The notes under the pieces: model-generated
Databases searched by the model: none
The model's input: only the letters and a program-made list of their open reading frames with translations
Told to the model about the DNA's origin: nothing
Position numbers and translations under genes: made by a program
Assembly: GCF_036924535.1 (NCBI RefSeq)
Contig: NZ_JAZHRT010000001.1
Span: forward strand, 8,184,001 to 8,248,000
DNA from: Bradyrhizobium sp. AZCC 2262
GTDB lineage: Bacteria > Pseudomonadota > Alphaproteobacteria > Rhizobiales > Xanthobacteraceae
Length of the DNA stretch: 64,000 nt
Reading direction: 5' to 3'
Shown here: piece by piece, positions 1 to 64,000 of the stretch
How the letters are laid out: each line of letters starts with the position of its first letter
How positions within the stretch are numbered: the first letter of the stretch is position 1

Positions 1-100
1 GCGAGACGGAGAGGGCGGTGGCGAGCGCAATCACGCCGTTGCGCGCCAGTGAGGTGCACGACAGCAGGGTTCGACGCATTCCCGCGACTACGCCCGACAT
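1..100 (-). CDS. N-terminus of an exported or membrane protein, cut by the window edge
   Basis: A minus-strand frame opens with ATG at 98-100 and stays open to the window edge, giving 33 residues. They look like a signal peptide: basic residues (MRR) near position 9, then a hydrophobic stretch rich in Ala, Leu and Val. A purine-rich GGGG tract lies 6 bases before the ATG. The gene points the same way as dut and lies downstream of it. Too little is visible to name a function. A sensor kinase or another membrane protein would fit, but this is a guess. Confidence 0.5.
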   Translation of the reverse strand, partial: MSGVVAGMRRTLLSCTSLARNGVIALATALSVS

Positions 101-253
101 TATTTGCCCCAAAAACGCACGACTGCAGGCCCGGCGCTACCCCCGCCGAACACGAATCGGGCTGAGAGTATCCCCTTCACGAGTCGAGCGGTAAGAGTCC
201 AGACCGTGAACTCAAATTTGGCTGTGAAAAATTCAGCTAGTTACCGTTGAGAG

Positions 254-270
254 TCGTCTTTACTAGACGA
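254..270 (-). terminator. Small hairpin just after dut
   Basis: Six-base arms TCGTCT and AGACGA face each other across a 5-base loop, right after the dut stop codon. No T-run follows, so it may only be a weak terminator or an RNA 3'-end stabiliser. The rest of 101-271 shows no gene. Confidence 0.3.
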
Positions 271-271
271 T

Positions 272-730
272 TCAGCGTCCAGTCGAGCCGAAACCGCCAC
301 TGCCGCGATCGGTTGCTGAAAGCGACACCACCGGAACCAGTTGCGCCTGCACAACCGGCGCAATCACCATCTGCGCGATGCGCTCGCCGCGCCGGATCGG
401 GAACGGCGTATCGCCGTGATTGATCAGGAGGACGTTGATCTCGCCGCGATAATCCGCGTCCACCGTGCCCGGCGAATTCAAGACGGTAACACCATGCTTG
501 GCGGCAAGCCCGGAACGCGGCCGCACCTGCGCTTCAAAGCCGGAAGGCAGGGCTATTGTGAGCGCGGTCGGCACCATCGCGTATCTGCCCGGTGGCAGGA
601 TCAGCGGCGTGTCCGCGGGAACTGCGGCCAGCAGGTCGAGCCCGGCGGCATCCGCGCTCTGATAGGCTGGCAGCGCGAGACCTTCGCCGTGCGGCAATTG
701 GTGGATATCGACCTTCACTGTCGCGCTCAC
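272..730 (-). CDS. dut: dUTP diphosphatase (dUTPase)
   Basis: Hydrolyses dUTP to dUMP and pyrophosphate, keeping uracil out of DNA and feeding dTMP synthesis; homotrimeric and cytosolic in this family. The 152-residue length is typical. Conserved motifs are visible: PRSGLA followed by the [14 protein letters not shown] block, then RGERIAQMV, and the glycine-rich tail [10 protein letters not shown] that closes over the active site. The start is GTG at 728-730, overlapping the coaBC stop in a GTGA arrangement, so translation is probably coupled to coaBC. The coaBC-dut pairing is common in bacteria. Confidence 0.96.
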
Positions 731-2166
731 GAATTCTTCTCCACGGTTTTCGCAATCTTCGCCACCAGTTCGGCTGCGACCTGCTCCTTGGTCATCACCG
801 GCCAGGACTCCACCTCGATGCTGTTGGCGTTGGTCTCCTTGCCGTCGCGCGTCAGCAGGTGAACGGTGTTGCGGTCGCCGCCCATCACGCCGGTTGCGGG
901 CGAAACGTCATTGGCGACGATCCAGTCGCAGCCCTTGCGCGCGATCTTGGCCTTGGCGTTGTCGATCAGATGCTCGGTCTCGGCGGCAAATCCGATCACC
1001 AGCGGCGGACGCCTGTCTGTCAATTTCGAGATCTTCGCGAGAATGTCGGGGTTTTCCACCAGTTGCAGCGGCGGCATGCCGGCTGCGGTCTTTTTCAGTT
1101 TCTGCTCGCCTTCGTTGGCGACGCGCCAGTCGGCTACGGCGGCTGCGAAGATCGCGATATCGGCCGGCAAGGCGGCCTCCACCCGATGCAGCATGTCGCG
1201 CGCCGATTCCACCCGGATCACCGTGACGCCCGCCGGATCGCGCAATTCGACCGGGCCGGAGACCAGCGTGACGTCGGCGCCTGCGGCTTGTGCGGCGGCG
1301 GCGATGGCAAAGCCCTGCTTGCCGGAGGAGCGGTTGGCGATATAGCGCACGGGATCGATCGCCTCATGCGTCGGTCCCGCCGTGATCAGCACGCGCTTGC
1401 CTGCGAGCGGACGCGGTCGCGGCGGACGAAGGATGTCGACGGCGGCGGCTGCGATTTCAATCGCCTCCGACATCCGCCCGACGCCGGCTTCGCCTGACTC
1501 AGCCATCTCGCCGGCGTTGGGGCCGATCATGTGGACGCCGTCGCGCCGAAGCTGCAGCACATTGCGGCGGGTGGCGGCGTTGTTCCACATCAAGGGATTC
1601 ATGGCGGGCGCCAGCAGGATCGGCCGGTCGGCGGCCAGCAGGATCGCGCTGGCGAGATCGTCGGCATGGCCTTGCGCCATCTTCGCCATCAGGTCGGCGG
1701 TTGCCGGCGCCACCACGATCAGATCGCATTCGCGGGCGAGGCGAATATGGCCGGCGTCGAATTCGCTGCCGGGGTCGAACAGATCCGTATAGACGCGCTC
1801 ATGCGACAGCGCGCTGGCGGAAAGCGGCGTCACGAATTGCTGTGCGGCCCTGGTCAGCACGCAGCGGACGTGAACGTGACGCTCTTTCAGCCGCCGGATC
1901 AGTTCCAGCGACTTGAAGGCGGCGATGCCGCCGCCGATGATCAGGGTGACGCTCCGTTCGCTGGCGGTGCTGATGCGCTGCGGGGCTTGTGCGGGGCCCT
2001 CCGAGGACGGCGGCGACACCGCTGCGCCAGGAAATTCGGCGCGCTGTATGAGCTCTCCGAGGATGACCCGGACTTCCTCTTCGACGGAGCGACCGTTTCC
2101 AGCCGAGCGGACACGCAGATAGGCTTTGACGGTCTCGTCGAGTTTTCGGATGGTCAGGCTGGCCAT
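727..2166 (-). CDS. coaBC: Bifunctional phosphopantothenoylcysteine decarboxylase / phosphopantothenate-cysteine ligase with an N-terminal ribbon-helix-helix domain
   Basis: Carries out two steps of coenzyme A synthesis: CTP-dependent joining of cysteine to phosphopantothenate (CoaB, C-terminal half) and FMN-dependent decarboxylation (CoaC). Of 479 residues, about 73-250 are CoaC ([34 protein letters not shown]) and the rest CoaB ([24 protein letters not shown]). Residues 1-45 are not part of normal CoaBC. They match FitA-type antitoxin DNA-binding domains ([25 protein letters not shown]). A Pro/Ser linker (about 46-72) joins them to CoaC. The start is ATG 2164-2166, preceded by GGGAGG. A palindrome lies 32 bases upstream of the start. 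The gene overlaps dut by GTGA. Confidence 0.96.
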
Positions 2167-2197
2167 GGGCGCCTCCCGCGACAAGTGCAGTCAATGC

Positions 2198-2212
2198 TAG
2201 CACAATGTGCTA
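2198..2212 (-). promoter_or_regulatory. Palindrome in the coaBC promoter, FitA-like half sites
   Basis: TAGCACA and TGTGCTA form a perfect 7+7 inverted repeat around one central base, in the 55-base gap between the ubiB stop and the coaBC start. On the plus strand the wider site reads TGCTAGCA, 5 bases, TGCTATCA. TGCTATCA is, as I recall, the half site bound by gonococcal FitA. The likely reader is the ribbon-helix-helix domain of CoaBC itself; this is inference. Confidence 0.5.
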
Positions 2213-2221
2213 TCACTGCAA

Positions 2222-3796
2222 TCACAATTGGCGGATGGCGACCAGAATTCCGATAAAGGTGACCGCGATGATCCAGAGCGCCACCGTCCGCCAGCGGCTC
2301 TTGCGGCCCTCGGCCCGGCCCATGGCTGCGATCGTCTCCGGCGACAGCGTCAGGCCCTCCCGGGTCATCTTCTCCATGTTTTCGAGCACGGCAACCGCCC
2401 GCGAGGCGATCGCCGGCAGGCTCCCCATCACCCGGCCGAGTTCGCCCGCGCCTGACATCGCGCCCTGAATTCGCCCGAGTGGACCGAGGTTGCGCTCGAT
2501 CCATTCGCGCACCACGGGATCGGCGACCTTCCAGATGTCGAGCTTGGGGTCGAAACCCCGCGCGACCCCCTCGACCACCACCATGGTCTTTTGCAGCAAG
2601 ATCAGTTCGGGCCGGGTCTGCATGTCGAACAGGCCGGTGACTTCGAGGAGAAGCGTCAGCAGCTTCGCCATCGAGATTTCTTCGGCTGTGCGGTTGTGGA
2701 TCGGCTCGCCGATGGCGCGGATGGCTTGCGCGAAATTCTCCACCGAGTGATGGCCCGGCACGTAGCCCGCCTCGAAATGCACTTCCGCAACGCGGCGGTA
2801 GTCGCGCGTGATGAAGCCCAGCAGAATTTCAGCGAGGAAGCGCCGCTCCTTCAGCCCGAGCCGGCCCATGATGCCGAAATCGACCGCCACCAGCCGGCCG
2901 GCATCGTCGAGAAACAGATTGCCGGGATGCATGTCGGCATGGAAGAAGCCGTCGCGTAGCGCATGGCGCAGAAAGCTCTGGATCACCTTGCGACCGAGAT
3001 CGGGCAGGTCGACATGCGATTGTTCGAGCCGCGCATGGTCGTTCAGCGCGATGCCGTCGATCCACTCCATCGTCAGCACGTTGTGGGTGGTGCGATCCCA
3101 GTCGACGGTCGGCACGCGGAAATCCGGATCGTCGCGCGTGTTCTCCGCCATCTCCGACAGGGCGGCCGCCTCGAGCCGCAGGTCCATCTCCATCGCGACC
3201 GAGCGCGACATCGTGTTGATGACCTCGATCAGCCGCAGCCGCCGCGCTTCGGCCGAATGCGCTTCCGCATTGTGCGCGACAAAGAAAAAATCGCCGAGGT
3301 CACGGCGGAAACGCGAGGCGACATTGGGCCGGAGCACTTTCACCGCGACCGATTTGCGTAGGCCGTCCCGTTCGGTCTCGCCGCGATGCACCTGGGCGAT
3401 CGAGGCGGCGGCGACCGGCGGGCCGAGGCTGACAAACGCTTTAGCCAGAGGGCGTTCCAGCGACGCGGCGATCACGGCCTCGGCTTCGGCTTGCGAAAAC
3501 GGCGGCAGCCGGTCCTGCAGGCTTTCCAGGTCGCGTGCCATCGCGACGCCGACCACGTCGGGCCGGGTCGCCAGAAATTGCCCGAGCTTGAGATAGGCCG
3601 GTCCGAGCCGCGTCAGTGCGCGCGACAGCCGCGGGCCGGATTTGGCGCCGGGGCGTTCGATCAGCCGCGCCAGCCGCAGCGCGAGCTGTCCGGGCGGCGG
3701 CACGAGACTTGGGTCGACGACGCCGAACACGCCTTCGCGTGCAAACACGTAAGCGGCGCGGACGAGCCGCGCGATGTGGGTCGCCGCAGAAATCAC
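2222..3796 (-). CDS. ubiB: Ubiquinone biosynthesis regulatory kinase-like protein UbiB
   Basis: Atypical kinase-like ATPase of the ABC1/ADCK family, needed for ubiquinone synthesis at the inner membrane. Diagnostic motifs are present: the KxGQ motif as YLKLGQF, the Ala-rich nucleotide loop AAASIAQVH, the catalytic-loop region HADMHPGNL and the DFG equivalent DFGIMG. The C-terminus ends in a hydrophobic membrane anchor ([14 protein letters not shown]). The preferred start is GTG at 3794-3796 (524 residues), overlapping the ubiE stop as GTGA. A longer frame to 3847 would run far into ubiE. The ubiE-ubiB pairing supports the call. Confidence 0.94.
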
Positions 3797-4554
3797 AAAC
3801 GCCAGCCTGAATGCAACGCCACGATGCCGCCGGACAGGCTTTCCCACTTCACCCGCGCAAAGCCGGCGTCGCGGATCATCTCGGCAAATTGATTGGGCCG
3901 GGGGAATTTCCGGATCGATTCGACAAGGTACTGATAGGATTCCGCGTCGCCCGTCACGGCGCGGCCGAGCGGCGGGATCACCTTGAACGAGAAGAAGTCG
4001 TAAAGCCGGTCAAGCCCGGGAACGTCGACGGTGGAGAATTCCAGGCACAAGAATCTGCTGCCGGGCCGCAGCACGCGATAGGCCTCGCGGAGCGCAGCAT
4101 CGATCCGCGGTACGTTGCGAATGCCGAACGCGATGGTGTAGGCGTCGAAGCTGCGATCGCGGAGCGCCAGCGCCTCGGCATTGCCCTCGACGAATGAAAC
4201 CTGCTGGTCGAGATGACGCGCCAGCGCCCGGTTGCGGCCGACCTCGAGCATATCAATATTGATGTCACAGACGGTGGCGTGGAAGCCGGCGCCTGCCGCC
4301 TCGGCCGCGCGGAAGGCGATGTCGCCGGTGCCGCCCGCGACGTCGAGCAGGGCAAAGGGCGCATCGACTTTCGGCGGGTTGAGCGCATTGATCATGATGT
4401 CTTTCCAGACCCGGTGCAGGCCTCCCGACATCAGATCGTTCATCAGGTCGTAACGGGACGCCACGCTATGAAATACGTCGTTCACCAGCGTCTGCTTGTC
4501 CCCCAGGGGCACGTCCCTGAAGCCAAAATGGGTGGTTTGGTCCGGCCGATCCAT
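3793..4554 (-). CDS. ubiE: Ubiquinone/menaquinone biosynthesis C-methyltransferase UbiE
   Basis: SAM-dependent C-methylation of the quinone ring precursor in ubiquinone synthesis. The 253-residue protein starts [12 protein letters not shown] at ATG 4552-4554. A TTG one codon earlier is possible. Visible motifs are the UbiE N-terminal block [20 protein letters not shown], the SAM-binding loop [13 protein letters not shown], and [16 protein letters not shown]. It is translationally coupled to ubiB (GTGA overlap) and divergent from mutM, whose start lies 79 bases away, so the two share a short promoter region. Confidence 0.96.
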
Positions 4555-4633
4555 CAACTTTACTCCATCGGCAGACCATAGCGCGCCCGCCGCAATGGCG
4601 CTATCACGTCACCTCCATAAGGTGAATGCCTGC

Positions 4634-5515
4634 ATGCCTGAATTGCCTGAAGTTGAGACCGTCCGCCGCGGCCTGCAGCCCGCCATGGAGGGGTCGAAAA
4701 TCGTGAAAGCCGAGGCCCGCCGCAAGGATCTGCGGTTTCCCTTTCAAAAAGATTTTATCGCCCGGCTGCAGGGCCAGACGGTGACCGGCCTCGGCCGCCG
4801 CGCCAAATACCTGATGGCGGATCTCGGCTCCGGCGACGTGCTTTTGATGCATCTGGGCATGTCCGGCTCGTTCCGGGTGCTGGAAGGCGGCCATAACGAC
4901 ACACCGGGCCAATTCCACCATCCGCGCAGCGAGGACCGCGCGCATGACCATGTCGTGTTTCACATGTCATCGGGGGCTTCCATCGTGTTCAACGATCCGC
5001 GCCGCTTCGGTTACATGAAGATCATCGCCCGCAACGCGCTGGAGGACGAACCGCTGTTGAAGGGTCTCGGCCCGGAGCCGCTCGGCAACGAATTCGACGC
5101 CGCGATGCTGGCGCGCTCGTGCTTCAACAAGAAGACCAGCCTGAAGGCCGCGCTGCTCGACCAGCGGGTGGTCGCGGGGCTCGGCAATATCTATGTCTGC
5201 GAGGCGCTGTACCGTTCGCAACTATCGCCACGGAGGCTGGCGGCGACGCTGGCGACGAAGAAGGCGGAGCCGACCGACCATGCCGTGCGGCTGGTCGGTG
5301 CAATTCATTCCGTGCTCAATCAGGCGATCAAGGCCGGGGGTTCCTCGATTAGCGATCATCGCCTGACGTCCGGCGAGCTCGGCTATTTCCAGCACTCGTT
5401 CCAGGTCTATGACCGCGAGGGCGAGAAATGCCAAACTAAAGACTGCAGCGGCATCGTACGACGCTTCGTTCAGAATGGCCGCTCAACGTTTTGGTGCCCG
5501 AAATGCCAAAAATGA
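4634..5515 (+). CDS. mutM: Formamidopyrimidine-DNA glycosylase (Fpg/MutM)
   Basis: Base-excision repair glycosylase/AP lyase that removes 8-oxoguanine and formamidopyrimidines. It begins [14 protein letters not shown] at ATG 4634; after Met removal Pro is the Schiff-base nucleophile and the following Glu is catalytic. The 293-residue length is normal. The C-terminal four-cysteine zinc finger is complete (CQTKDC ... CPKC). The upstream in-frame extension overlaps ubiE on the other strand and is not used. The stop overlaps the start of the next gene as ATGA. Confidence 0.96.
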
Positions 5516-6069
5516 CCATCACGCCGACGCTGCATACGCCGCGACTGATTTTGCGGCCGCTCGCGCTGTCGGATGCGCCGGCGATCCAGCGCCATTTCAA
5601 CAACTGGAACATCATCCAGCATCTCGCATCGGTTGTCCCCTGGCCATATCCGGACGACGGCGCGGAGACTTTCATCGCGCAGGAACTGGAAAGAGCCGCC
5701 GCGGGGGAAGTGATCTATAATTGGATGCTGGTGCTGCGCGGCGGGGACGGCGAAGCCATCGGGAATATCCGCTTTCGTCCCTGGTCCGGCAATGCGAAGG
5801 GCGACCGGGGATTTTGGCTCGCGGAGCGCTACTGGAAACAGGGCTTGATGAGCGAAGCCGTCTCGGCGGTGAACGATTTTGCTTTCCGCGTGCTGGATGT
5901 CGATGTCTTCTACGCCTGTAACGCGGTTACCAATGAGGCGTCACGCCGCGTCAAGCAAAAGACCGGCGCCGAATTCCTCGGCTATGTCGAGCTTGCCCAT
6001 CACAGCGGTCAGACGCGCGCGGAAAAATGGCGCGTGACGCGGGAAAACTGGTTGCGTCTAAATCCATAG
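5512..6069 (+). CDS. GNAT family N-acetyltransferase (RimJ/RimL-like)
   Basis: A 185-residue acetyl-CoA-dependent acetyltransferase of the RimJ/RimL type, marked by the N-terminal [14 protein letters not shown] block and a later region [16 protein letters not shown] that holds the acetyl-CoA pyrophosphate loop. The substrate cannot be told from sequence; family members modify ribosomal protein N-termini, antibiotics or small amines. The start ATG 5512-5514 overlaps the mutM stop (ATGA), so the gene is co-translated with mutM. An ATG at 5503 is an alternative. Confidence 0.85.
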
Positions 6070-6070
6070 C

Positions 6071-6106
6071 GAAGCAATCCAGCAGGGCTGGTGGCCGGAT
6101 TGCTTC
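6071..6106 (+). terminator. Hairpin after the mutM-GNAT operon
   Basis: Ten-base perfect arms GAAGCAATCC and GGATTGCTTC surround a 16-base loop, directly after the GNAT stop and between two converging genes. There is no T-run on either side, so it is not a textbook intrinsic terminator. Confidence 0.4.
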
Positions 6107-6146
6107 TGCGTTCGCCTCGCGCATTTGCCGTGCGCGAAGCGTGATA

Positions 6147-6917
6147 TCAGACGCGAGCCCGGGTTCTCAGGAAGAGTGCGCTGTCAGTGTCGAAAGACGG
6201 GAGCGCAGCCCATTTAGGAATAATTGCGGGTATTTCCACGAATTCCTCGAGGACCGGTTCGTCGGTAGCCGTCACCGCATTGCCCAGCCGCGTTTCGACC
6301 CACTGCCAGAGGGCGCGTATTTCCTCCGCGGACTTACCGCCCGGCGCATGTTCGCAGACCGCAAGGCCGGCGCTCAGCGCGTCCTGGTAGTCGTTGCGCA
6401 TCACGACAAAGGGCTGGGCCACGATCTCGGCGGCATCGAGTGCCGCCTCGGTGCCCAGCGCGTGTTCGGCGCCGGCAAGGCGCGCCGCGGCCCGGATCGG
6501 CGTCTGGTTCAGGACGTAGGCGAACGGCTTGTGCCAGGCCCGGATCACGCGCAGCGTCGCGGCGGTCGCCTCGATGTCGGCGATGCTCGGCCGCGTCGGA
6601 ATCAGGCAGAGGTCGGAATAGCGAATGGCCGAATTGGTCGCGGCGGTTTCGCCGCCGGCGGTATCCACGATCGTCACCGTGACGCCGTCGTGCGCGAGCG
6701 ATTGCAGGCGCTGTTCGACCTCCCGGGCGGCGTAGATCGGTTCGACGATCGGCGAGGCATAGGGACGGCGGCGCTTCCAGTTCGAAACGGTGCCTTGGGG
6801 GTCGGTTTCGATCAGTCGGACATTGTGGCCGGCCCGGATGGCGGCAAGTGCAAGGCTGATGGAAAGCGTGCTTTTTCCCGAACCGCCCTTCTGGGTGGTC
6901 AATACGATCGTCTGCAT
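6147..6917 (-). CDS. ParA family ATPase (orphan, no ParB nearby)
   Basis: A 256-residue deviant-Walker ATPase. The start MQTIVLTTQKGGSGKST carries the signature KGGxGKST, followed by the Walker B-like VDTAGGETAA region. ParA/MinD enzymes use ATP-driven dimerisation to position DNA or protein cargo. No parB or parS-like cluster is visible, so this is not the chromosome partition operon. It may position another cargo or be a plasmid relic. The start ATG 6915-6917 was chosen because the long in-frame extension beyond it is antisense to the neighbouring plus-strand gene. It faces the GNAT gene across a hairpin. Confidence 0.9.
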   Translation of the reverse strand: MQTIVLTTQKGGSGKSTLSISLALAAIRAGHNVRLIETDPQGTVSNWKRRRPYASPIVEPIYAAREVEQRLQSLAHDGVTVTIVDTAGGETAATNSAIRYSDLCLIPTRPSIADIEATAATLRVIRAWHKPFAYVLNQTPIRAAARLAGAEHALGTEAALDAAEIVAQPFVVMRNDYQDALSAGLAVCEHAPGGKSAEEIRALWQWVETRLGNAVTATDEPVLEEFVEIPAIIPKWAALPSFDTDSALFLRTRARV

Positions 6918-7163
6918 TTCAAGTCCCTTTGGATGGCTTTCAGGTATTTGGGTTACGGCAAACGGGCTGCGCCGCATTCTGCGACGGCAAGTTACGCGCT
7001 CGCTCAGACGTGCCCAGCCCGATCCAAAGGTCAGGGGATCGCGGTAGTCCGAATCACTCAGCTTGCAATGATGCCCGATTATGGAAATGTGGTCATCCGG
7101 GCAAATACTGCCGGGCGGTGCATTTGCGCCCGATGAAACCACAACAAGAAGCGGGAAAACAAC

Positions 7164-8843
7164 ATGACGGGTCATTGGCGGGATCGCGCAGCCACCAGTT
7201 TTCAATGTCAGAAGCAGCCGGCGGCCGGAAGCCGCGGCATGGTGGTTAGCAATCATCCACTGGCCTCGAGCGCGGGCGCGGAAATGCTGGCGGCGGGCGG
7301 CAACGCCATCGATGCGGCGATTGCGACATTGTTCACGCTGACGGTGGTCGAGCCGATGATGGTCGGCATCATCGGCGGCGGCATGGCCCATATCCGGCTG
7401 GCCGACGGCAGCCACCGCTTCGTCGACGGCCAGAGCACGGTGCCATCGGCAGTCAAGCCCGACACCTACCAGTCCAAGCCTGGCTCCGCGCATGACGTGT
7501 TCGATACCGTCGGCGATGAAAACCTGACCGGCCCGAAAGCGGTGGCCGTGCCGGGCTCGCTGAAAGCCTGGTGCGAGACGCTCGGCAAATTCGGCACAAT
7601 GAGCCTTGCCGACGTCATGCAGCCCGCGATCAAGCACGCCGCGCGCGGCTATGCGGCGACGCCTTATTTGCACGAATGCATCACCGACAGCGCCGAGGAG
7701 ATGTTGAAGGACAAAGAGATTTCGGCGATTTATTTGCCGAACGGAGTGCCGCTGAAGGCCGGCGAGCGCGTGGTGCAGTCGGAATACGCGGAAACGCTGA
7801 CCTACATCTCCCAACGTGGCGAGGCGGCGCTGTATCAGGGTCCGCTCGGCGACATCCTCGTCGACTACATGAAGAAGAATGGCGGCTTCATCGCCCGCAA
7901 GGATCTCACGAATTACAAGACCGTCGAACGCCAGCCGATCCGCGCCGATTATCGCGGCTGGCAAATTATGGGGCCGCCGCCGCCCGCGGCCTCCGGCGTG
8001 CATATCGCGCAAATGCTCAACATTCTCGAAGGCTATGATATCGCAAAGCTCGGCTTCGGCTCCGCCGCCACGATCCATTACCTTGCCGAGGTGCTCAAGA
8101 TCGCCTTCGCCGACCGCGCCGCCGCGAGCGGCGATCCCGATTTCATCAATGTACCGGTCGAGCGCCTGACCTCGAAGGCCTATGCCGAGGAACGCCGCCG
8201 CGCGATCGATGCAGACCGCGCGCAAAGCTGGGCCGCCGGCGTGGCGCAGCTCGAAAGCGCTGATACCACGCACATGACGGCGGCGGATGCGTTCGGCAAC
8301 GTGGTCGCGACCACGCAGACCATCAACAACCTGTTCGGGGCGAAGATTCTCATTCCCGGGCTCGGCGCCATCCCGAACAACTACATGAATCTCTACGATC
8401 CCCGTCCCGGCCATGCGCTGTCGCTGGCGCCGGGCAAGCGCGTCACCACCTCGATGTCGCCGATGATGGCGCTTCGCGACGGCAAGCTCGTCTACGCGCT
8501 CGGCCTGCCCGGGGGAAAGCGAATCTTCCCGAGTGCGATGCAGGCGCTGATCAACCTGATCGACCATGGCATGAGCCTGCAGGAGGCGGTCGAAGCGCCG
8601 CGGGTGTGGACCGAAGGCAACGCGCTCGAAGTCGAACTGGCGGTGCCTGACAGCGTCCGCGCCAAACTCACGTCGATGGGCCACAAGGTGCTGGCGATGC
8701 CGACGGTTGCCGGCGGCATGAATGCCATCCAGTTTCACGAGGATGGCACGATGACAGGTGCGGCCTGCTGGCGCGCGGATGGCACGCCGATCGGCATCGC
8801 CGGCGGGCTGGCGCGTGCCGGCGTGAGGTTTGGACTGGCGTAA
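7164..8843 (+). CDS. Gamma-glutamyltransferase family protein (Ntn hydrolase)
   Basis: A 559-residue member of the gamma-glutamyltranspeptidase family, which self-cleaves before a Thr that then acts as nucleophile. The cleavage motif appears as DTTHMTAAD, with Thr368 the predicted nucleophile. Other family blocks are GGNAIDAAIA near residue 50, and SPMM with a Gly-rich loop (GLPGGKRIF) in the small subunit. No signal peptide is visible, so unlike E. coli Ggt the protein may stay in the cytosol. Substrate unknown: glutathione, other gamma-glutamyl compounds or acylated drugs. The upstream 246 bases hold no other gene. Confidence 0.88.
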   Translation: MTGHWRDRAATSFQCQKQPAAGSRGMVVSNHPLASSAGAEMLAAGGNAIDAAIATLFTLTVVEPMMVGIIGGGMAHIRLADGSHRFVDGQSTVPSAVKPDTYQSKPGSAHDVFDTVGDENLTGPKAVAVPGSLKAWCETLGKFGTMSLADVMQPAIKHAARGYAATPYLHECITDSAEEMLKDKEISAIYLPNGVPLKAGERVVQSEYAETLTYISQRGEAALYQGPLGDILVDYMKKNGGFIARKDLTNYKTVERQPIRADYRGWQIMGPPPPAASGVHIAQMLNILEGYDIAKLGFGSAATIHYLAEVLKIAFADRAAASGDPDFINVPVERLTSKAYAEERRRAIDADRAQSWAAGVAQLESADTTHMTAADAFGNVVATTQTINNLFGAKILIPGLGAIPNNYMNLYDPRPGHALSLAPGKRVTTSMSPMMALRDGKLVYALGLPGGKRIFPSAMQALINLIDHGMSLQEAVEAPRVWTEGNALEVELAVPDSVRAKLTSMGHKVLAMPTVAGGMNAIQFHEDGTMTGAACWRADGTPIGIAGGLARAGVRFGLA

Positions 8844-8870
8844 GGGCCGTAACGCAGCCAAGCCAAAGGT

Positions 8871-8989
8871 CGTCATCCCCGCGCAGGCGGGGATCCAGTA
8901 CGCCGCGGCCTGTCGGCTCTATTACAAACGTCTCTGGAATACTGGGTCACCCGCCCCAGTGCGCAATTGCGCACAGGGCGGGTGACGAC
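8871..8989 (+). repeat. Dispersed palindromic repeat, family A
   Basis: A compound element opening GTCATCCCCGCGCAGGCGGG and closing with GCCCCAGTGCGCAATTGCGC and a GGGCGGGTGACGAC end that mirrors the start. It fills the gap between two converging genes. Similar GTCATCCCCGC...GATGAC elements are common in Bradyrhizobium genomes. Confidence 0.75.
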
Positions 8990-8997
8990 AGTCGTGC

Positions 8998-10371
8998 CTA
9001 CTTCCTCACGCAGATGACTCGCACCACGGACGCCTTGGCGTCCGCCGATGCACCGGCCGCGTGCACGCCATTGGCCTTGAGGAAGTCGCGCACCGTATCT
9101 GACGTCACCAGCACCGCTTGCGCCGACGGCAGGCCATTGGCGGGGCCGGCGACCTGAACCGGCTTCAACAGCGCAACGCCGGCAAATCGGCCGTCGCTGT
9201 CCAGTGCGGCCGCGCCGGAAAAACCCGGCGGAGGCGCGGGCGTCAACGCCATGTCGCTGCCGCCGCCAAGCTGCGCCACCGAAGCCTTGACGCTGCTCAC
9301 CGCGGCACCGCCGCCCTGGCTCTGCGGATCGGCAATGCCCGTGAGGTCGAGCGCCGTCTTCGTGGCGGCGTTGGCGAGGTTGAGTGCTTTGAGCCCGCGT
9401 GCGCCATAGATGCGCAGCAGCGCGAGATCGTGCTCCTTGTCCTCGGCGACGCGATCGGCATTGCCAAAGCCCGCGATCGCGACCGTGAGGCAGCCGTCGG
9501 TGATCTGGCGATCGGCAATGATCGCGCCGTCGTCACTGACGACGACGCCGGTGCCGTATTCCACCGTCTTGCGCGGGGGAGGCCCAGCCGCTTGCACGGC
9601 GGCCGGAAACGCATTGAATGCGCTCGACATCGCGATCACGACCGGTTCCACGGTATTCTCGGTCGCCTGATCGTAGAGGATGGTGAGGATGCGAACCTCG
9701 TCGCCCTTGAAGGTGCCGCGCAGATAAAACTTTTTAAGGCCCTGCAGGCCGGACAGCACGAAGAAGTCCGGCTTGACCACGGTGTAGTCGATATTGCGCG
9801 CCGGTTCCTTTTTCTCGCGCTCGGCGAGCTTTGACGTCACGGGGCCGGCTTCCTTGCGCCGCGCCAGTTGGATCTGGATCGTGCCGGTCGGCGAGGTCCA
9901 TTTGGTGCCGTTGGCGTCGCTGGCCTGCTGCGGCACCAGTTTGGTGGGAATCCCCAGCCGCACGCCGGTGCCGGGATCGGTGACGATCTTCCAGCCGACG
10001 CTTTCCTGCTTTTTCTTGGCGGTGTCGGCGAGTGTGCCGCGCTCCTGCGGATTGAGCACGCCGGTCGGCTTGCCGCCGCGTCCCTTCTGGAATTCCTTGA
10101 TGGCGTTGACCATGCGCTCGCTGATATCGCCTGTGATGGCACCGTTATATTGGCCGACCCAGGCGAGGTCCGACTGCAGCGCCAGCCGCTCGGCCAGCCC
10201 CATCGCGTTGGCCGTCTCCTCCGGCTTCTGCAGCGCGGGACGGATCGGTATCGCGGTGACCGGTTTTGGCTTGGCGCCGGCCGTGGCGGGTGGCGTCATC
10301 TGCGCCCGCGCCTCCGAGGTCGCCAAACCCAAGGCCGCGATCATCAATGTTGCCGAAAGCACCGATCTCAT
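8998..10371 (-). CDS. Exported trypsin-like protein with peptidoglycan-binding-like N-terminus; catalytic His missing
   Basis: A 457-residue protein with a signal peptide (cleavage near ARAQ, residue 24). Residues about 58-115 resemble a peptidoglycan-binding/SEL-like helical module, with GLAERLALQSDLAW and INGDISERMVNAIKEFQ-like spacing. Residues about 270-435 have a trypsin/DegP-like fold: GTGVVVSDDGAII, Asp315 in EHDLALLRI and Ser385 in GFSGAA. The place where the catalytic His should stand reads IIADRQITDGC, with no His. It may therefore be a non-catalytic, binding-only relative. Start ATG 10369-10371 was chosen for the signal peptide; no clear ribosome binding site is seen. Confidence 0.78.
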   Translation of the reverse strand: MRSVLSATLMIAALGLATSEARAQMTPPATAGAKPKPVTAIPIRPALQKPEETANAMGLAERLALQSDLAWVGQYNGAITGDISERMVNAIKEFQKGRGGKPTGVLNPQERGTLADTAKKKQESVGWKIVTDPGTGVRLGIPTKLVPQQASDANGTKWTSPTGTIQIQLARRKEAGPVTSKLAEREKKEPARNIDYTVVKPDFFVLSGLQGLKKFYLRGTFKGDEVRILTILYDQATENTVEPVVIAMSSAFNAFPAAVQAAGPPPRKTVEYGTGVVVSDDGAIIADRQITDGCLTVAIAGFGNADRVAEDKEHDLALLRIYGARGLKALNLANAATKTALDLTGIADPQSQGGGAAVSSVKASVAQLGGGSDMALTPAPPPGFSGAAALDSDGRFAGVALLKPVQVAGPANGLPSAQAVLVTSDTVRDFLKANGVHAAGASADAKASVVRVICVRK

Positions 10372-10494
10372 GACAAATCCAGGAGAATACCGGGGTGGAA
10401 TAAGGGAGTGCGCATTGACGTTCGGCCAATTAAGCACATCTGCTGAGTCGGCACCAACCGCACCTCGGTTCAGGAGCCAGGAAACAGACCGACC

Positions 10495-11298
10495 ATGCTG
10501 ACGGCCGACGAACTCGAACGTTACGCCCGCCATATCGTGCTGCGCGAAGTGGGTGGCCCGGGGCAAACCGCACTGAAAGAGGCGTCCGTGCTGGTGATCG
10601 GCGCCGGCGGCCTCGGTGCGCCGGTCCTGATGTATCTGGCGGCCGCCGGTGTCGGCACGCTCGGCGCGGTCGATGACGACATCGTCTCGCTCTCTAACCT
10701 GCAGCGCCAGATCATCCACACCACGCCCGACATCGGACGGCGCAAGGTCGACAGCGCCGCCGAAGTGGTTCACGCGCTCAATCCGCATGTTCATTTCGAG
10801 GCGCATGCGGTGCGTCTCGATGCAAGGAACGCGATGTCGCTGATCGGCGGCTACGATCTCGTGCTCGACGGCTCCGACAATTTCGAAACCCGCTATCTGG
10901 TGTCCGACGCCTGTTTCTTCGCCGGCAAGCCGCTGATCACGGCAGCGCTGGGCCAGTTCGACGGATCGCTGACCACGATCCGCGCGCATGAACATGGCGC
11001 CGACGGCGAGTTCAATCCGACCTATCGCTGCCTGTTTCCCGAGCCGCCGCCGCCTGGCACCGTGCCGGCCTGCGCCGAAGCCGGCGTCATGGGCGCGTTG
11101 GCGGGCGTGCTGGGCTCGATGATGGCGCTGGAGGCGATCCGCGAGATCGTTGGTTTCGGCGAAGGCCTGGTCGGCCGGCTGGTGATGGTGGACGCGCGCG
11201 CAATGCGGTTCGAGACGTTGCGCTACGGGCGCGATCCGGCCAATCCGCTCAACGGCGATAAGCCCACGATCACCGATTTGAGCGGCTACGCGGCCTGA
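10495..11298 (+). CDS. moeB: MoeB/ThiF/HesA family adenylyltransferase
   Basis: An E1-like enzyme of 267 residues that adenylates the C-terminal Gly of a small sulfur carrier such as MoaD or ThiS, for molybdopterin or thiamin synthesis. Visible features are the nucleotide loop VIGAGGLGAPVLMYLAAAG, the DDDIVSLSNLQRQIIH block, and a cysteine region CLFPEPPPPGTVPACAEAGV. There is no C-terminal rhodanese domain. moeB is the most likely identity; no moaD or thiS lies next to it. It converges on the tetR gene with only 9 bases between them. Confidence 0.88.
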   Translation: MLTADELERYARHIVLREVGGPGQTALKEASVLVIGAGGLGAPVLMYLAAAGVGTLGAVDDDIVSLSNLQRQIIHTTPDIGRRKVDSAAEVVHALNPHVHFEAHAVRLDARNAMSLIGGYDLVLDGSDNFETRYLVSDACFFAGKPLITAALGQFDGSLTTIRAHEHGADGEFNPTYRCLFPEPPPPGTVPACAEAGVMGALAGVLGSMMALEAIREIVGFGEGLVGRLVMVDARAMRFETLRYGRDPANPLNGDKPTITDLSGYAA

Positions 11299-11307
11299 AC
11301 CTCATCG

Positions 11308-11958
11308 TCAGGCCCTGTGCGGGTCTGACGCCGCATAGGCGCGCATCAGGCGCGTCACGGCGCGCCGGGCGTGCCGATCGATCTCCTCGCGATGCGGAGA
11401 GGGGATCGTGCCCAGCAGTGCGCGCGTGAAGAGTTCGCCCTGCAACAGTCCGATAAAGCTGTGTCCGAATTCGGCGCGATCGTCGATCTCGATCAGTTTC
11501 TGCTTCAACAGCCGCGCCACGATCGCGCGAACGCACTCCATGCCGTGATCCCTGGTGAAGGCGCTGTAGGTGCGGCCGACCGCGGACAGCCGGTCACCTT
11601 CCGCGACCGCGATTCGGAATAGCGCCAGCTTCTTTGGCTGCAACATCAGCGCGAGCAATTGCGCGGCAAAACGCTGTAACGCGGTCAGTGGATCGAGCGT
11701 CTCGTCCGCGGCAATGGCATCCAGCGCGTCGGTGCCCTGCCGGGTCGACCATGCCATCAGCGCTTCGAACAGCGCCTCCTTGCTGGGGTAACGCGCATAT
11801 AACGTTGTCTTGGACGCGCGCGCCCGGCTCGCGACGTCGAGCATCCGCGCGCCATGAAAGCCCTTTTCGGTGAAGACGTCGAAGGCGGCCTGCAGGATCT
11901 CCTCCTCGCGCGCGGAGTCCTCCTGCGACAGCTTCGCCGCCGGATCCGAACGCTTCAT
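11308..11958 (-). CDS. TetR family transcriptional regulator
   Basis: A 216-residue one-component repressor. The N-terminal helix-turn-helix is clear: EEEILQAAFDVFTEKGFHGA, then VASRARASKTTLYARYPSKE. The C-terminal ligand domain is unassigned. The ATG at 11956-11958 is preferred. An earlier ATG (11983-11985) lies inside an operator palindrome. It is divergent from an unknown gene at 12024, with two near-identical 16-base palindromes between them, which strongly suggests control of itself and that gene. Confidence 0.9.
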   Translation of the reverse strand: MKRSDPAAKLSQEDSAREEEILQAAFDVFTEKGFHGARMLDVASRARASKTTLYARYPSKEALFEALMAWSTRQGTDALDAIAADETLDPLTALQRFAAQLLALMLQPKKLALFRIAVAEGDRLSAVGRTYSAFTRDHGMECVRAIVARLLKQKLIEIDDRAEFGHSFIGLLQGELFTRALLGTIPSPHREEIDRHARRAVTRLMRAYAASDPHRA

Positions 11959-11976
11959 CCTTGCCCGCCTTGACTG

Positions 11977-12016
11977 AGTACCCATGGGTACTGTATAGCA
12001 AGTACCCTTGGGTACT
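11977..12016. promoter_or_regulatory. Twin TetR operator palindromes
   Basis: Two 16-base palindromes: AGTACCCATGGGTACT (11977-11992, perfect) and AGTACCCTTGGGTACT (12001-12016, one central mismatch), with 8 bases between them and centres 24 bases apart. They occupy the whole space between tetR and the divergent gene, so a bound TetR protein would block both promoters. Confidence 0.8.
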
Positions 12017-12023
12017 CAAAACG

Positions 12024-13136
12024 ATGCGCGCGATCATGCAGGGTCAGGGACGGATTTCGAGGCGCGAGGTGCTGAGCGACAGCGGGCCTGGCATCGTTCT
12101 GCCTCCCGACCTGCTGCAGCCCTTCCTGCTGCGGTTTCGGCGCGAGGACATGCACATCATGGCGTTCTTCAGCGGCCATCCCGACTACGAGGCCGTGGAA
12201 GCCATGATCAGCTATCGCGGGGATGGCACGCCTTCGATCCGTGCGATTCTCACCCGTCACGACCAGAGCCAGATCGACCACGTCAATGACGCCGGTCTGT
12301 CCGCCGAGGGACATGGTGTTGTCCGCGAGACCTGCCGTCGCGACATCGCGCTTGCCGTCGAAGCCTTGCCGGGCAGGCGGCACGCGCGGCTGCAGTTCGA
12401 CTCGCATGCGGGCGAGCCTGTCGTGCTCGACATCACGACCGTCGGCGAGCCGGATCCCAAACGCGGCGGCATCTCCGATCCCGGCAGCCACTCGCCCAGC
12501 ACCAGCCTGCCGCTGATGCGGCGGCGCGCAAGCGCGCTTGCAGGACCACAGACCGAGGTGTTCGTCGGCGGCAAGCGTTTCGAGGTTCCCGTCAAGATCA
12601 GCTCCGGGCCCTTCATCGCGCATGAAGGTTATTTTACGGAAGGGCACATTTTCGGGGCCATACGCGCCGGAACGATCAGCTATCGCCTGAAGACAAGGCC
12701 CGCCCGAATGGCGGTTGGAGAGGAATGGATTTTCGAGGGCGATGGCCGGGTCATGATCTATCGAATCGAGAACAGCAGCTCGGATGGAAAGCTGCGCATC
12801 GCGGGAAAAGATGCGCCCGGCGAATCAATCGAAGCCTTCGCAGTCGGCGAGGGGTTGCGGATCACCCGGATAAGCTGTCTCGCGGACGGGAGGCCTCAGG
12901 GCGGACTCGATCTCGCATTCGATGAAGCGGGGCGCTTCAGCCTCGCGATGGACGGCGAGACGATCGTCTCGGGATCGGCAGAGTCGAAGCAGCAGGCCGG
13001 GACGGCCGTCATCACCCTTTCCCCAACGCAGCCGGATTGGGCCGTGGCGAGACAGGTCCGCGTTACCTGCTCGCGCGACGGCGATTTGCTGACCGCGGTG
13101 ACGACGATCGGCCGCAGCCCGCCCGCTCAACCGTGA
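12024..13136 (+). CDS. Protein of unknown function under a divergent TetR regulator
   Basis: A 370-residue protein I do not recognise. It has no signal peptide or membrane segment. The composition is beta-rich, with alternating hydrophobic and polar stretches in the second half (for example GTISYRLKTRPARMAVGEEW), and the two halves may be separate domains. A short loop near the middle (PDPKRGGISDPGSHSPS) looks disordered. The start ATG 12024 is just past the second operator palindrome; ATG 12036 is possible. The operator layout implies induction by the TetR ligand. Confidence 0.7.
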   Translation: MRAIMQGQGRISRREVLSDSGPGIVLPPDLLQPFLLRFRREDMHIMAFFSGHPDYEAVEAMISYRGDGTPSIRAILTRHDQSQIDHVNDAGLSAEGHGVVRETCRRDIALAVEALPGRRHARLQFDSHAGEPVVLDITTVGEPDPKRGGISDPGSHSPSTSLPLMRRRASALAGPQTEVFVGGKRFEVPVKISSGPFIAHEGYFTEGHIFGAIRAGTISYRLKTRPARMAVGEEWIFEGDGRVMIYRIENSSSDGKLRIAGKDAPGESIEAFAVGEGLRITRISCLADGRPQGGLDLAFDEAGRFSLAMDGETIVSGSAESKQQAGTAVITLSPTQPDWAVARQVRVTCSRDGDLLTAVTTIGRSPPAQP

Positions 13137-13176
13137 CACCGCCGGACGTCGTCGATCTGAGCGGGCCTCGCCGGGG

Positions 13177-14184
13177 TCAGGATGCCTTGGCCGGCTTCTC
13201 GCTGTCGAGGTGCGCCATCTGCTCGGCGGCGTAGCGCGTGCCGGCGGCGGCGTTTGGCGGAAACGCGCTGGCGAGCGCGATGAGATGCGCGTCCGCTAAT
13301 TTCACATCGAGTGCGCCGAGTGCCTCTGTCAGCCGATCGCGTCGCCGCGCCCCGACCAGCGGCACGATGTCGTTACCCTGCGCGGCGACCCAGGCGATCG
13401 CGACCTGTGCCGGGGTTGCGCCGATTTGCTCGGCGATGGCGCGCAAGAGTTCGACCAAGGCCAGATTTGCATCGAGATTGCTGCCCTGGAACCGTGGGGT
13501 CGCGAGGCGGAAATCCCTTGTCCCCGAACGGTCCTTTGACCAATGCCCGCTGATCAGGCCACGCGACAGCACGCCATAGGCGGTGATCGCGATGCCGAGC
13601 TCGCGGCAGGTCTTGAGAATGTCGCTTTCGATGCCGCGCGCGATCAGCGAATACTCGATCTGCAGATCGGCGATCGGGTGCACGCGATGTGCCCGCCGAA
13701 TGGTGTCCGACCCGACCTCCGACAGTCCGATGTGTTTGACGTATCCGGCTTTCACCATGTCGGCGATGACGCCGACTGTCTCCTCAATCGGCACCGACGG
13801 GTCGAGCCGCGCGGGACGATAGATATCGATGACGTCAACGCCGAGCCGTTGCAGCGAGTAGACGAGAAAGTTTTTCACCGCGACAGGTCGGCAATCGATG
13901 CCGCCGAACCCCATCGCGGGATCGCGCAGCCCGCCGAACTTGACGCTGATCTGGAGATTGTCGCGATTGCGGCCGGTGAGCGCTTCGCGGATCAGCATCT
14001 CATTGTGGCCCATGCCGTAGAAGTCGCCGGTGTCGAGCAGGGTGATGCCGGCATCGAGCGCGGCGTGGATGGTGGCGATGCTCTCGCTGCGGTCGGCCGG
14101 GCCGTAGAAGTCCGACATGCCCATGCAGCCGAGGCCGATGGCCGAGACGGACGGACCTGTTGTGCCGAGTTTGCGCTTTTCCAT
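13177..14184 (-). CDS. Aldo/keto reductase
   Basis: A 335-residue NADPH-dependent oxidoreductase of the aldo/keto reductase superfamily with the (beta/alpha)8 barrel pattern. N-terminal motifs [21 protein letters not shown] and [12 protein letters not shown] contain the family Asp and Tyr. The IGLSEVG block and the late IPLVGAR-like sequence [12 protein letters not shown] bind cofactor. Similar genes act on aldehydes or quinones; the substrate is not clear here. A GAGGAG ribosome site precedes ATG 14182-14184. It is divergent from the LysR gene at 14305, which probably controls it. Confidence 0.92.
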
Positions 14185-14285
14185 GGTGGTTCTCCTCGTG
14201 ATCGGTGGCTGGTATTCGCGCCGTGATGACGAGGCTGGTATGGACCTTCTCGATTAAAGCGATAAGCTGGACAATTATAAATAGC

Positions 14286-14305
14286 TTGTTCAATATATCG
14301 AACAA
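14286..14305. promoter_or_regulatory. Inverted repeat overlapping the LysR start codon
   Basis: TTGTTC, 8 bases, GAACAA: a perfect 6+6 inverted repeat whose last base is the A of the LysR gene's ATG. A TATAAAT-like stretch lies just upstream (about 14275-14282). The position suggests autorepression by LysR, or control of the divergent reductase gene. Confidence 0.5.
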
Positions 14306-15219
14306 TGAAGGATTTCGATCTCCGCGACCTCGATGCGTTCGTCGCCGTGGCGCGCACGCGGAATTTCCGCCGCGCCGCGGTCGAGCAGGGCGTCTCCGTC
14401 TCGAGCCTCAGCCAACGGCTGCGCGACATGGAGGAGCGGCTCGGCGTCCGGCTGATGAACCGAACCACGCGCAGCGTAGCCCTCACCGAAGCCGGCGAAT
14501 TGTTGCTGGCCCGTGTCGGGCCCGCCATGTCGGATGTCGGCGCGGCACTCGATCAGGTGCGCGGCTTGCGGGCCGTGCCGTCGGGGCGTCTACGTATCAA
14601 TGCGCCGCCGCCGGCGATCGATCTGGTGCTGGCGCCGATGGTCGCGCCGTTTCTTGCAGCGCATCCCAGGATCGATCTGGAGATCGTCGGCGAGAGTGCG
14701 TTCGTCGATATCGTGGCCGAAGGTTTTGACGCCGGCGTGCGCTATGGCGAGCATCTGGCGCAAGACATGATTGCGGTCTCGCTCGGGGCGCCACAGCGCT
14801 ACGCGGTAGTGGCCTCGCGCGAATACGTCGCGCAGCATGGAAGCCCCAAGCATCCGAAGGATCTGCTGCAACATTCTTGTATCCGCACCCGCTTTAGCAG
14901 CGGCGCGATGCTGGACTGGGAATTCGAAAAGGCGGGCCGCGTCGTAAAAGTCTCGCCGCCGCCCAAATTAATTGCGACCTATCTCGGCCTCGCGTTGCGC
15001 GCCGTGCATGACGGCACAGGCTTCTGGCTGACGTTCGAGGGCTACGTTCGCTACGGCATCAAGTCCGGCGCGCTGGTCAGCGTGCTTGACGATTGGTGCG
15101 CCCCGTTTCCGGGGCCGTTCTTGTACTACCCGAGCCGCCGACAACCGCCGCCGGCGCTGGCGGCGTTCGTGGCTTTCGTTGCGGAATGGCGCAGGCGGGA
15201 GCGGCGAAGGAGCAAGTAG
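14305..15219 (+). CDS. LysR family transcriptional regulator
   Basis: A 304-residue LysR regulator. The winged helix-turn-helix is at the N-terminus (LDAFVAVARTRNFRRAAVEQ, SSLSQRLRDMEERLGVRL, NRTTRSVALTEAG), followed by a substrate-binding domain. Its sequence style resembles the large LysR subgroup (CrgA/PA14-type) that often pairs with a divergent oxidoreductase. The aldo/keto reductase at 13177-14184 is divergent and the likely target. Confidence 0.92.
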   Translation: MKDFDLRDLDAFVAVARTRNFRRAAVEQGVSVSSLSQRLRDMEERLGVRLMNRTTRSVALTEAGELLLARVGPAMSDVGAALDQVRGLRAVPSGRLRINAPPPAIDLVLAPMVAPFLAAHPRIDLEIVGESAFVDIVAEGFDAGVRYGEHLAQDMIAVSLGAPQRYAVVASREYVAQHGSPKHPKDLLQHSCIRTRFSSGAMLDWEFEKAGRVVKVSPPPKLIATYLGLALRAVHDGTGFWLTFEGYVRYGIKSGALVSVLDDWCAPFPGPFLYYPSRRQPPPALAAFVAFVAEWRRRERRRSK

Positions 15220-15225
15220 TATCCT

Positions 15226-15312
15226 GTAGCTCGGATGAGCGCAGCGACATCCGGGGCGGTCTCTCCAGCGGATACAGTTTTCCCGGATATCGCTGCGCTC
15301 ATCCGGGCTACG
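15226..15312. repeat. Dispersed palindromic repeat, family D
   Basis: An imperfect long inverted repeat: GTAGCTCGGATGAGCGCAGC on the left and GCTGCGCTCATCCGGGCTAC on the right. It lies between two converging genes, and its right arm supplies the TAG stop codon of the kinase gene (15308-15310). Confidence 0.75.
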
Positions 15313-15979
15313 GCTTCACCGATTTCAAAATTCTTGGCACTTCCAGATCATTGTAGTCGATCACGATATCGGCCTGCCGCTCGGGGGCGCATTCGGCGAG
15401 GTATCGCGTCTGGCCGCCGACATAGCGCTGATGCGGCGGCGCGTTGGGGTCGATGGCGTCGAAGCTTTGGCCGCGCGCCGCGCCACGCGGCAGCGATACG
15501 TCGAAATCGACTTTCAAGAATATCGAAAGATCCCAGCAGGATCGCAATTCGGGACGATGCAGGAAGATGCCGTCGACGATGAGCGCAGCCGTCGGCCCGG
15601 CCTGTTGCGGATACGGATCGAACGGCCTGTCATTGTCGAGGCCAAACTGCTTCGCGACGTATTGGCCGGAACCACCGGGGCTCAAGGGCTCGAGCAACAG
15701 CCGACGAAACGAAGCGTAATCGTAGGAGTCGAGATAGAAGCCATCAGGCGAATATCTGCCGCGCGCGTAGCGAAGGTTTTTCGGATTGTGAAAATCGTCC
15801 ACCGAGGCGCGGATCACCGGCCGGCCCCGTGCGGCAACCAGCGGCGCCAGCGTATCCGCCAATGTCGTCTTGCCGGCGCCATCGACGCCGTCGATGGCCA
15901 CGTGAATTCTTCGATCAGGAGAAAAGCCGATTACAGTATCGGCGAGGCGGGCGAGCAAGGATGCGTGCGCTGCGCTCAC
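15308..15979 (-). CDS. Uridine kinase-like P-loop protein
   Basis: A 223-residue nucleoside-kinase-like protein. The Walker A motif is GVDGAGKTTLAD near residue 31, followed by the ASVDDFHNPKNLRYARGRYS block typical of uridine kinase relatives, where the Asp binds the nucleoside. The substrate could be uridine or another small molecule. The start is GTG 15977-15979, 10 bases after the dehydrogenase stop, so the two genes form an operon. Its stop codon lies within a dispersed repeat, so the original C-terminus may have been altered. Confidence 0.8.
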   Translation of the reverse strand: MSAAHASLLARLADTVIGFSPDRRIHVAIDGVDGAGKTTLADTLAPLVAARGRPVIRASVDDFHNPKNLRYARGRYSPDGFYLDSYDYASFRRLLLEPLSPGGSGQYVAKQFGLDNDRPFDPYPQQAGPTAALIVDGIFLHRPELRSCWDLSIFLKVDFDVSLPRGAARGQSFDAIDPNAPPHQRYVGGQTRYLAECAPERQADIVIDYNDLEVPRILKSVKP

Positions 15980-15989
15980 GCCTTCCCGC

Positions 15990-16991
15990 TCACAGCATGC
16001 TGGGCAGCACGCGGTCCGGCGGCTTGTGGTTGTCGAGGAAGGTTCGGATGTTGATGATCACCTTCTCGCCCATCTCGACGCGGCCTTCGATCGTGGCCGA
16101 GCCCATATGCGGCAACAGCGTCACCTTGCCGGCCCTGGCAAGCCGTACCAGTTTTGGATTGACCGCGGGTTCGTGCTCGTACACGTCGAGTGCCGCGCCG
16201 CCAATGTCCCCGGCCTCGATCAGCTTGATCAGCGTGTCCTCGTCGATCACCTCGCCGCGCGCGGTGTTGACGATATAGGCCTCTTTCCGGATCAGCTTCA
16301 AGCGCCGCGCCGAGAGCAGATGAAACGTTGCCGGCGTATGCGGACAGTTCACCGAGATGATGTCCATCCGCGCCAGCATCTGGTCGAGGCTCTCCCAATA
16401 GGTCGCGCCGAGTTCCTCGGCGATAACAGGCGCTACGGGACGGCGGTTGTGATAGTGGATCTGCAGGCCGAAGGCGCGCGCCCGGCGTGCCACGGCCTGT
16501 CCGATGCGGCCCATGCCGACGATGCCGAGACGTTTGCCGCCGATGCGATGGCCGAGCATCCAGGTCGGCGACCAGCCCGGCCAGTTCTTTCCCTCGGTGA
16601 GGATCGATGCGCCCTCGATCAGCCGCCGCGGCACCGCGAGAATCAGCGCCATGGTCATGTCGGCGGTGTCTTCGGTCAAAACCTTCGGCGTGTTGGTCAC
16701 CGTGATGCCGCGCGCATGCGCCGCCGTGACGTCGATATTGTCGACGCCGTTGCCGAAATTGGCGATCATGCGCAGCTTGCAGTCGGGATGCTTGAGCATC
16801 TCCTCGTTGATCAAGTCGGTGACGGTCGGCACCAGCACGTCGGCGGTGCGGACCGCGTCCGCGACCTGTTCCGGCGTCATCGGCGTGTCGTCGAGGTTCA
16901 ATCTCGCGTCGAACAGCTCGCGCATCCGGGTCTCGATCGAGTCCGGCAGCTTGCGGGTGACGACGACGAGAGGTTTTTTCTTAACCGACAT
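15990..16991 (-). CDS. D-isomer-specific 2-hydroxyacid dehydrogenase
   Basis: A 333-residue NAD(P)-dependent dehydrogenase of the glyoxylate/hydroxypyruvate reductase type. The Rossmann loop is GIVGMGRIGQAVARRARAFG. Catalytic residues are visible in the Arg block NTARGEVIDEDTL, the Glu region YEHEP, and the His of LLPHMGSAT. It reduces glyoxylate or hydroxypyruvate to the D-2-hydroxy acid. Start is ATG 16989-16991. It sits 10 bases upstream of the kinase-like gene and is probably co-transcribed with it. Confidence 0.9.
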   Translation of the reverse strand: MSVKKKPLVVVTRKLPDSIETRMRELFDARLNLDDTPMTPEQVADAVRTADVLVPTVTDLINEEMLKHPDCKLRMIANFGNGVDNIDVTAAHARGITVTNTPKVLTEDTADMTMALILAVPRRLIEGASILTEGKNWPGWSPTWMLGHRIGGKRLGIVGMGRIGQAVARRARAFGLQIHYHNRRPVAPVIAEELGATYWESLDQMLARMDIISVNCPHTPATFHLLSARRLKLIRKEAYIVNTARGEVIDEDTLIKLIEAGDIGGAALDVYEHEPAVNPKLVRLARAGKVTLLPHMGSATIEGRVEMGEKVIINIRTFLDNHKPPDRVLPSML

Positions 16992-17162
16992 GTCCTGCTC
17001 TCATGAGGCAATGGCTCGCCAGAGTTCGCCGTTCAGACCTCATTAACCCGGTTGTTCGACACTGCTGACGCCACGCGGTCCCGGTGTCCCGCTGTTTCCT
17101 CAGGTAAGTCCTTGGGTTCCCAAATACTTGCCGAGGATTTTCAGCAGAAAATTCGAGCGTTC

Positions 17163-17312
17163 TTGTTCTCAACGTTCCGTCCTCTCTATCAGAAGGCCGG
17201 GCCAAGACAAGAACCCCCGGAAGTCACAATCCGGGGGCGACCAAAGCGGGGCACAGGGGTTTGGGGTTTTCGGGCGTTAGCGAGCGGTTTCAACTCGAAG
17301 AATTCGAGTTGA
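17163..17312 (+). promoter_or_regulatory. Promoter and structured leader of the SH3 protein gene
   Basis: The 346-base gap before 17338 has no other gene. It holds a sigma70-like promoter (TTGTTC 17163-17168, 17-base spacer, CTATCA 17186-17191). A hairpin with 8-base arms CCCCCGGA/TCCGGGGG follows at 17214-17237. Next is a 23-base palindrome at 17290-17312 (10-base arms TCAACTCGAA/TTCGAGTTGA, loop GAA), ending 25 bases before the start codon. Confidence 0.45.
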
Positions 17313-17337
17313 GAGTAGCTCGGCGGGAGACGAGTTG

Positions 17338-17865
17338 ATGGCGTTGGGGCGTTTCTGTTCGGTGGCGGTGCTGGCGGGGTGCTGGCTTTTGGCATCGGTC
17401 AGCACAGGTTTTTCGGCCAAGGATTCGGCCACCACGACCAGCGGCCTGCCGGTGCCGCGATATGTCAGCCTCAAATCCGACCATGTGAATGTCCGGGCCG
17501 GTCCGACCAAGGATAATGATGTCGCCTGGATCTATACGCGCTCGGGCCTGCCGGTCGAAATCACCGCCGAGTTCGAGAATTGGCGCCGCGTGCGCGATTC
17601 CGAGGGCTCCGAGGGCTGGGTCTATCATTCCCTGCTGTCCGGCCGCCGCACTGCGGTCGTCACCATGAAGACCAAGGACGAGCTTGCGTCGCTGTACGAT
17701 CGTCCCGATCCGGCCAGCGCGATTGCGGCTCGCCTGCAGGTTGGCGTCGTCACTCAGGTCAAGAAATGCGCCAATGGCTGGTGCCGCGTGATCGGCAACG
17801 GTTTTGACGGCTGGATCGAGCAGCAGCGCCTGTGGGGCGTGTATGCGGATGAGAAGGTGGAGTGA
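17338..17865 (+). CDS. Exported bacterial SH3-domain protein
   Basis: A 175-residue protein with a signal peptide (hydrophobic VAVLAGCWLLASVSTGFSA, cleavage near residue 27). One bacterial SH3 domain follows: residues about 40-98 contain VSLKSDHVNVRAGP and EGWVYHSLLSGRR. A second SH3-like unit spans about 105-165 (ASLYDRPDPASAIAARL, WCRVIGNGFDGWIEQ). Such domains bind peptidoglycan peptides or wall enzymes in the periplasm. Start is ATG 17338 with GGGAGA upstream; a TTG one codon earlier is less likely. Confidence 0.85.
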   Translation: MALGRFCSVAVLAGCWLLASVSTGFSAKDSATTTSGLPVPRYVSLKSDHVNVRAGPTKDNDVAWIYTRSGLPVEITAEFENWRRVRDSEGSEGWVYHSLLSGRRTAVVTMKTKDELASLYDRPDPASAIAARLQVGVVTQVKKCANGWCRVIGNGFDGWIEQQRLWGVYADEKVE

Positions 17866-17873
17866 CGCGCAGC

Positions 17874-17952
17874 GTCATTCCGGGGCGATGCGTCAGCATC
17901 GAACCCGGAATCTCGAGATTCCGGGTTCACGCTTCGCGTGCCCCGGAATGAC
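17874..17952. repeat. Dispersed palindromic repeat, family B, copy 1
   Basis: GTCATTCCGGGGCGATGCG on one side and GCCCCGGAATGAC on the other, with the core CGGAATCTCGAGATTCCG, a perfect palindrome, between. It lies between the converging SH3 gene and irr. Further copies start at 40060 (short), 48669 and 53360. Confidence 0.8.
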
Positions 17953-17972
17953 AATTCATCATTCGGAGAAGA

Positions 17973-18464
17973 TCAGCGCTTCTTGCGCAGGCGCACGACC
18001 ATGTCGACGCGGGCGATTTCGTAGCCCTCCGGCACGTCGGGCATCTTCGACAGCACCAGGTGCGGATCGGGAATGTCGACCAGCTCGTGGTTGTTCTCGA
18101 GATAGAAGTGGTGGTGCGCGGTGACGTTGGTGTCGAAATAGGTCTTGGTGCCGTCGACCGAGACCTGGCGCAAGAGACCTGCATCGGTGAGCTGATTGAG
18201 CGTGTTGTAGACGGTTGCGAGCGACACCGGAACCTTGGCCAGCGTTGCTTCCTCGTACAGCATTTCCGCGGTCAGATGGCGGGCGCCCTTGCCGAACAGC
18301 AGCCAGCCCAGTGCCATGCGCTGGCGGGTTGGCCTGAGACCGGCGGCCTGCAGCATTTCGTTGACGTCGTGCCAGGGACAGCCGGTCAACGCCGGCTGAT
18401 GTCCGGCGGCCCGGGCGGCCGGATCGATACCGTCGTCGTTCACGTTTGAGGCTTGGTCGTTCAT
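17973..18464 (-). CDS. irr: Iron response regulator Irr (Fur family)
   Basis: Heme-responsive Fur-family regulator that, in Bradyrhizobium, controls heme synthesis and iron genes and is degraded when heme binds. This 163-residue copy has the heme-regulatory motif GCPWHD with Cys29, and the second heme site HHH at 117-119, both at the positions known for the B. japonicum protein. The Fur winged helix is complete (LRPTRQRMALGWLL, VSLATVYNTLNQL). Start ATG 18462-18464 gives the family length; an earlier in-frame start is unlikely. It is divergent from fabA. Confidence 0.96.
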   Translation of the reverse strand: MNDQASNVNDDGIDPAARAAGHQPALTGCPWHDVNEMLQAAGLRPTRQRMALGWLLFGKGARHLTAEMLYEEATLAKVPVSLATVYNTLNQLTDAGLLRQVSVDGTKTYFDTNVTAHHHFYLENNHELVDIPDPHLVLSKMPDVPEGYEIARVDMVVRLRKKR

Positions 18465-18492
18465 GTCCACTTCGGGCACCACGCGCGCTAAC

Positions 18493-18538
18493 TTGGGCAA
18501 TAATCTTGCCCAATATAAAAGGAAATCAGGTAGATGCA
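18493..18538 (-). promoter_or_regulatory. irr promoter with inverted repeat and a TGCATC hexamer
   Basis: TTGGGCAA, 5 bases, TTGCCCAA (18493-18513) is a perfect inverted repeat beside a TATATT -10-like box (18512-18517). Farther upstream on the same strand is TGCATC (18533-18538). From memory, Fur in B. japonicum binds irr-promoter repeats of this hexamer. The rest of the 335-base irr-fabA gap shows no gene and should hold the fabA promoter. Confidence 0.45.
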
Positions 18539-18799
18539 AGTTTTTCGCAACTAGAACCGGCCCAAGGTTAAGAGGAACCAGCATACAAACACGGCGTTTT
18601 AGCCCGTTCCAGTGCTTTGCCGGGCCTCGGTGCCTATGTTACAGAGCGCGCGGACCACATATGCGATTTCGGCAGAGGCTAATGCCGATAGCACCCTCAG
18701 TAGCGCCAATTTGCGGGAAACAAGTGTTCTCCCGTAGGGAAACGGGTCCGGTTCGCTCAGAAAGCGCTCCATCGGGACATCTAAGAGAGGCTGGATACC

Positions 18800-19321
18800 A
18801 TGCTGGAACGGCGCAGCGGTTATGAGTACGAGGATTTGCTGGCCTGCGGCCGCGGCGAGATGTTCGGCCCGGGCAATGCGCAATTGCCGCTGCCGCCGAT
18901 GCTGATGTTCGACCGCATCGCCGAAATTACCGAAAAAGGCGGGGTATTCGGCAAGGGTTTAATTCGGGCCGAACTCGATGTGAAGCCGGACCTGTGGTTC
19001 TTCGGCTGCCATTTCAAGAACGATCCGGTCATGCCGGGCTGTCTCGGCCTGGACGCGATGTGGCAGATGGTCGGATTCTACCTCGGCTGGATCGGCGGCG
19101 AGGGACACGGCCGGGCGCTGGGGTTGGGCGAACTCAAGTTCTCCGGCCAGGTGCTGCCGAACGCCCGCAAGGTTGTGTACAACATCGACATGAAACGCGT
19201 GATGCGTTCAAAGCTGGTGCTTGGCGTTGCCGACGGCTGGCTTTCCATGGATGGCGAGATTATCTATCGCGCCAAGGACCTGAAGGTCGGGCTGTTCAAG
19301 CAAGGCACCGCGCCCGCCTGA
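18800..19321 (+). CDS. fabA: 3-hydroxydecanoyl-ACP dehydratase/isomerase FabA
   Basis: Dehydrates 3-hydroxyacyl-ACP and isomerises trans-2- to cis-3-decenoyl-ACP, the branch point for anaerobic unsaturated fatty acid synthesis. The 173-residue length is standard. The active-site dyad is present: His71 in [12 protein letters not shown] and Asp85 in LGLDAMWQ, matching E. coli His70 and Asp84. Start is ATG 18800 with GAGG upstream. It is the first gene of the fabA-fabB-fabV cluster and divergent from irr, which may link membrane lipid synthesis with iron control (inference). Confidence 0.97.
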
Positions 19322-19399
19322 ACGGCGCGATCACGGTATGAAAATATCTTCGCGCAAAATATCTTCACGGACAAACGGAAACGGTAGGGCGAGGCGATC

Positions 19400-20623
19400 A
19401 TGAAGCGGGTTGTCATCACGGGGATGGGAATTGTCTCGTCCATCGGAAACAACACCCAGGAAGTGCTTGCGAGCCTTCACGAAGCGAAATCCGGGATCAA
19501 GCGCGCGGATAAATACGCCGAGATGGGCTTCCGTTCGCAGGTGCAGGGCGCGCCGACGCTCAATCCGGCCGACATCGTCGACCGGCGCGCGATGCGCTTC
19601 CTCGGCGAGGGCGCGGCGTGGAATCACGTCGCCATGGAACAGGCGATCCAGGATTCCGGGCTTTCTCCGGAAGAAGTTTCCGATGTCCGCACCGGCATCA
19701 TCATGGGCTCCGGCGGGCCGTCCGCGCGGACCATTGTGGAAGCGGCCGACATCACGCGAAGCAAGGGCCCCAAGCGGGTCGGACCGTTTGCGGTGCCGAA
19801 GGCGATGTCGTCGACGGCGTCTGCCACGCTTGCGACCTGGTTCAAGATCAAGGGCGTCAACTATTCGATTTCGTCGGCTTGCGCGACCTCGAACCACTGC
19901 ATCGGCAACGCCTATGAAACGATCCAGATCGGCAAGCAGGATGTGATCTTCGCCGGCGGCTGCGAGGAGCTCGACTGGTCGCTGTCGGTCTTGTTCGACG
20001 CCATGGGCGCGATGTCCTCCAAATACAACGACACCCCCGCCACCGCCTCGCGCCCCTACGACATCAGCCGCGATGGTTTTGTCATCGCCGGCGGCGCCGG
20101 CGTCGTGGTGCTGGAAGAGCTCGAACACGCCAAGGCGCGCGGCGCGCGCATCTATGCCGAAGTGGTCGGATACGGCGCCACCTCGGACGGTTACGACATG
20201 GTTGCACCCTCGGGTGAGGGCGCCGAGCGCTGCATGCGCATGGCGCTCGAAACCGTGAAAACCCCGATCGACTACATCAATCCGCATGCTACCTCGACCC
20301 CCGCGGGCGATCCGCCGGAAATCGAGGCAATTCGAAAAGTGTTCGGCACCGGCGACAAGTGCCCGCCGATCTCGGCGACCAAGGCGCTGACCGGCCACTC
20401 GCTGGGCGCCACCGGCGTGCAGGAAGCGATCTATTCGCTCCTCATGATGAACAACGGCTTCGTCTGCGAAAGCGCCAACATCACCGAGCTCGATCCTGTC
20501 TTTGCCGATATGCCGATCGTGCGCAAGCGCATCGACAACGCCAAGCTCGGCACCGTGCTGTCGAACTCGTTCGGCTTCGGCGGCACCAACGCCACGCTGG
20601 TGTTCAAGCGCATGGATGCGTGA
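19400..20623 (+). CDS. fabB: 3-oxoacyl-ACP synthase I (FabB)
   Basis: Condensing enzyme that elongates the cis-3-decenoyl-ACP made by FabA and so commits carbon to unsaturated fatty acids. The 407-residue protein has the Cys-His-His triad: Cys161 in [12 protein letters not shown], His296 in [11 protein letters not shown] and His333 in [11 protein letters not shown]. Start is ATG 19400, 78 bases after fabA. The gene pair and order are those of other fabAB operons. Confidence 0.96.
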
Positions 20624-20707
20624 TTTCGCATCTGCCTCTTCTCGCTTGCGGTGAGAGACCGGCAGGCAGCGGATGGTGACTTTACAACGATCCGAAACGG
20701 GGTAGGC

Positions 20708-21877
20708 ATGATTATCGAACCGCGCGTGCGAGGCTTCATCTGCACGACGGCACATCCTGTCGGCTGCGCCAAAAATGTCCGCGAACAAATCGCTTATGTT
20801 CTCCGCCAGGGGTCTATTCCGGAGTGCCCCAAGCGCGTCGCCGTGCTGGGCTGTTCAACGGGGTACGGCCTCGCGAGCCGCATCGTTGCGACCTTCGCCG
20901 GAGGAGCAGAGACCATCGGCGTGTCACTGGAGCGCGAGCCTTCAGCAAATAGAACGGGCAGCGCCGGCTGGTACAACAACCGCGCATTCGAGATCGAGGC
21001 CGAGAGGATCGGACGATCGCCCCTCACGCTGGAGGGCGACGCCTTCTCCGACGAGATGAAGAAAACCTTCATCGACCGTGTGCGGGAAAAGTTCGGACAA
21101 CTGGACATGCTGGTCTACAGCATGGCCGCTCCGGTCCGGACGGATCCGGACACCGGCAAGACCTGGCGCTCGGCGATCAAGCCGCTCGGCGCTCCCGTCG
21201 ACATCAAGACTCTCAACACTGAAACTGGCGAGGTCTTCGAGACGACCATTGCGCCGGCGAGTGAGGATGAAGCGACCGCCACGGTGGCGGTGATGGGCGG
21301 CGATGACTGGAAGCGCTGGATCGACCAGCTCGCGGACGCCGGTGTCCTGGCGCCGGGCTTCCGGACGCTCAACTATACCTATATCGGCAGCGAACTGACC
21401 TGGCCGATCTACTGGCAAGGTACTCTGGGTCGCGCCAAGGTCGATCTCGACCGCAAGGCGGAAGCGATCCGGAGCCGGCTCGGCCCGGACGCGGCCCGCG
21501 TGGTAGCGCTGAAGGCCGTGGTTACCCAGGCGAGTTCGGCCATTCCGGTGGTGCCGCTCTATGGGACGGTTCTATTCAAGGTAATGAAGCAACTCGGGCT
21601 CGACGAAGGCTGCATCGAACAAATCGATCGCCTGTTCCGGACGCGCCTTGCTCCGGGTGTCGAAGTTGATGAGGCGCAGCGCATTCGAGTCGACGACTGG
21701 GAGCTTTCGCCCGAAGTTCAGGCGGAGGTGTTGCGACGATGGCCCCTGCTCTCCACGGAAACACTCGACAAACTGGCAGACCTTCCAGAATACAGGAGCC
21801 AATTCCTTCGCCTGTTCGGGTTTGGCATCGACGGCGTCGACTACTCACAGGATTTGGACCCCCGCGTGGTCACGTGA
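20708..21877 (+). CDS. fabV: Enoyl-ACP reductase of the FabV type
   Basis: Reduces trans-2-enoyl-ACP (or enoyl-CoA) with NADH, the last step of each fatty acid elongation round. The 389-residue protein begins MIIEPRVRGFICTTAHPVG, the FabV/TER hallmark. The catalytic Tyr-X8-Lys is Tyr235 and Lys244 (YWQGTLGRAK), the spacing typical of FabV and not of FabI. Start is ATG 20708. It sits 84 bases after fabB, in the place where rhizobial genomes usually carry fabI. FabV enzymes of Pseudomonas and Vibrio are naturally insensitive to triclosan. Confidence 0.93.
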   Translation: MIIEPRVRGFICTTAHPVGCAKNVREQIAYVLRQGSIPECPKRVAVLGCSTGYGLASRIVATFAGGAETIGVSLEREPSANRTGSAGWYNNRAFEIEAERIGRSPLTLEGDAFSDEMKKTFIDRVREKFGQLDMLVYSMAAPVRTDPDTGKTWRSAIKPLGAPVDIKTLNTETGEVFETTIAPASEDEATATVAVMGGDDWKRWIDQLADAGVLAPGFRTLNYTYIGSELTWPIYWQGTLGRAKVDLDRKAEAIRSRLGPDAARVVALKAVVTQASSAIPVVPLYGTVLFKVMKQLGLDEGCIEQIDRLFRTRLAPGVEVDEAQRIRVDDWELSPEVQAEVLRRWPLLSTETLDKLADLPEYRSQFLRLFGFGIDGVDYSQDLDPRVVT

Positions 21878-21944
21878 GCCACTCGGGAAACCGCTCTACT
21901 TTGCATGGGGTTGTTTTCGCGATTTTGTGAACCTGCAGAATCTG

Positions 21945-22023
21945 TAGGGTGGGCAAAGCGTAGCGTGCCCACCATCTACCGTCAGCCTGCGTCCTGAATG
22001 GTGGGCACGCTCCCTTTGCTACG
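21945..22023. repeat. Dispersed palindromic repeat, family E
   Basis: GTAGGGTGGGCAAAGCGTAG on the left and the mirrored GGTGGGCACGCTCCCTTTGC on the right, with GTGCCCACC inside. It separates the converging fabV and glutathione transferase genes. Confidence 0.65.
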
Positions 22024-22029
22024 ATTCCA

Positions 22030-22626
22030 TCACCCCGCCGCGATCTTTTCAGCGCGCTGAAACGCCGGGCGCGCGACGCAGCGGTCGATATAGGCATCGA
22101 ACGACGGCCGCGGCGGCACCATCTTGAACATCCGCACCGCAAAATTCAGTCCGGAGCCGAGCATGATGTCGGCGGCCGAGAATTTTTCGCCGAGAATCCA
22201 TGGCCCCTTCTGCAGGGCGGCGTCGAGCGCATCGAAAGTCTGGTCAGCGCTTCCCCACGCCGCCGTGCTCGCCGGCACTTCGAACTTGGTGTAGAGCTGC
22301 ATCAGCGCCGGCTCGATGCAGCTCGGCGAGAAGAACAGCCATTGTAGATATTTTGCCCGCCGCGGATCGGTGGCCGCGGGCGCCAGTTTCGTTTCCGGAT
22401 AACGGTCCGCAATATAGGCGCAGATCGCGGCCGCCTCGCCGAGCGCGGCGCCGCCGTCCTGCAGCCCGGGCACCTTGCCCATCGGGTTGATCGCGAGATA
22501 TTCCGGTGCCTTCTGCGCGCCGGTCGAAATGTCGGTCAGCACGCGTTCGTAGGGCAGGCCGGTTTCTTCCAGGAGCCAGATCGCGGAGAACGAACGCGAG
22601 CGCGGCGACCAATAGAGTTTGATCAT
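22030..22626 (-). CDS. Glutathione S-transferase family protein
   Basis: A 198-residue two-domain protein. The N-terminal thioredoxin-like domain has MIKLYWSPRSRSFSAIWLL, with a Ser-rich active-site loop, and the glutathione-binding block NPMGKVPGLQDGGAALGEAAAI. The C-terminal helical domain contains ILGEKFSAADIMLG. It may conjugate glutathione to electrophiles or act as a peroxidase; the substrate is unknown. Start is ATG 22624-22626. Confidence 0.92.
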   Translation of the reverse strand: MIKLYWSPRSRSFSAIWLLEETGLPYERVLTDISTGAQKAPEYLAINPMGKVPGLQDGGAALGEAAAICAYIADRYPETKLAPAATDPRRAKYLQWLFFSPSCIEPALMQLYTKFEVPASTAAWGSADQTFDALDAALQKGPWILGEKFSAADIMLGSGLNFAVRMFKMVPPRPSFDAYIDRCVARPAFQRAEKIAAG

Positions 22627-22659
22627 TGCGTATCTCCCAATTCAGATCGTGCCGTTGCT

Positions 22660-23484
22660 TCACTGCTGAAGATAGACGGAAATCATACGGTCAAGTCGCG
22701 CCGAAACGAGGGCACGTGTTCTTTCCTTTAGAGCAGTGCTACTGGATGCCGATTCAGGAGGATTGGGAAAGACCGATTCGTCGAGCTTGGTGAGTGGATC
22801 TTCCGTCAGCCCGAGACCCGCCGCAAACGAAGCGCCAAAGGCGGCGAACGACCGGTTGATTTTTTCATACGTCGAGCCGTCGTACATGCTGACCGCAACA
22901 TTGGCGAACAGATGGTAATGCCTGACTAAAGATCCGATGCCCTGGCTGTACGCGCCGATGCCCTTGATCTCCATTTTGGTGCCCGGCACCACCCCGTTGT
23001 ATTTTGTTATGACCAGATAGCGTTCGCAGTTTGCGCTGGAAGTGATGTTCCTGACGATTGCCGGCAAGCCCTCGTTTGGATCAGGCAGGAACCTCGATTT
23101 CGGATTGTAGTAGGGATCGAACGCTTCCTTGGGGTAAGCTATCCGTCGAACCGAAGGATCCGCGCCGGTCGCTGCGCGTACCTGTGCGAACGGCAAATCG
23201 TCCAGCCCCCATCCGTTCATCGGGGCTTCGTTTTCCTCGTTCTCGAATATCGTGAGGCCGAATTTCTGAACGGAGAATCGATCTCCAAGTGCGGAGATGA
23301 CGCCAAGTCGGCACGGGCCGGTTTCCTGCTTGGCAGCGGCCTTCGCCTTGGGCGCCGCTTTCTTTGGGACGGGTTTGGCGGGCGCCGCTGCCGCCGGTGC
23401 GCTGGATGTCGCAGGAGATTGAGTCCATCCGGGCGCCGTGAGGCATGACACGAGGATGGTGGCGGTCGCGAAACTACGAAACAT
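22660..23484 (-). CDS. Periplasmic protein of unknown function
   Basis: A 274-residue protein with a signal peptide (cleavage near GWTQ), then a Pro/Ala/Lys-rich linker at residues about 22-58, then a globular domain. I do not recognise the domain. It has two Cys in the exported part (PCRLGV, NCERYLV), possibly a disulfide, and the C-terminus is a helix (SARLDRMISVYLQQ). Start ATG 23482-23484 places the signal peptide at the N-terminus. It lies 33 bases upstream of the glutathione transferase gene and may be co-transcribed with it. Confidence 0.65.
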   Translation of the reverse strand: MFRSFATATILVSCLTAPGWTQSPATSSAPAAAAPAKPVPKKAAPKAKAAAKQETGPCRLGVISALGDRFSVQKFGLTIFENEENEAPMNGWGLDDLPFAQVRAATGADPSVRRIAYPKEAFDPYYNPKSRFLPDPNEGLPAIVRNITSSANCERYLVITKYNGVVPGTKMEIKGIGAYSQGIGSLVRHYHLFANVAVSMYDGSTYEKINRSFAAFGASFAAGLGLTEDPLTKLDESVFPNPPESASSSTALKERTRALVSARLDRMISVYLQQ

Positions 23485-23564
23485 GGCTTGATGAACGCAA
23501 GTTGATGGCACTGAACGCGCAAACTAGAGCGTGCAGTCGCCGTCCGCAAGCCGAGCGATGGCTT

Positions 23565-24020
23565 TCACGCCGATTTCCGCCATCGATAATATTTCATCAC
23601 GCGGCCGTTCGTTGAGTCTACCTGCTCCTTCTCGAACACAAAGCTTTCGCGCTCGTACCAACGCCAGGCCTTTTCATTCTCGCGCACGCAGCGCAGCCAG
23701 ATTTCATCCGGCAGATGTTGGCGCGTGAAGATGAGCAATCGCCGCCCGAGACCGTCGCCCTGATAGTCCGGCGCGACGAACAGCTGGTCGAGGTAGCGGT
23801 CGGACACATGCATCGCCAGCATCGCCGCCAATCTTCCATTGTCGTCGGCGACGTAAAGGCTCCAGCCCTTCTCGACCTCCATCGGAACACGCGCGCGCAA
23901 TTTTTCCAGCAGGGAATCGCTGGCGTCTTCGAGCCCGGTCGAAACCCAACTGTCCATCCAGACGCGGGCGACCTGGTCATACTCGTCTGGTCGGGCGGGG
24001 CGGATGATTGTTTGTGACAA
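23565..24020 (-). CDS. GNAT family N-acetyltransferase
   Basis: A 151-residue acetyltransferase. The acetyl-CoA loop region is LFVAPDYQGDGLGRRLL, and the C-terminal block VRENEKAWRWYERESF is typical of the fold. The start is uncertain. TTG 24018-24020 (LSQTIIRPARPDEY) fits best, with GGGAGAG about 7 bases upstream and 29 bases after the oxyR stop. A longer frame would overlap oxyR. The substrate is unknown; its place behind oxyR suggests oxidative conditions, but this is weak. Confidence 0.78.
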   Translation of the reverse strand: MSQTIIRPARPDEYDQVARVWMDSWVSTGLEDASDSLLEKLRARVPMEVEKGWSLYVADDNGRLAAMLAMHVSDRYLDQLFVAPDYQGDGLGRRLLIFTRQHLPDEIWLRCVRENEKAWRWYERESFVFEKEQVDSTNGRVMKYYRWRKSA

Positions 24021-24049
24021 GGTCAGTCTCTCCCGAGGCACTTGCCTTA

Positions 24050-27238
<3,189 letters not shown>

Positions 27239-27266
27239 GGGCTTTGCGGAAACGCAATGATAAAAC

Positions 27267-27294
27267 AAAGGGCGGCCGGAAGGCCGCCCTTTTT
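27267..27294. terminator. Bidirectional intrinsic terminator between katG and the SOD gene
   Basis: Arms GGGCGGCC and GGCCGCCC with a GGAA loop, followed by TTTTT and preceded by AAA on the plus strand, so it can serve both converging genes. Confidence 0.9.
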
Positions 27295-27312
27295 CGTGTT
27301 GCTAAATCCTGA

Positions 27313-28056
27313 TCACACGCCCAGCGTGCCGGCTTTCGCCGCCGCATAGCGCTCGGCGATCTTGGTCCAGTTCACCGTATTCCACCACGCCTTGAGATAA
27401 TCCGCGCGGCGGTTCTGGTAGTTCAGGTAATAGGCGTGCTCCCAGACATCGTTGCCCATCAAGGCGCGCTTGCCGTCCATGATCGGGTTGTCCTGGTTCG
27501 GACGGGTCTCGATCGCGAGCTTGCCGTCCTTGGTTACGGTCACGAACACCCAGCCTGAGCCGAACTGGCGTCCGCCGGCGGCGTTGAACTCGTTCTGGAA
27601 TTTTTCCATGCCGCCGAGATCGCGGTCGATTGCGGCGAGCACCTCGCCCTCCGGCTTGCCGCCGTTCGGGCCCATGATCTCCCAGAACATGGTGTGGTTG
27701 GCGTGGCCGCCGAGATTATTGCGGACGGTGAATTTGATGCTGTCGTCCAGCGCGTTCAGGTTGCCGAGGACGTCCTCGATCTTCGCCGTTCCCAACTGCG
27801 GATTGGTCTTGGCGACATTGTTGAGGTTGGCGACATAGGCGGCGTGATGCCGGTCGTGATGGATTTCCATCGTCTTGGCGTCGATATGCGGTTCGAACGC
27901 ATTGGTCGGATAGGTAAGCGGCGGCAGCGTGAAGGGGCCGGTTGCGGCGGCGGGCGCCGGGGCAGCCGCCTGCGCAAAGACAAGACGCGGGGCTGCAGCA
28001 ACCGCTGCAATACCGGTTGCAGCAAACATCAAATGGCGCCGGGACATGAATGACAT
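27313..28056 (-). CDS. Fe/Mn superoxide dismutase with a Tat signal
   Basis: Converts superoxide to peroxide and oxygen. The 247-residue protein starts MSFMSRRHLMF with a twin-Arg, hydrophobic leader and a cleavage region near LVFAQA, so export to the periplasm by Tat is predicted. Metal ligands are in MEIHHDRHHAAYV, GGHANHTMFWEIM and DVWEHAYYLNYQNRRADY. Whether it uses Fe or Mn is unclear. ATG 28054-28056 is preferred because AAGGAG lies 7 bases before it. The gene converges on katG. Confidence 0.93.
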   Translation of the reverse strand: MSFMSRRHLMFAATGIAAVAAAPRLVFAQAAAPAPAAATGPFTLPPLTYPTNAFEPHIDAKTMEIHHDRHHAAYVANLNNVAKTNPQLGTAKIEDVLGNLNALDDSIKFTVRNNLGGHANHTMFWEIMGPNGGKPEGEVLAAIDRDLGGMEKFQNEFNAAGGRQFGSGWVFVTVTKDGKLAIETRPNQDNPIMDGKRALMGNDVWEHAYYLNYQNRRADYLKAWWNTVNWTKIAERYAAAKAGTLGV

Positions 28057-28230
28057 CGACTTCTCCTTACCTGTAGATGAACTGAGCGAATGCGTGGACG
28101 GACGTCGTAGGCCGCTGCGCGGCAAGTTACGGGCGACGGTGGGATCCGGTTTCGTTATTTTTGCCTTCTTACGCCAGCGACGTAATCACAAAGATATTGC
28201 GGTCCTGTCAGTGTAACCCAGGCAGGCAAT

Positions 28231-28256
28231 AAAAAAGGGCGGCCGTTCGGCCGCCC
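28231..28256 (-). terminator. Intrinsic terminator after pnp
   Basis: Read on the minus strand, GGGCGGCC, loop GAAC, GGCCGCCC, then TTTTTT. The stem is the same as in the katG terminator. The remaining bases between pnp and the SOD gene (to 28280) show no other gene. Confidence 0.9.
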
Positions 28257-28280
28257 TCTTGTTCACATTTTAGCGATGTC

Positions 28281-30434
<2,154 letters not shown>

Positions 30435-30636
30435 AGTGGTTTCTTTCATGGGTTCACGAGAGAGCGGGGCCCAAAAACACAAAGACCATGCGCAAGATTG
30501 CGGGACGCTGATCGCAATACGAGATCAGCATCCGGCGATCCTGCCATGGTCTTCATATTTCGGATGGCGTCCATCCTCTCGGCAGTCACGGGCACCTTGC
30601 CCTGTCCAGCGGCCGGATTGCTGCTGGACGTTGTCG

Positions 30637-30716
30637 AGCATGATCCTTTCGGGATGATGCTCTTGCGCATGACCGTCTCCGAAAAATTCGGAGTCCGGTT
30701 GTTCGGAAGATCATGC
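30637..30716. repeat. Dispersed repeat in the rpsO-pnp gap
   Basis: Ends GAGCATGATCC and GATCATGC are inverted copies. In the middle is CTCCGAA, AAA, TTCGGAG (30677-30693), a 7-base-arm hairpin. It lies in the untranslated region before pnp, so it will be part of the rpsO-pnp transcript. Confidence 0.55.
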
Positions 30717-30717
30717 G

Positions 30718-30741
30718 AAAACGCGCGCAAACAGCGCGCGT
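30718..30741 (-). terminator. Terminator or attenuator just after rpsO
   Basis: On the minus strand ACGCGCGC, loop TGTTT, GCGCGCGT, then TTT, starting 11 bases after the rpsO stop. The 317-base rpsO-pnp gap otherwise holds only the repeat and the pnp leader. E. coli has a similar partial terminator between these genes. Confidence 0.6.
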
Positions 30742-30751
30742 ACTCTCCAAA

Positions 30752-31021
30752 TCAACGACGAATGTTATGCTTTTCGAGCAATGCCTTGTAACGTGCCTCG
30801 TCCTTCCTCTTGATGTAGTCGAGGAGCGAACGGCGTGTTGCGACCATCTTCAAAAGACCGCGGCGTGAATGGTTGTCTTTCACGTGGGATTTGAAATGGC
30901 CGGTGAGGTTGTTGATGCGTTCCGACAGGATCGCAACCTGAACCTCGGGCGAGCCGGTGTCGCCGGCCTTGTTGGCATTCGTCTTGATGACTTCCGCTTT
31001 GCGTTCGGCGGTAATCGACAT
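30752..31021 (-). CDS. rpsO: 30S ribosomal protein S15
   Basis: Primary 16S rRNA-binding protein of the platform of the small subunit. The length of 89 residues is exact for the family. Motifs include [40 protein letters not shown] and LLDYIKRKD. Start is ATG 31019-31021, the second Met of the frame. It overlaps the last codons of the truB reading frame only at the intercistronic junction and lies between truB and pnp, as is usual. Confidence 0.97.
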
Positions 31022-31023
31022 CG

Positions 31024-32178
31024 TCAAACTCTCTCATTGCTGCGACCGGGACTGGCAGTCAGCCCGGTCAGGTTGAACACGCGCTTGGGGATGAGTTCGC
31101 CATTGCCAATTTCGGCGAGGGCCAGAAGCCGGCCTGCCACCGTGACATAGACTGTGCCGCTACTATTGGGCGCATCCCGTCCGCGCAACAAAACGGCCTG
31201 GCCCCTGTGGAGCCTTGCCGCATCAGCCCGTGTGACGGCCAGTGCCGGGATGTCGTCCAGCGCGGTCTCAACGGGCAAAAGCGCGTCGGCGAGGCTTCCC
31301 TCGCCGGACGCGGCTCTATTGCATAAAGCCTCCAACTCTTCCAGCGGAATCATGTCCGTCTCGCGGAATGGGCCCACCAACGTCCGCCGCAATGCGCAGA
31401 TATGGCCGAAACAGCCCAGAATCCGGCCGATATCGCGGGCCAAAGCACGAACATAGGTGCCCTTGCCGCACTCCGCCTCGAACACGGACTGACCGTTATC
31501 TCCATGTTCTACAAGGGTTAATTCGTGAATCTCGACCGGCCGGGGCCTCAATTCCACGGTTTCGCCGTCGCGCGCCAGGTCATAGGCGCGCTCGCCCTGG
31601 ACCTTGATCGCGGAATATTGCGGCGGGATCTGCTCGATCAGGCCGGTAAATCGCGGCAGCAGCGCCCGGATCGCCTCCGCGGACGGCCGCAGTTCGCTCG
31701 TCTGGGTGACCCGGCCCTCGGTATCGTCGGTGTCGCGCTCCTCGCCCCAGGCCACTGTGAAGCGGTAGCGCTTGCGGCCGTCCATCACAAAGGGAACCGT
31801 CTTGGTGGCTTCGCCGAGCGCGATCGGCAGGCCGCCTGACGCCAAAGGATCGAGCGTGCCGGCGTGGCCGGCGCGCTTGGCCTGGAATAGCCGCTTGAGC
31901 ACGGCAACCGCGTGCGTCGAGGTCATGCCGATCGGCTTGTCGAGAATCACCCAGCCATGGACGTCGCGCTTGTCGCGACGCGGCTGATTGTTCTGACGCG
32001 ACTGCTTGTTGTGGCGCGGATCGTTGTTGCCGCGGCGCTGGCCGTCGCCAGCGCGGCGCTCGCCGTCGCGACCGTTGTCGTCGCCGTGCTGTTCACCTGA
32101 AAAAATATTTTTTTCGGCGTCGTGCGAATCGGCAGTTTGCTGCGCGATCCCGCCGTTGGCGGTGGGCATAATCATCAC
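31024..32178 (-). CDS. truB: tRNA pseudouridine(55) synthase TruB with a long polar N-terminal extension
   Basis: Makes pseudouridine-55 in the T-loop of tRNAs. Catalytic Asp is in [14 protein letters not shown]. Of 384 residues, about the first 70 are an Asn/Asp/Arg/Gln-rich extension that looks disordered and is absent from most TruB proteins; the core starts at [14 protein letters not shown]. The C-terminal PUA-like part is present. The GTG start (32176-32178) overlaps the rbfA stop as GTGA; an ATG one codon later (32173-32175) is possible. Confidence 0.93.
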
Positions 32179-32588
32179 TTGTCGTCCGAATCGGGTGCGA
32201 GGTCTCTCTGCACCGCAGGTGTTCTCAGTAATTTCTCGATCCGTTCCGCTTCGTCGAATCGTTCGTCGACGCGAAAGCGAAGGTCAGGGGCAAATTTCAG
32301 GTTAACGCGGTGAGCAATCTCGCCGCGCAGGAACTTTTTATTGCGCGCGAGCGCCGCGAGCACGACATCGGTATCGCGGCCGCCGAGCGGCATCACGTAA
32401 ATCGTCGCAAGCTTCAGGTCAGGCGACATCCTCACCTCGGGAACGGTGATGATGTGGCCCCCGAGGTCGGGGTCGTGCACGGTACCCTGCGACAGAATAT
32501 CGGCGACCGCATGGCGCACGGTCTCGCCGACGCGCAATTGCCGTTGCGAGCCGCCGGGGGCGGAACCCTTGGTGTGATGGCGAGGCAT
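32175..32588 (-). CDS. rbfA: Ribosome-binding factor A
   Basis: Late-stage 30S maturation factor that binds near the 5' end of 16S rRNA. The 137-residue protein has the RbfA KH-like core ([52 protein letters not shown]). Start is ATG 32586-32588. It is coupled to truB through a GTGA overlap and lies 153 bases downstream of infB, with a dispersed repeat in the gap. Confidence 0.95.
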
Positions 32589-32658
32589 TTTCGTCTTTCA
32601 AAGCCGTCATGCCCGCGCTGGTCGCGGGCTTTGACGTTTTTGCTTGTTGAATCAGGTT

Positions 32659-32694
32659 AAGACGTGGATGGCCGGAACAAGTCCGGCCATGACG
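32659..32694. repeat. Dispersed palindromic repeat, family G, copy 1
   Basis: Reads AAGACGTGGATGGCCGGAAC then GTCCGGCCATGACG. The inverted form with the same ends (CGTCATGGCCGG...CGGCCATCCACGTCTT) is found at 58856-58901. Confidence 0.65.
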
Positions 32695-32741
32695 CCGCAT
32701 TCTCAGTCAATAAAATCCGAGGCTCTTCGTAAGATTTGGAC

Positions 32742-35399
32742 TTACAGAGAGCGCTGGATTGTCTCCACGCGATAACACTCGATGACGTCGCCGACACGCA
32801 TGTCGCCGTAATTTTCGAACGCCATGCCGCATTCCTGGCCGGATTGCACTTCCTTCACTTCATCCTTGAAGCGCTTCAGCGTCGAAAGCTTGCCTTCGTG
32901 CACGACGACGTTGTCGCGGATCAGGCGCACATTGGCGCCGCGTTCCACGGTTCCGTCGGTGACGCGGCAGCCGGCGACCTTGCCGACCTTGGAAATGTTG
33001 AACACTTCCAGGATCTGGGCATTGCCGAGCATGGTTTCGCGCAGCGTCGGCGCGAGCAGGCCGGACATCGCCTTTTTGATGTCGTCGACCAGATCGTAGA
33101 TGATGTTGTAGTAGCGGATTTCGATGCCGTTGCGCTTGGCGGCGGCCGCGGCCTCCTTGTTGGCGCGCACCGAGAAACCGATGATCGCGGCGTTGAAACC
33201 CTCCGCCAGCGTGACGTCGGATTCCGAGATGCCGCCGACGCCCGCATGCAGGATGCGAGCTGCAACTTCCTCGGTGCCGAGCTTCTCCAGCGATCCCAGA
33301 ATCGCTTCGAGCGAGCCCTGCACGTCGGCTTTCACGATCAGCGGGAATTCCTTGCGGCCCGCGGTCTTGAGCTGCGACATCATCTGCTCGAGCGAGCCGC
33401 GCATGCCGGAAATCGAGGCAGCGGCGTTCTCGCGCTTCTGATGGGCGCGGTAGCTCGTGACCTGGCGGGCGCGGGCTTCGTTCTCGACGACGGCAAGACG
33501 ATCGCCGGCTTCCGGCGGGCCGTTGAAGCCCAGCACTTCCACCGGCACCGAAGGTCCGGCCTCGTCGAGGTTCTCGCCCTGGTCCGAAATCAGCGCGCGG
33601 ACGCGGCCCATTTCGGCGCCAGCCACGATGATGTCGCCGACCCTGAGCGTGCCGCGCTGAACCAGCACGGTGGCCACCGGACCGCGGCCGCGATCGAGCT
33701 TGGCTTCGATCACGGTGCCTTCTGCGGGGCGTTCCGAATTGGTCTTGAGGTCGAGCAGTTCGGCCTGCAGCGCGATCATCTCGAGCAGCTTGTCGAGATT
33801 GGTCTTGTTCTTGGCGGAAACCTCGACGTCGACGACTTCACCGCCGAACGATTCGACCTGAACCTCGTGCTGCAGCAGTTCGGTGCGCACGCGCTCCGGC
33901 TTGGCGTCCGGCTTGTCGATCTTGTTGATCGCGACGATCATCGGAACCTTCGCCGCCTTGGCGTGGTTGATCGCTTCGACCGTCTGCGGCATGACACCGT
34001 CATCGGCCGCCACCACCAGGATCACGATATCGGTGACCTTGGCGCCGCGCGCGCGCATCGCGGTGAACGCGGCGTGGCCGGGCGTATCGATGAAGGTGAT
34101 CTTCTTGCCGCTTTCCGGCGAGGTCACCTGATAGGCACCGATATGCTGGGTGATGCCGCCGGCTTCGCCCGACACCACGTTGGCGTGGCGCAGCGCGTCG
34201 AGCAGCGAGGTCTTGCCGTGGTCGACATGGCCCATCACGGTGACGACCGGTGAGCGCGGCTCGGTATCGGTGGAATCGTCGACGACGTCGAACAGGCCCT
34301 CTTCAACGTCGGACGCGGCGACGCGCTTGACGGAATGGCCCATTTCCTCGGCGATCAGCTGCGCGGTGTCGGCGTCGATCACGTCGGTGATCTTGTGCAT
34401 CGCGCCCTGCTTCATCAGCAGGCGGATGACGTCGACCGCGCGCTCCGACATGCGGTTGGCGAGTTCCTGGATCGTGATCGCTTCCGGGATCGTGACCTCG
34501 CGGATCAGCTTTTCCTTCGGCTCGTTGGAGGCGTGGCCCTTCAGGCGCTGGGTGCGGCGGCGGAACGAGGCGATCGAACGCTCGCGCACATCGTCGGCGT
34601 TCAGCGCGGTGACCAGCGTCAGGCGGCCGCGCTCCTTCTGCGGGCCCGGCTTGTGGGTGGTCTTGGGGGGCGTTACGGGGCGCATGGCGCCGCCGGGGCC
34701 GCGCCGGACCTGGCGCGGACCTTCGTCTTCATCGGAACCGTCGGCGGCAACGCCCGGCGCGCGCGCGGGCGGCGCGGCTGGACGGGCCGCGGCCGGGCGG
34801 GCCGCCGCCGTGGCGGGTCGCGCTGCTGCGGTCGTCGGCGCCGTCGCGGGCTTGGCCTCGGCCTCGCCAAATCGCTTCTTGGCCTCGACTTCGGCCTTGC
34901 GCTTGGCGTCCTCTTCCTGCCGGTGCCGTTCTTCCTCAGCCTTGCGGCGGGCTTCGGCGGCCTCGCGTTCGGCCTGTTCGATGCCTTCACGGCTGGCGCG
35001 GCGCTTGGCTTCTTCCTCGGCCAGCCGTCGTTCCTCGACTTCGCGTACCTTGGCGTCGGCCAGGGCGCTGGCGCGCGCCGAACGCTCGTCTTCCGTCAGT
35101 GTCCGCAGCACCACGCCGGAACCGCCGCGCGGTGCGCCGGGCGTTGCCGCAGGGCGGGCGAGGGGGGCAGCCCTTGTAGGCGCCGCCGGCTTGGCGACCA
35201 CCGGCTCGGGCGCATGCGTTTCGGTCGCGGGCGCATCACCGCCAACGCGGCGCTTGCCACGTTTTTCGACCACGACCTGCTTGGTCCGGCCGTGGCTGAA
35301 GCTCTGGCGCACGGTGCCCGTCTCGACCCGCGGCTTCAGCGTCAAGGTCTTGGTCGGGACACTCAGAGTCTTGTCGCCAGGCGTTTTGGTATCAACCAT
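32742..35399 (-). CDS. infB: Translation initiation factor IF-2
   Basis: GTPase that delivers initiator fMet-tRNA to the 30S subunit. The 885-residue protein has an N-terminal IF2-associated segment ([20 protein letters not shown]), a long charged coiled/disordered stretch (residues about 100-270, Ala/Glu/Arg/Pro repeats), then the G domain with G1 [10 protein letters not shown]3 DTPGH and G4 NKIDKP, and C-terminal domains II to IV. Start is ATG 35397-35399. It is part of the rimP-nusA-ylxR-infB operon. Confidence 0.97.
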
Positions 35400-35476
35400 T
35401 CAGCAGTCCTAATCTCGTTACGTTGTGCGCATTCGCACAGTCATTGAAGCAAGGCTTCGGAACCAATCTTCGTCAG

Positions 35477-36157
35477 TCAGAATTTCTGGCCGCCATCCCC
35501 GGTCTTGTCGTCGTCGTCCAGCCGGTATCGAACCAGGATCTGGCAGCGCGACAGGAACGTTTTGCTCGCCGGGCCCGCGAGCAGCGCAGCATGTATCACA
35601 TTTGACCGGCCCAGTGCCAAATCCAATTGTGCCGAGGTCAAAGCGGTAACGATCGGTAAACCGTGCGATTCACCGATATTTCCGGTCCTTTGCCCGGCGA
35701 TAGCGTCCAATTTGCGGATTCCGTCGGCCGCGCCGTCGGAAGCGTGAATCAGGGCTTGGGCCCTGCCCTGTTCGAGCAGGCCCTCGACCTTGGCAAAGCC
35801 GGAAATGACCTGACCGGCCTTGGCAGCCATGGCCAGCGCCTCGGTGCAGCTTCGTTCCAGCAGGGCCTCGGTATCGGCGGGAAGGGTCGCCGCGGCGCGA
35901 ACGTCGCGCTTGAACCCTCTGCTAAATTGGTGACGCCGCACCGCTTCCGCAACGGTCCGGCGCGAGGCCTGGACCCAGAGGCCGCGGCCCGGCAGCTTGC
36001 GCTTCAAATCGGGGATGACGTCGCCCGACGGGGCGACCACGAACCGGATCAGCTCGTCGATCGGCCGCACCTCACGACTGACCGCGCACATCCGCATGGT
36101 CGCGGACTTGTCGGTCCGCGGCCCATGGTCGAGATCGGGATCAGCCAAAGCGAGCAT
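35477..36157 (-). CDS. RNA-binding protein with YlxR (DUF448) and L7Ae-like domains
   Basis: A 226-residue protein between nusA and infB, the typical site for ylxR. The N-terminal YlxR domain (about 20-100) has MRMCAVSREVRPIDELIRF, LPGRGLWV and a basic segment. The C-terminal part, about 110-200, resembles an L7Ae-like RNA-binding fold (KAGQVISGFAKVEGLLEQG, ALTSAQLDLALGRSNVIHA). YlxR proteins are reported to modulate RNase P. Start ATG 36155-36157 has no good ribosome binding site. Confidence 0.85.
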   Translation of the reverse strand: MLALADPDLDHGPRTDKSATMRMCAVSREVRPIDELIRFVVAPSGDVIPDLKRKLPGRGLWVQASRRTVAEAVRRHQFSRGFKRDVRAAATLPADTEALLERSCTEALAMAAKAGQVISGFAKVEGLLEQGRAQALIHASDGAADGIRKLDAIAGQRTGNIGESHGLPIVTALTSAQLDLALGRSNVIHAALLAGPASKTFLSRCQILVRYRLDDDDKTGDGGQKF

Positions 36158-36232
36158 GCCTGTCTAGTGGCTCCGGTCATCTGCGCACGGTCTGCGCGCA
36201 GAAAAGATTTTCGGTTTTGCGGAACACCCGCA

Positions 36233-37843
36233 TTACGCCGTCTGGTCTTCGGTGGCTTCAGCCGCCTCGGATTGCTTGGCGAGCTCGGCCTCGGTGATCC
36301 AGCCGGCAATGACGCGGGCCTGCATGATCATGCGCTCGGCATCGTCGCGCGAGATCTCGTTGGCGTCGAGAATGCCGGGGTACTTGGTGGGTTCGCCGCC
36401 TTCCTTGCGCTCAGTCCAGCCGACCAGATCGTCGGTCGCACAGCCCGCCAGATCCTCGACGGACTTGATGTCGTTCTCGCCGAACTTGACCAGCATCTTC
36501 GAGGTCACGCCGGGCACCGTCTTCAAAGCATCATCCACACCGAGTTCCTTGCGTTTGTTTTCCAGCTCCGTTTCGAGCTGTTCCAGGTATTCTCTCGCCC
36601 GGCTCTGCAGCTCGTTGGCGGTTTCTTCGTCGAAGCCTTCGATGCCGGCCAGTTCCTTGGCGTCGACCAGCGCGAGTTCCTCGACCGACGTAAAGCCTTC
36701 CGACGCCAGCAATTGGCCGACGACCTCGTCGACGTTCAGCGCTTCCATGAACACGCGCGTCGAATTCTCGAAATCGGCCTGGCGGCGCTCGGATTCTTCC
36801 TGCTCGGTGAGAATGTCGATGTCCCAGCCGGTCAATTGCGAGGCAAGCCGCACGTTCTGGCCGCGGCGGCCGATCGCCAGCGAGAGCTGGTTGTTGGTGT
36901 CGGGAACGACCACCTCGATCCGCTCGCGGTCTTCGTCGATCACGACCTTGGCGACTTCGGCTGGCGCCAGCGCATTGACGACAAAGGTCGCGATGTCGGG
37001 CGACCACGGAATGATGTCGATCTTCTCGCCCTGCAGTTCGTTCACCACCGCCTGCACGCGCGAGCCGCGCATGCCGACGCAGGCGCCGACCGGATCCACT
37101 GAGGAATCCCGCGAAATCACGCCGATTTTCGCACGCGAGCCGGGGTCGCGGGCCACCGCCTTGATCTCGACGATGCCGTCATAGATTTCCGGCACTTCCT
37201 GCGCGAACAGTTTTGCCATGAATTGCGGATGGGTGCGGGAGAGGAAGATTTGCGGTCCGCGGGTTTCGCGGCGGACATCGAAGATGTAGGCGCGGACGCG
37301 GTCGCCGTTGCGGAACACCTCGCGCGGCAGCATTTCGTCGCGGCGGATGATGGCTTCACCGCGGCCGAGATCGACGATCACGCTGCCATATTCGACGCGC
37401 TTGACGACGCCGTTGACGATATCGCCGATGCGGTCCTTGAATTCCTGGTATTGCCGGTCGCGCTCGGCCTCGCGCACCTTCTGCACGATCACCTGCTTGG
37501 CGGATTGCGCGGCGATGCGGCCATATTCCAGCGGCGGCAGGGTATCGGCGATGGTGTCGCCGACCTGAGCGCCCGGGTTGGCGCGCTGTGCGTCCGCCAG
37601 CGAAATCTGGTTCGAGGAGTTCTCGACCTGCTCGACGACCAGCATGTGGCGCGACAGCCGGAGTTCGCCCTTCTTGGCGTCGATCTCGGCGTGAACGTCG
37701 GTCTCGCTGCCGTAACGGGCGCGCGCCGCCTTGGCGATGGCGTCTTCCATCGCAGCGATCACGATCCCGCGGTCGATCGACTTTTCGCGGGCGACCGCGT
37801 CTGCGATCTGCAGCAGTTCGAGTTTGTTGGCACTGACGGCCAT
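36233..37843 (-). CDS. nusA: Transcription termination/antitermination factor NusA
   Basis: Binds RNA polymerase and nascent RNA to control pausing, termination and antitermination. The 536-residue protein has the N-terminal polymerase-binding domain, S1 domain (DIVNGVVKRVEYGSVIVDLG), KH domains (VGACVGMRGSRVQAVVNEL, LAIGRRGQNVRLASQL) and two C-terminal acidic repeats with helix-hairpin-helix-like sequence. Start is ATG 37841-37843 with AAGGAG upstream. It follows rimP closely. The operon leader contains a terminator NusA might act on. Confidence 0.96.
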   Translation of the reverse strand: MAVSANKLELLQIADAVAREKSIDRGIVIAAMEDAIAKAARARYGSETDVHAEIDAKKGELRLSRHMLVVEQVENSSNQISLADAQRANPGAQVGDTIADTLPPLEYGRIAAQSAKQVIVQKVREAERDRQYQEFKDRIGDIVNGVVKRVEYGSVIVDLGRGEAIIRRDEMLPREVFRNGDRVRAYIFDVRRETRGPQIFLSRTHPQFMAKLFAQEVPEIYDGIVEIKAVARDPGSRAKIGVISRDSSVDPVGACVGMRGSRVQAVVNELQGEKIDIIPWSPDIATFVVNALAPAEVAKVVIDEDRERIEVVVPDTNNQLSLAIGRRGQNVRLASQLTGWDIDILTEQEESERRQADFENSTRVFMEALNVDEVVGQLLASEGFTSVEELALVDAKELAGIEGFDEETANELQSRAREYLEQLETELENKRKELGVDDALKTVPGVTSKMLVKFGENDIKSVEDLAGCATDDLVGWTERKEGGEPTKYPGILDANEISRDDAERMIMQARVIAGWITEAELAKQSEAAEATEDQTA

Positions 37844-37846
37844 GGC

Positions 37847-38626
37847 CTAGTCTCCTTCGGTAGGATCGAGGTCGCCTCTGCGCAGTCTTTCTGCGGCGAG
37901 GCGGTGCTTCTTGGTATTGGTCGGCTCGGGCTTCTTGGGCTCGGGCTTCTTGTTGAGCTTCGGCTTCGGTTTGTTGCTCCTGGCCGGATCGCTCTTCTTG
38001 GCGTGCGGCGGGGGCGGCGGCGCCAGTCCGAGATTCTGCTTCAATTCGCGCTCGGCCTGCTTGCCGCGCCGCATCGATTCCGCAATCAATTCGTCGGTTA
38101 GAACCAGCCGCGCGTCGGAAATGTCTTCCATCACCAGGAGTACGTCGGCATCTTCGCCCGCGCGCGTGTCATCCCGATGTAGCCGGACGGCATCGCCTTC
38201 AACGCCGGCCAGCGTACCACGAAAACGCTTGCGGCCCTGATGGGCGACCGCCATTTCAATCTTCACGAGATGACCGGCGTAGCGTTCGAAATCGGAACGG
38301 CGCACCAGCGGGCGATCGATGCCCGGCGAGGATATCTCCAGCCGGTAGGCGCGGTCGATCGGATCGGCGACGTCGAGCACCGGCGACAGCGCCCGCGAAA
38401 TCGCCTCGCAATCCTCGATCTGCATCGTACCATCAGGCCGCTCGGCCATGATCTGGACGGTGCAGCCGGCCTCGCCTGAAATCTTGATCCGGACCAGCCG
38501 ATAGCCCATTCCCTGCAAAACCGGTCCGGCCACCGCCGATACCCGCGCGGCCGCGCCCGGCTCGACGACGAGACGGGGCTCGGCCAGCAATTCGGCATCC
38601 ACGGAACCAGCAGTTGGATCGGTCAT
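37847..38626 (-). CDS. rimP: Ribosome maturation factor RimP with a basic, Pro-rich tail
   Basis: 30S assembly factor needed for binding of early ribosomal proteins. The 259-residue protein has the RimP core ([46 protein letters not shown]) and an extra C-terminal tail of roughly 60 residues rich in Lys and Pro ([20 protein letters not shown]). Usual RimP proteins are about 150-200 residues. ATG 38624-38626 is taken as start; a TTG four codons earlier is an alternative. It is the first gene of the nusA-infB operon, which begins with a structured leader. Confidence 0.92.
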
Positions 38627-38742
38627 GTCCAGGGTCAAAAGCGTCTTACTTGCATGGGTTTAAGCCGGGCCTCAACCAGCGGTCAGGCCGGTTCCCCGAA
38701 CCGCGCCTTTAAGCCCCTTCTGGGCCGGGCTCGTTCAGGTAA

Positions 38743-38839
38743 TAAAAAAGAGCGGGTCCCGGAGGGCCCACTCTCAATACGCGATCGTATGAGAACCAAA
38801 AGTTGCCGCGGATATAGCGGTTTTTCCGCAATCCGACAA
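38743..38839 (-). promoter_or_regulatory. Leader of the rimP-nusA-infB operon with promoter and intrinsic terminator
   Basis: On the minus strand: TTGTCG (38834-38839), 16 bases, CTATAT (38812-38817). A hairpin TCTCA-TACG / CGTA-TGAGA (38772-38794) comes next, then a terminator with imperfect arms GAGTGGGCCC / GGACCCGCTC, loop TCCG and TTTTTT (38744-38773). It lies about 120 bases before rimP and points toward it. The two stems overlap by 2 bases. No gene lies between this terminator and the divergent gene at 38967, so it probably attenuates the operon. Confidence 0.6.
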
Positions 38840-38966
38840 GGCCCGCGATCCCGTTAAGTCCGATTTTGCCAAGCTTCGAGAGGGGGGACGAAGTCTAACC
38901 CTTCATTCACGAACGCTGCCTAGATTTTCAGAAAAACCAGCCAATTCAGGCCGGTTGGGCGGGTTT

Positions 38967-40037
38967 ATGATAATTTCACCATCGCTGATCCCGGAACTCG
39001 ACGACATCATCAGTCGTGGCGACCCCAAGCGCCGCGCCGATGCCGCGCGCCGCATCAGCGAGCTCTTCCTGCAGGGCGCGGCGAGCTTCCGCTCCGATCA
39101 TGTCGATCTGTTCGATGGTGTCCTGACCAGTCTCGTCCCGCATGCCGAGCTTGCCGAGCGCGCCGAACTGGCCGAGCGCTTGTCGGTGCTGGCGAACGCG
39201 CCGCGTGGTCTGGTCGGCCAACTCGCCCACGACGACGAAATTGCCATCGCAGGCCCGCTGCTGCGCCGCTCGCCGGTCATCGACGAAAAGATGCTGGTCG
39301 AAATTGCGTCGATGAAGGGCCAGGGTCATCTGCTGGCGATGGCGGAACGACCCACGCTTTCGGCTGATCTTACCGACGTCATCGTTGCCCGCGGCGACCG
39401 CGCCGTCATCAGGCGCGCCGCCGGCAATGCGGGCGCCGCCTTCTCGGAGAACAGCTATTCGACGCTGATCAAGCGCGCCGGTCAGGATGGCGTGCTGACG
39501 ATCAGGCTCGGCCAGCGCGACGATCTGTCTCCTGCGCAACTGAAGGATCTGCTCTCCGGCTCCATCGACGTCATCCGCCGCCGCCTGTTCAAGGTCGTCA
39601 AGCCGGAACGGCAGGCCGACATCAGGCAGGCGATGACCGCCATCACCGGCCCGTCCGAACGCGAGGAGCGCCGCGACTTCATGCCGGCGCAGCGCACGGT
39701 GGTAAAACTCCGCCGCGAAGGCATGCTCGGCGAAGGCGCGTTGCTCAACTTCGCGAGGGCCTTCAAATACGAGGAGTCGATCGCCGCGCTGTCGGCGATG
39801 ACTGGCGTCAAGATCGTAACCCTCGACCGCCTGATCAGCGGCGACCGCGACGATCCGCTCCTGATCGCCGGGAAAACCATCGATCTGGAATGGGCGACCG
39901 TGCGCGCGCTGATCCTGCTTCGGCTCGGCCCGAACCGGACGGCAGCGCCCGCCGACATCGAAAACGCGCGGATGAATTACGCGCGGCTGATGCCTTCGAC
40001 CGCCCAGCGCGTCGTCGCGTTCTGGAAGACGCGGTAA
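38967..40037 (+). CDS. DUF2336 domain protein
   Basis: A 356-residue cytosolic protein that fits the DUF2336 family of alphaproteobacteria: an all-helical protein with repeated short helices (ISELFLQGAASFRSDHVDLF, LLRRSPVIDEKMLVEIASM). No catalytic motif is apparent and the function of the family is unknown. Start is ATG 38967, since the earlier TTG 38955 lacks support. It is divergent from the rimP operon and converges on trmB across a short repeat. Confidence 0.75.
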   Translation: MIISPSLIPELDDIISRGDPKRRADAARRISELFLQGAASFRSDHVDLFDGVLTSLVPHAELAERAELAERLSVLANAPRGLVGQLAHDDEIAIAGPLLRRSPVIDEKMLVEIASMKGQGHLLAMAERPTLSADLTDVIVARGDRAVIRRAAGNAGAAFSENSYSTLIKRAGQDGVLTIRLGQRDDLSPAQLKDLLSGSIDVIRRRLFKVVKPERQADIRQAMTAITGPSEREERRDFMPAQRTVVKLRREGMLGEGALLNFARAFKYEESIAALSAMTGVKIVTLDRLISGDRDDPLLIAGKTIDLEWATVRALILLRLGPNRTAAPADIENARMNYARLMPSTAQRVVAFWKTR

Positions 40038-40059
40038 GCTAGTCCAACGCTGCCTCCCC

Positions 40060-40099
40060 GTCATTCCGGGTTCGATGCTTCGCATCGCCCCGGAACGAC
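40060..40099. repeat. Dispersed palindromic repeat, family B, short copy
   Basis: GTCATTCCGGGTTCGATGC, then GCATCGCCCCGGAACGAC: both ends of the family without the central CTCGAG palindrome. It sits between converging genes. Confidence 0.65.
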
Positions 40100-40103
40100 G
40101 TGC

Positions 40104-40847
40104 CTAGCTAACCCGCCGAAACCTCAAATACGCCGCCACCCGCCCCTCGCGTTCGGCTTTGCGGCCGTAGCGCGTCATGGTGTAGGCATCCCACGGCTTT
40201 TGCCAGTCAATGGCGCGCTCAGCGGTCCAGAGAAAATCCGGCGAGCGCATCAGATGCGCCAGTGTCCACGCGCAGTAATCGTCGATGTCACTGACGAAGC
40301 GAAATTCGCCGCCGTCTTTCAGGATGCGCGCCATCGCGTTGACCGTTGCGTCCTGCACGAAGCGTCGCTTCCAGTGCCGCCGCTTCGGCCAGGGATCGGG
40401 ATGGATCAGGTCCAGCCGCGCCAGCGATTGCGGCGGGGCCCAGGCCAGCAATTGCGCGGCGTCGCCGGCATAGAGCCTGATATTGCCGATGTTGTGCGCC
40501 TCGATCTGCGTCAGGATTTTCGCCATGCCGTTGACATAGGGCTCGCAGCCGATGAACCCGATATTCGGAAACGCCTGCGCTTCCGCAATCAGATGCTCAC
40601 CGCCGCCGAATCCGATTTCGAGCCTGACATTCTCGATGTCGCCATCGAAAAGCTCGGCAAGCCGCGCCGGCGCGGGCGTTGCGATGTCGAGCGCCAGATG
40701 CGGCAGCAGATTGTCGATCAGGTCGGCCTGGTGGATGCGCAGCTTGTGGCCCTTGCGGCGGCCGAAGAACGAGCCATGCGCATGTGCCGACGCGCCGTCA
40801 TCCGGCGCAGCGTCGCGGTCGCCGGTATCGCGCGGTGAGACGATCAT
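40104..40847 (-). CDS. trmB: tRNA (guanine-N7-)-methyltransferase TrmB
   Basis: SAM-dependent methylation of G46 in tRNA variable loops. The 247-residue protein has the SAM site LEIGFGGGEHLIAEAQ, the catalytic/RNA site DLIHPDPWPKRRHWKRRF, and the C-terminal EREGRVAAYLRFRR. Start is ATG 40845-40847 overlapping the stop of the M20 peptidase gene (ATGA), so the two are translationally coupled. Confidence 0.96.
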   Translation of the reverse strand: MIVSPRDTGDRDAAPDDGASAHAHGSFFGRRKGHKLRIHQADLIDNLLPHLALDIATPAPARLAELFDGDIENVRLEIGFGGGEHLIAEAQAFPNIGFIGCEPYVNGMAKILTQIEAHNIGNIRLYAGDAAQLLAWAPPQSLARLDLIHPDPWPKRRHWKRRFVQDATVNAMARILKDGGEFRFVSDIDDYCAWTLAHLMRSPDFLWTAERAIDWQKPWDAYTMTRYGRKAEREGRVAAYLRFRRVS

Positions 40848-41971
40848 CGCAGCGTCTGGTACAGCCGGTACAACAGCCGCGCCCTCGGCTCGATCGAGGA
40901 GATGTACATCTGCTCGTAATGGGTATGCGCACCCTGGCCGTCAACGCCGAGCCCGTCCAGCGTTGCGGTATGCGGCGCGGTAAAATTGCCGTCGGAGCCG
41001 CCGCCGGTCGCCGTATCGACCAGATCAAAACCGATCTCCGCCGCAATCGTCCTGGCATGCTCGTAGAGCGCGGCGCCGGCATTGCTCTTTTCGTAAGGCG
41101 GGCGGTTCAGCTCGCCGACCACCTTGACGGTGACGCCCTCGGTGCGCGATTTCAGATTGAGGATTTTCGCCGTCAGCTCGTCGGAAGCGGCAATCGTCGG
41201 CACGCGCAGATCGACCTCGGCATAGGCCTCCTCTGCGATCACGTTCGGCCGAGTGCCGCCGCGGACGACGCCGACATTGACGGTGATGCCGCGCGCCAGA
41301 TCGTTCATCGCCTCCAGCGTTTGGATGACATTGCCGAGTTCGCGGATCGCGCTGCGGCCGTCCTCGGGCCGGGTGCCGGCATGCGAGGGCACGCCCTTGA
41401 TGAAAACGTCGAAGCGCCCGACGCCCTTGCGCCCCGTCACGATCTTGCCACCGTCGCGCGCCGGCTCCGTGACCAGCACGTATTTCGCCTTCCGTCCCTC
41501 GCTCTCAATCAGCGCACGCGACGTCGGGCTGCCGATTTCTTCGTCGGAGACATAGAGCTGGGTGACGCCGAGCGGCGGCCGCGCGCCGTCGGCGCAAGTC
41601 CGGCGAAACGCATGATAGGCGAGATAGGCGCCGCCCTTCATGTCGTAGATGCCCGGGCCGAAAGCGCTGTCGCCTTCGATCCGGAACGGCAGACGCTCAA
41701 TGAAGCCAAGCGGATGGACCGTATCGAGATGGCTCAGCACCAGGATTCCCGGTGCGTCCTGCCCCCATGCCGAGCGCGCGACCAGGTGATCGCCGCAGCC
41801 GGAATGCCCGGCGATGCGTTCGACAATCGCAGGCAGGCCGCGATAGCCCTCGGCGACGAGGTCGGCGAGCTTGTTGACCTGCTCGGGAGCTTCGGTCGGG
41901 GTCTCGATCTCGACCCAGCGGCGAATGCCCTCGAGCATCGGCGAGGGATCGAAAGGATTGATTGTCGTCAT
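40844..41971 (-). CDS. M20 family metallopeptidase (glutamate carboxypeptidase-like)
   Basis: A 375-residue di-zinc peptidase. Zinc and catalytic motifs of the M20 family: HLDTVHPLG (His plus Asp), GIYDMKGGAYLA (bridging Asp), SDEEIGSPT (catalytic Glu pair) and late GGGSDGNF and GAHTHYEQM (His). It resembles CPG2-type enzymes that release C-terminal Glu from folates or peptides; the substrate is not known here. Start is ATG 41969-41971. It is joined to trmB by ATGA. In other Rhizobiales I recall metK in about this place. Confidence 0.9.
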   Translation of the reverse strand: MTTINPFDPSPMLEGIRRWVEIETPTEAPEQVNKLADLVAEGYRGLPAIVERIAGHSGCGDHLVARSAWGQDAPGILVLSHLDTVHPLGFIERLPFRIEGDSAFGPGIYDMKGGAYLAYHAFRRTCADGARPPLGVTQLYVSDEEIGSPTSRALIESEGRKAKYVLVTEPARDGGKIVTGRKGVGRFDVFIKGVPSHAGTRPEDGRSAIRELGNVIQTLEAMNDLARGITVNVGVVRGGTRPNVIAEEAYAEVDLRVPTIAASDELTAKILNLKSRTEGVTVKVVGELNRPPYEKSNAGAALYEHARTIAAEIGFDLVDTATGGGSDGNFTAPHTATLDGLGVDGQGAHTHYEQMYISSIEPRARLLYRLYQTLR

Positions 41972-42126
41972 CTGTCTGTCTGCCGTACCCGATACGCCGT
42001 CATTCCCGGATGCGCAATTGTGGCATTGTGGGCGTGCGCCGTAAGCCCGCCAAGCCGGGCGCCGAAGCACAGGAAATCATGGCATATTCCAGAATACGAA
42101 ATTATCAAACAGGTAGTTGATAGATG

Positions 42127-42543
42127 TCAGCGCTGGTCGGGGCCGTCGCGCGACGCGATCTGCTCGACCAGCTCGACGATCGAGCGCCGCATCTTGGAAT
42201 CGCTGATGCGCGTGAACGCCCGTGTCAGTGCGAGACCCTCTGATGTAGCGAGGAAATCGGACACGTAGGCCGGAGAGGCGCCTTCGGCGAAGCCGTTGCC
42301 ATTCACCGCGCCGCTCGGCCCGCCGTCGAACAGAAACGACACCGGGACCTGCAATATCTCGGAGATCTGCTGCAGGCGGCTGGCGCCGACCCGGTTAGTG
42401 CCTTTTTCGTATTTCTGAACCTGCTGGAAAGTGAGGCCGAGCGCTTCGCCCAGTTTTTCCTGGCTCATCCCCAGCATGATGCGGCGCATCCGGACGCGGC
42501 TGCCGACATACTTGTCAACCGGATTGGGCGCTTTGGTGGACAT
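42127..42543 (-). CDS. XRE/Cro-type regulator, PraR-like
   Basis: A 138-residue regulator with one helix-turn-helix (RRIMLGMSQEKLGEALGLTF, QQVQKYEKGTNRVGASRLQ) and a C-terminal alpha-helical region. It closely fits the PraR/PhrR proteins of rhizobia, which repress surface and quorum-related genes. Start ATG 42541-42543 is preferred; an ATG two codons earlier sits too close to the AGGAG ribosome site. It lies behind lnt, as PraR does in rhizobia as I recall. Confidence 0.85.
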   Translation of the reverse strand: MSTKAPNPVDKYVGSRVRMRRIMLGMSQEKLGEALGLTFQQVQKYEKGTNRVGASRLQQISEILQVPVSFLFDGGPSGAVNGNGFAEGASPAYVSDFLATSEGLALTRAFTRISDSKMRRSIVELVEQIASRDGPDQR

Positions 42544-42786
42544 CTGCATCGCTCCTGAGATGGGCGCCGGGAATGAGGCAGCGGAAGACCTGTGCCTCAG
42601 GCGCCGGTACCGTCAAATCCTGCTCGGAGGATCGGGTAGAATTGCGGACGATCAGAGCAACGAAGTGACTGGTTGTTGTTTTTCTCTTGCAACCGCAGAA
42701 AGCGAATCGCAGGCTGTCTGTCAACTGGTGGAACCGCGCAGTCAGCGTTTTTTAGTAAACCAGTGACAACTTACGATGTGCAAATC

Positions 42787-44397
42787 TCAGGCAGCGTGCT
42801 TTGCGGCGCGGCGTCTGATGACGAACAGCAGGGCGGCCGCCACGATGATGCCGGCCGGGATATCTCCAAGGCGAGCATAAATCGTCGGCGGCAGCGCCGA
42901 TGGCAGGCTGGCGTCCAGTACGCCTTCGATGCCGAGGCCGAGACGTGCGACAATCCGCCCCAAGGGATCGATCACCGCCGAGATGCCGGTATTGGCGGCG
43001 CGCACCATCGGCAGTCCCTCTTCGATGGCGCGCAGCCGCGCCTGCTGCAGGTGCTGGTAGGGACCTGTCGAATTTCCGAACCAGCCGTCATTGGTCAGGT
43101 TGACGATCCAGCCGGGGCGGTCATCACGCGCTGCAACATTCCCGGGAAAAATCGCTTCGTAACAAATCAGCGGCAGCGCGCTCGGTGCATTCGGGATCTC
43201 AATCGTGCGGCGCTGGGTACCCGGAATGAAGCCGCCATGCACCTTTGTCAGCTGCACGAAGCCGAGCTTTTCCATCCACTCCTGAAACGGCAAATATTCG
43301 CCGAACGGGACCAGATGCAGCTTGTCGTAGACCGACAGCACGCCACCGTCATGGTCGATCAGATATATCGAATTGTAGGCGCGGGTGACACGGGCGCCGG
43401 GCGGCCCGTCCGGAGCGCGCACCGAGCCGGCCATCAGCACGGTGCCCTTTGGCAGCAACTCGGCGATCTGCGCCATCGCGTCGGCTTCGCGGGTCAGGAA
43501 GAACGGGAAAGCCGATTCCGGCCAGATCAGGATCTGCACGTCGCGCACGCCGGTGGATTGCGGTCCCGAAGCGCGGTCGGACAGCGCAAGGTATTTCTGC
43601 ATCACTTCCGCCTTGGCGGCGTAGTTGAATTTGACGTCCTGCTGCAGGTTCGGCTGCATGATGCGCAGCTTGACCTTGGTCAGCTCGGTCGGCTGCAGCG
43701 ACAGCCGCACGGCGCCATAGACACCCATCGCTACCAGCAGCGACAGCGCCGCCACCGGCGCGATCCAGGGCTTTCGGCCGCGCGAAGACCCGTCGATCAG
43801 CGCCGCCAGGCTGGCAAAGATCGCAACGCTGAGGAAGGTCATGCCCCACAGCCCGATCAGGGATGCCGTCTGCGCCAGCGCCAAGGGCTCCGACAGCGCG
43901 TAGCCGTAGGCGTTCCACGGGAAGCCCGAGAGCACATAACCGCGCAGCCATTCGCTGATCGTGAGCCCGACCGCGAGCGCCAGCACCCGCGACGCATCCC
44001 GCGTCCAGATCAGGCGCGCCAGCGCAAAGCCGAGTGCCGGGAACAAGGCAAGGTAGGCCGGCAGGCCGAGCACCGCGAACGGCATCAGCCAGGCAAAGGT
44101 CGGCGCATCAACCAGAAAGGCGTTGCCGGTCCAGTAGAGCCCGGGCACGAAATAGCCGAGTCCGAACCAGAAGCCCGACATCGCCGCCGCCGGCACACCG
44201 CGCCATTTTCCGGCCGCGGCCCCGTCAATCAGCCAGATCGCGACCGGAAAGGTCACAAACAGCACCGGCCAGGCACTGAACGGCGCCATCGCAAGCGCCG
44301 ACAAGGCGCCCGCGACCAGCGCGATGATCGTGCGCTTCCAGCCCCAGGCCAGAATGATCGAAAGTCCCGCCATGCGGAATTTGCTGGTTGGGATCAC
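42787..44397 (-). CDS. lnt: Apolipoprotein N-acyltransferase Lnt
   Basis: Inner membrane enzyme that adds the third acyl chain to lipoprotein N-terminal Cys. The 536-residue protein has about seven N-terminal transmembrane helices, then a periplasmic nitrilase-like domain with the catalytic triad Glu (WPESAFPFF), Lys (YDKLHLVPFGEYLPF) and Cys (LICYEAIF). Start is GTG 44395-44397 overlapping the corC stop (GTGA); an ATG at 44373 is possible. The corC-lnt pairing is conserved. Confidence 0.95.
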   Translation of the reverse strand: MIPTSKFRMAGLSIILAWGWKRTIIALVAGALSALAMAPFSAWPVLFVTFPVAIWLIDGAAAGKWRGVPAAAMSGFWFGLGYFVPGLYWTGNAFLVDAPTFAWLMPFAVLGLPAYLALFPALGFALARLIWTRDASRVLALAVGLTISEWLRGYVLSGFPWNAYGYALSEPLALAQTASLIGLWGMTFLSVAIFASLAALIDGSSRGRKPWIAPVAALSLLVAMGVYGAVRLSLQPTELTKVKLRIMQPNLQQDVKFNYAAKAEVMQKYLALSDRASGPQSTGVRDVQILIWPESAFPFFLTREADAMAQIAELLPKGTVLMAGSVRAPDGPPGARVTRAYNSIYLIDHDGGVLSVYDKLHLVPFGEYLPFQEWMEKLGFVQLTKVHGGFIPGTQRRTIEIPNAPSALPLICYEAIFPGNVAARDDRPGWIVNLTNDGWFGNSTGPYQHLQQARLRAIEEGLPMVRAANTGISAVIDPLGRIVARLGLGIEGVLDASLPSALPPTIYARLGDIPAGIIVAAALLFVIRRRAAKHAA

Positions 44398-45512
44398 TGC
44401 GAGCCGGCTCCATCGCCGGGGGGCGGCGGTGTATTGTCATTGGTCGGCGGCACGTTGGTATCGGGCGCGGCCTCGCGGCGGCTTCGCTCGCGCGGCGCAC
44501 GCGGCACCGGGCGTTCTTTCCGGATCCCGATCCGCAGCCGCTTGACCCGCCGCGGATCGGCATCGAGCACCTCGATCTCGAAATTGCCCGGGCCGGCAAT
44601 GACCTCGCCGCGCACCGGCAGCCGGCCGACCTGCGCCACCAGGTAGCCGCCCAGCGTCTCGACTTCCTCGCCGGCCTCGCCGGTGACGAATTCCTCGCCG
44701 ATCATCTTGCGGGCATCCTCGAGGCTGGCGCGGGCGTCAGCGATGAATGCATTGTCGCCCTGCCGGATAATCGACGGCGGCTCGTCGCTGTCATGCTCGT
44801 CGTCGATCTCGCCGACGATCTGTTCGACGATGTCCTCGATCGATACCAGCCCGTCGGTGCCGCCATATTCGTCGACCACCAGCGCCAGATGGATGCGCGA
44901 GGCCTGCATCTGCGCCAGCAGGTCGATCGCCCGCATCGACGGCGGCACAAACAGCAGTTTGCGGATGATGTTGGCCTCCGCCAGTGGCAATGCGAGATCG
45001 ACCGCGCGGAGGTCGAGGCCCGCCGGGAACGGCTTCTTGCGCTTCGGCTTGGTGGTGTCGCCGACCCGCGCCTTGGCGGTCATGAACGCCAGGAGGTCGC
45101 GGATGTGAACGATGCCTTCGGGGTCGTCCAGCGTTTCGTTGTAGACCACGAGCCGCGAATGCGCCGCGCTTTCGAACAGGCTCATCAGTTCGCCGAGCGG
45201 GATATCCCGCTTGACCGCAACGATGTCGGCCCGGTGCACCATCACGTCGGCGATCCGCCGCTCGTTGAGGTCGAGGATGTTGCGCAGCATGGTGCGCTCG
45301 ATGGCGGAAAAGCCGACCTCGTCCGGCGTGGAAGTGTCGAGCACGACCTGAAGATCGGCGCGGACCGAGCCAGCCTTCCAGCCGAACAGCGTTCGGATCG
45401 CCCGCAGCAGCCAGTTTTCGGCGGCCGGGCGCAGCACCTCGCCTTCCTTCACCACCGCCGGCAGATTGGGCGTGTCGCGCGGATTGTCCTGTATTGGGTC
45501 GGAGTCCGGCAT
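44394..45512 (-). CDS. CorC/TlyC-like protein with paired CBS domains
   Basis: A 372-residue protein with a paired CBS module (about 100-240: RNILDLNERRIADVMVHRAD, LALVVDEYGGTDGLVSIEDIVEQIVGEI is in two parts) and a C-terminal CorC_HlyC transporter-associated domain. There are no membrane helices, so it is a soluble CorC-type protein linked in other bacteria to magnesium efflux. The start ATG 45510-45512 comes one base after the ybeY stop. The tail is Pro/Arg-rich and disordered. Confidence 0.9.
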   Translation of the reverse strand: MPDSDPIQDNPRDTPNLPAVVKEGEVLRPAAENWLLRAIRTLFGWKAGSVRADLQVVLDTSTPDEVGFSAIERTMLRNILDLNERRIADVMVHRADIVAVKRDIPLGELMSLFESAAHSRLVVYNETLDDPEGIVHIRDLLAFMTAKARVGDTTKPKRKKPFPAGLDLRAVDLALPLAEANIIRKLLFVPPSMRAIDLLAQMQASRIHLALVVDEYGGTDGLVSIEDIVEQIVGEIDDEHDSDEPPSIIRQGDNAFIADARASLEDARKMIGEEFVTGEAGEEVETLGGYLVAQVGRLPVRGEVIAGPGNFEIEVLDADPRRVKRLRIGIRKERPVPRAPRERSRREAAPDTNVPPTNDNTPPPPGDGAGSQ

Positions 45513-45513
45513 T

Positions 45514-46038
45514 TCAGTCCACCCGCTCCCGGTCCGCATAGGGGTCGGGAATGCCGAGCTGGGCGAGAATCTCCCGCTCGAGACCTTCCATGGCTTCGGC
45601 GTCGTCGTCCTTCTCGTGGTCGTATCCGATCAGATGCAGGAATCCGTGGATCGCCAGATGGCTAAGGTGATGATCGAACGGCTTCTCTTCGTCATCGGCC
45701 TCTTTGCGCGTGGTCTCGTAGGCGATGGCGATATCGCCGAGCATGCGCGGCGCGTCGGCAGGCGCGCCCGCTGTCGGCTGCAGCGCCGGAAACGACAGCA
45801 CGTTGGTCGGCTTGTCGACGCCGCGCCAGTTGCTGTTGAGCGTGCGGATGCCGGCATCGTCGGTCAGCATGACCGCGATTTCGGCTTCGCCGACATCGGC
45901 ATCGGCGATTTCGGCCGCGGCATTGATGGCGCGATGGATCACTGCCTCGGCGTCCGGCTCGGTCTGCCAGCAATCGGCGACGACGAGAACCTCGGTGAAG
46001 GGAAGGGCGGAAGACACGAGCGTTCCAGCGCTTTGCAT
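45514..46038 (-). CDS. ybeY: Endoribonuclease YbeY
   Basis: Single-strand endoribonuclease for 16S rRNA 3'-end maturation and ribosome quality control. The zinc motif HxxxHxxxxxH is present as HGFLHLIGYDH. The start is uncertain: ATG 46036-46038 gives 174 residues, close to usual size, while a TTG at 46102-46104 overlaps the phoH stop (TTGA) and adds 22 residues. A GC-rich inverted repeat (GGCCTGCCTGCGGCAGGCC) lies in the extra segment. The neighbours phoH and corC are the usual ones. Confidence 0.92.
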   Translation of the reverse strand: MQSAGTLVSSALPFTEVLVVADCWQTEPDAEAVIHRAINAAAEIADADVGEAEIAVMLTDDAGIRTLNSNWRGVDKPTNVLSFPALQPTAGAPADAPRMLGDIAIAYETTRKEADDEEKPFDHHLSHLAIHGFLHLIGYDHEKDDDAEAMEGLEREILAQLGIPDPYADRERVD

Positions 46039-46100
46039 TGCAATGTTCGGGTTACGGCCTAGGCCTGCCTGCGGCAGGCCCAGCGCCGACGATTTCTGGG

Positions 46101-47156
46101 TCAAGATTTGTTGGTTGCCGGTTTTTGCGGCAATCCCTCATAGGCGGCGACGATCCGCGCCACCAGTTCATGGCGGATGACGTCTTCCGCGGTGAATTTC
46201 ACCTGCGCAATGCCCTCGACCCCGTCCAGCAGCTTGACCGCTTCGGCAAGCCCGGAGGCCTGTCCGTGTGGCAGGTCGACCTGCGACGGATCGCCGGTGA
46301 TGATCATGCGGCTGTTCTCGCCGAGCCGGGTCAGGAACATCTTCATCTGCATCGACGTGGTGTTCTGCGCTTCGTCCAGGATGATGACGGCGTTGGTCAG
46401 CGTGCGGCCGCGCATGAACGCCAGCGGTGCGATCTCGATCTCGCCCGCCTGCAGCGCGCGCTCGACAATGCGCGAATCCATCAAATCGTACAGCGCGTCG
46501 TAGATCGGCCTCAAGTAAGGATCGACCTTTTCCCGCAAGTCGCCGGGCAGGAAGCCGAGCCGCTCGCCGGCCTCGACCGCGGGCCGCGACAGGATGATGC
46601 GATCGACTTCCTTGCGTTCGAACAATTGCGCTGCATGCGCCACCGCAAGCCACGTCTTGCCGGTGCCGGCCGGGCCGACGCCGAACACCATCTCGTGGCG
46701 CTTCAGCGCGCGGATGTAGGAATCCTGCGCCGCCGTGCGAGCGCGCACCGGCCGCTTGCGCAGATTGATGGTCTCGAACGAGGTCTTGGCGGCCTTGGGA
46801 TCGAATTCGAACAGTGACCCCTGCGCGAGCACGGCGCGGATCGCGCCTTCGACTTCGCCCTGCGAGAGGTCATGTCCCTGCAAGGCCTGTGCATAGAGCG
46901 TCTCAAGCACGCGCCGGCCGGCGTCGCAGCCGTCGCGGGAGCCGGCGATGGTGATGTGGTTGCCGCGGGAATCGACGACGATGCCGAGCCGCCGTTCGAC
47001 CAGCGCCAGGTTTTGTCCGTAGGGGCCGACCAGCGCGGAAGCGGCGCGGTTGTCGTCGAAGTCGATGACGACCTGGGTCTCGGGCGGAATTTGCATGTCG
47101 CGGTCAAATTTGCGGCTGGGAGCGAGCGAAGGCGAATCCGATGCGCTTTTTGGCAA
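46101..47156 (-). CDS. phoH: PhoH-like ATPase
   Basis: A 351-residue P-loop ATPase of the PhoH/YbeZ family, linked with YbeY in RNA metabolism. The N-terminal KH-like region precedes the ATPase core with Walker A GPAGTGKTWLAVAHA and Walker B-like VIILDEAQNTT. The start is TTG 47154-47156, 4 bases past the miaB stop; ATG 47094-47096 (MQIPPETQVV) is an alternative that loses 20 residues. The order miaB-phoH-ybeY is conserved in many proteobacteria. Confidence 0.92.
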   Translation of the reverse strand: MPKSASDSPSLAPSRKFDRDMQIPPETQVVIDFDDNRAASALVGPYGQNLALVERRLGIVVDSRGNHITIAGSRDGCDAGRRVLETLYAQALQGHDLSQGEVEGAIRAVLAQGSLFEFDPKAAKTSFETINLRKRPVRARTAAQDSYIRALKRHEMVFGVGPAGTGKTWLAVAHAAQLFERKEVDRIILSRPAVEAGERLGFLPGDLREKVDPYLRPIYDALYDLMDSRIVERALQAGEIEIAPLAFMRGRTLTNAVIILDEAQNTTSMQMKMFLTRLGENSRMIITGDPSQVDLPHGQASGLAEAVKLLDGVEGIAQVKFTAEDVIRHELVARIVAAYEGLPQKPATNKS

Positions 47157-47160
47157 GGGT

Positions 47161-48579
47161 TCAGGCTCCCTGGGTTTCTTGAGAAGGATTGGTCATGGAT
47201 GAAAGTGTGGATGGTGCGGCATGCGTGGGCGCAGCGGCAAGTTCGCCGAGCAGGCTGTAACGCTCGAGGCTCTCGATTTTGACCGGCAGCACCTGTCCGA
47301 TGATGTCAGGCGAGGCAAAGACGTGCGCGGGCTGAAGGTACGCGGTGCGGCCGACGATCTGGCCGGGATTGCGCGCGGCGCGTTCGAACAGCACATCGAC
47401 GGTGTTGCCAATCATGGCCTTGTTGAAGGCCGATTGCTGGCTGTCGATCAATTCCTGAAGCCGCACCAATCGCTCGTCCATTTCAGCCGCTGACACCGTC
47501 TCCTGCATGTCCGCCGCCGGCGTGCCGGGCCGCGGCGAATATTTGAACGAATAAGCGCCAGCGTATCCGATTTGCATGACAAGCGCGAGGGTCGCGGCAA
47601 ATTCTCCCTCGGTTTCGCCGGGGAAGCCGACGATAAAATCCGATGAAAAAGCAATATCTTGGCGGGCGACGCGAAAACGGTCGATGACGCGGCGATAATC
47701 ATCGGCGGTATGCTTGCGGTTCATGGCCGCCAGGATCCGGTCGGAGCCGGACTGCACCGGAAGATGCACGAACGGCATCAGCGCGGCGAGATCGCGATGG
47801 GCTGTGATTAGCGAATCATCGACATCGCGGGGATGGCTGGTGGAGTAGCGCAGCCGAACGATACCCTCGATTTCGGCGAGATGGTGCAGCAGCCTGCCGA
47901 GCGGCCAGGTCCGTCCGTCGGGACCTTCGCCGTGATAGGCGTTGACGTTCTGGCCAATGAGCGTGATCTCGCGCACGCCGTTGTCGGCGAGCCGCTTCAC
48001 GTCGTCGACGATCTTCGCCACCGGGCGCGACACTTCCGCGCCGCGCGTATAGGGCACCACGCAGAAGGTGCAGAATTTATCGCAGCCTTCCTGCACGGTG
48101 ACGAACGCTGAAATGCCGCGCGCGCGGATCGCCTCCGGTTTTGGTTGTGGCAGGAAGCCGAACTTGTCCTCGACCGGGAATTCGGTCTCCAGCGCACGGC
48201 CTTCGTTCTTTGCGCGCGCCAATAGAAGCGGCAGATGATGGTAGCTCTGCGGCCCGACCACGACGTCGACAACAGGCGCGCGACGGATGATCTCCGCACC
48301 CTCGGCCTGCGCAACGCAGCCCGCCACCGCGATGCGCATATCGCGCCCGTTGCGTGCAGCTTCATCCTTGGCGACGCGCAGCCGCCCAAGTTCGGAGTAG
48401 ACCTTTTCGGAAGCCTTTTCGCGGATGTGGCAGGTGTTGAGGATCACCAGGTCCGCATCCTCAGCGCTGGCTGTTTCGACAAAGCCCTCCGGAGCCAGCG
48501 TGTCCACCATGCGTTGCGCATCGTAGACGTTCATCTGGCAGCCATAGGACTTGATATGCAGCTTGCGCGGCGGCTTCAT
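47161..48579 (-). CDS. miaB: tRNA-2-methylthio-N6-dimethylallyladenosine synthase MiaB
   Basis: Radical-SAM enzyme that methylthiolates A37 of tRNAs. The 472-residue protein has the UPF0004 cysteines ([21 protein letters not shown]), the radical-SAM cluster CDKFCTFC, and a C-terminal TRAM domain. Start is ATG 48577-48579. It heads a run of genes miaB-phoH-ybeY-corC-lnt on the minus strand with minimal gaps. Confidence 0.97.
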
Positions 48580-48668
48580 GGAACCTTGAGTGCTGGTGGA
48601 AATGGCGCCCTAACGGCGGCTCGCGCTCAAATATAGCCTAAATGGCCAAAAAGCCAGCGTTTGAGCCC

Positions 48669-48743
48669 GTCATTCCAGGGCGCGAAGCGAACCCGGAATC
48701 TCGAGATTCCGGGTTCGATGCTGGCGCATCGCCCTGGAATGAC
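48669..48743. repeat. Dispersed palindromic repeat, family B, copy 2
   Basis: GTCATTCCAGGGCGCGAAG, central CGGAATCTCGAGATTCCG and terminal GCCCTGGAATGAC. The core palindrome is identical to copies 1 and 3. It lies upstream of miaB, right after the glycosyltransferase stop. Confidence 0.8.
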
Positions 48744-48747
48744 AGGC

Positions 48748-50718
48748 TCAGTTCGCCTTGTCCCACAAATCGAACAGTTCGGGCGGCGGAACCTCCACCC
48801 AGTCATTGCCGAGGTTGATGCGGTAGGGTGTGCTGCTCGAAGCCCCCGACAGCCGCCACAGTTTCGGATCGACCGGGCGGCCATTGGCGCGCACCCATCG
48901 CGCGATCGGATCGAGCGCCGCGGCCTGCTTGGCCGGGGCCAGGGTAAATCCGCCAAGCATGACGAAGCGCAGTTGCCTGTCCGAGGCCAGTTTTTCGATG
49001 TCCGAAGGCGTCAGAATCGGATCGTCACCGAGATAGCCGCCGATTGCCATGACGGGCAGGCCGGTCGAGATAATGAGCGGCGCGGCGACGTTGGCGTTGG
49101 GAACCGCGACAAGAAACCTTGCGGCCTCGCGATTGCCGATCAGGTAGTCGGTGAGTTTTTGGCGGGCGGCGTCCAGCCGCGATGTCCGCAATGCCTGACG
49201 GTCTGTATCCGATGGCGCGAGCAAAGCGGCCATGTTGGCGACCGGCGCCGCGACATTCGGGCGCCTCAGAACGACGCTCGCGGTGGTCAGGATCGGCGGA
49301 ACGAGCAGCGCGCCGATGGAAGCGACTGCGAACAGTTTCGCGAATCTGCTGTCCTGCTCGGGCAATACATGGAGGGCGCCGGCGCAAATCGTGGCGATCC
49401 CGATCGACGTCAGCCATGTCAGGCTGAGCCAATCGGATCCGATCGCCGTTGACTGCGCCATGCAGAGATAGAACTGCCAGCAGGCCGTCGCCACGATCAT
49501 CAGCGGCAGATATATCCGGCCTGGCTTGCCCGCTTTCCACCTCGACCATAGCCCGGCGATTGCGATGCCGGAAAAAACGGCGAGCGGCGGACCAAGCACG
49601 GCGACGTAGTAGGTGTGGATCGATCCGCCCGCAAAGCTGAGCACGATCCAGTACATCACGAGCCAGCCGGTCCACACGCCGGCGCCGATGCGGCGCGACA
49701 CGGGTGCGCCCGGACTTCCTGCGTCCGACCAGGCGAGAACAAGGCCCGCGAGTGCGAGCGGAAGCAGCCAGGCGAACTGTGCCGCCGCCCGCGGCCGAAA
49801 CAGGCGGAGCGGGCCCGTCGGCGAGTTGTCGGTCATAACGGGCTGCCGGACCTCCGTGTGTGCCGGCGCGGTTTCGCCGGAGGCGACGGGCGAGGAGATG
49901 GCCGGATTGGCTGTGGGCGCGGCCATCGCAACGAAGCGGGCCGCGCCATTATGCACCAAAGCAAGCTCCAGCATGGAATTGTGTTTGGTGCTGCCCGCAT
50001 AGGGTCGGTCCCGGGCCGGCGTGAGATCGAAGAAGATCGCCCATGACAGCGAGACGGCAACGAGGACGATGCCCGCGATGGCTTGTCGCCCGAGATGCCA
50101 GGCGACGGGAGCATCCAGCCGGGCGAGGCTGAACGTGAGCGCCAGCACCGGAGCCAATACCAGCGCAGCGCCCATCTTGATGTTGAAGCCGACGCCGATC
50201 GCGGCCATCGCGGCGCAAAGCATCGCGAGCCGGCCGGTTTCGGCTGCCCGCATCCCCAGCCACGCAGCGGTCAGCAGCGCCAGGATGAGACAGCTATCGG
50301 TATTGTTGGAACGGTCGACGGCAACATTGACCGGGCTGAGCGCGAGCGCCAGCGCGCCGATAGCGGCCGCCGTCCCGCCCCAATATTTCCGCACCAGCGC
50401 GTAAACGATCAGCACTGCGGCCAATCCCGCCATCACCTGGGCGAGCAGGATCGAAAGCGCTGAAAAACCCAACAGCTTTGCGCTGGCGACCTGCAGCCAG
50501 ATCGCCACGGGCGGCTTGTCGATGGAAACAAAGCCGGCGGGATCGAACGCGTTGAACAGGAAATTGTGCCAGCTCTCCAGCATGCTGCGCACGCCCGCGG
50601 CGTAGTACTGCCTTCCAAGATCGTTCTGCGAAAGCTGCCAGGTTCGCGCCAGCACCGCCACCGCCGCAACGAGCGTGAGCGGCAAGCCCGCCTTCAACAT
50701 CAAGGCTGCTTTCGACAT
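48748..50718 (-). CDS. Glycosyltransferase family 39 membrane protein
   Basis: A 656-residue integral membrane protein with roughly a dozen transmembrane helices and the GT39/PMT-type start (LARTWQLSQNDLGRQYYAAG, FVSIDKPPVAIWLQVASAKL), where acidic residues in the first periplasmic loop are catalytic. It transfers a sugar from a polyprenyl phosphate donor to a lipid or protein in the periplasm. The acceptor is unknown. The last part (about 500-656) is a soluble periplasmic domain. Start is ATG 50716-50718. Confidence 0.85.
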   Translation of the reverse strand: MSKAALMLKAGLPLTLVAAVAVLARTWQLSQNDLGRQYYAAGVRSMLESWHNFLFNAFDPAGFVSIDKPPVAIWLQVASAKLLGFSALSILLAQVMAGLAAVLIVYALVRKYWGGTAAAIGALALALSPVNVAVDRSNNTDSCLILALLTAAWLGMRAAETGRLAMLCAAMAAIGVGFNIKMGAALVLAPVLALTFSLARLDAPVAWHLGRQAIAGIVLVAVSLSWAIFFDLTPARDRPYAGSTKHNSMLELALVHNGAARFVAMAAPTANPAISSPVASGETAPAHTEVRQPVMTDNSPTGPLRLFRPRAAAQFAWLLPLALAGLVLAWSDAGSPGAPVSRRIGAGVWTGWLVMYWIVLSFAGGSIHTYYVAVLGPPLAVFSGIAIAGLWSRWKAGKPGRIYLPLMIVATACWQFYLCMAQSTAIGSDWLSLTWLTSIGIATICAGALHVLPEQDSRFAKLFAVASIGALLVPPILTTASVVLRRPNVAAPVANMAALLAPSDTDRQALRTSRLDAARQKLTDYLIGNREAARFLVAVPNANVAAPLIISTGLPVMAIGGYLGDDPILTPSDIEKLASDRQLRFVMLGGFTLAPAKQAAALDPIARWVRANGRPVDPKLWRLSGASSSTPYRINLGNDWVEVPPPELFDLWDKAN

Positions 50719-50869
50719 CTGGCTGTCAGGCGATTTCAGAATGCGCCGCTCCCTCGCGCACGTTTACCGCAAAACTATCAGCTGCGGGCTTCGCGGCCAG
50801 TTAACTCGCGGCAAGATTGTTTGATCTGATGCCGGAAGCGACGTCGGACTTCAACGATGCGGTGCGAAT

Positions 50870-51571
50870 CTAGTCGGCCTTTCGACCAGCCCGCGCAATC
50901 AGCTCGGGCAGCGTTCGCATATCGCCGAAGGTCACCGCGGCGCCGGCGGCACGCAGCAACTCGGCATGGCCCGGCTGACAATGGCTGCCGCCGTGGAAAC
51001 CGAGCACAGTCATCCCGGCGGCGCGCCCGCCGGTGACACCGGGAACGCTGTCCTCGATCACCAGGCACTGGGCCGGTTGCACCTTCATCTGTTCGGCGGC
51101 GAACAGAAACAGATCGGGCGCCGGCTTGCCGCGGTCGACCTGGGTCGCGGAGAAAATATGCGGCGCGAGCTGGTCGTAGAGGCCGGCGCAGGTGAGGCCG
51201 TGGCGAATCTTTTCGGGCGTTCCGCTGGAAGCCACGCATTTGGGCAGGCGTATTGCGCCAATTGCGTCGCTGACATGCGCGATCGCCTGCAAATCGCCCT
51301 CGTAAAATTTCAGCGTCGCCGCCTTCACCTGTTGTTCGAAGTCATCAGGCAGTTTCCGGTCGATCTCGCGTTCGATCGATCGGCGTGCCTCGCGGTCAGA
51401 CACGCCGAGAAAGCGCACCAGCACCTGTTCGGCCGTGATCGGATAGCCGTGACGCGTCAACGTCTCCGCATGGGCGCGGCATGAAATGACTTCGCTGTCG
51501 ACCAGAACGCCGTCGCAGTCGAAGATGACCAGATCGAAATTTGGATTCTTGCCTTGATGCGTTTTCTTCAC
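50870..51571 (-). CDS. HAD family hydrolase (phosphatase, beta-phosphoglucomutase-like)
   Basis: A 233-residue HAD-IA hydrolase. The nucleophile motif is FDCDGVLVDSE, motif II ASSGTPEKIRHGL, motif III GKPAPDLF and motif IV IEDSVPGVTGG. The substrate is a sugar phosphate or similar. The start is GTG 51569-51571, which lies in a dispersed repeat (about 51558-51602) that supplies the first four codons, so the true start may be a few codons later. Confidence 0.88.
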   Translation of the reverse strand: MKKTHQGKNPNFDLVIFDCDGVLVDSEVISCRAHAETLTRHGYPITAEQVLVRFLGVSDREARRSIEREIDRKLPDDFEQQVKAATLKFYEGDLQAIAHVSDAIGAIRLPKCVASSGTPEKIRHGLTCAGLYDQLAPHIFSATQVDRGKPAPDLFLFAAEQMKVQPAQCLVIEDSVPGVTGGRAAGMTVLGFHGGSHCQPGHAELLRAAGAAVTFGDMRTLPELIARAGRKAD

Positions 51572-51602
51572 GCGAACCGGTCCCCACTTCGCTCGAAAAC
51601 GC
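51558..51602. repeat. Dispersed repeat, family F, copy 1
   Basis: GCGTTTTCTTCACGCGAACC, GGTCCCCACTTCGCTCG, GAAAACGCG: partly palindromic (GCGTTTTC/GAAAACGC). A related copy stands at 54738-54778. It overlaps the first codons of the HAD gene. Confidence 0.6.
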
Positions 51603-51608
51603 GATCGA

Positions 51609-52058
51609 TCAGGTTTTGTCTTCGTCGAGCGGGACGCAGTACAGTTCCAGCCGGTGATCGACCAGCTTGTAGCCGAGCTTGCGGGCGATCTCGGCCTGCA
51701 GTTTCTCGATCTCCTCGGAGGTGAACTCGATCACCTTGCCGTCGCGCAGATTGATCAGGTGGTCGTGGTGGCTGTCGGGCATCTGTTCATAGCGCGCCCG
51801 CCCCTCGCGGAAATCGTGCCGCTCGATGATTCCGGCATCCTCGAACAGCTTTACGGTGCGGTACACCGTCGAGATCGAAATCTTGTCGTCGACCGCGACA
51901 CAGCGCCGGTAGAGTTCCTCGACGTCTGGATGATCGACCGAATCTGCCAGCACGCGCGCGATCACGCGGCGCTGTTCGGTCATGCGCATGCCGGTAGCGG
52001 CGCAGCGTGCCTCGATGCCGGTATTCTTGTGCGCAGACGGGGATTTCAGTGCGGGCAT
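51609..52058 (-). CDS. fur: Fur family metal-responsive regulator (Fur/Mur)
   Basis: A 149-residue Fur-type repressor. DNA-binding helix STVYRTVKLFEDAGII and metal-binding HHDHLINLRDGKVIEF. In the Rhizobiales this branch regulates manganese uptake as Mur, but in Bradyrhizobium it is described as Fur. Start is ATG 52056-52058 with no strong ribosome site. It lies downstream of rimI. With Irr it is the second Fur-family member in the window. Confidence 0.93.
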   Translation of the reverse strand: MPALKSPSAHKNTGIEARCAATGMRMTEQRRVIARVLADSVDHPDVEELYRRCVAVDDKISISTVYRTVKLFEDAGIIERHDFREGRARYEQMPDSHHDHLINLRDGKVIEFTSEEIEKLQAEIARKLGYKLVDHRLELYCVPLDEDKT

Positions 52059-52110
52059 GGTCTCAGGGCCTTCGGACGCAGGTCGGGGGTCTTTTGCCAC
52101 CCAGCGCATA

Positions 52111-52596
52111 TTACGACAAGTCACGCCGCATCAGAAGTGCATTCAATTGCTCCCCGCCGGGTTGCTGATAATAGCGCTCCCGGCGGCCAACGACCTCAAA
52201 TCCGGCCCATTCATAAAGACGCCGCGCCGGCTGATTATTTTCTTCGACCTCGAGGAACACCTTGCGTACGCCGCGGCCCGCGAGATGACCAAGATGTGTC
52301 AGCAACAGGTCGCGCGACAAGCCACGGCCCCGTTGGGTCGCATCGATGGCGATCGACAATAACTCCGCCTCGTCAGCCGCCATGCGCGACACCGCAAAGC
52401 CGATGATCCTGCGCGCCTGTCTCAGTCGGTGAACGAGCGTATTGCGCTCGGTCAGCATGACCTCGAATTCGCCTTCGCCCCAGCCGCGGTGAAACGATGC
52501 GCCATGCAGTTGCGCCAGACGCGCCGCGTCGCGCAGGCTGGCCGATTCGATCACGGCCGTGCCGCCGTTCCACCATTCGGAGAACCAATTCATCAT
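52111..52596 (-). CDS. rimI: Ribosomal protein S18-alanine N-acetyltransferase RimI
   Basis: A 161-residue GNAT enzyme. Acetyl-CoA motif AIDATQRGRGLSRDLL with the conserved RGRG, and VFLEVEENNQPARRLYEWAGF typical of RimI. It acetylates N-termini, classically of ribosomal protein S18. Start ATG 52594-52596 overlaps the tsaB stop (ATGA); a second ATG follows at 52591. The tsaB-rimI pair is widespread, which supports the name. Confidence 0.93.
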   Translation of the reverse strand: MMNWFSEWWNGGTAVIESASLRDAARLAQLHGASFHRGWGEGEFEVMLTERNTLVHRLRQARRIIGFAVSRMAADEAELLSIAIDATQRGRGLSRDLLLTHLGHLAGRGVRKVFLEVEENNQPARRLYEWAGFEVVGRRERYYQQPGGEQLNALLMRRDLS

Positions 52597-53297
52597 GATG
52601 ATGCTGGTGGCTGCGAAGCGCCGGACAGCGGATCCTTCGGCGGCTTGGCATCGGGCGCGCGCAGATAATAGGGCCGCGCCGGTGCGCTCTCGGGATTGAC
52701 GGCGGCGCCCAGCCACGCCACCCAGGCGATATCGGGCGCTGCCTGCTGATCGATCTTGAAGGGTGGCGCGGCATCGGCCGGCCAGCGGTCGGCCAGAATC
52801 CTTGCCGCATTGCCGACCAGATATGGCGCACCGAAGCGCGCCGCGTCGAGCGCTTCGGTGATCGGCGCGACCTTCGGCTTGATCAATGAACTGCCGTCGC
52901 CGCCGAGCACCTGGAAATAGATATGATCATGCCGCGCATCGATCGCGGCGAGGACAGGATGAGGTTCGCGATTCTCGCTGACGATGGGGGCGCCAAACGC
53001 GGTCAGTGTCGTTACGCCGACGACCGGCTTGCCGGCGGCGAGCGCGATGCCGCGCGCGGCGGAAAGGCCGACGCGCAATCCGGTAAAGCTGCCGGGACCG
53101 GTGGTCGCAGCGATGCGGTCGAGCGCGGCAAAGGCAACGCCTGACGCCTTCATCGTGCGCGCGATCAGCGGCATCAGGGCTTCGGCATGACCGCGCTTCA
53201 TCGCCTGCGATTCCTGCGCGATGACGCCGCCTGCGCTGGTGTCGAGCACGGCCGCGGCGCAGGCATCAAGCGCGGTATCGATGGCGAGGATTAACAT
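52593..53297 (-). CDS. tsaB: tRNA threonylcarbamoyladenosine biosynthesis protein TsaB
   Basis: Scaffold partner of TsaD in making the essential t6A modification of ANN-decoding tRNAs. The 234-residue protein has the ASKHA-like fold start MLILAIDTALDACAAAVLD and the block IAATTGPGSFTGLRVGLSAA. Start is ATG 53295-53297. It is overlapped by rimI and follows nfu after a family B repeat. Confidence 0.95.
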   Translation of the reverse strand: MLILAIDTALDACAAAVLDTSAGGVIAQESQAMKRGHAEALMPLIARTMKASGVAFAALDRIAATTGPGSFTGLRVGLSAARGIALAAGKPVVGVTTLTAFGAPIVSENREPHPVLAAIDARHDHIYFQVLGGDGSSLIKPKVAPITEALDAARFGAPYLVGNAARILADRWPADAAPPFKIDQQAAPDIAWVAWLGAAVNPESAPARPYYLRAPDAKPPKDPLSGASQPPASS

Positions 53298-53359
53298 GGG
53301 GGGAGATATAGCAGACGCGCAATCATCCCGTCATGTCTTGCGGCGTAGCGTTCGCTGCT

Positions 53360-53439
53360 GTCATTCCGGGGCGATGCAACGCATCGAGCCCGGAATCTCG
53401 AGATTCCGGGTCTGGTCCTTCGGACCATCCCGGAATGAC
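53360..53439. repeat. Dispersed palindromic repeat, family B, copy 3
   Basis: GTCATTCCGGGGCGATGC, the core CGGAATCTCGAGATTCCG and the closing CATCCCGGAATGAC. It sits between nfu and tsaB and will be transcribed with them. Confidence 0.8.
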
Positions 53440-53449
53440 GGACGCACAA

Positions 53450-54019
53450 TTACATCGGCCGGACTTCGACCACGTCGGGCACGAAATGCTTCAGCAGATT
53501 CTGGATGCCGTGCTGCAACGTCGCCGTGGATGACGGGCAGCCGGCGCAGGAACCTTTCATGTTGAGATAGACGACACCGTCCTTGAAGCCGCGGAAGGTG
53601 ATGTCGCCGCCGTCATTGGCGACAGCAGGCCGCACCCGCGTCTCGATCAGATCCTTGATGGTCGCCACCGTCTCGGCATCTTGCTCGTTGAAGAACTCGC
53701 CTTCCTCGTCGGTCGCCTCGTCATTGCCGGCGGTGCCGTCCGCGAGCAGCGGCGCGCCCGACATGTAGTGCTCCATGATCGCGCCGAGGATCGCGGGCTT
53801 GAGGTGCTGCCAGTCGCCGTCCACCTTGGTCACGGTGACGAAATCGTAGCCGTAGAACACGCTCGAGATGCCGGGCACGCCGAACAGGCGCTCGGCGAGC
53901 GGGGAGCGGGCGGCGGCTTCGCGGTTGGCGAATTCCATCGTGCCGGTGTCGAGCACGGTGCGGCCCGGAATGAATTTCAGGGTGGCGGGATTGGGCGTGG
54001 CTTCGGTCTGAATGAACAT
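53450..54019 (-). CDS. NifU-like iron-sulfur scaffold/carrier protein Nfu
   Basis: A 189-residue Fe-S carrier. The N-terminal Nfu domain starts MFIQTEATPNPATLKFIPG, and the C-terminal NifU-like domain carries the cluster-binding CxxC in GSCAGCPSS. It delivers 4Fe-4S clusters to target apoproteins. Start ATG 54017-54019 has GGAG upstream. MiaB, an Fe-S enzyme, lies 5 kb away on the same strand, but no direct link is shown. Confidence 0.94.
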   Translation of the reverse strand: MFIQTEATPNPATLKFIPGRTVLDTGTMEFANREAAARSPLAERLFGVPGISSVFYGYDFVTVTKVDGDWQHLKPAILGAIMEHYMSGAPLLADGTAGNDEATDEEGEFFNEQDAETVATIKDLIETRVRPAVANDGGDITFRGFKDGVVYLNMKGSCAGCPSSTATLQHGIQNLLKHFVPDVVEVRPM

Positions 54020-54135
54020 GGTTTTTCTCCGGCGTCGCCGGTTCAAGGCCGGCGCGTGGGCTTCCCTTAGCAGATGGCGACCGCCAACGCACGGTCAAGG
54101 GGCGCAAGGCAGCAATTCCGCAGGCAGATCAAGCC

Positions 54136-54630
54136 CTAAGACAGCCCGTCGATGTCGGAATCGGTGAGATCGCCGGAAACGATGGTGATCGGAATCGGGA
54201 AGGAACCCGCGGCCTGGGCCATCATGCTGATCAGCGGGCCGGGGCCTTCGGGGCCGGGATTGGCCGCCAGCACCAGCATCGAAATATCGACGTCCTTGTC
54301 GATCACGTCGAGGATCTGGGTGGTCGGATCGCCCTCGCGAATCACCCGCTCCGGCGTGATCGCGGCAATGCCGTTGGCGCGGCCGGAGGCGCGGTCGAGC
54401 GCCTCGTTGGCGGCATCCTCGGCCTCGGCGCGCATGATGTCGGCGACCCCCAGCCATTGCTGGTTCTGGTCCTCGATTTCGATGATGCGCAGCATCACCA
54501 CCCCGCCGCCGACGCGAATCGCCCAGCGGCTGGCGTAGTACACCGCGCGGTCCCACTCCGCGGTGTCGTCAACAATGACAAGGCATTTTGGCTTATGACC
54601 CGTCTCGTAGCTTCGTCGCTGGGTGGTCAT
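54136..54630 (-). CDS. Universal stress protein (UspA family)
   Basis: A 164-residue UspA-like protein. It starts MTTQRRSYETGHKPKCLVIV, has VDDTAEWDRAVYYASRWAIR, and a late GPLISMMAQAAGSFPIPITI. The usual ATP-binding GxxGxxxxxxxxG motif is only partly matched, so ATP binding is uncertain. The role is likely in stress adaptation, target unknown. ATG 54628-54630 is taken as start. Confidence 0.85.
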   Translation of the reverse strand: MTTQRRSYETGHKPKCLVIVDDTAEWDRAVYYASRWAIRVGGGVVMLRIIEIEDQNQQWLGVADIMRAEAEDAANEALDRASGRANGIAAITPERVIREGDPTTQILDVIDKDVDISMLVLAANPGPEGPGPLISMMAQAAGSFPIPITIVSGDLTDSDIDGLS

Positions 54631-54737
54631 GCATGTCCCGGTGCTGCGCCAAACCGACGCATGCTGCCACGGCGCAGCTATCTTCGACAAGCGGCGTCGC
54701 TGTTGCGACGCAGCTAGCGAGCGGTAGTTTTTGTTTT

Positions 54738-54778
54738 GACGCGTTTTCCTTACGCGAACCGGGGCCCACTTCGCTCGC
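54738..54778. repeat. Dispersed repeat, family F, copy 2
   Basis: GACGCGTTTTCCTTACGCG, AACCGGGGCCCACTTCGCTCG: nearly the same as the copy at 51558. It ends at the trpS stop codon. Confidence 0.6.
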
Positions 54779-55831
<1,053 letters not shown>

Positions 55832-55931
55832 AGTCAGCTTCCCCAAGGATCCTGTATCGGATGCCTGTTTCGCGCTGTCGTTTGCCACGCAGGGGCTATT
55901 CGCGCAAGCCGCTAGATGCATCCGCGCAGCC

Positions 55932-56024
55932 GTCATCCTGAGGTGCGAGCGCAGCGAGCCTCGAAGGATGGGCCGCGGGCTGTACATCCTTCGAGGCGCG
56001 CAAGAGCGCGCACCTCAGGATGAC
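55932..56024. repeat. Dispersed palindromic repeat, family C, copy 1
   Basis: GTCATCCTGAGGTGCGAGC, CCTCGAAGGATG, then mirrored CATCCTTCGAGG and GCGCACCTCAGGATGAC. It lies between murJ and trpS. Copy 2 is at 57639. Confidence 0.8.
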
Positions 56025-56049
56025 GGATTTAGCTAAAAGTCATCATGCT

Positions 56050-57594
56050 CTATCGCCCGGATTGCCTGATGGCGTTAACCGCGTCGCGCCACCCGGCGAC
56101 GCCGAAAAGCCGCAGAAGCAGGCCGTAGATCGCGATCCCCGCCGATATCACCGCCAGCAGCAGGACGGCCTGCACGAGACCGTGTGCGCCCGCGCTGAGC
56201 GCCGCCATCGACCGCGTTGCCAGCCACAGCAGCGCGCCCATGGCGAGCGCGGATAGCACGATGCGCGGCAGCCGCCGCCGTGCTTCCGTATCGATCGAGA
56301 ACCCAAAAGTCTCTGCGCCGCGGCGGATCAGGCTGAACGCCATGCTCCACGCGCCAAGCGCAATGGCGGCTGCGATGCCGTCGGCGCCATACCAGTGGCT
56401 GAGCAGGAAGGCCGCCGCAATCGCCAGCACCACGCCTTTCAGCGCTGACACCAGCGGCGTCATCGTATCCTCGCGCGCGAAGAACGCCGGCGACAGCGCC
56501 TTCACCAGCACATGCGCAGGCAGCGCCAGTGTCAGCCACATCAGCGCACGCGCCGTCGCCGCGGTATCTGCGGCGGTGAAGGCGCCGTGCTCGAACAACA
56601 GCCGCACGATCGGCTCGCTGAGCACCAACAGGCCGAGTGTGGCCGGCAGCGCCAGTCCGACGGCGAGTTCGAGACCGCGCGATTCCGCATGCGCAACGCC
56701 GGTGCGGTCATCGCCGCGCAAGGCGCGCGTCAGTTCCGGGATCAGCACCGTGCCCATGGCGACGCCGACAATGCCGAGCGGCAATTCGACCAGCCGGTTG
56801 GCGAAATAGAGCCATGACACCGCCGACGGCGAGGACGAGGCGATGATCGCGCCGGCCACCATCAGCAATTGCGGTGCGCTCGAGGCCATCATGCCGGGCA
56901 CCGCCTTACCGAGAAAACCGCGTATTTCCTTGTCGAACGAAACCCGAAGGGGCGTTGCGATGCTCTCGCCACGGCGCAGCACCAGCACCGATAGCTGAAG
57001 CAAGCCGGCAATGCCCACGGTCGCGGCGACGATCTGCGCGGCTTGCACCGCATCCGGCCGCAGGGCGAGCAATACGACCATCGCCGCGATCAGCGCGATG
57101 TTGAACAGCAGCGGCGAAAACGCCGTCAGCGCGAAGCGGCCTTGCGCGTTCAACAGCGCCATCATCACGGTTACTGGCCCGGCAAAGGCCAGGTACGGCA
57201 GCATCAGGCGTGCATTGTCTGTGGCGAGCTGCAGCGTCTCGCGCCCGGCAAATCCCGGCGCCAGCGCCGCGATCACAAACGGCATCAGCAACGCGAGCAA
57301 CGCCGTGGCTGTGATCAACGCCACGGTGATGGTGCCGAGCACGCGGCCGGCAAACGCCGCCGCTGCCGTCACCCCATCGGCCTCACGCACGCGCAGCCAT
57401 GCCGGCACCAGCGCCGCATTCAGCCCGCCCTCGGTCAACAGCCGCCGCACCACGTTGACCAGCTGAAACGCGGCCAGGAACGCATCCGCGACCGGCCCAG
57501 CGCCGAGCAGCGCGGCGAGCGCCGAATCGCGCACGAACCCAAGCAGCCGCGAGGCCAGCGTTCCCGTCGATACCGTGAGAAAGGAGCGGATCAT
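56050..57594 (-). CDS. murJ: Lipid II flippase MurJ
   Basis: Moves undecaprenyl-linked peptidoglycan precursor across the inner membrane. The 514-residue protein has about 14 transmembrane helices and starts MIRSFLTVSTGTLASRLLGF with VRDSALAALLGAG, the conserved MurJ N-terminus. Another block is the SKALSPAFFAREDTMTPLV-like KALSPAFFAREDTMTPLVSA. Start is ATG 57592-57594. It is divergent from the adenosine-kinase-like gene, with a repeat in the gap. Confidence 0.95.
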   Translation of the reverse strand: MIRSFLTVSTGTLASRLLGFVRDSALAALLGAGPVADAFLAAFQLVNVVRRLLTEGGLNAALVPAWLRVREADGVTAAAAFAGRVLGTITVALITATALLALLMPFVIAALAPGFAGRETLQLATDNARLMLPYLAFAGPVTVMMALLNAQGRFALTAFSPLLFNIALIAAMVVLLALRPDAVQAAQIVAATVGIAGLLQLSVLVLRRGESIATPLRVSFDKEIRGFLGKAVPGMMASSAPQLLMVAGAIIASSSPSAVSWLYFANRLVELPLGIVGVAMGTVLIPELTRALRGDDRTGVAHAESRGLELAVGLALPATLGLLVLSEPIVRLLFEHGAFTAADTAATARALMWLTLALPAHVLVKALSPAFFAREDTMTPLVSALKGVVLAIAAAFLLSHWYGADGIAAAIALGAWSMAFSLIRRGAETFGFSIDTEARRRLPRIVLSALAMGALLWLATRSMAALSAGAHGLVQAVLLLAVISAGIAIYGLLLRLFGVAGWRDAVNAIRQSGR

Positions 57595-57638
57595 TGCCGG
57601 GCTGTATAGCAGTAGCCCTGCTTGCTGGCAGTAGTCCC

Positions 57639-57736
57639 GTCATCCTGAGGAGCGCGAAGCGCGTCTCGAAGGATGCGCGGCCCGGACGGTGGCCGTACAT
57701 CCTTCGAGGCTCGCTCCGCTCGCACCTCAGGATGAC
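57639..57736. repeat. Dispersed palindromic repeat, family C, copy 2
   Basis: GTCATCCTGAGGAGCGCG, CTCGAAGGATGC, mirrored CATCCTTCGAGGCTCGC, GCACCTCAGGATGAC. It lies between the divergent murJ and kinase genes, in their promoter region. Confidence 0.8.
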
Positions 57737-57837
57737 GGGGTAGGTAGCCTTGCTGGCGCGGGGCCGATCTGGTAGGCCGCAGCCTTCTTGGCCGCGCTCG
57801 GCTTCTTCGCGCAAACAGCCGTAAACAGGACGGATGA

Positions 57838-58839
57838 ATGACTGACGCAAAATACGACGTTCTCGGGATCGGCAATGCGATTTTCGACGTACTGGTGCAG
57901 ACCGATGAGGGATTTCTGGCGCGCCACGGCATGACCAAGGGCGGCATGGCGCTGATCGACGAGGCCCGCGCCGCCGCCATCTACAAGGACATGGGCCCTG
58001 CGACCGAAATGAGCGGCGGCTCCGGCGCCAACACCATCGTCGGCGTCGCCGGTTTCGGCGCCCGCGCGGCTTTCATCGGCAAGGTCAAGGCCGACCAGAT
58101 CGGCGCCCTCTACGCCCACGATATCCGCGCCGCCGGCGTCGCCTTCGAGACGAAAGCCGCCACCGCCGGCCCCGCCACCGGCTGCTCCTACATCCTGGTA
58201 ACGCCGGACGGCGAGCGCACCATGAACACCTATCTCGGCGCCGCGCAGGATCTCAACCCATCCGACATCGACGACGCGCAGATCGCGGCTTCCAGCATCG
58301 TCTATCTCGAAGGCTATCTCTGGGATCCGAAGAACGCCAAGGAAGCCTTCGTCAAGGCCGCGACGATCGCACATGGCGCCGGCCGCCAGGTGGCGCTGAC
58401 GCTGTCGGATTCGTTCTGCGTGGATCGTTATCGCGACGAGTTTCTCGACCTGATGCGCAAGGACACGGTCGATCTCGTGTTCGCCAACGAGGCCGAGCTG
58501 CACTCGCTGTACCAGACCTCGGATTTCGACATCGCGCTGAAGCAGTTCCGTGCCGATGCCAAACTCGGCATCGTCACCCGCAGCGAAAAGGGCTGCGTGG
58601 TGGCGGCGAAGGACGGCGTTGTCGCGGTGCCGGCGTTCCCGATTCAAAAGCTCGTGGACACCACCGGCGCCGGCGACCTGTTCGCCGCAGGCTTCCTGTT
58701 CGGCCTCGTCCGCAACGCAGGACATGAAAACGCCGGCCGACTTGGCGCGCTGGCCGCGGCGGAGGTGATCCAGCACATCGGGGCAAGGCCGCAGGTGTCG
58801 CTGAAGGAACTGGCGGGGCAGAACGGGCTGCCGGTGTGA
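57838..58839 (+). CDS. Adenosine kinase-like PfkB family protein
   Basis: A 333-residue ribokinase-fold kinase. It begins MTDAKYDVLGIGNAIFDVLV, has the nucleoside-binding GGSGANTIVGVAGFG and the PfkB C-terminal motif TTGAGDLFAAGF with the catalytic Asp. Proteins of this kind phosphorylate adenosine or a sugar; adenosine is the usual annotation. Start is ATG 57838. It is divergent from murJ. Confidence 0.9.
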   Translation: MTDAKYDVLGIGNAIFDVLVQTDEGFLARHGMTKGGMALIDEARAAAIYKDMGPATEMSGGSGANTIVGVAGFGARAAFIGKVKADQIGALYAHDIRAAGVAFETKAATAGPATGCSYILVTPDGERTMNTYLGAAQDLNPSDIDDAQIAASSIVYLEGYLWDPKNAKEAFVKAATIAHGAGRQVALTLSDSFCVDRYRDEFLDLMRKDTVDLVFANEAELHSLYQTSDFDIALKQFRADAKLGIVTRSEKGCVVAAKDGVVAVPAFPIQKLVDTTGAGDLFAAGFLFGLVRNAGHENAGRLGALAAAEVIQHIGARPQVSLKELAGQNGLPV

Positions 58840-58855
58840 GCCCCAGCCTCCCCAC

Positions 58856-58901
58856 CGTCATGGCCGGGCTTGACCAGGCTTGACCCGGCCATCCACGTCT
58901 T
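58856..58901. repeat. Dispersed palindromic repeat, family G, copy 2
   Basis: CGTCATGGCCGGGCTTGACC, then CCCGGCCATCCACGTCTT. It stands between the kinase gene and the type I RM locus, at the left edge of the accessory island. Confidence 0.65.
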
Positions 58902-58922
58902 TTTCTGGGTTGCTGAACTAAC

Positions 58923-58956
58923 GTCCGATAGCCAGCCGCTTCGTTTTCCATCGGAC
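58923..58956 (+). promoter_or_regulatory. Inverted repeat upstream of hsdM
   Basis: GTCCGAT (58923-58929) and ATCGGAC (58950-58956) with a 20-base spacer, about 41 bases before the hsdM start. Inside the same region ATAGC and GCTAT also mirror each other. It could be a binding site for a regulator of the RM operon; no controller gene is seen. Confidence 0.35.
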
Positions 58957-58997
58957 ATTTGCTATGCAACCCGTGAGACGTTTCTCGCGGGGGCTGC

Positions 58998-60539
58998 ATG
59001 CTGACAGGTGAACTTCGCTCCAGGATCGACGGGGTATGGAACGCGTTCTGGGCGGGCGGCATCGCCAATCCGCTCGAGGTGATCGAACAGATTACCTACC
59101 TGCTTTTCATGCGCGGGCTGGACGACGCCCATACGCTCGAGGAGCGCAAGGCCAATCGCCTCGGCAAGCCGATGGAACGGCGCATTTTCCCGACCGGCAA
59201 GGACAAGATCGGCAAGAACGGTGGCGTTGCCTATGAGGAGATGCGCTGGTCCAAGCTGAAGAACAAGGACCCGGCGACGATGTTCGAAATCGTCTCCGAA
59301 CACGTCTTTCCGTTCCTGCGCAACATGGCCGAGGCCGGCACCGCGCACGCCACCCACATGAAGGGTGCGCGCTTCACCATCCCGACGCCGGCGCTGCTCG
59401 CCAAGGTGGTCGACCTTCTCGCCGAAATCCCGATGGAAGATCGCGACACCAAGGGCGATCTCTACGAATACATGCTGTCGAAGATCGCGACCGCCGGGCA
59501 GAACGGCCAGTTCCGCACGCCGCGCCACATCATCGCGCTGATGGTCGAAATGATGGCGCCAGGGCCGAAGGACATCATCGTCGATCCTGCCTGCGGCACC
59601 TGCGGCTTCCTGGTCGCAGCCGGCGAATATCTGCGCGAGAACCATCCGAAGCTGTTCCACGAAAAGGCAAGCCGCGATCATTTCAACGAGGAGATGTTCC
59701 ACGGCTTCGATTTCGACGGCACGATGCTGCGCATCGGCTCGATGAACATGACGCTGCATGGCGTCGAGGATCCGGATATCCGCTATAAGGATTCGCTGGC
59801 GCAGGAACACGCCAGCGATGCAGATCGCTATAGCCTTGTGCTGGCCAATCCGCCGTTCGCAGGCTCGCTCGACTACGAGACGACGGCGAAGGATTTGCGC
59901 GCGATCGTCAAGACCAAGAAGACCGAGCTTCTGTTCATGGCGCTGTTCCTGAAGCTCTTGAAGCCCGGCGGACGTGCGGCGGTGATCGTGCCGGATGGCG
60001 TGCTGTTCGGCTCTTCGACGGCGCACAAAGCGATCCGCAAAATGCTGGTGGAGGATCACAAGCTGGATGGCATCGTGAAGCTGCCCTCGGGCGTGTTCCG
60101 GCCCTACGCCGGCGTGTCCACGGCGATCGTGCTGTTCACCAAGACGAACTCCGGCGGAACCGATCACGTCTGGTTCTACGATTGTCAGGCCGACGGGTTC
60201 TCCCTGGACGATAAGCGTAACGCACTGCTACCGACAGAGAAGATAGGGCCAAGGGCAAAGCTTGGCGATGACGAGCGCGAGAGGAATAATCTGCCAGATA
60301 TCACTGCCCGTTGGCAGCAACGTAGCGCCGCCGAACGTAAACGTCCGCGGACGGCGCCGAGCTTTTGCGTGCCTAAGGTTGAGATTGCGGCGGCGGGCTA
60401 TGATCTGTCGATCAATCGCTACAAGGAAGTAATTCACGAAGCGGCCGAACATCGGTCACCGAAGGAGATCATTATGGAGTTGAAGGCGCTGGAGCAGGAT
60501 ATTGCCAAGGAGTTGGACGAATTGGAGTCGATGTTGTGA
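58998..60539 (+). CDS. hsdM: Type I restriction-modification system DNA methyltransferase HsdM
   Basis: N6-adenine methyltransferase subunit of a type I RM enzyme. The 513-residue protein starts with the HsdM N-terminal helical domain (GELRSRIDGVWNAFWAGGIA), then SAM motif I DPACGTCGFLVAAGEY with Asp196, and catalytic motif IV NPPF with Asn284. A C-terminal helical tail (ELKALEQDIAKELDELESML) likely contacts HsdS. ATG 58998 is the start. The stop overlaps the hsdS start as GTGA. Confidence 0.95.
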   Translation: MLTGELRSRIDGVWNAFWAGGIANPLEVIEQITYLLFMRGLDDAHTLEERKANRLGKPMERRIFPTGKDKIGKNGGVAYEEMRWSKLKNKDPATMFEIVSEHVFPFLRNMAEAGTAHATHMKGARFTIPTPALLAKVVDLLAEIPMEDRDTKGDLYEYMLSKIATAGQNGQFRTPRHIIALMVEMMAPGPKDIIVDPACGTCGFLVAAGEYLRENHPKLFHEKASRDHFNEEMFHGFDFDGTMLRIGSMNMTLHGVEDPDIRYKDSLAQEHASDADRYSLVLANPPFAGSLDYETTAKDLRAIVKTKKTELLFMALFLKLLKPGGRAAVIVPDGVLFGSSTAHKAIRKMLVEDHKLDGIVKLPSGVFRPYAGVSTAIVLFTKTNSGGTDHVWFYDCQADGFSLDDKRNALLPTEKIGPRAKLGDDERERNNLPDITARWQQRSAAERKRPRTAPSFCVPKVEIAAAGYDLSINRYKEVIHEAAEHRSPKEIIMELKALEQDIAKELDELESML

Positions 60540-61048
60540 CCTGGGCAATCGCCACGCTTGGCGATGTATGCGACATCGTCTCCGGTGCAACGCCTCGAAC
60601 GTCAGAGGAGAAATTCTGGGGCGGCAATGTTCTCTGGACAACGCCGAAGGATTTGAGCGAACTTGACGGGGCCTATCTTGAGAGGCCGCCTCGGACGATT
60701 ACTGAGGAAGGTCTTAAGAGCTGTGCTGCATCTCTCCTGCCTGAGAATTCTGTTCTCCTAAGCTCGCGTGCTCCGATTGGACTGGTTGCTATCAACGCCG
60801 TGCCGATGGCAACAAACCAAGGGTTCAAGAGCCTGGTGCCGGATCGTCGCAGAGTCGATAGTAAATTCCTGTTCCACTGGCTCAGATCGAAAACCACCTT
60901 TTTGCAGAGCCTCGGGAACGGTGCGACGTTTAAGGAAATCTCTAAAGGGGTCGTTGAAAGGATAGAAATCCCGCTCCCTCCCCTCGCTGAGCAGCGACGG
61001 ATTTCAGCGATTCTGGACAAGGCGGATGCGCTACGGCGCAAGCCGTAA
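60536..61048 (+). CDS. hsdS: HsdS specificity subunit, first half (reading frame broken)
   Basis: First 170 residues of a type I specificity subunit: target-recognition domain 1 (LGDVCDIVSGATPRTSEEKF ...) and the conserved central helix region (PLPPLAEQRRISAILDKADALRR). It ends early at TAA 61046-61048. Removing one C at 61043/61044 restores the frame and yields the usual continuation into the next segment, about 393 residues in all. The start is GTG 60536, overlapping hsdM. On its own, a half subunit could still dimerise. Confidence 0.85.
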   Translation: MTWAIATLGDVCDIVSGATPRTSEEKFWGGNVLWTTPKDLSELDGAYLERPPRTITEEGLKSCAASLLPENSVLLSSRAPIGLVAINAVPMATNQGFKSLVPDRRRVDSKFLFHWLRSKTTFLQSLGNGATFKEISKGVVERIEIPLPPLAEQRRISAILDKADALRRKP

Positions 61049-61715
61049 AAGCGCCCTTGAACTGTTCGACAGTCTCGCTCAGTCGATCTTTCTTGAAATG
61101 TTTGGATCGCTTAGTTCGAATTCTCATCGATGGCTCAGCGCCAGTATCGCCGACGCCTGTGGATTGATCGTTGACTGCGTGAACAGAACAGCTCCGATTG
61201 TGGATTATAAAACATCTTACAAGATGCTTAGAACCACAAACGTTAGGAATGGTAGAGTAGACGTTGATAACGTTCGATACGTAACTAAGGATACATTTAA
61301 AATATGGAATCGCAGAGCAACTCCTCGGAAGGGAGATGTTCTATTGACACGTGAGGCTCCGGTGGGAGCTGTTGGCAAGCTTGTAACGGACGACCAAGTC
61401 TTTCTTGGTCAAAGATTGATGTTATACCGCCCTAAGCAGCGGGTCATGACTTCCGATTTTTTGGTTTGGTCATTTGCCGACAAGTATCTGCGCGATCAAT
61501 TCGACCGCATGGGGTCCGGTTCGACAGTTAAGCACCTACCGCTCCCAGCCTGTCGCGCCTTCGAGGTACGGTTGCCTCCCATAATGCTCCAGGAGCGATT
61601 TTCTGAACGGATAAGCCGCCTGGAGGCCGCCAAATCTCTCGCTATCGAACAGAATTCGCAAGTATCCAACATCTTCTCCTCCCTCCAATCCCGCGCCTTC
61701 TCCGGGCAGCTCTAG
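61026..61715 (+). CDS. hsdS: HsdS specificity subunit, second half (out of frame with the first)
   Basis: The remaining part: residues from about 8 on (SALELFDSLAQSIFLEMFG) continue the central helix, then target-recognition domain 2 and a C-terminal repeat-like helix (ISRLEAAKSLAIEQNSQVSN). The ATG 61026 is only the first one in this frame and may not be used. About 61160-61330 is AT-rich compared with its surroundings, typical of exchanged recognition domains. Confidence 0.8.
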   Translation: MRYGASRKSALELFDSLAQSIFLEMFGSLSSNSHRWLSASIADACGLIVDCVNRTAPIVDYKTSYKMLRTTNVRNGRVDVDNVRYVTKDTFKIWNRRATPRKGDVLLTREAPVGAVGKLVTDDQVFLGQRLMLYRPKQRVMTSDFLVWSFADKYLRDQFDRMGSGSTVKHLPLPACRAFEVRLPPIMLQERFSERISRLEAAKSLAIEQNSQVSNIFSSLQSRAFSGQL

Positions 61716-61717
61716 CC

Positions 61718-62011
61718 ATGCGTTTCGAGTTCGACTGGGACCTAGCAAAGGCCGAGAGCAATCGGCGCAAGCACGGCGTTGCCTTCGAGGATGCCATGGG
61801 CGTTTTTGCCGATCCCCTAGCCCTGTCGCGGCTTGACGAGGAGTCTGGCCAAGGGGAGGAGCGATGGGTTACCATAGGTCGAAATCCCGCCAGCAATTTA
61901 CTGCTGGTCGTGCATACTTATATCGAGCTGTCGGAGGAGCGGGCAGCCATACGTATCATTTCGGCGCGCCGGCCGACGCGCCGCGAAACCCGTCAATACG
62001 AAGAAGGGTGA
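61718..62011 (+). CDS. brnT: BrnT family type II toxin
   Basis: A 97-residue RelE-like ribonuclease toxin. The family start MRFEFDWDLAKAESNRRKHG is clear, followed by FEDAMGVFADPLAL, RWVTIGR and IRIISARRPTRRETRQYEEG near the C-terminus. It starts 2 bases after the hsdS stop. BrnT stops translation by cleaving RNA and is held by BrnA. It is embedded between hsdS and hsdR. Confidence 0.92.
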   Translation: MRFEFDWDLAKAESNRRKHGVAFEDAMGVFADPLALSRLDEESGQGEERWVTIGRNPASNLLLVVHTYIELSEERAAIRIISARRPTRRETRQYEEG

Positions 62012-62015
62012 TCTG

Positions 62016-62216
62016 ATGAAGGACGAATATGACTTCTCGACCGCCAAGCGCGGCAAGTTCTTTCGGGAGGGGACCCGGCTTGTGCCGCCGGTCCACCTGG
62101 AGCCGGAGGTGCTGGACTATCTTTCCGAGCGAGCCTCGGCGCGGGGGGTCTCGCTGAGCTCGCTGGTGAACACGTTGCTCAAGAAGGACATCGAACTGAT
62201 CGACGCGGGCAAATAG
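62016..62216 (+). CDS. brnA: BrnA-like antitoxin (ribbon-helix-helix)
   Basis: A 66-residue antitoxin partner of BrnT. It has the ribbon-helix-helix C-terminal part (VHLEPEVLDYLSERASARGV, SLSSLVNTLLKKDIELIDAG) and a basic N-terminus. It begins 4 bases after brnT, in the toxin-first order usual for BrnTA. BrnA normally represses its own operon, but no separate brnTA promoter is visible. Confidence 0.88.
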   Translation: MKDEYDFSTAKRGKFFREGTRLVPPVHLEPEVLDYLSERASARGVSLSSLVNTLLKKDIELIDAGK

Positions 62217-62224
62217 CAGCGCCG

Positions 62225-64000
62225 ATGTCCAATTTCGCCTTCCTCGCTGCCGAGTTCCCCGCCGTGCACGAGGCGGCGGTGGAGGCGGAGCGCCAGGCGG
62301 CGGTATCGCCGACGGCCGCGGCATTCTTTGCCGGCAAGGCGGTCGAGGTCGGGGTCAAATGGGCGTTCCGCAATGACCCCGGGTTGAAGCTCCCCTATCA
62401 GGACAATATCGCAGCATTGCTGCACGAGCCGAGCTTTCGGCGGGCGGCGGGCGAGGCGGTGTTTGCCAAAGCCAAATACATCAATTCGCTTCGCAACCGC
62501 GCGGTGCATGAAGAACGCACCATCAAGCCGGGCGACGCTACGGGCGCGGTCAGGGAGCTGTTTCACGTTTGCTTCTGGCTGGCCCGCACCTATGCGCGAA
62601 AGGGCAAGCCAGCCGACGGGCTAGTCTTCGACGCTTCGGTGCTGTCCCGCCGCGACGAAGCACTGAAGAAGGCCTTTGCTTATGTGAAGGCGCAGCAGGC
62701 CGAGCTTGATGCCAAGGACGGCGAACTGACGAAGCTGCTCGCCGATAAGCAAAACCTCGACGATGAACTGAAAGAGCTGCGTGCCCAGGTCGCCGCCGCA
62801 CGCAAGGCCGCCGAGGCCCAACCGGACCGGCACGACTACAACGAGGCCGAGACCCGCGACCGCTACATCGATCTGTTGCTGCGCGAGGCCGGTTGGCCGC
62901 TCGACAAGCCCGAAGACTTGGAATTCCGCATCGAGGGGATGCCCAACAACGAAGGCATCGGCTTTGTCGATTACGTGTTGTGGGGCGCTGACGGCAAGCC
63001 GCTGGGGCTGGTGGAAGCCAAGCGCACCCGCAAGGATGCTCGCGTGGGGCAGCAGCAGGCCAAGCTCTACGCCGATCGGCTCGAAGCGCGGTACGGCCAG
63101 CGGCCCGTGATCTTCTACTCGAATGGTTACGAACACTGGATTTGGGACGACACGCGCTATCCGCCGCGCCAGATCGGCGGCTTCTACAAGCGCGACGAAC
63201 TGGAGTTGCTGGTTCAACGCCGCACCGCCCGCAAGAAGCTCGGTTCGGAGGCGTTGAATCGCAAGATCATCGAACGCCCCTATCAGCAGCGCGCGATCCG
63301 CGCCATCGCCAAGCATTTTGAAGCTGACGGAGAACGCAAGGCGCTGCTGGTTATGGCGACGGGCTCCGGCAAGACCCGCACCGTGATCGCCTTGGTCGAT
63401 CTTCTGATGCGGGCCGGCTGGGTCAAGCGCGTCTTGTTTCTGGCCGACCGTATCGCGCTGGTGAACCAGGCCGCAGGTGCCTTCAAGGCGCATTTGCCGG
63501 ATTCGGCGCCGGTCAATCTTGTGACCGAACGCACCAGCGAGGGGCGCGTCTTCTTGTCGACCTATCCAACGATGATGAACCTGATCGATGGAAGGCAGGA
63601 GGGGCAGGCGAAGTTCGGCCCCGGCCATTTCGATCTCATCATCATCGATGAGGCGCATCGCTCGGTCTACCAGCGCTTTAAGGCGATCTTCGAGTATTTC
63701 GATTCCTTCCTGGTCGGCTTGACTGCGACACCCAAGGACGAAATCGACAAGAATACCTATTCGCTGTTCGACCTGGAGGATGGCGTTCCAACCGATGCCT
63801 ATTCGCTCGACGAAGCCGTGGCCGATGGCTATCTCGTTCCGGCGCGGCCGATCTCGGTGCCGCTCAAGATCGTGCGTTCAGGCTTGCGCTACGATGAACT
63901 GTCCGAGGAAGAAAAAGACCATTGGGACATGCTGGAATGGGGCGAGGACGAAGTCCCCGACAGCGTCGATGCTGCGGAGATCAACAAGCGCCTCTTCAAT
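62225..64000 (+). CDS. hsdR: Type I restriction enzyme HsdR subunit, N-terminal part (runs off the window)
   Basis: The first 592 residues of the restriction/translocase subunit, open to the window end. Order: a DUF4145-like helical domain (about 1-125), a coiled coil (about 140-200), then a PD-(D/E)XK nuclease (Asp about 249 in GFVDYVLWG, EAK about 264-266 in LVEAKRTR), and the helicase motor with Walker A MATGSGKTRT (about 377-386) and DEAH box IIIDEAHRS (about 474). Start is ATG 62225, 8 bases after brnA. Confidence 0.93.
   Translation, partial: MSNFAFLAAEFPAVHEAAVEAERQAAVSPTAAAFFAGKAVEVGVKWAFRNDPGLKLPYQDNIAALLHEPSFRRAAGEAVFAKAKYINSLRNRAVHEERTIKPGDATGAVRELFHVCFWLARTYARKGKPADGLVFDASVLSRRDEALKKAFAYVKAQQAELDAKDGELTKLLADKQNLDDELKELRAQVAAARKAAEAQPDRHDYNEAETRDRYIDLLLREAGWPLDKPEDLEFRIEGMPNNEGIGFVDYVLWGADGKPLGLVEAKRTRKDARVGQQQAKLYADRLEARYGQRPVIFYSNGYEHWIWDDTRYPPRQIGGFYKRDELELLVQRRTARKKLGSEALNRKIIERPYQQRAIRAIAKHFEADGERKALLVMATGSGKTRTVIALVDLLMRAGWVKRVLFLADRIALVNQAAGAFKAHLPDSAPVNLVTERTSEGRVFLSTYPTMMNLIDGRQEGQAKFGPGHFDLIIIDEAHRSVYQRFKAIFEYFDSFLVGLTATPKDEIDKNTYSLFDLEDGVPTDAYSLDEAVADGYLVPARPISVPLKIVRSGLRYDELSEEEKDHWDMLEWGEDEVPDSVDAAEINKRLFN

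Follow-up and report, generated by a model that had tools for sequence, protein, structure and literature searches.

A CoaBC enzyme with a FitA-like DNA-binding head and a matching operator array in Bradyrhizobium: a probable autogenous repressor of coaBC-dut

BirA and NadR are enzymes of cofactor pathways that have a DNA-binding domain and act as transcriptional regulators, and in the repressor MetJ ribbon-helix-helix (RHH) dimers bind tandem 8-bp boxes. To our knowledge, little is known about the transcriptional control of bacterial coenzyme A (CoA) synthesis. Trifunctional PutA of Escherichia coli is described as a bifunctional flavoenzyme with an N-terminal RHH domain that acts as an autogenous repressor, and such an RHH head still works when grafted on (PMC5293562). 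The antitoxin FitA has a C-terminal toxin-binding region (PMC5086665), and the structure of Neisseria FitAB was solved in complex with a 36-bp stretch of the promoter that precedes its own genes (PMC3920265, PMC5086665). CoaBC of Mycobacterium smegmatis and M. tuberculosis is reported to be a dodecamer, and CoA and its thioesters are reported to inhibit mycobacterial CoaB by competing with CTP and phosphopantothenate (PMC7794376).

The stretch of DNA analysed here (64,000 nucleotides, hereafter the window) contains coaBC (dfp) at 730..2166 on the complementary strand, with its stop codon at 727-729. The encoded protein has 479 residues, with an N-terminal FitA-like RHH domain followed by CoaC and CoaB (PF22513+PF02441+PF04127, TIGR00521), and translation probably starts at the ATG at 2166, the point from which all 80 named loci match. 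The score for TIGR00521 is 389.6 bits against a cut-off of 219.7 (NCBIfam), both enzyme domains are present (PF02441 and PF04127, Pfam), and His140, Pro187-Pro191 (PAMNP), Asn278-Gly282 (NRSSG) and Lys359, to which we ascribe presumed catalytic roles, are invariant in 48 aligned fused CoaBC proteins. In structure and sequence searches alike the best PDB match of the CoaC-CoaB core was mycobacterial CoaBC 6TGV; its sequence match begins at residue 70, and the mycobacterial enzyme thus shares the core and lacks the RHH head. Downstream lies dut (dUTPase; 272..730, complementary strand; PF00692, 111 bits), whose GTG start overlaps the coaBC stop codon, so that the two genes are probably co-transcribed. 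Upstream, across a gap of 55 bp, lies a gene with an ABC1 atypical kinase domain (2222..3847, complementary strand; PF03109, 251.3 bits), which we take to be ubiB. The closest relatives by name are Bradyrhizobium, with the nearest loci 88-92% identical. Also observed was P0007, a natural fusion of CoaBC with Dut: its 623 residues comprise RHH, CoaBC and dUTPase domains.

A sequence-only reading of this DNA had proposed a FitA-type RHH domain at the CoaBC N-terminus, and the profile search bears this out: PF22513 (FitA-like_RHH) matches residues 2-38 with 52.5 bits against a curated cut-off of 27 (E=4.8e-14 with the whole of CoaBC, 8.5e-16 with the first 60 residues alone). The domain spans residues 2-41 (2044..2163, complementary strand). 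Gonococcal FitA is the top PDB match of the head with a single-sequence query (E 0.012), and against a profile of 17 aligned RHH sequences it reaches 2e-7, with the Mnt repressor at 6e-4. The predicted CoaBC model, for which 48 aligned fused relatives served as input, has helices at residues 11-24 and 28-42; the RHH strand is absent from this model, which was built as a monomer. A stretch with pLDDT below 50 (residues 44-68) follows, and after it come the two enzyme domains. The 50 matches listed by a whole-protein fold search were CoaBC and relatives of its enzyme domains, with no match to the RHH head among them. All 83 aligned fused proteins have Arg7 (codon 2146-2148, complementary strand, within the RHH domain), and all but one have Thr5 (82 of 83). 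Arg7 aligns with an Arg of FitA in 2h1o and is presumably a DNA contact.

Between the head and the CoaC domain, which begins at about residue 70 (Pfam, 6TGV match), lies a variable, unstructured linker of residues 42-69 (1960..2043, complementary strand), where the toxin-binding tail of an antitoxin is absent; at residues 42-68 the mean top-residue frequency in the aligned fused proteins is 0.293. The tail of free FitA proteins from two relatives (L168, L218) is missing from the fused proteins aligned with them. For 77 of the 80 named loci (L032-L108, including a few metagenome-assembled genomes; 400 random pairs), dN/dS was 0.205 for the RHH domain, 0.580 for the linker, 0.145 for CoaC and 0.137 for CoaB. 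Purifying selection thus acts on the RHH head, with a constraint slightly weaker than in the catalytic domains.

The gap between ubiB and coaBC holds an operator that touches the ubiB stop codon, a 39-bp array (2186-2224) of four 8-bp half-sites on the complementary strand. Half-site A, TGATTGCA (2217..2224), has the ubiB stop codon as its first three bases. It is followed by B, TGATAGCA (2208..2215; TGCTATCA on the forward strand), seen in the sequence and in the composite search, by C, TGCTAGCA (2195..2202), and by D, TGACTGCA (2186..2193), with one departure from TGMWWKCA. From the ubiB stop, the coding strand of the gap reads TGATTGCA-G-TGATAGCA-CATTG-TGCTAGCA-T-TGACTGCA. The half-site steps are 9, 13 and 9 bp, which makes two pairs 22 bp apart, or about two helical turns. 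Half-sites B and C contain the palindrome TAGCACA-A-TGTGCTA that had been noticed before coaBC; it is exact at 2198-2212, separated from the ATG by 31 bases, and turns out to be the middle of the larger array. The TGCTATCA motif that the same reading had placed beside the palindrome does occur, at 2208-2215, but it overlaps the palindrome end rather than lying next to it. We take TGCTATCA to be the half-site of gonococcal FitA; a search for FitA with TGCTATCA gave no match in the open-licence literature.

The bare palindrome, with up to three mismatches, is unremarkable alone (one match in the window, at least one in 42 of 100 shuffles). The 9.48-Mb genome has a single place that matches its extended form TGATAGCACATTGTGCTATCA, again with up to three mismatches, and a single exact composite TGMWWKCA-N-TGMWWKCA, which lies in the coaBC promoter region; both reversed controls gave 0. 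The genome-wide uniqueness of these forms, together with their link with the fusion described below, rules out the palindrome as a product of chance. The same genome yielded a single FitA-like RHH, in CoaBC itself, when 150 of 234 first-look candidates were scored.

A possible promoter was seen by eye under the operator (2194..2221, complementary strand), with a -35 TTGCAG at 2216-2221, a spacing of 16 bp and a -10 TAGCAT at 2194-2199; a consensus promoter scan of 2150-2300 returned nothing at threshold. A promoter-like pattern lies upstream of 57 of 83 fused versus 2 of 54 unfused coaBC genes, counts that are not independent evidence because the pattern overlaps the operator. In 16 of the 57 patterned fused genes (e.g. 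L131, L133, L135) the promoter-like -10 ends 5-8 bases before the start, an arrangement that suggests a leaderless coaBC mRNA in such relatives.

The N-terminal domain is common to relatives of the window's CoaBC. Among 149 genomes of the family searched, 147 had a CoaBC match and 130 loci were used, 83 fused and 47 unfused, a locus being called fused if its alignment starts at residue 1-2. Seventeen family genomes were left out (G004, G015, G020, G041, G044, G047, G048, G055, G058, G062, G085, G090, G103, G116, G126, G130 and G147); two of these, G020 and G147, carry the CoaBC N-terminus on fragments, and G062 gave an ambiguous match. The sequence-only reading had asked after the operator in relatives that keep the fusion, and it turned out to accompany the fusion and to be missing in front of unfused coaBC genes: a composite matching at least 14 of 16 positions lies within 120 bp of the start in 77 of the 83 fused genes (exact in 53 of the 77) versus 0 of the 47 unfused ones, for which the count is also 0 within 200 bp. 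Dinucleotide shuffles reached this score in 1.9% of 1660 cases, a comparison that is not blind, since the family sample had been inspected before the half-site pattern was defined. All 80 named loci have a composite of at least 15/16. In four of the six weak fused genes (L031, L117, L124, L152) the operator is displaced 156-291 bp upstream, still close to the ubiB end, with 16, 16, 15 and 14 of 16 positions (L031 has 14/16 only); these came from a 500-bp search, and the shuffle control covered 120 bp. By eye, the stretch from operator to start in these four loci is GC-rich, partly palindromic and repeat-like. The remaining two weak genes, L116 and L122, have degenerate sites of 13/16 only.

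The same association was seen with genes fetched after the composite pattern had been fixed. An order search of 249 genomes, 242 with a CoaBC match, brought up a second family (f24) with the fusion in at least four genomes of one genus among the matches listed; further fusions may exist in the order, as fusions were counted among these matches only. All 4 fused genes of this second family have the operator (15-16/16), as against 0 of 7 unfused genes from it and two other families. The distances between exact half-sites of the 83 fused genes are 9 bp (77 times), 18 bp (26 times) and 22-23 bp (37 times), and no exact half-site pair was found in 54 unfused genes. CoaBC is present in all 60 Bradyrhizobium genomes, and a composite of at least 15/16 precedes coaBC in 59 of the 59 readable ones (exact within 150 bp in 49, 15/16 in 10 more); the gene of G421 is cut by a contig end and was left out of this count. 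In a class-wide sample of 114 genomes, 88 with a match, only the window's own match extends from the first residue across the enzyme; two further ones set in at residue 35, and the fusion was found in none of the other 87. A FitA-like RHH match within a 397-residue open frame was seen elsewhere in the same class (G482:C10:39973-40095), possibly another RHH fusion.

A catalytic-core tree was built by a quick method, with SH-aLRT support only, from 133 of 141 rows, the start motif having missed L141, L153, L168, L202, L203, L204, L209 and L210. On this tree the fused/unfused label must change at least 8 times, well-supported branches forcing 5 of these changes, and gains or losses therefore recur. 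An operator within 200 bp is present in 82 fused rows and missing from 3, and it is present in 0 unfused rows and missing from 48. Independent pairs agree on operator with fusion in five of five cases, these being the only five supported pairs (p=0.0625). From the co-conservation of the operator and the missing toxin-binding tail we infer that DNA binding is the selected property of the head.

The unfused relatives point to a source for both head and operator. In seven of 54 unfused loci at least one FitA-like frame precedes coaBC, and each of the seven also encodes a UbiB C-terminus, still farther upstream and in the same orientation. In L168, L201, L205 and L218 a PIN (FitB-type) frame comes after a Pfam-confirmed FitA head. 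In L170 and L187, from two different genera, fitA is open and the fitB toxin gene is apparently reduced to its two ends; the L170 fitA has His in place of Arg7 and an operator of 12/16 only. These two loci probably show a toxin-antitoxin module in the course of decay next to a coaBC without the fusion. L219 carries a tandem of two FitA-like frames next to an unfused coaBC, and near relatives in its genus are fused; a short-motif search found no PIN frame there, and since this motif served for the toxin search in all unfused loci, a divergent PIN gene could be missed. The operator lies directly upstream of fitA in five of the seven loci (14-16/16; L170 and L205 have 12/16 only), and these five are the only ones among the 54 unfused loci with an operator in a stretch of about 1.2 kb upstream. 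PIN genes beside coaBC were found in some unfused relatives only; in the window no PIN toxin gene adjoins coaBC, which is flanked by the ubiB-type gene and dut.

The simplest account of these loci is that the toxin was lost first and the downstream enzyme then captured the head of a resident FitA, while the operator remained where it was. Head and operator were probably captured more than once, as suggested by the occurrence of L187 in a mostly fused genus and by the second family being a separate branch. FitA-to-fusion relations were compared through pairwise identities of the 41-residue heads only.

The 60 Bradyrhizobium genomes contain 72 exact composites, 51 at coaBC (in 49 genomes) and 21 elsewhere, the latter above the 7 of the reversed control. 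No FitA-like RHH was found within 1.5 kb on each side of these 21 sites, and 12 of them overlap a stop-to-stop frame of at least 600 bases; a wider regulon was therefore set aside, as no second target was found. Two composite-like sites away from coaBC do recur in several Bradyrhizobium genomes (L226, L230, L240, L244, and L225, L227, L235).

Combining the antitoxin DNA-binding half with the matching site array in the promoter region, we conclude that CoaBC probably controls its own gene. With a probability of roughly 80%, we read it from the sequence as an enzyme and an autogenous repressor in one, with a head from a FitA antitoxin that represses coaBC-dut through the array. Autorepression is the best-supported reading because the array lies at the expected promoter place and because of the dodecamer and CoA inhibition known from mycobacteria. 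The RHH domain is matched to the operator by association, and the sense of control (repression) and the oligomeric state of CoaBC are assigned by analogy. A fitA-fitB module would once have sat between ubiB and coaBC; the toxin gene would then have been lost and the FitA head fused to CoaBC, while the operator stayed. RHH domains would pair on the 8-bp half-sites in the coaBC promoter region, and array-bound CoaBC would repress coaBC-dut, giving negative feedback on CoA synthesis. If CoaBC is a dodecamer as in mycobacteria, its 12 heads would make six RHH dimers, and up to four of these could fit on the array. It is a guess that DNA binding responds to CoA or a substrate bound to CoaB or CoaC. 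A fuller version, to which we give somewhat less than even odds, is a CoA-sensing trigger enzyme: CoA or acyl-CoA at CoaB would make the dodecamer grip the array and turn coaBC-dut off, substrates would release it, and within the order the circuit would have arisen on more than one occasion, through the capture of a resident FitA head along with its operator.

Four other readings can be weighed against autogenous repression. The RHH domain might bind the array mainly to recruit the enzyme to the nucleoid, or might activate coaBC-dut; sequence cannot separate binding from the sign of control, and an operator over the presumed promoter suits repression and is no proof of it. As PutA is described as repressing its own regulon (PMC5293562) and vapBC modules, the class that includes FitAB, as negatively autoregulated (PMC3920265, PMC3384007), we hold this improbable. 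The head could instead be a vestige and the operator serve another regulator, given that another RHH protein could read an earlier operator. The lower dN/dS of the RHH domain than of the linker and the complete retention of Arg7 speak against such a vestige, and so does the genome of the window, where the candidates scored included no other FitA-like RHH; among the 54 unfused loci, moreover, every operator that was found precedes a free fitA. This makes the vestige a distinctly poor prospect.

The family of the head would also fit a fusion that is still an antitoxin and neutralises a FitB-like toxin elsewhere, a reading that we regard as very improbable with the tail of the free FitA proteins missing, the linker variable and ubiB and dut as the neighbours in the window. 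Finally, the RHH domain could mainly change the assembly of CoaBC, with DNA binding secondary, and in a PutA chimaera an RHH domain does impose dimerisation (PMC5293562); the conserved operator would then be left unaccounted for, and we give this almost no weight. Autogenous repression by CoaBC, the preferred reading, has a described precedent in PutA, where an RHH head makes a flavoenzyme an autogenous repressor (PMC5293562).

In both PutA and CoaBC the RHH domain is N-terminal on an enzyme, PutA being a different enzyme from a different pathway, proline use, and two features of PutA-like control recur here: a DNA-binding domain fused in frame to the enzyme, in 83 family genomes, and a matching operator in the promoter region of its own gene. 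Unlike that of PutA, the CoaBC head belongs to the FitA antitoxin family, and relatives carry such a module at the same place, mostly with the same operator. CoaBC shares the FitA-like RHH (PF22513) with the VapBC-type FitA-FitB system but is without an adjacent toxin gene and without a toxin-binding tail, its head being fused to a biosynthetic enzyme. BirA and NadR differ from CoaBC in having other DNA-binding folds and serving other cofactors, and MetJ is a stand-alone repressor; the commonest step in the CoaBC operators is 9 bp. In the open-licence literature searched, we found no paper on CoaBC or phosphopantothenoylcysteine decarboxylase with a ribbon-helix-helix domain and nothing on an antitoxin-derived ribbon-helix-helix domain fused to an enzyme of the pantothenate pathway; the open-licence matches for phosphopantothenoylcysteine with autoregulation were unrelated, judged by title and the start of the abstract. 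Three things look new here: the enzyme with its pathway, the antitoxin as source of head and operator, and the loci that appear to be intermediates.

The locus offers a self-contained candidate circuit for the control of CoA synthesis in a well-studied legume-nodulating genus. Its relatives also lay out an apparent route from a toxin-antitoxin module to housekeeping regulation, with the toxin present, then shrunken, and the head finally fused to the enzyme, the operator being mostly kept.
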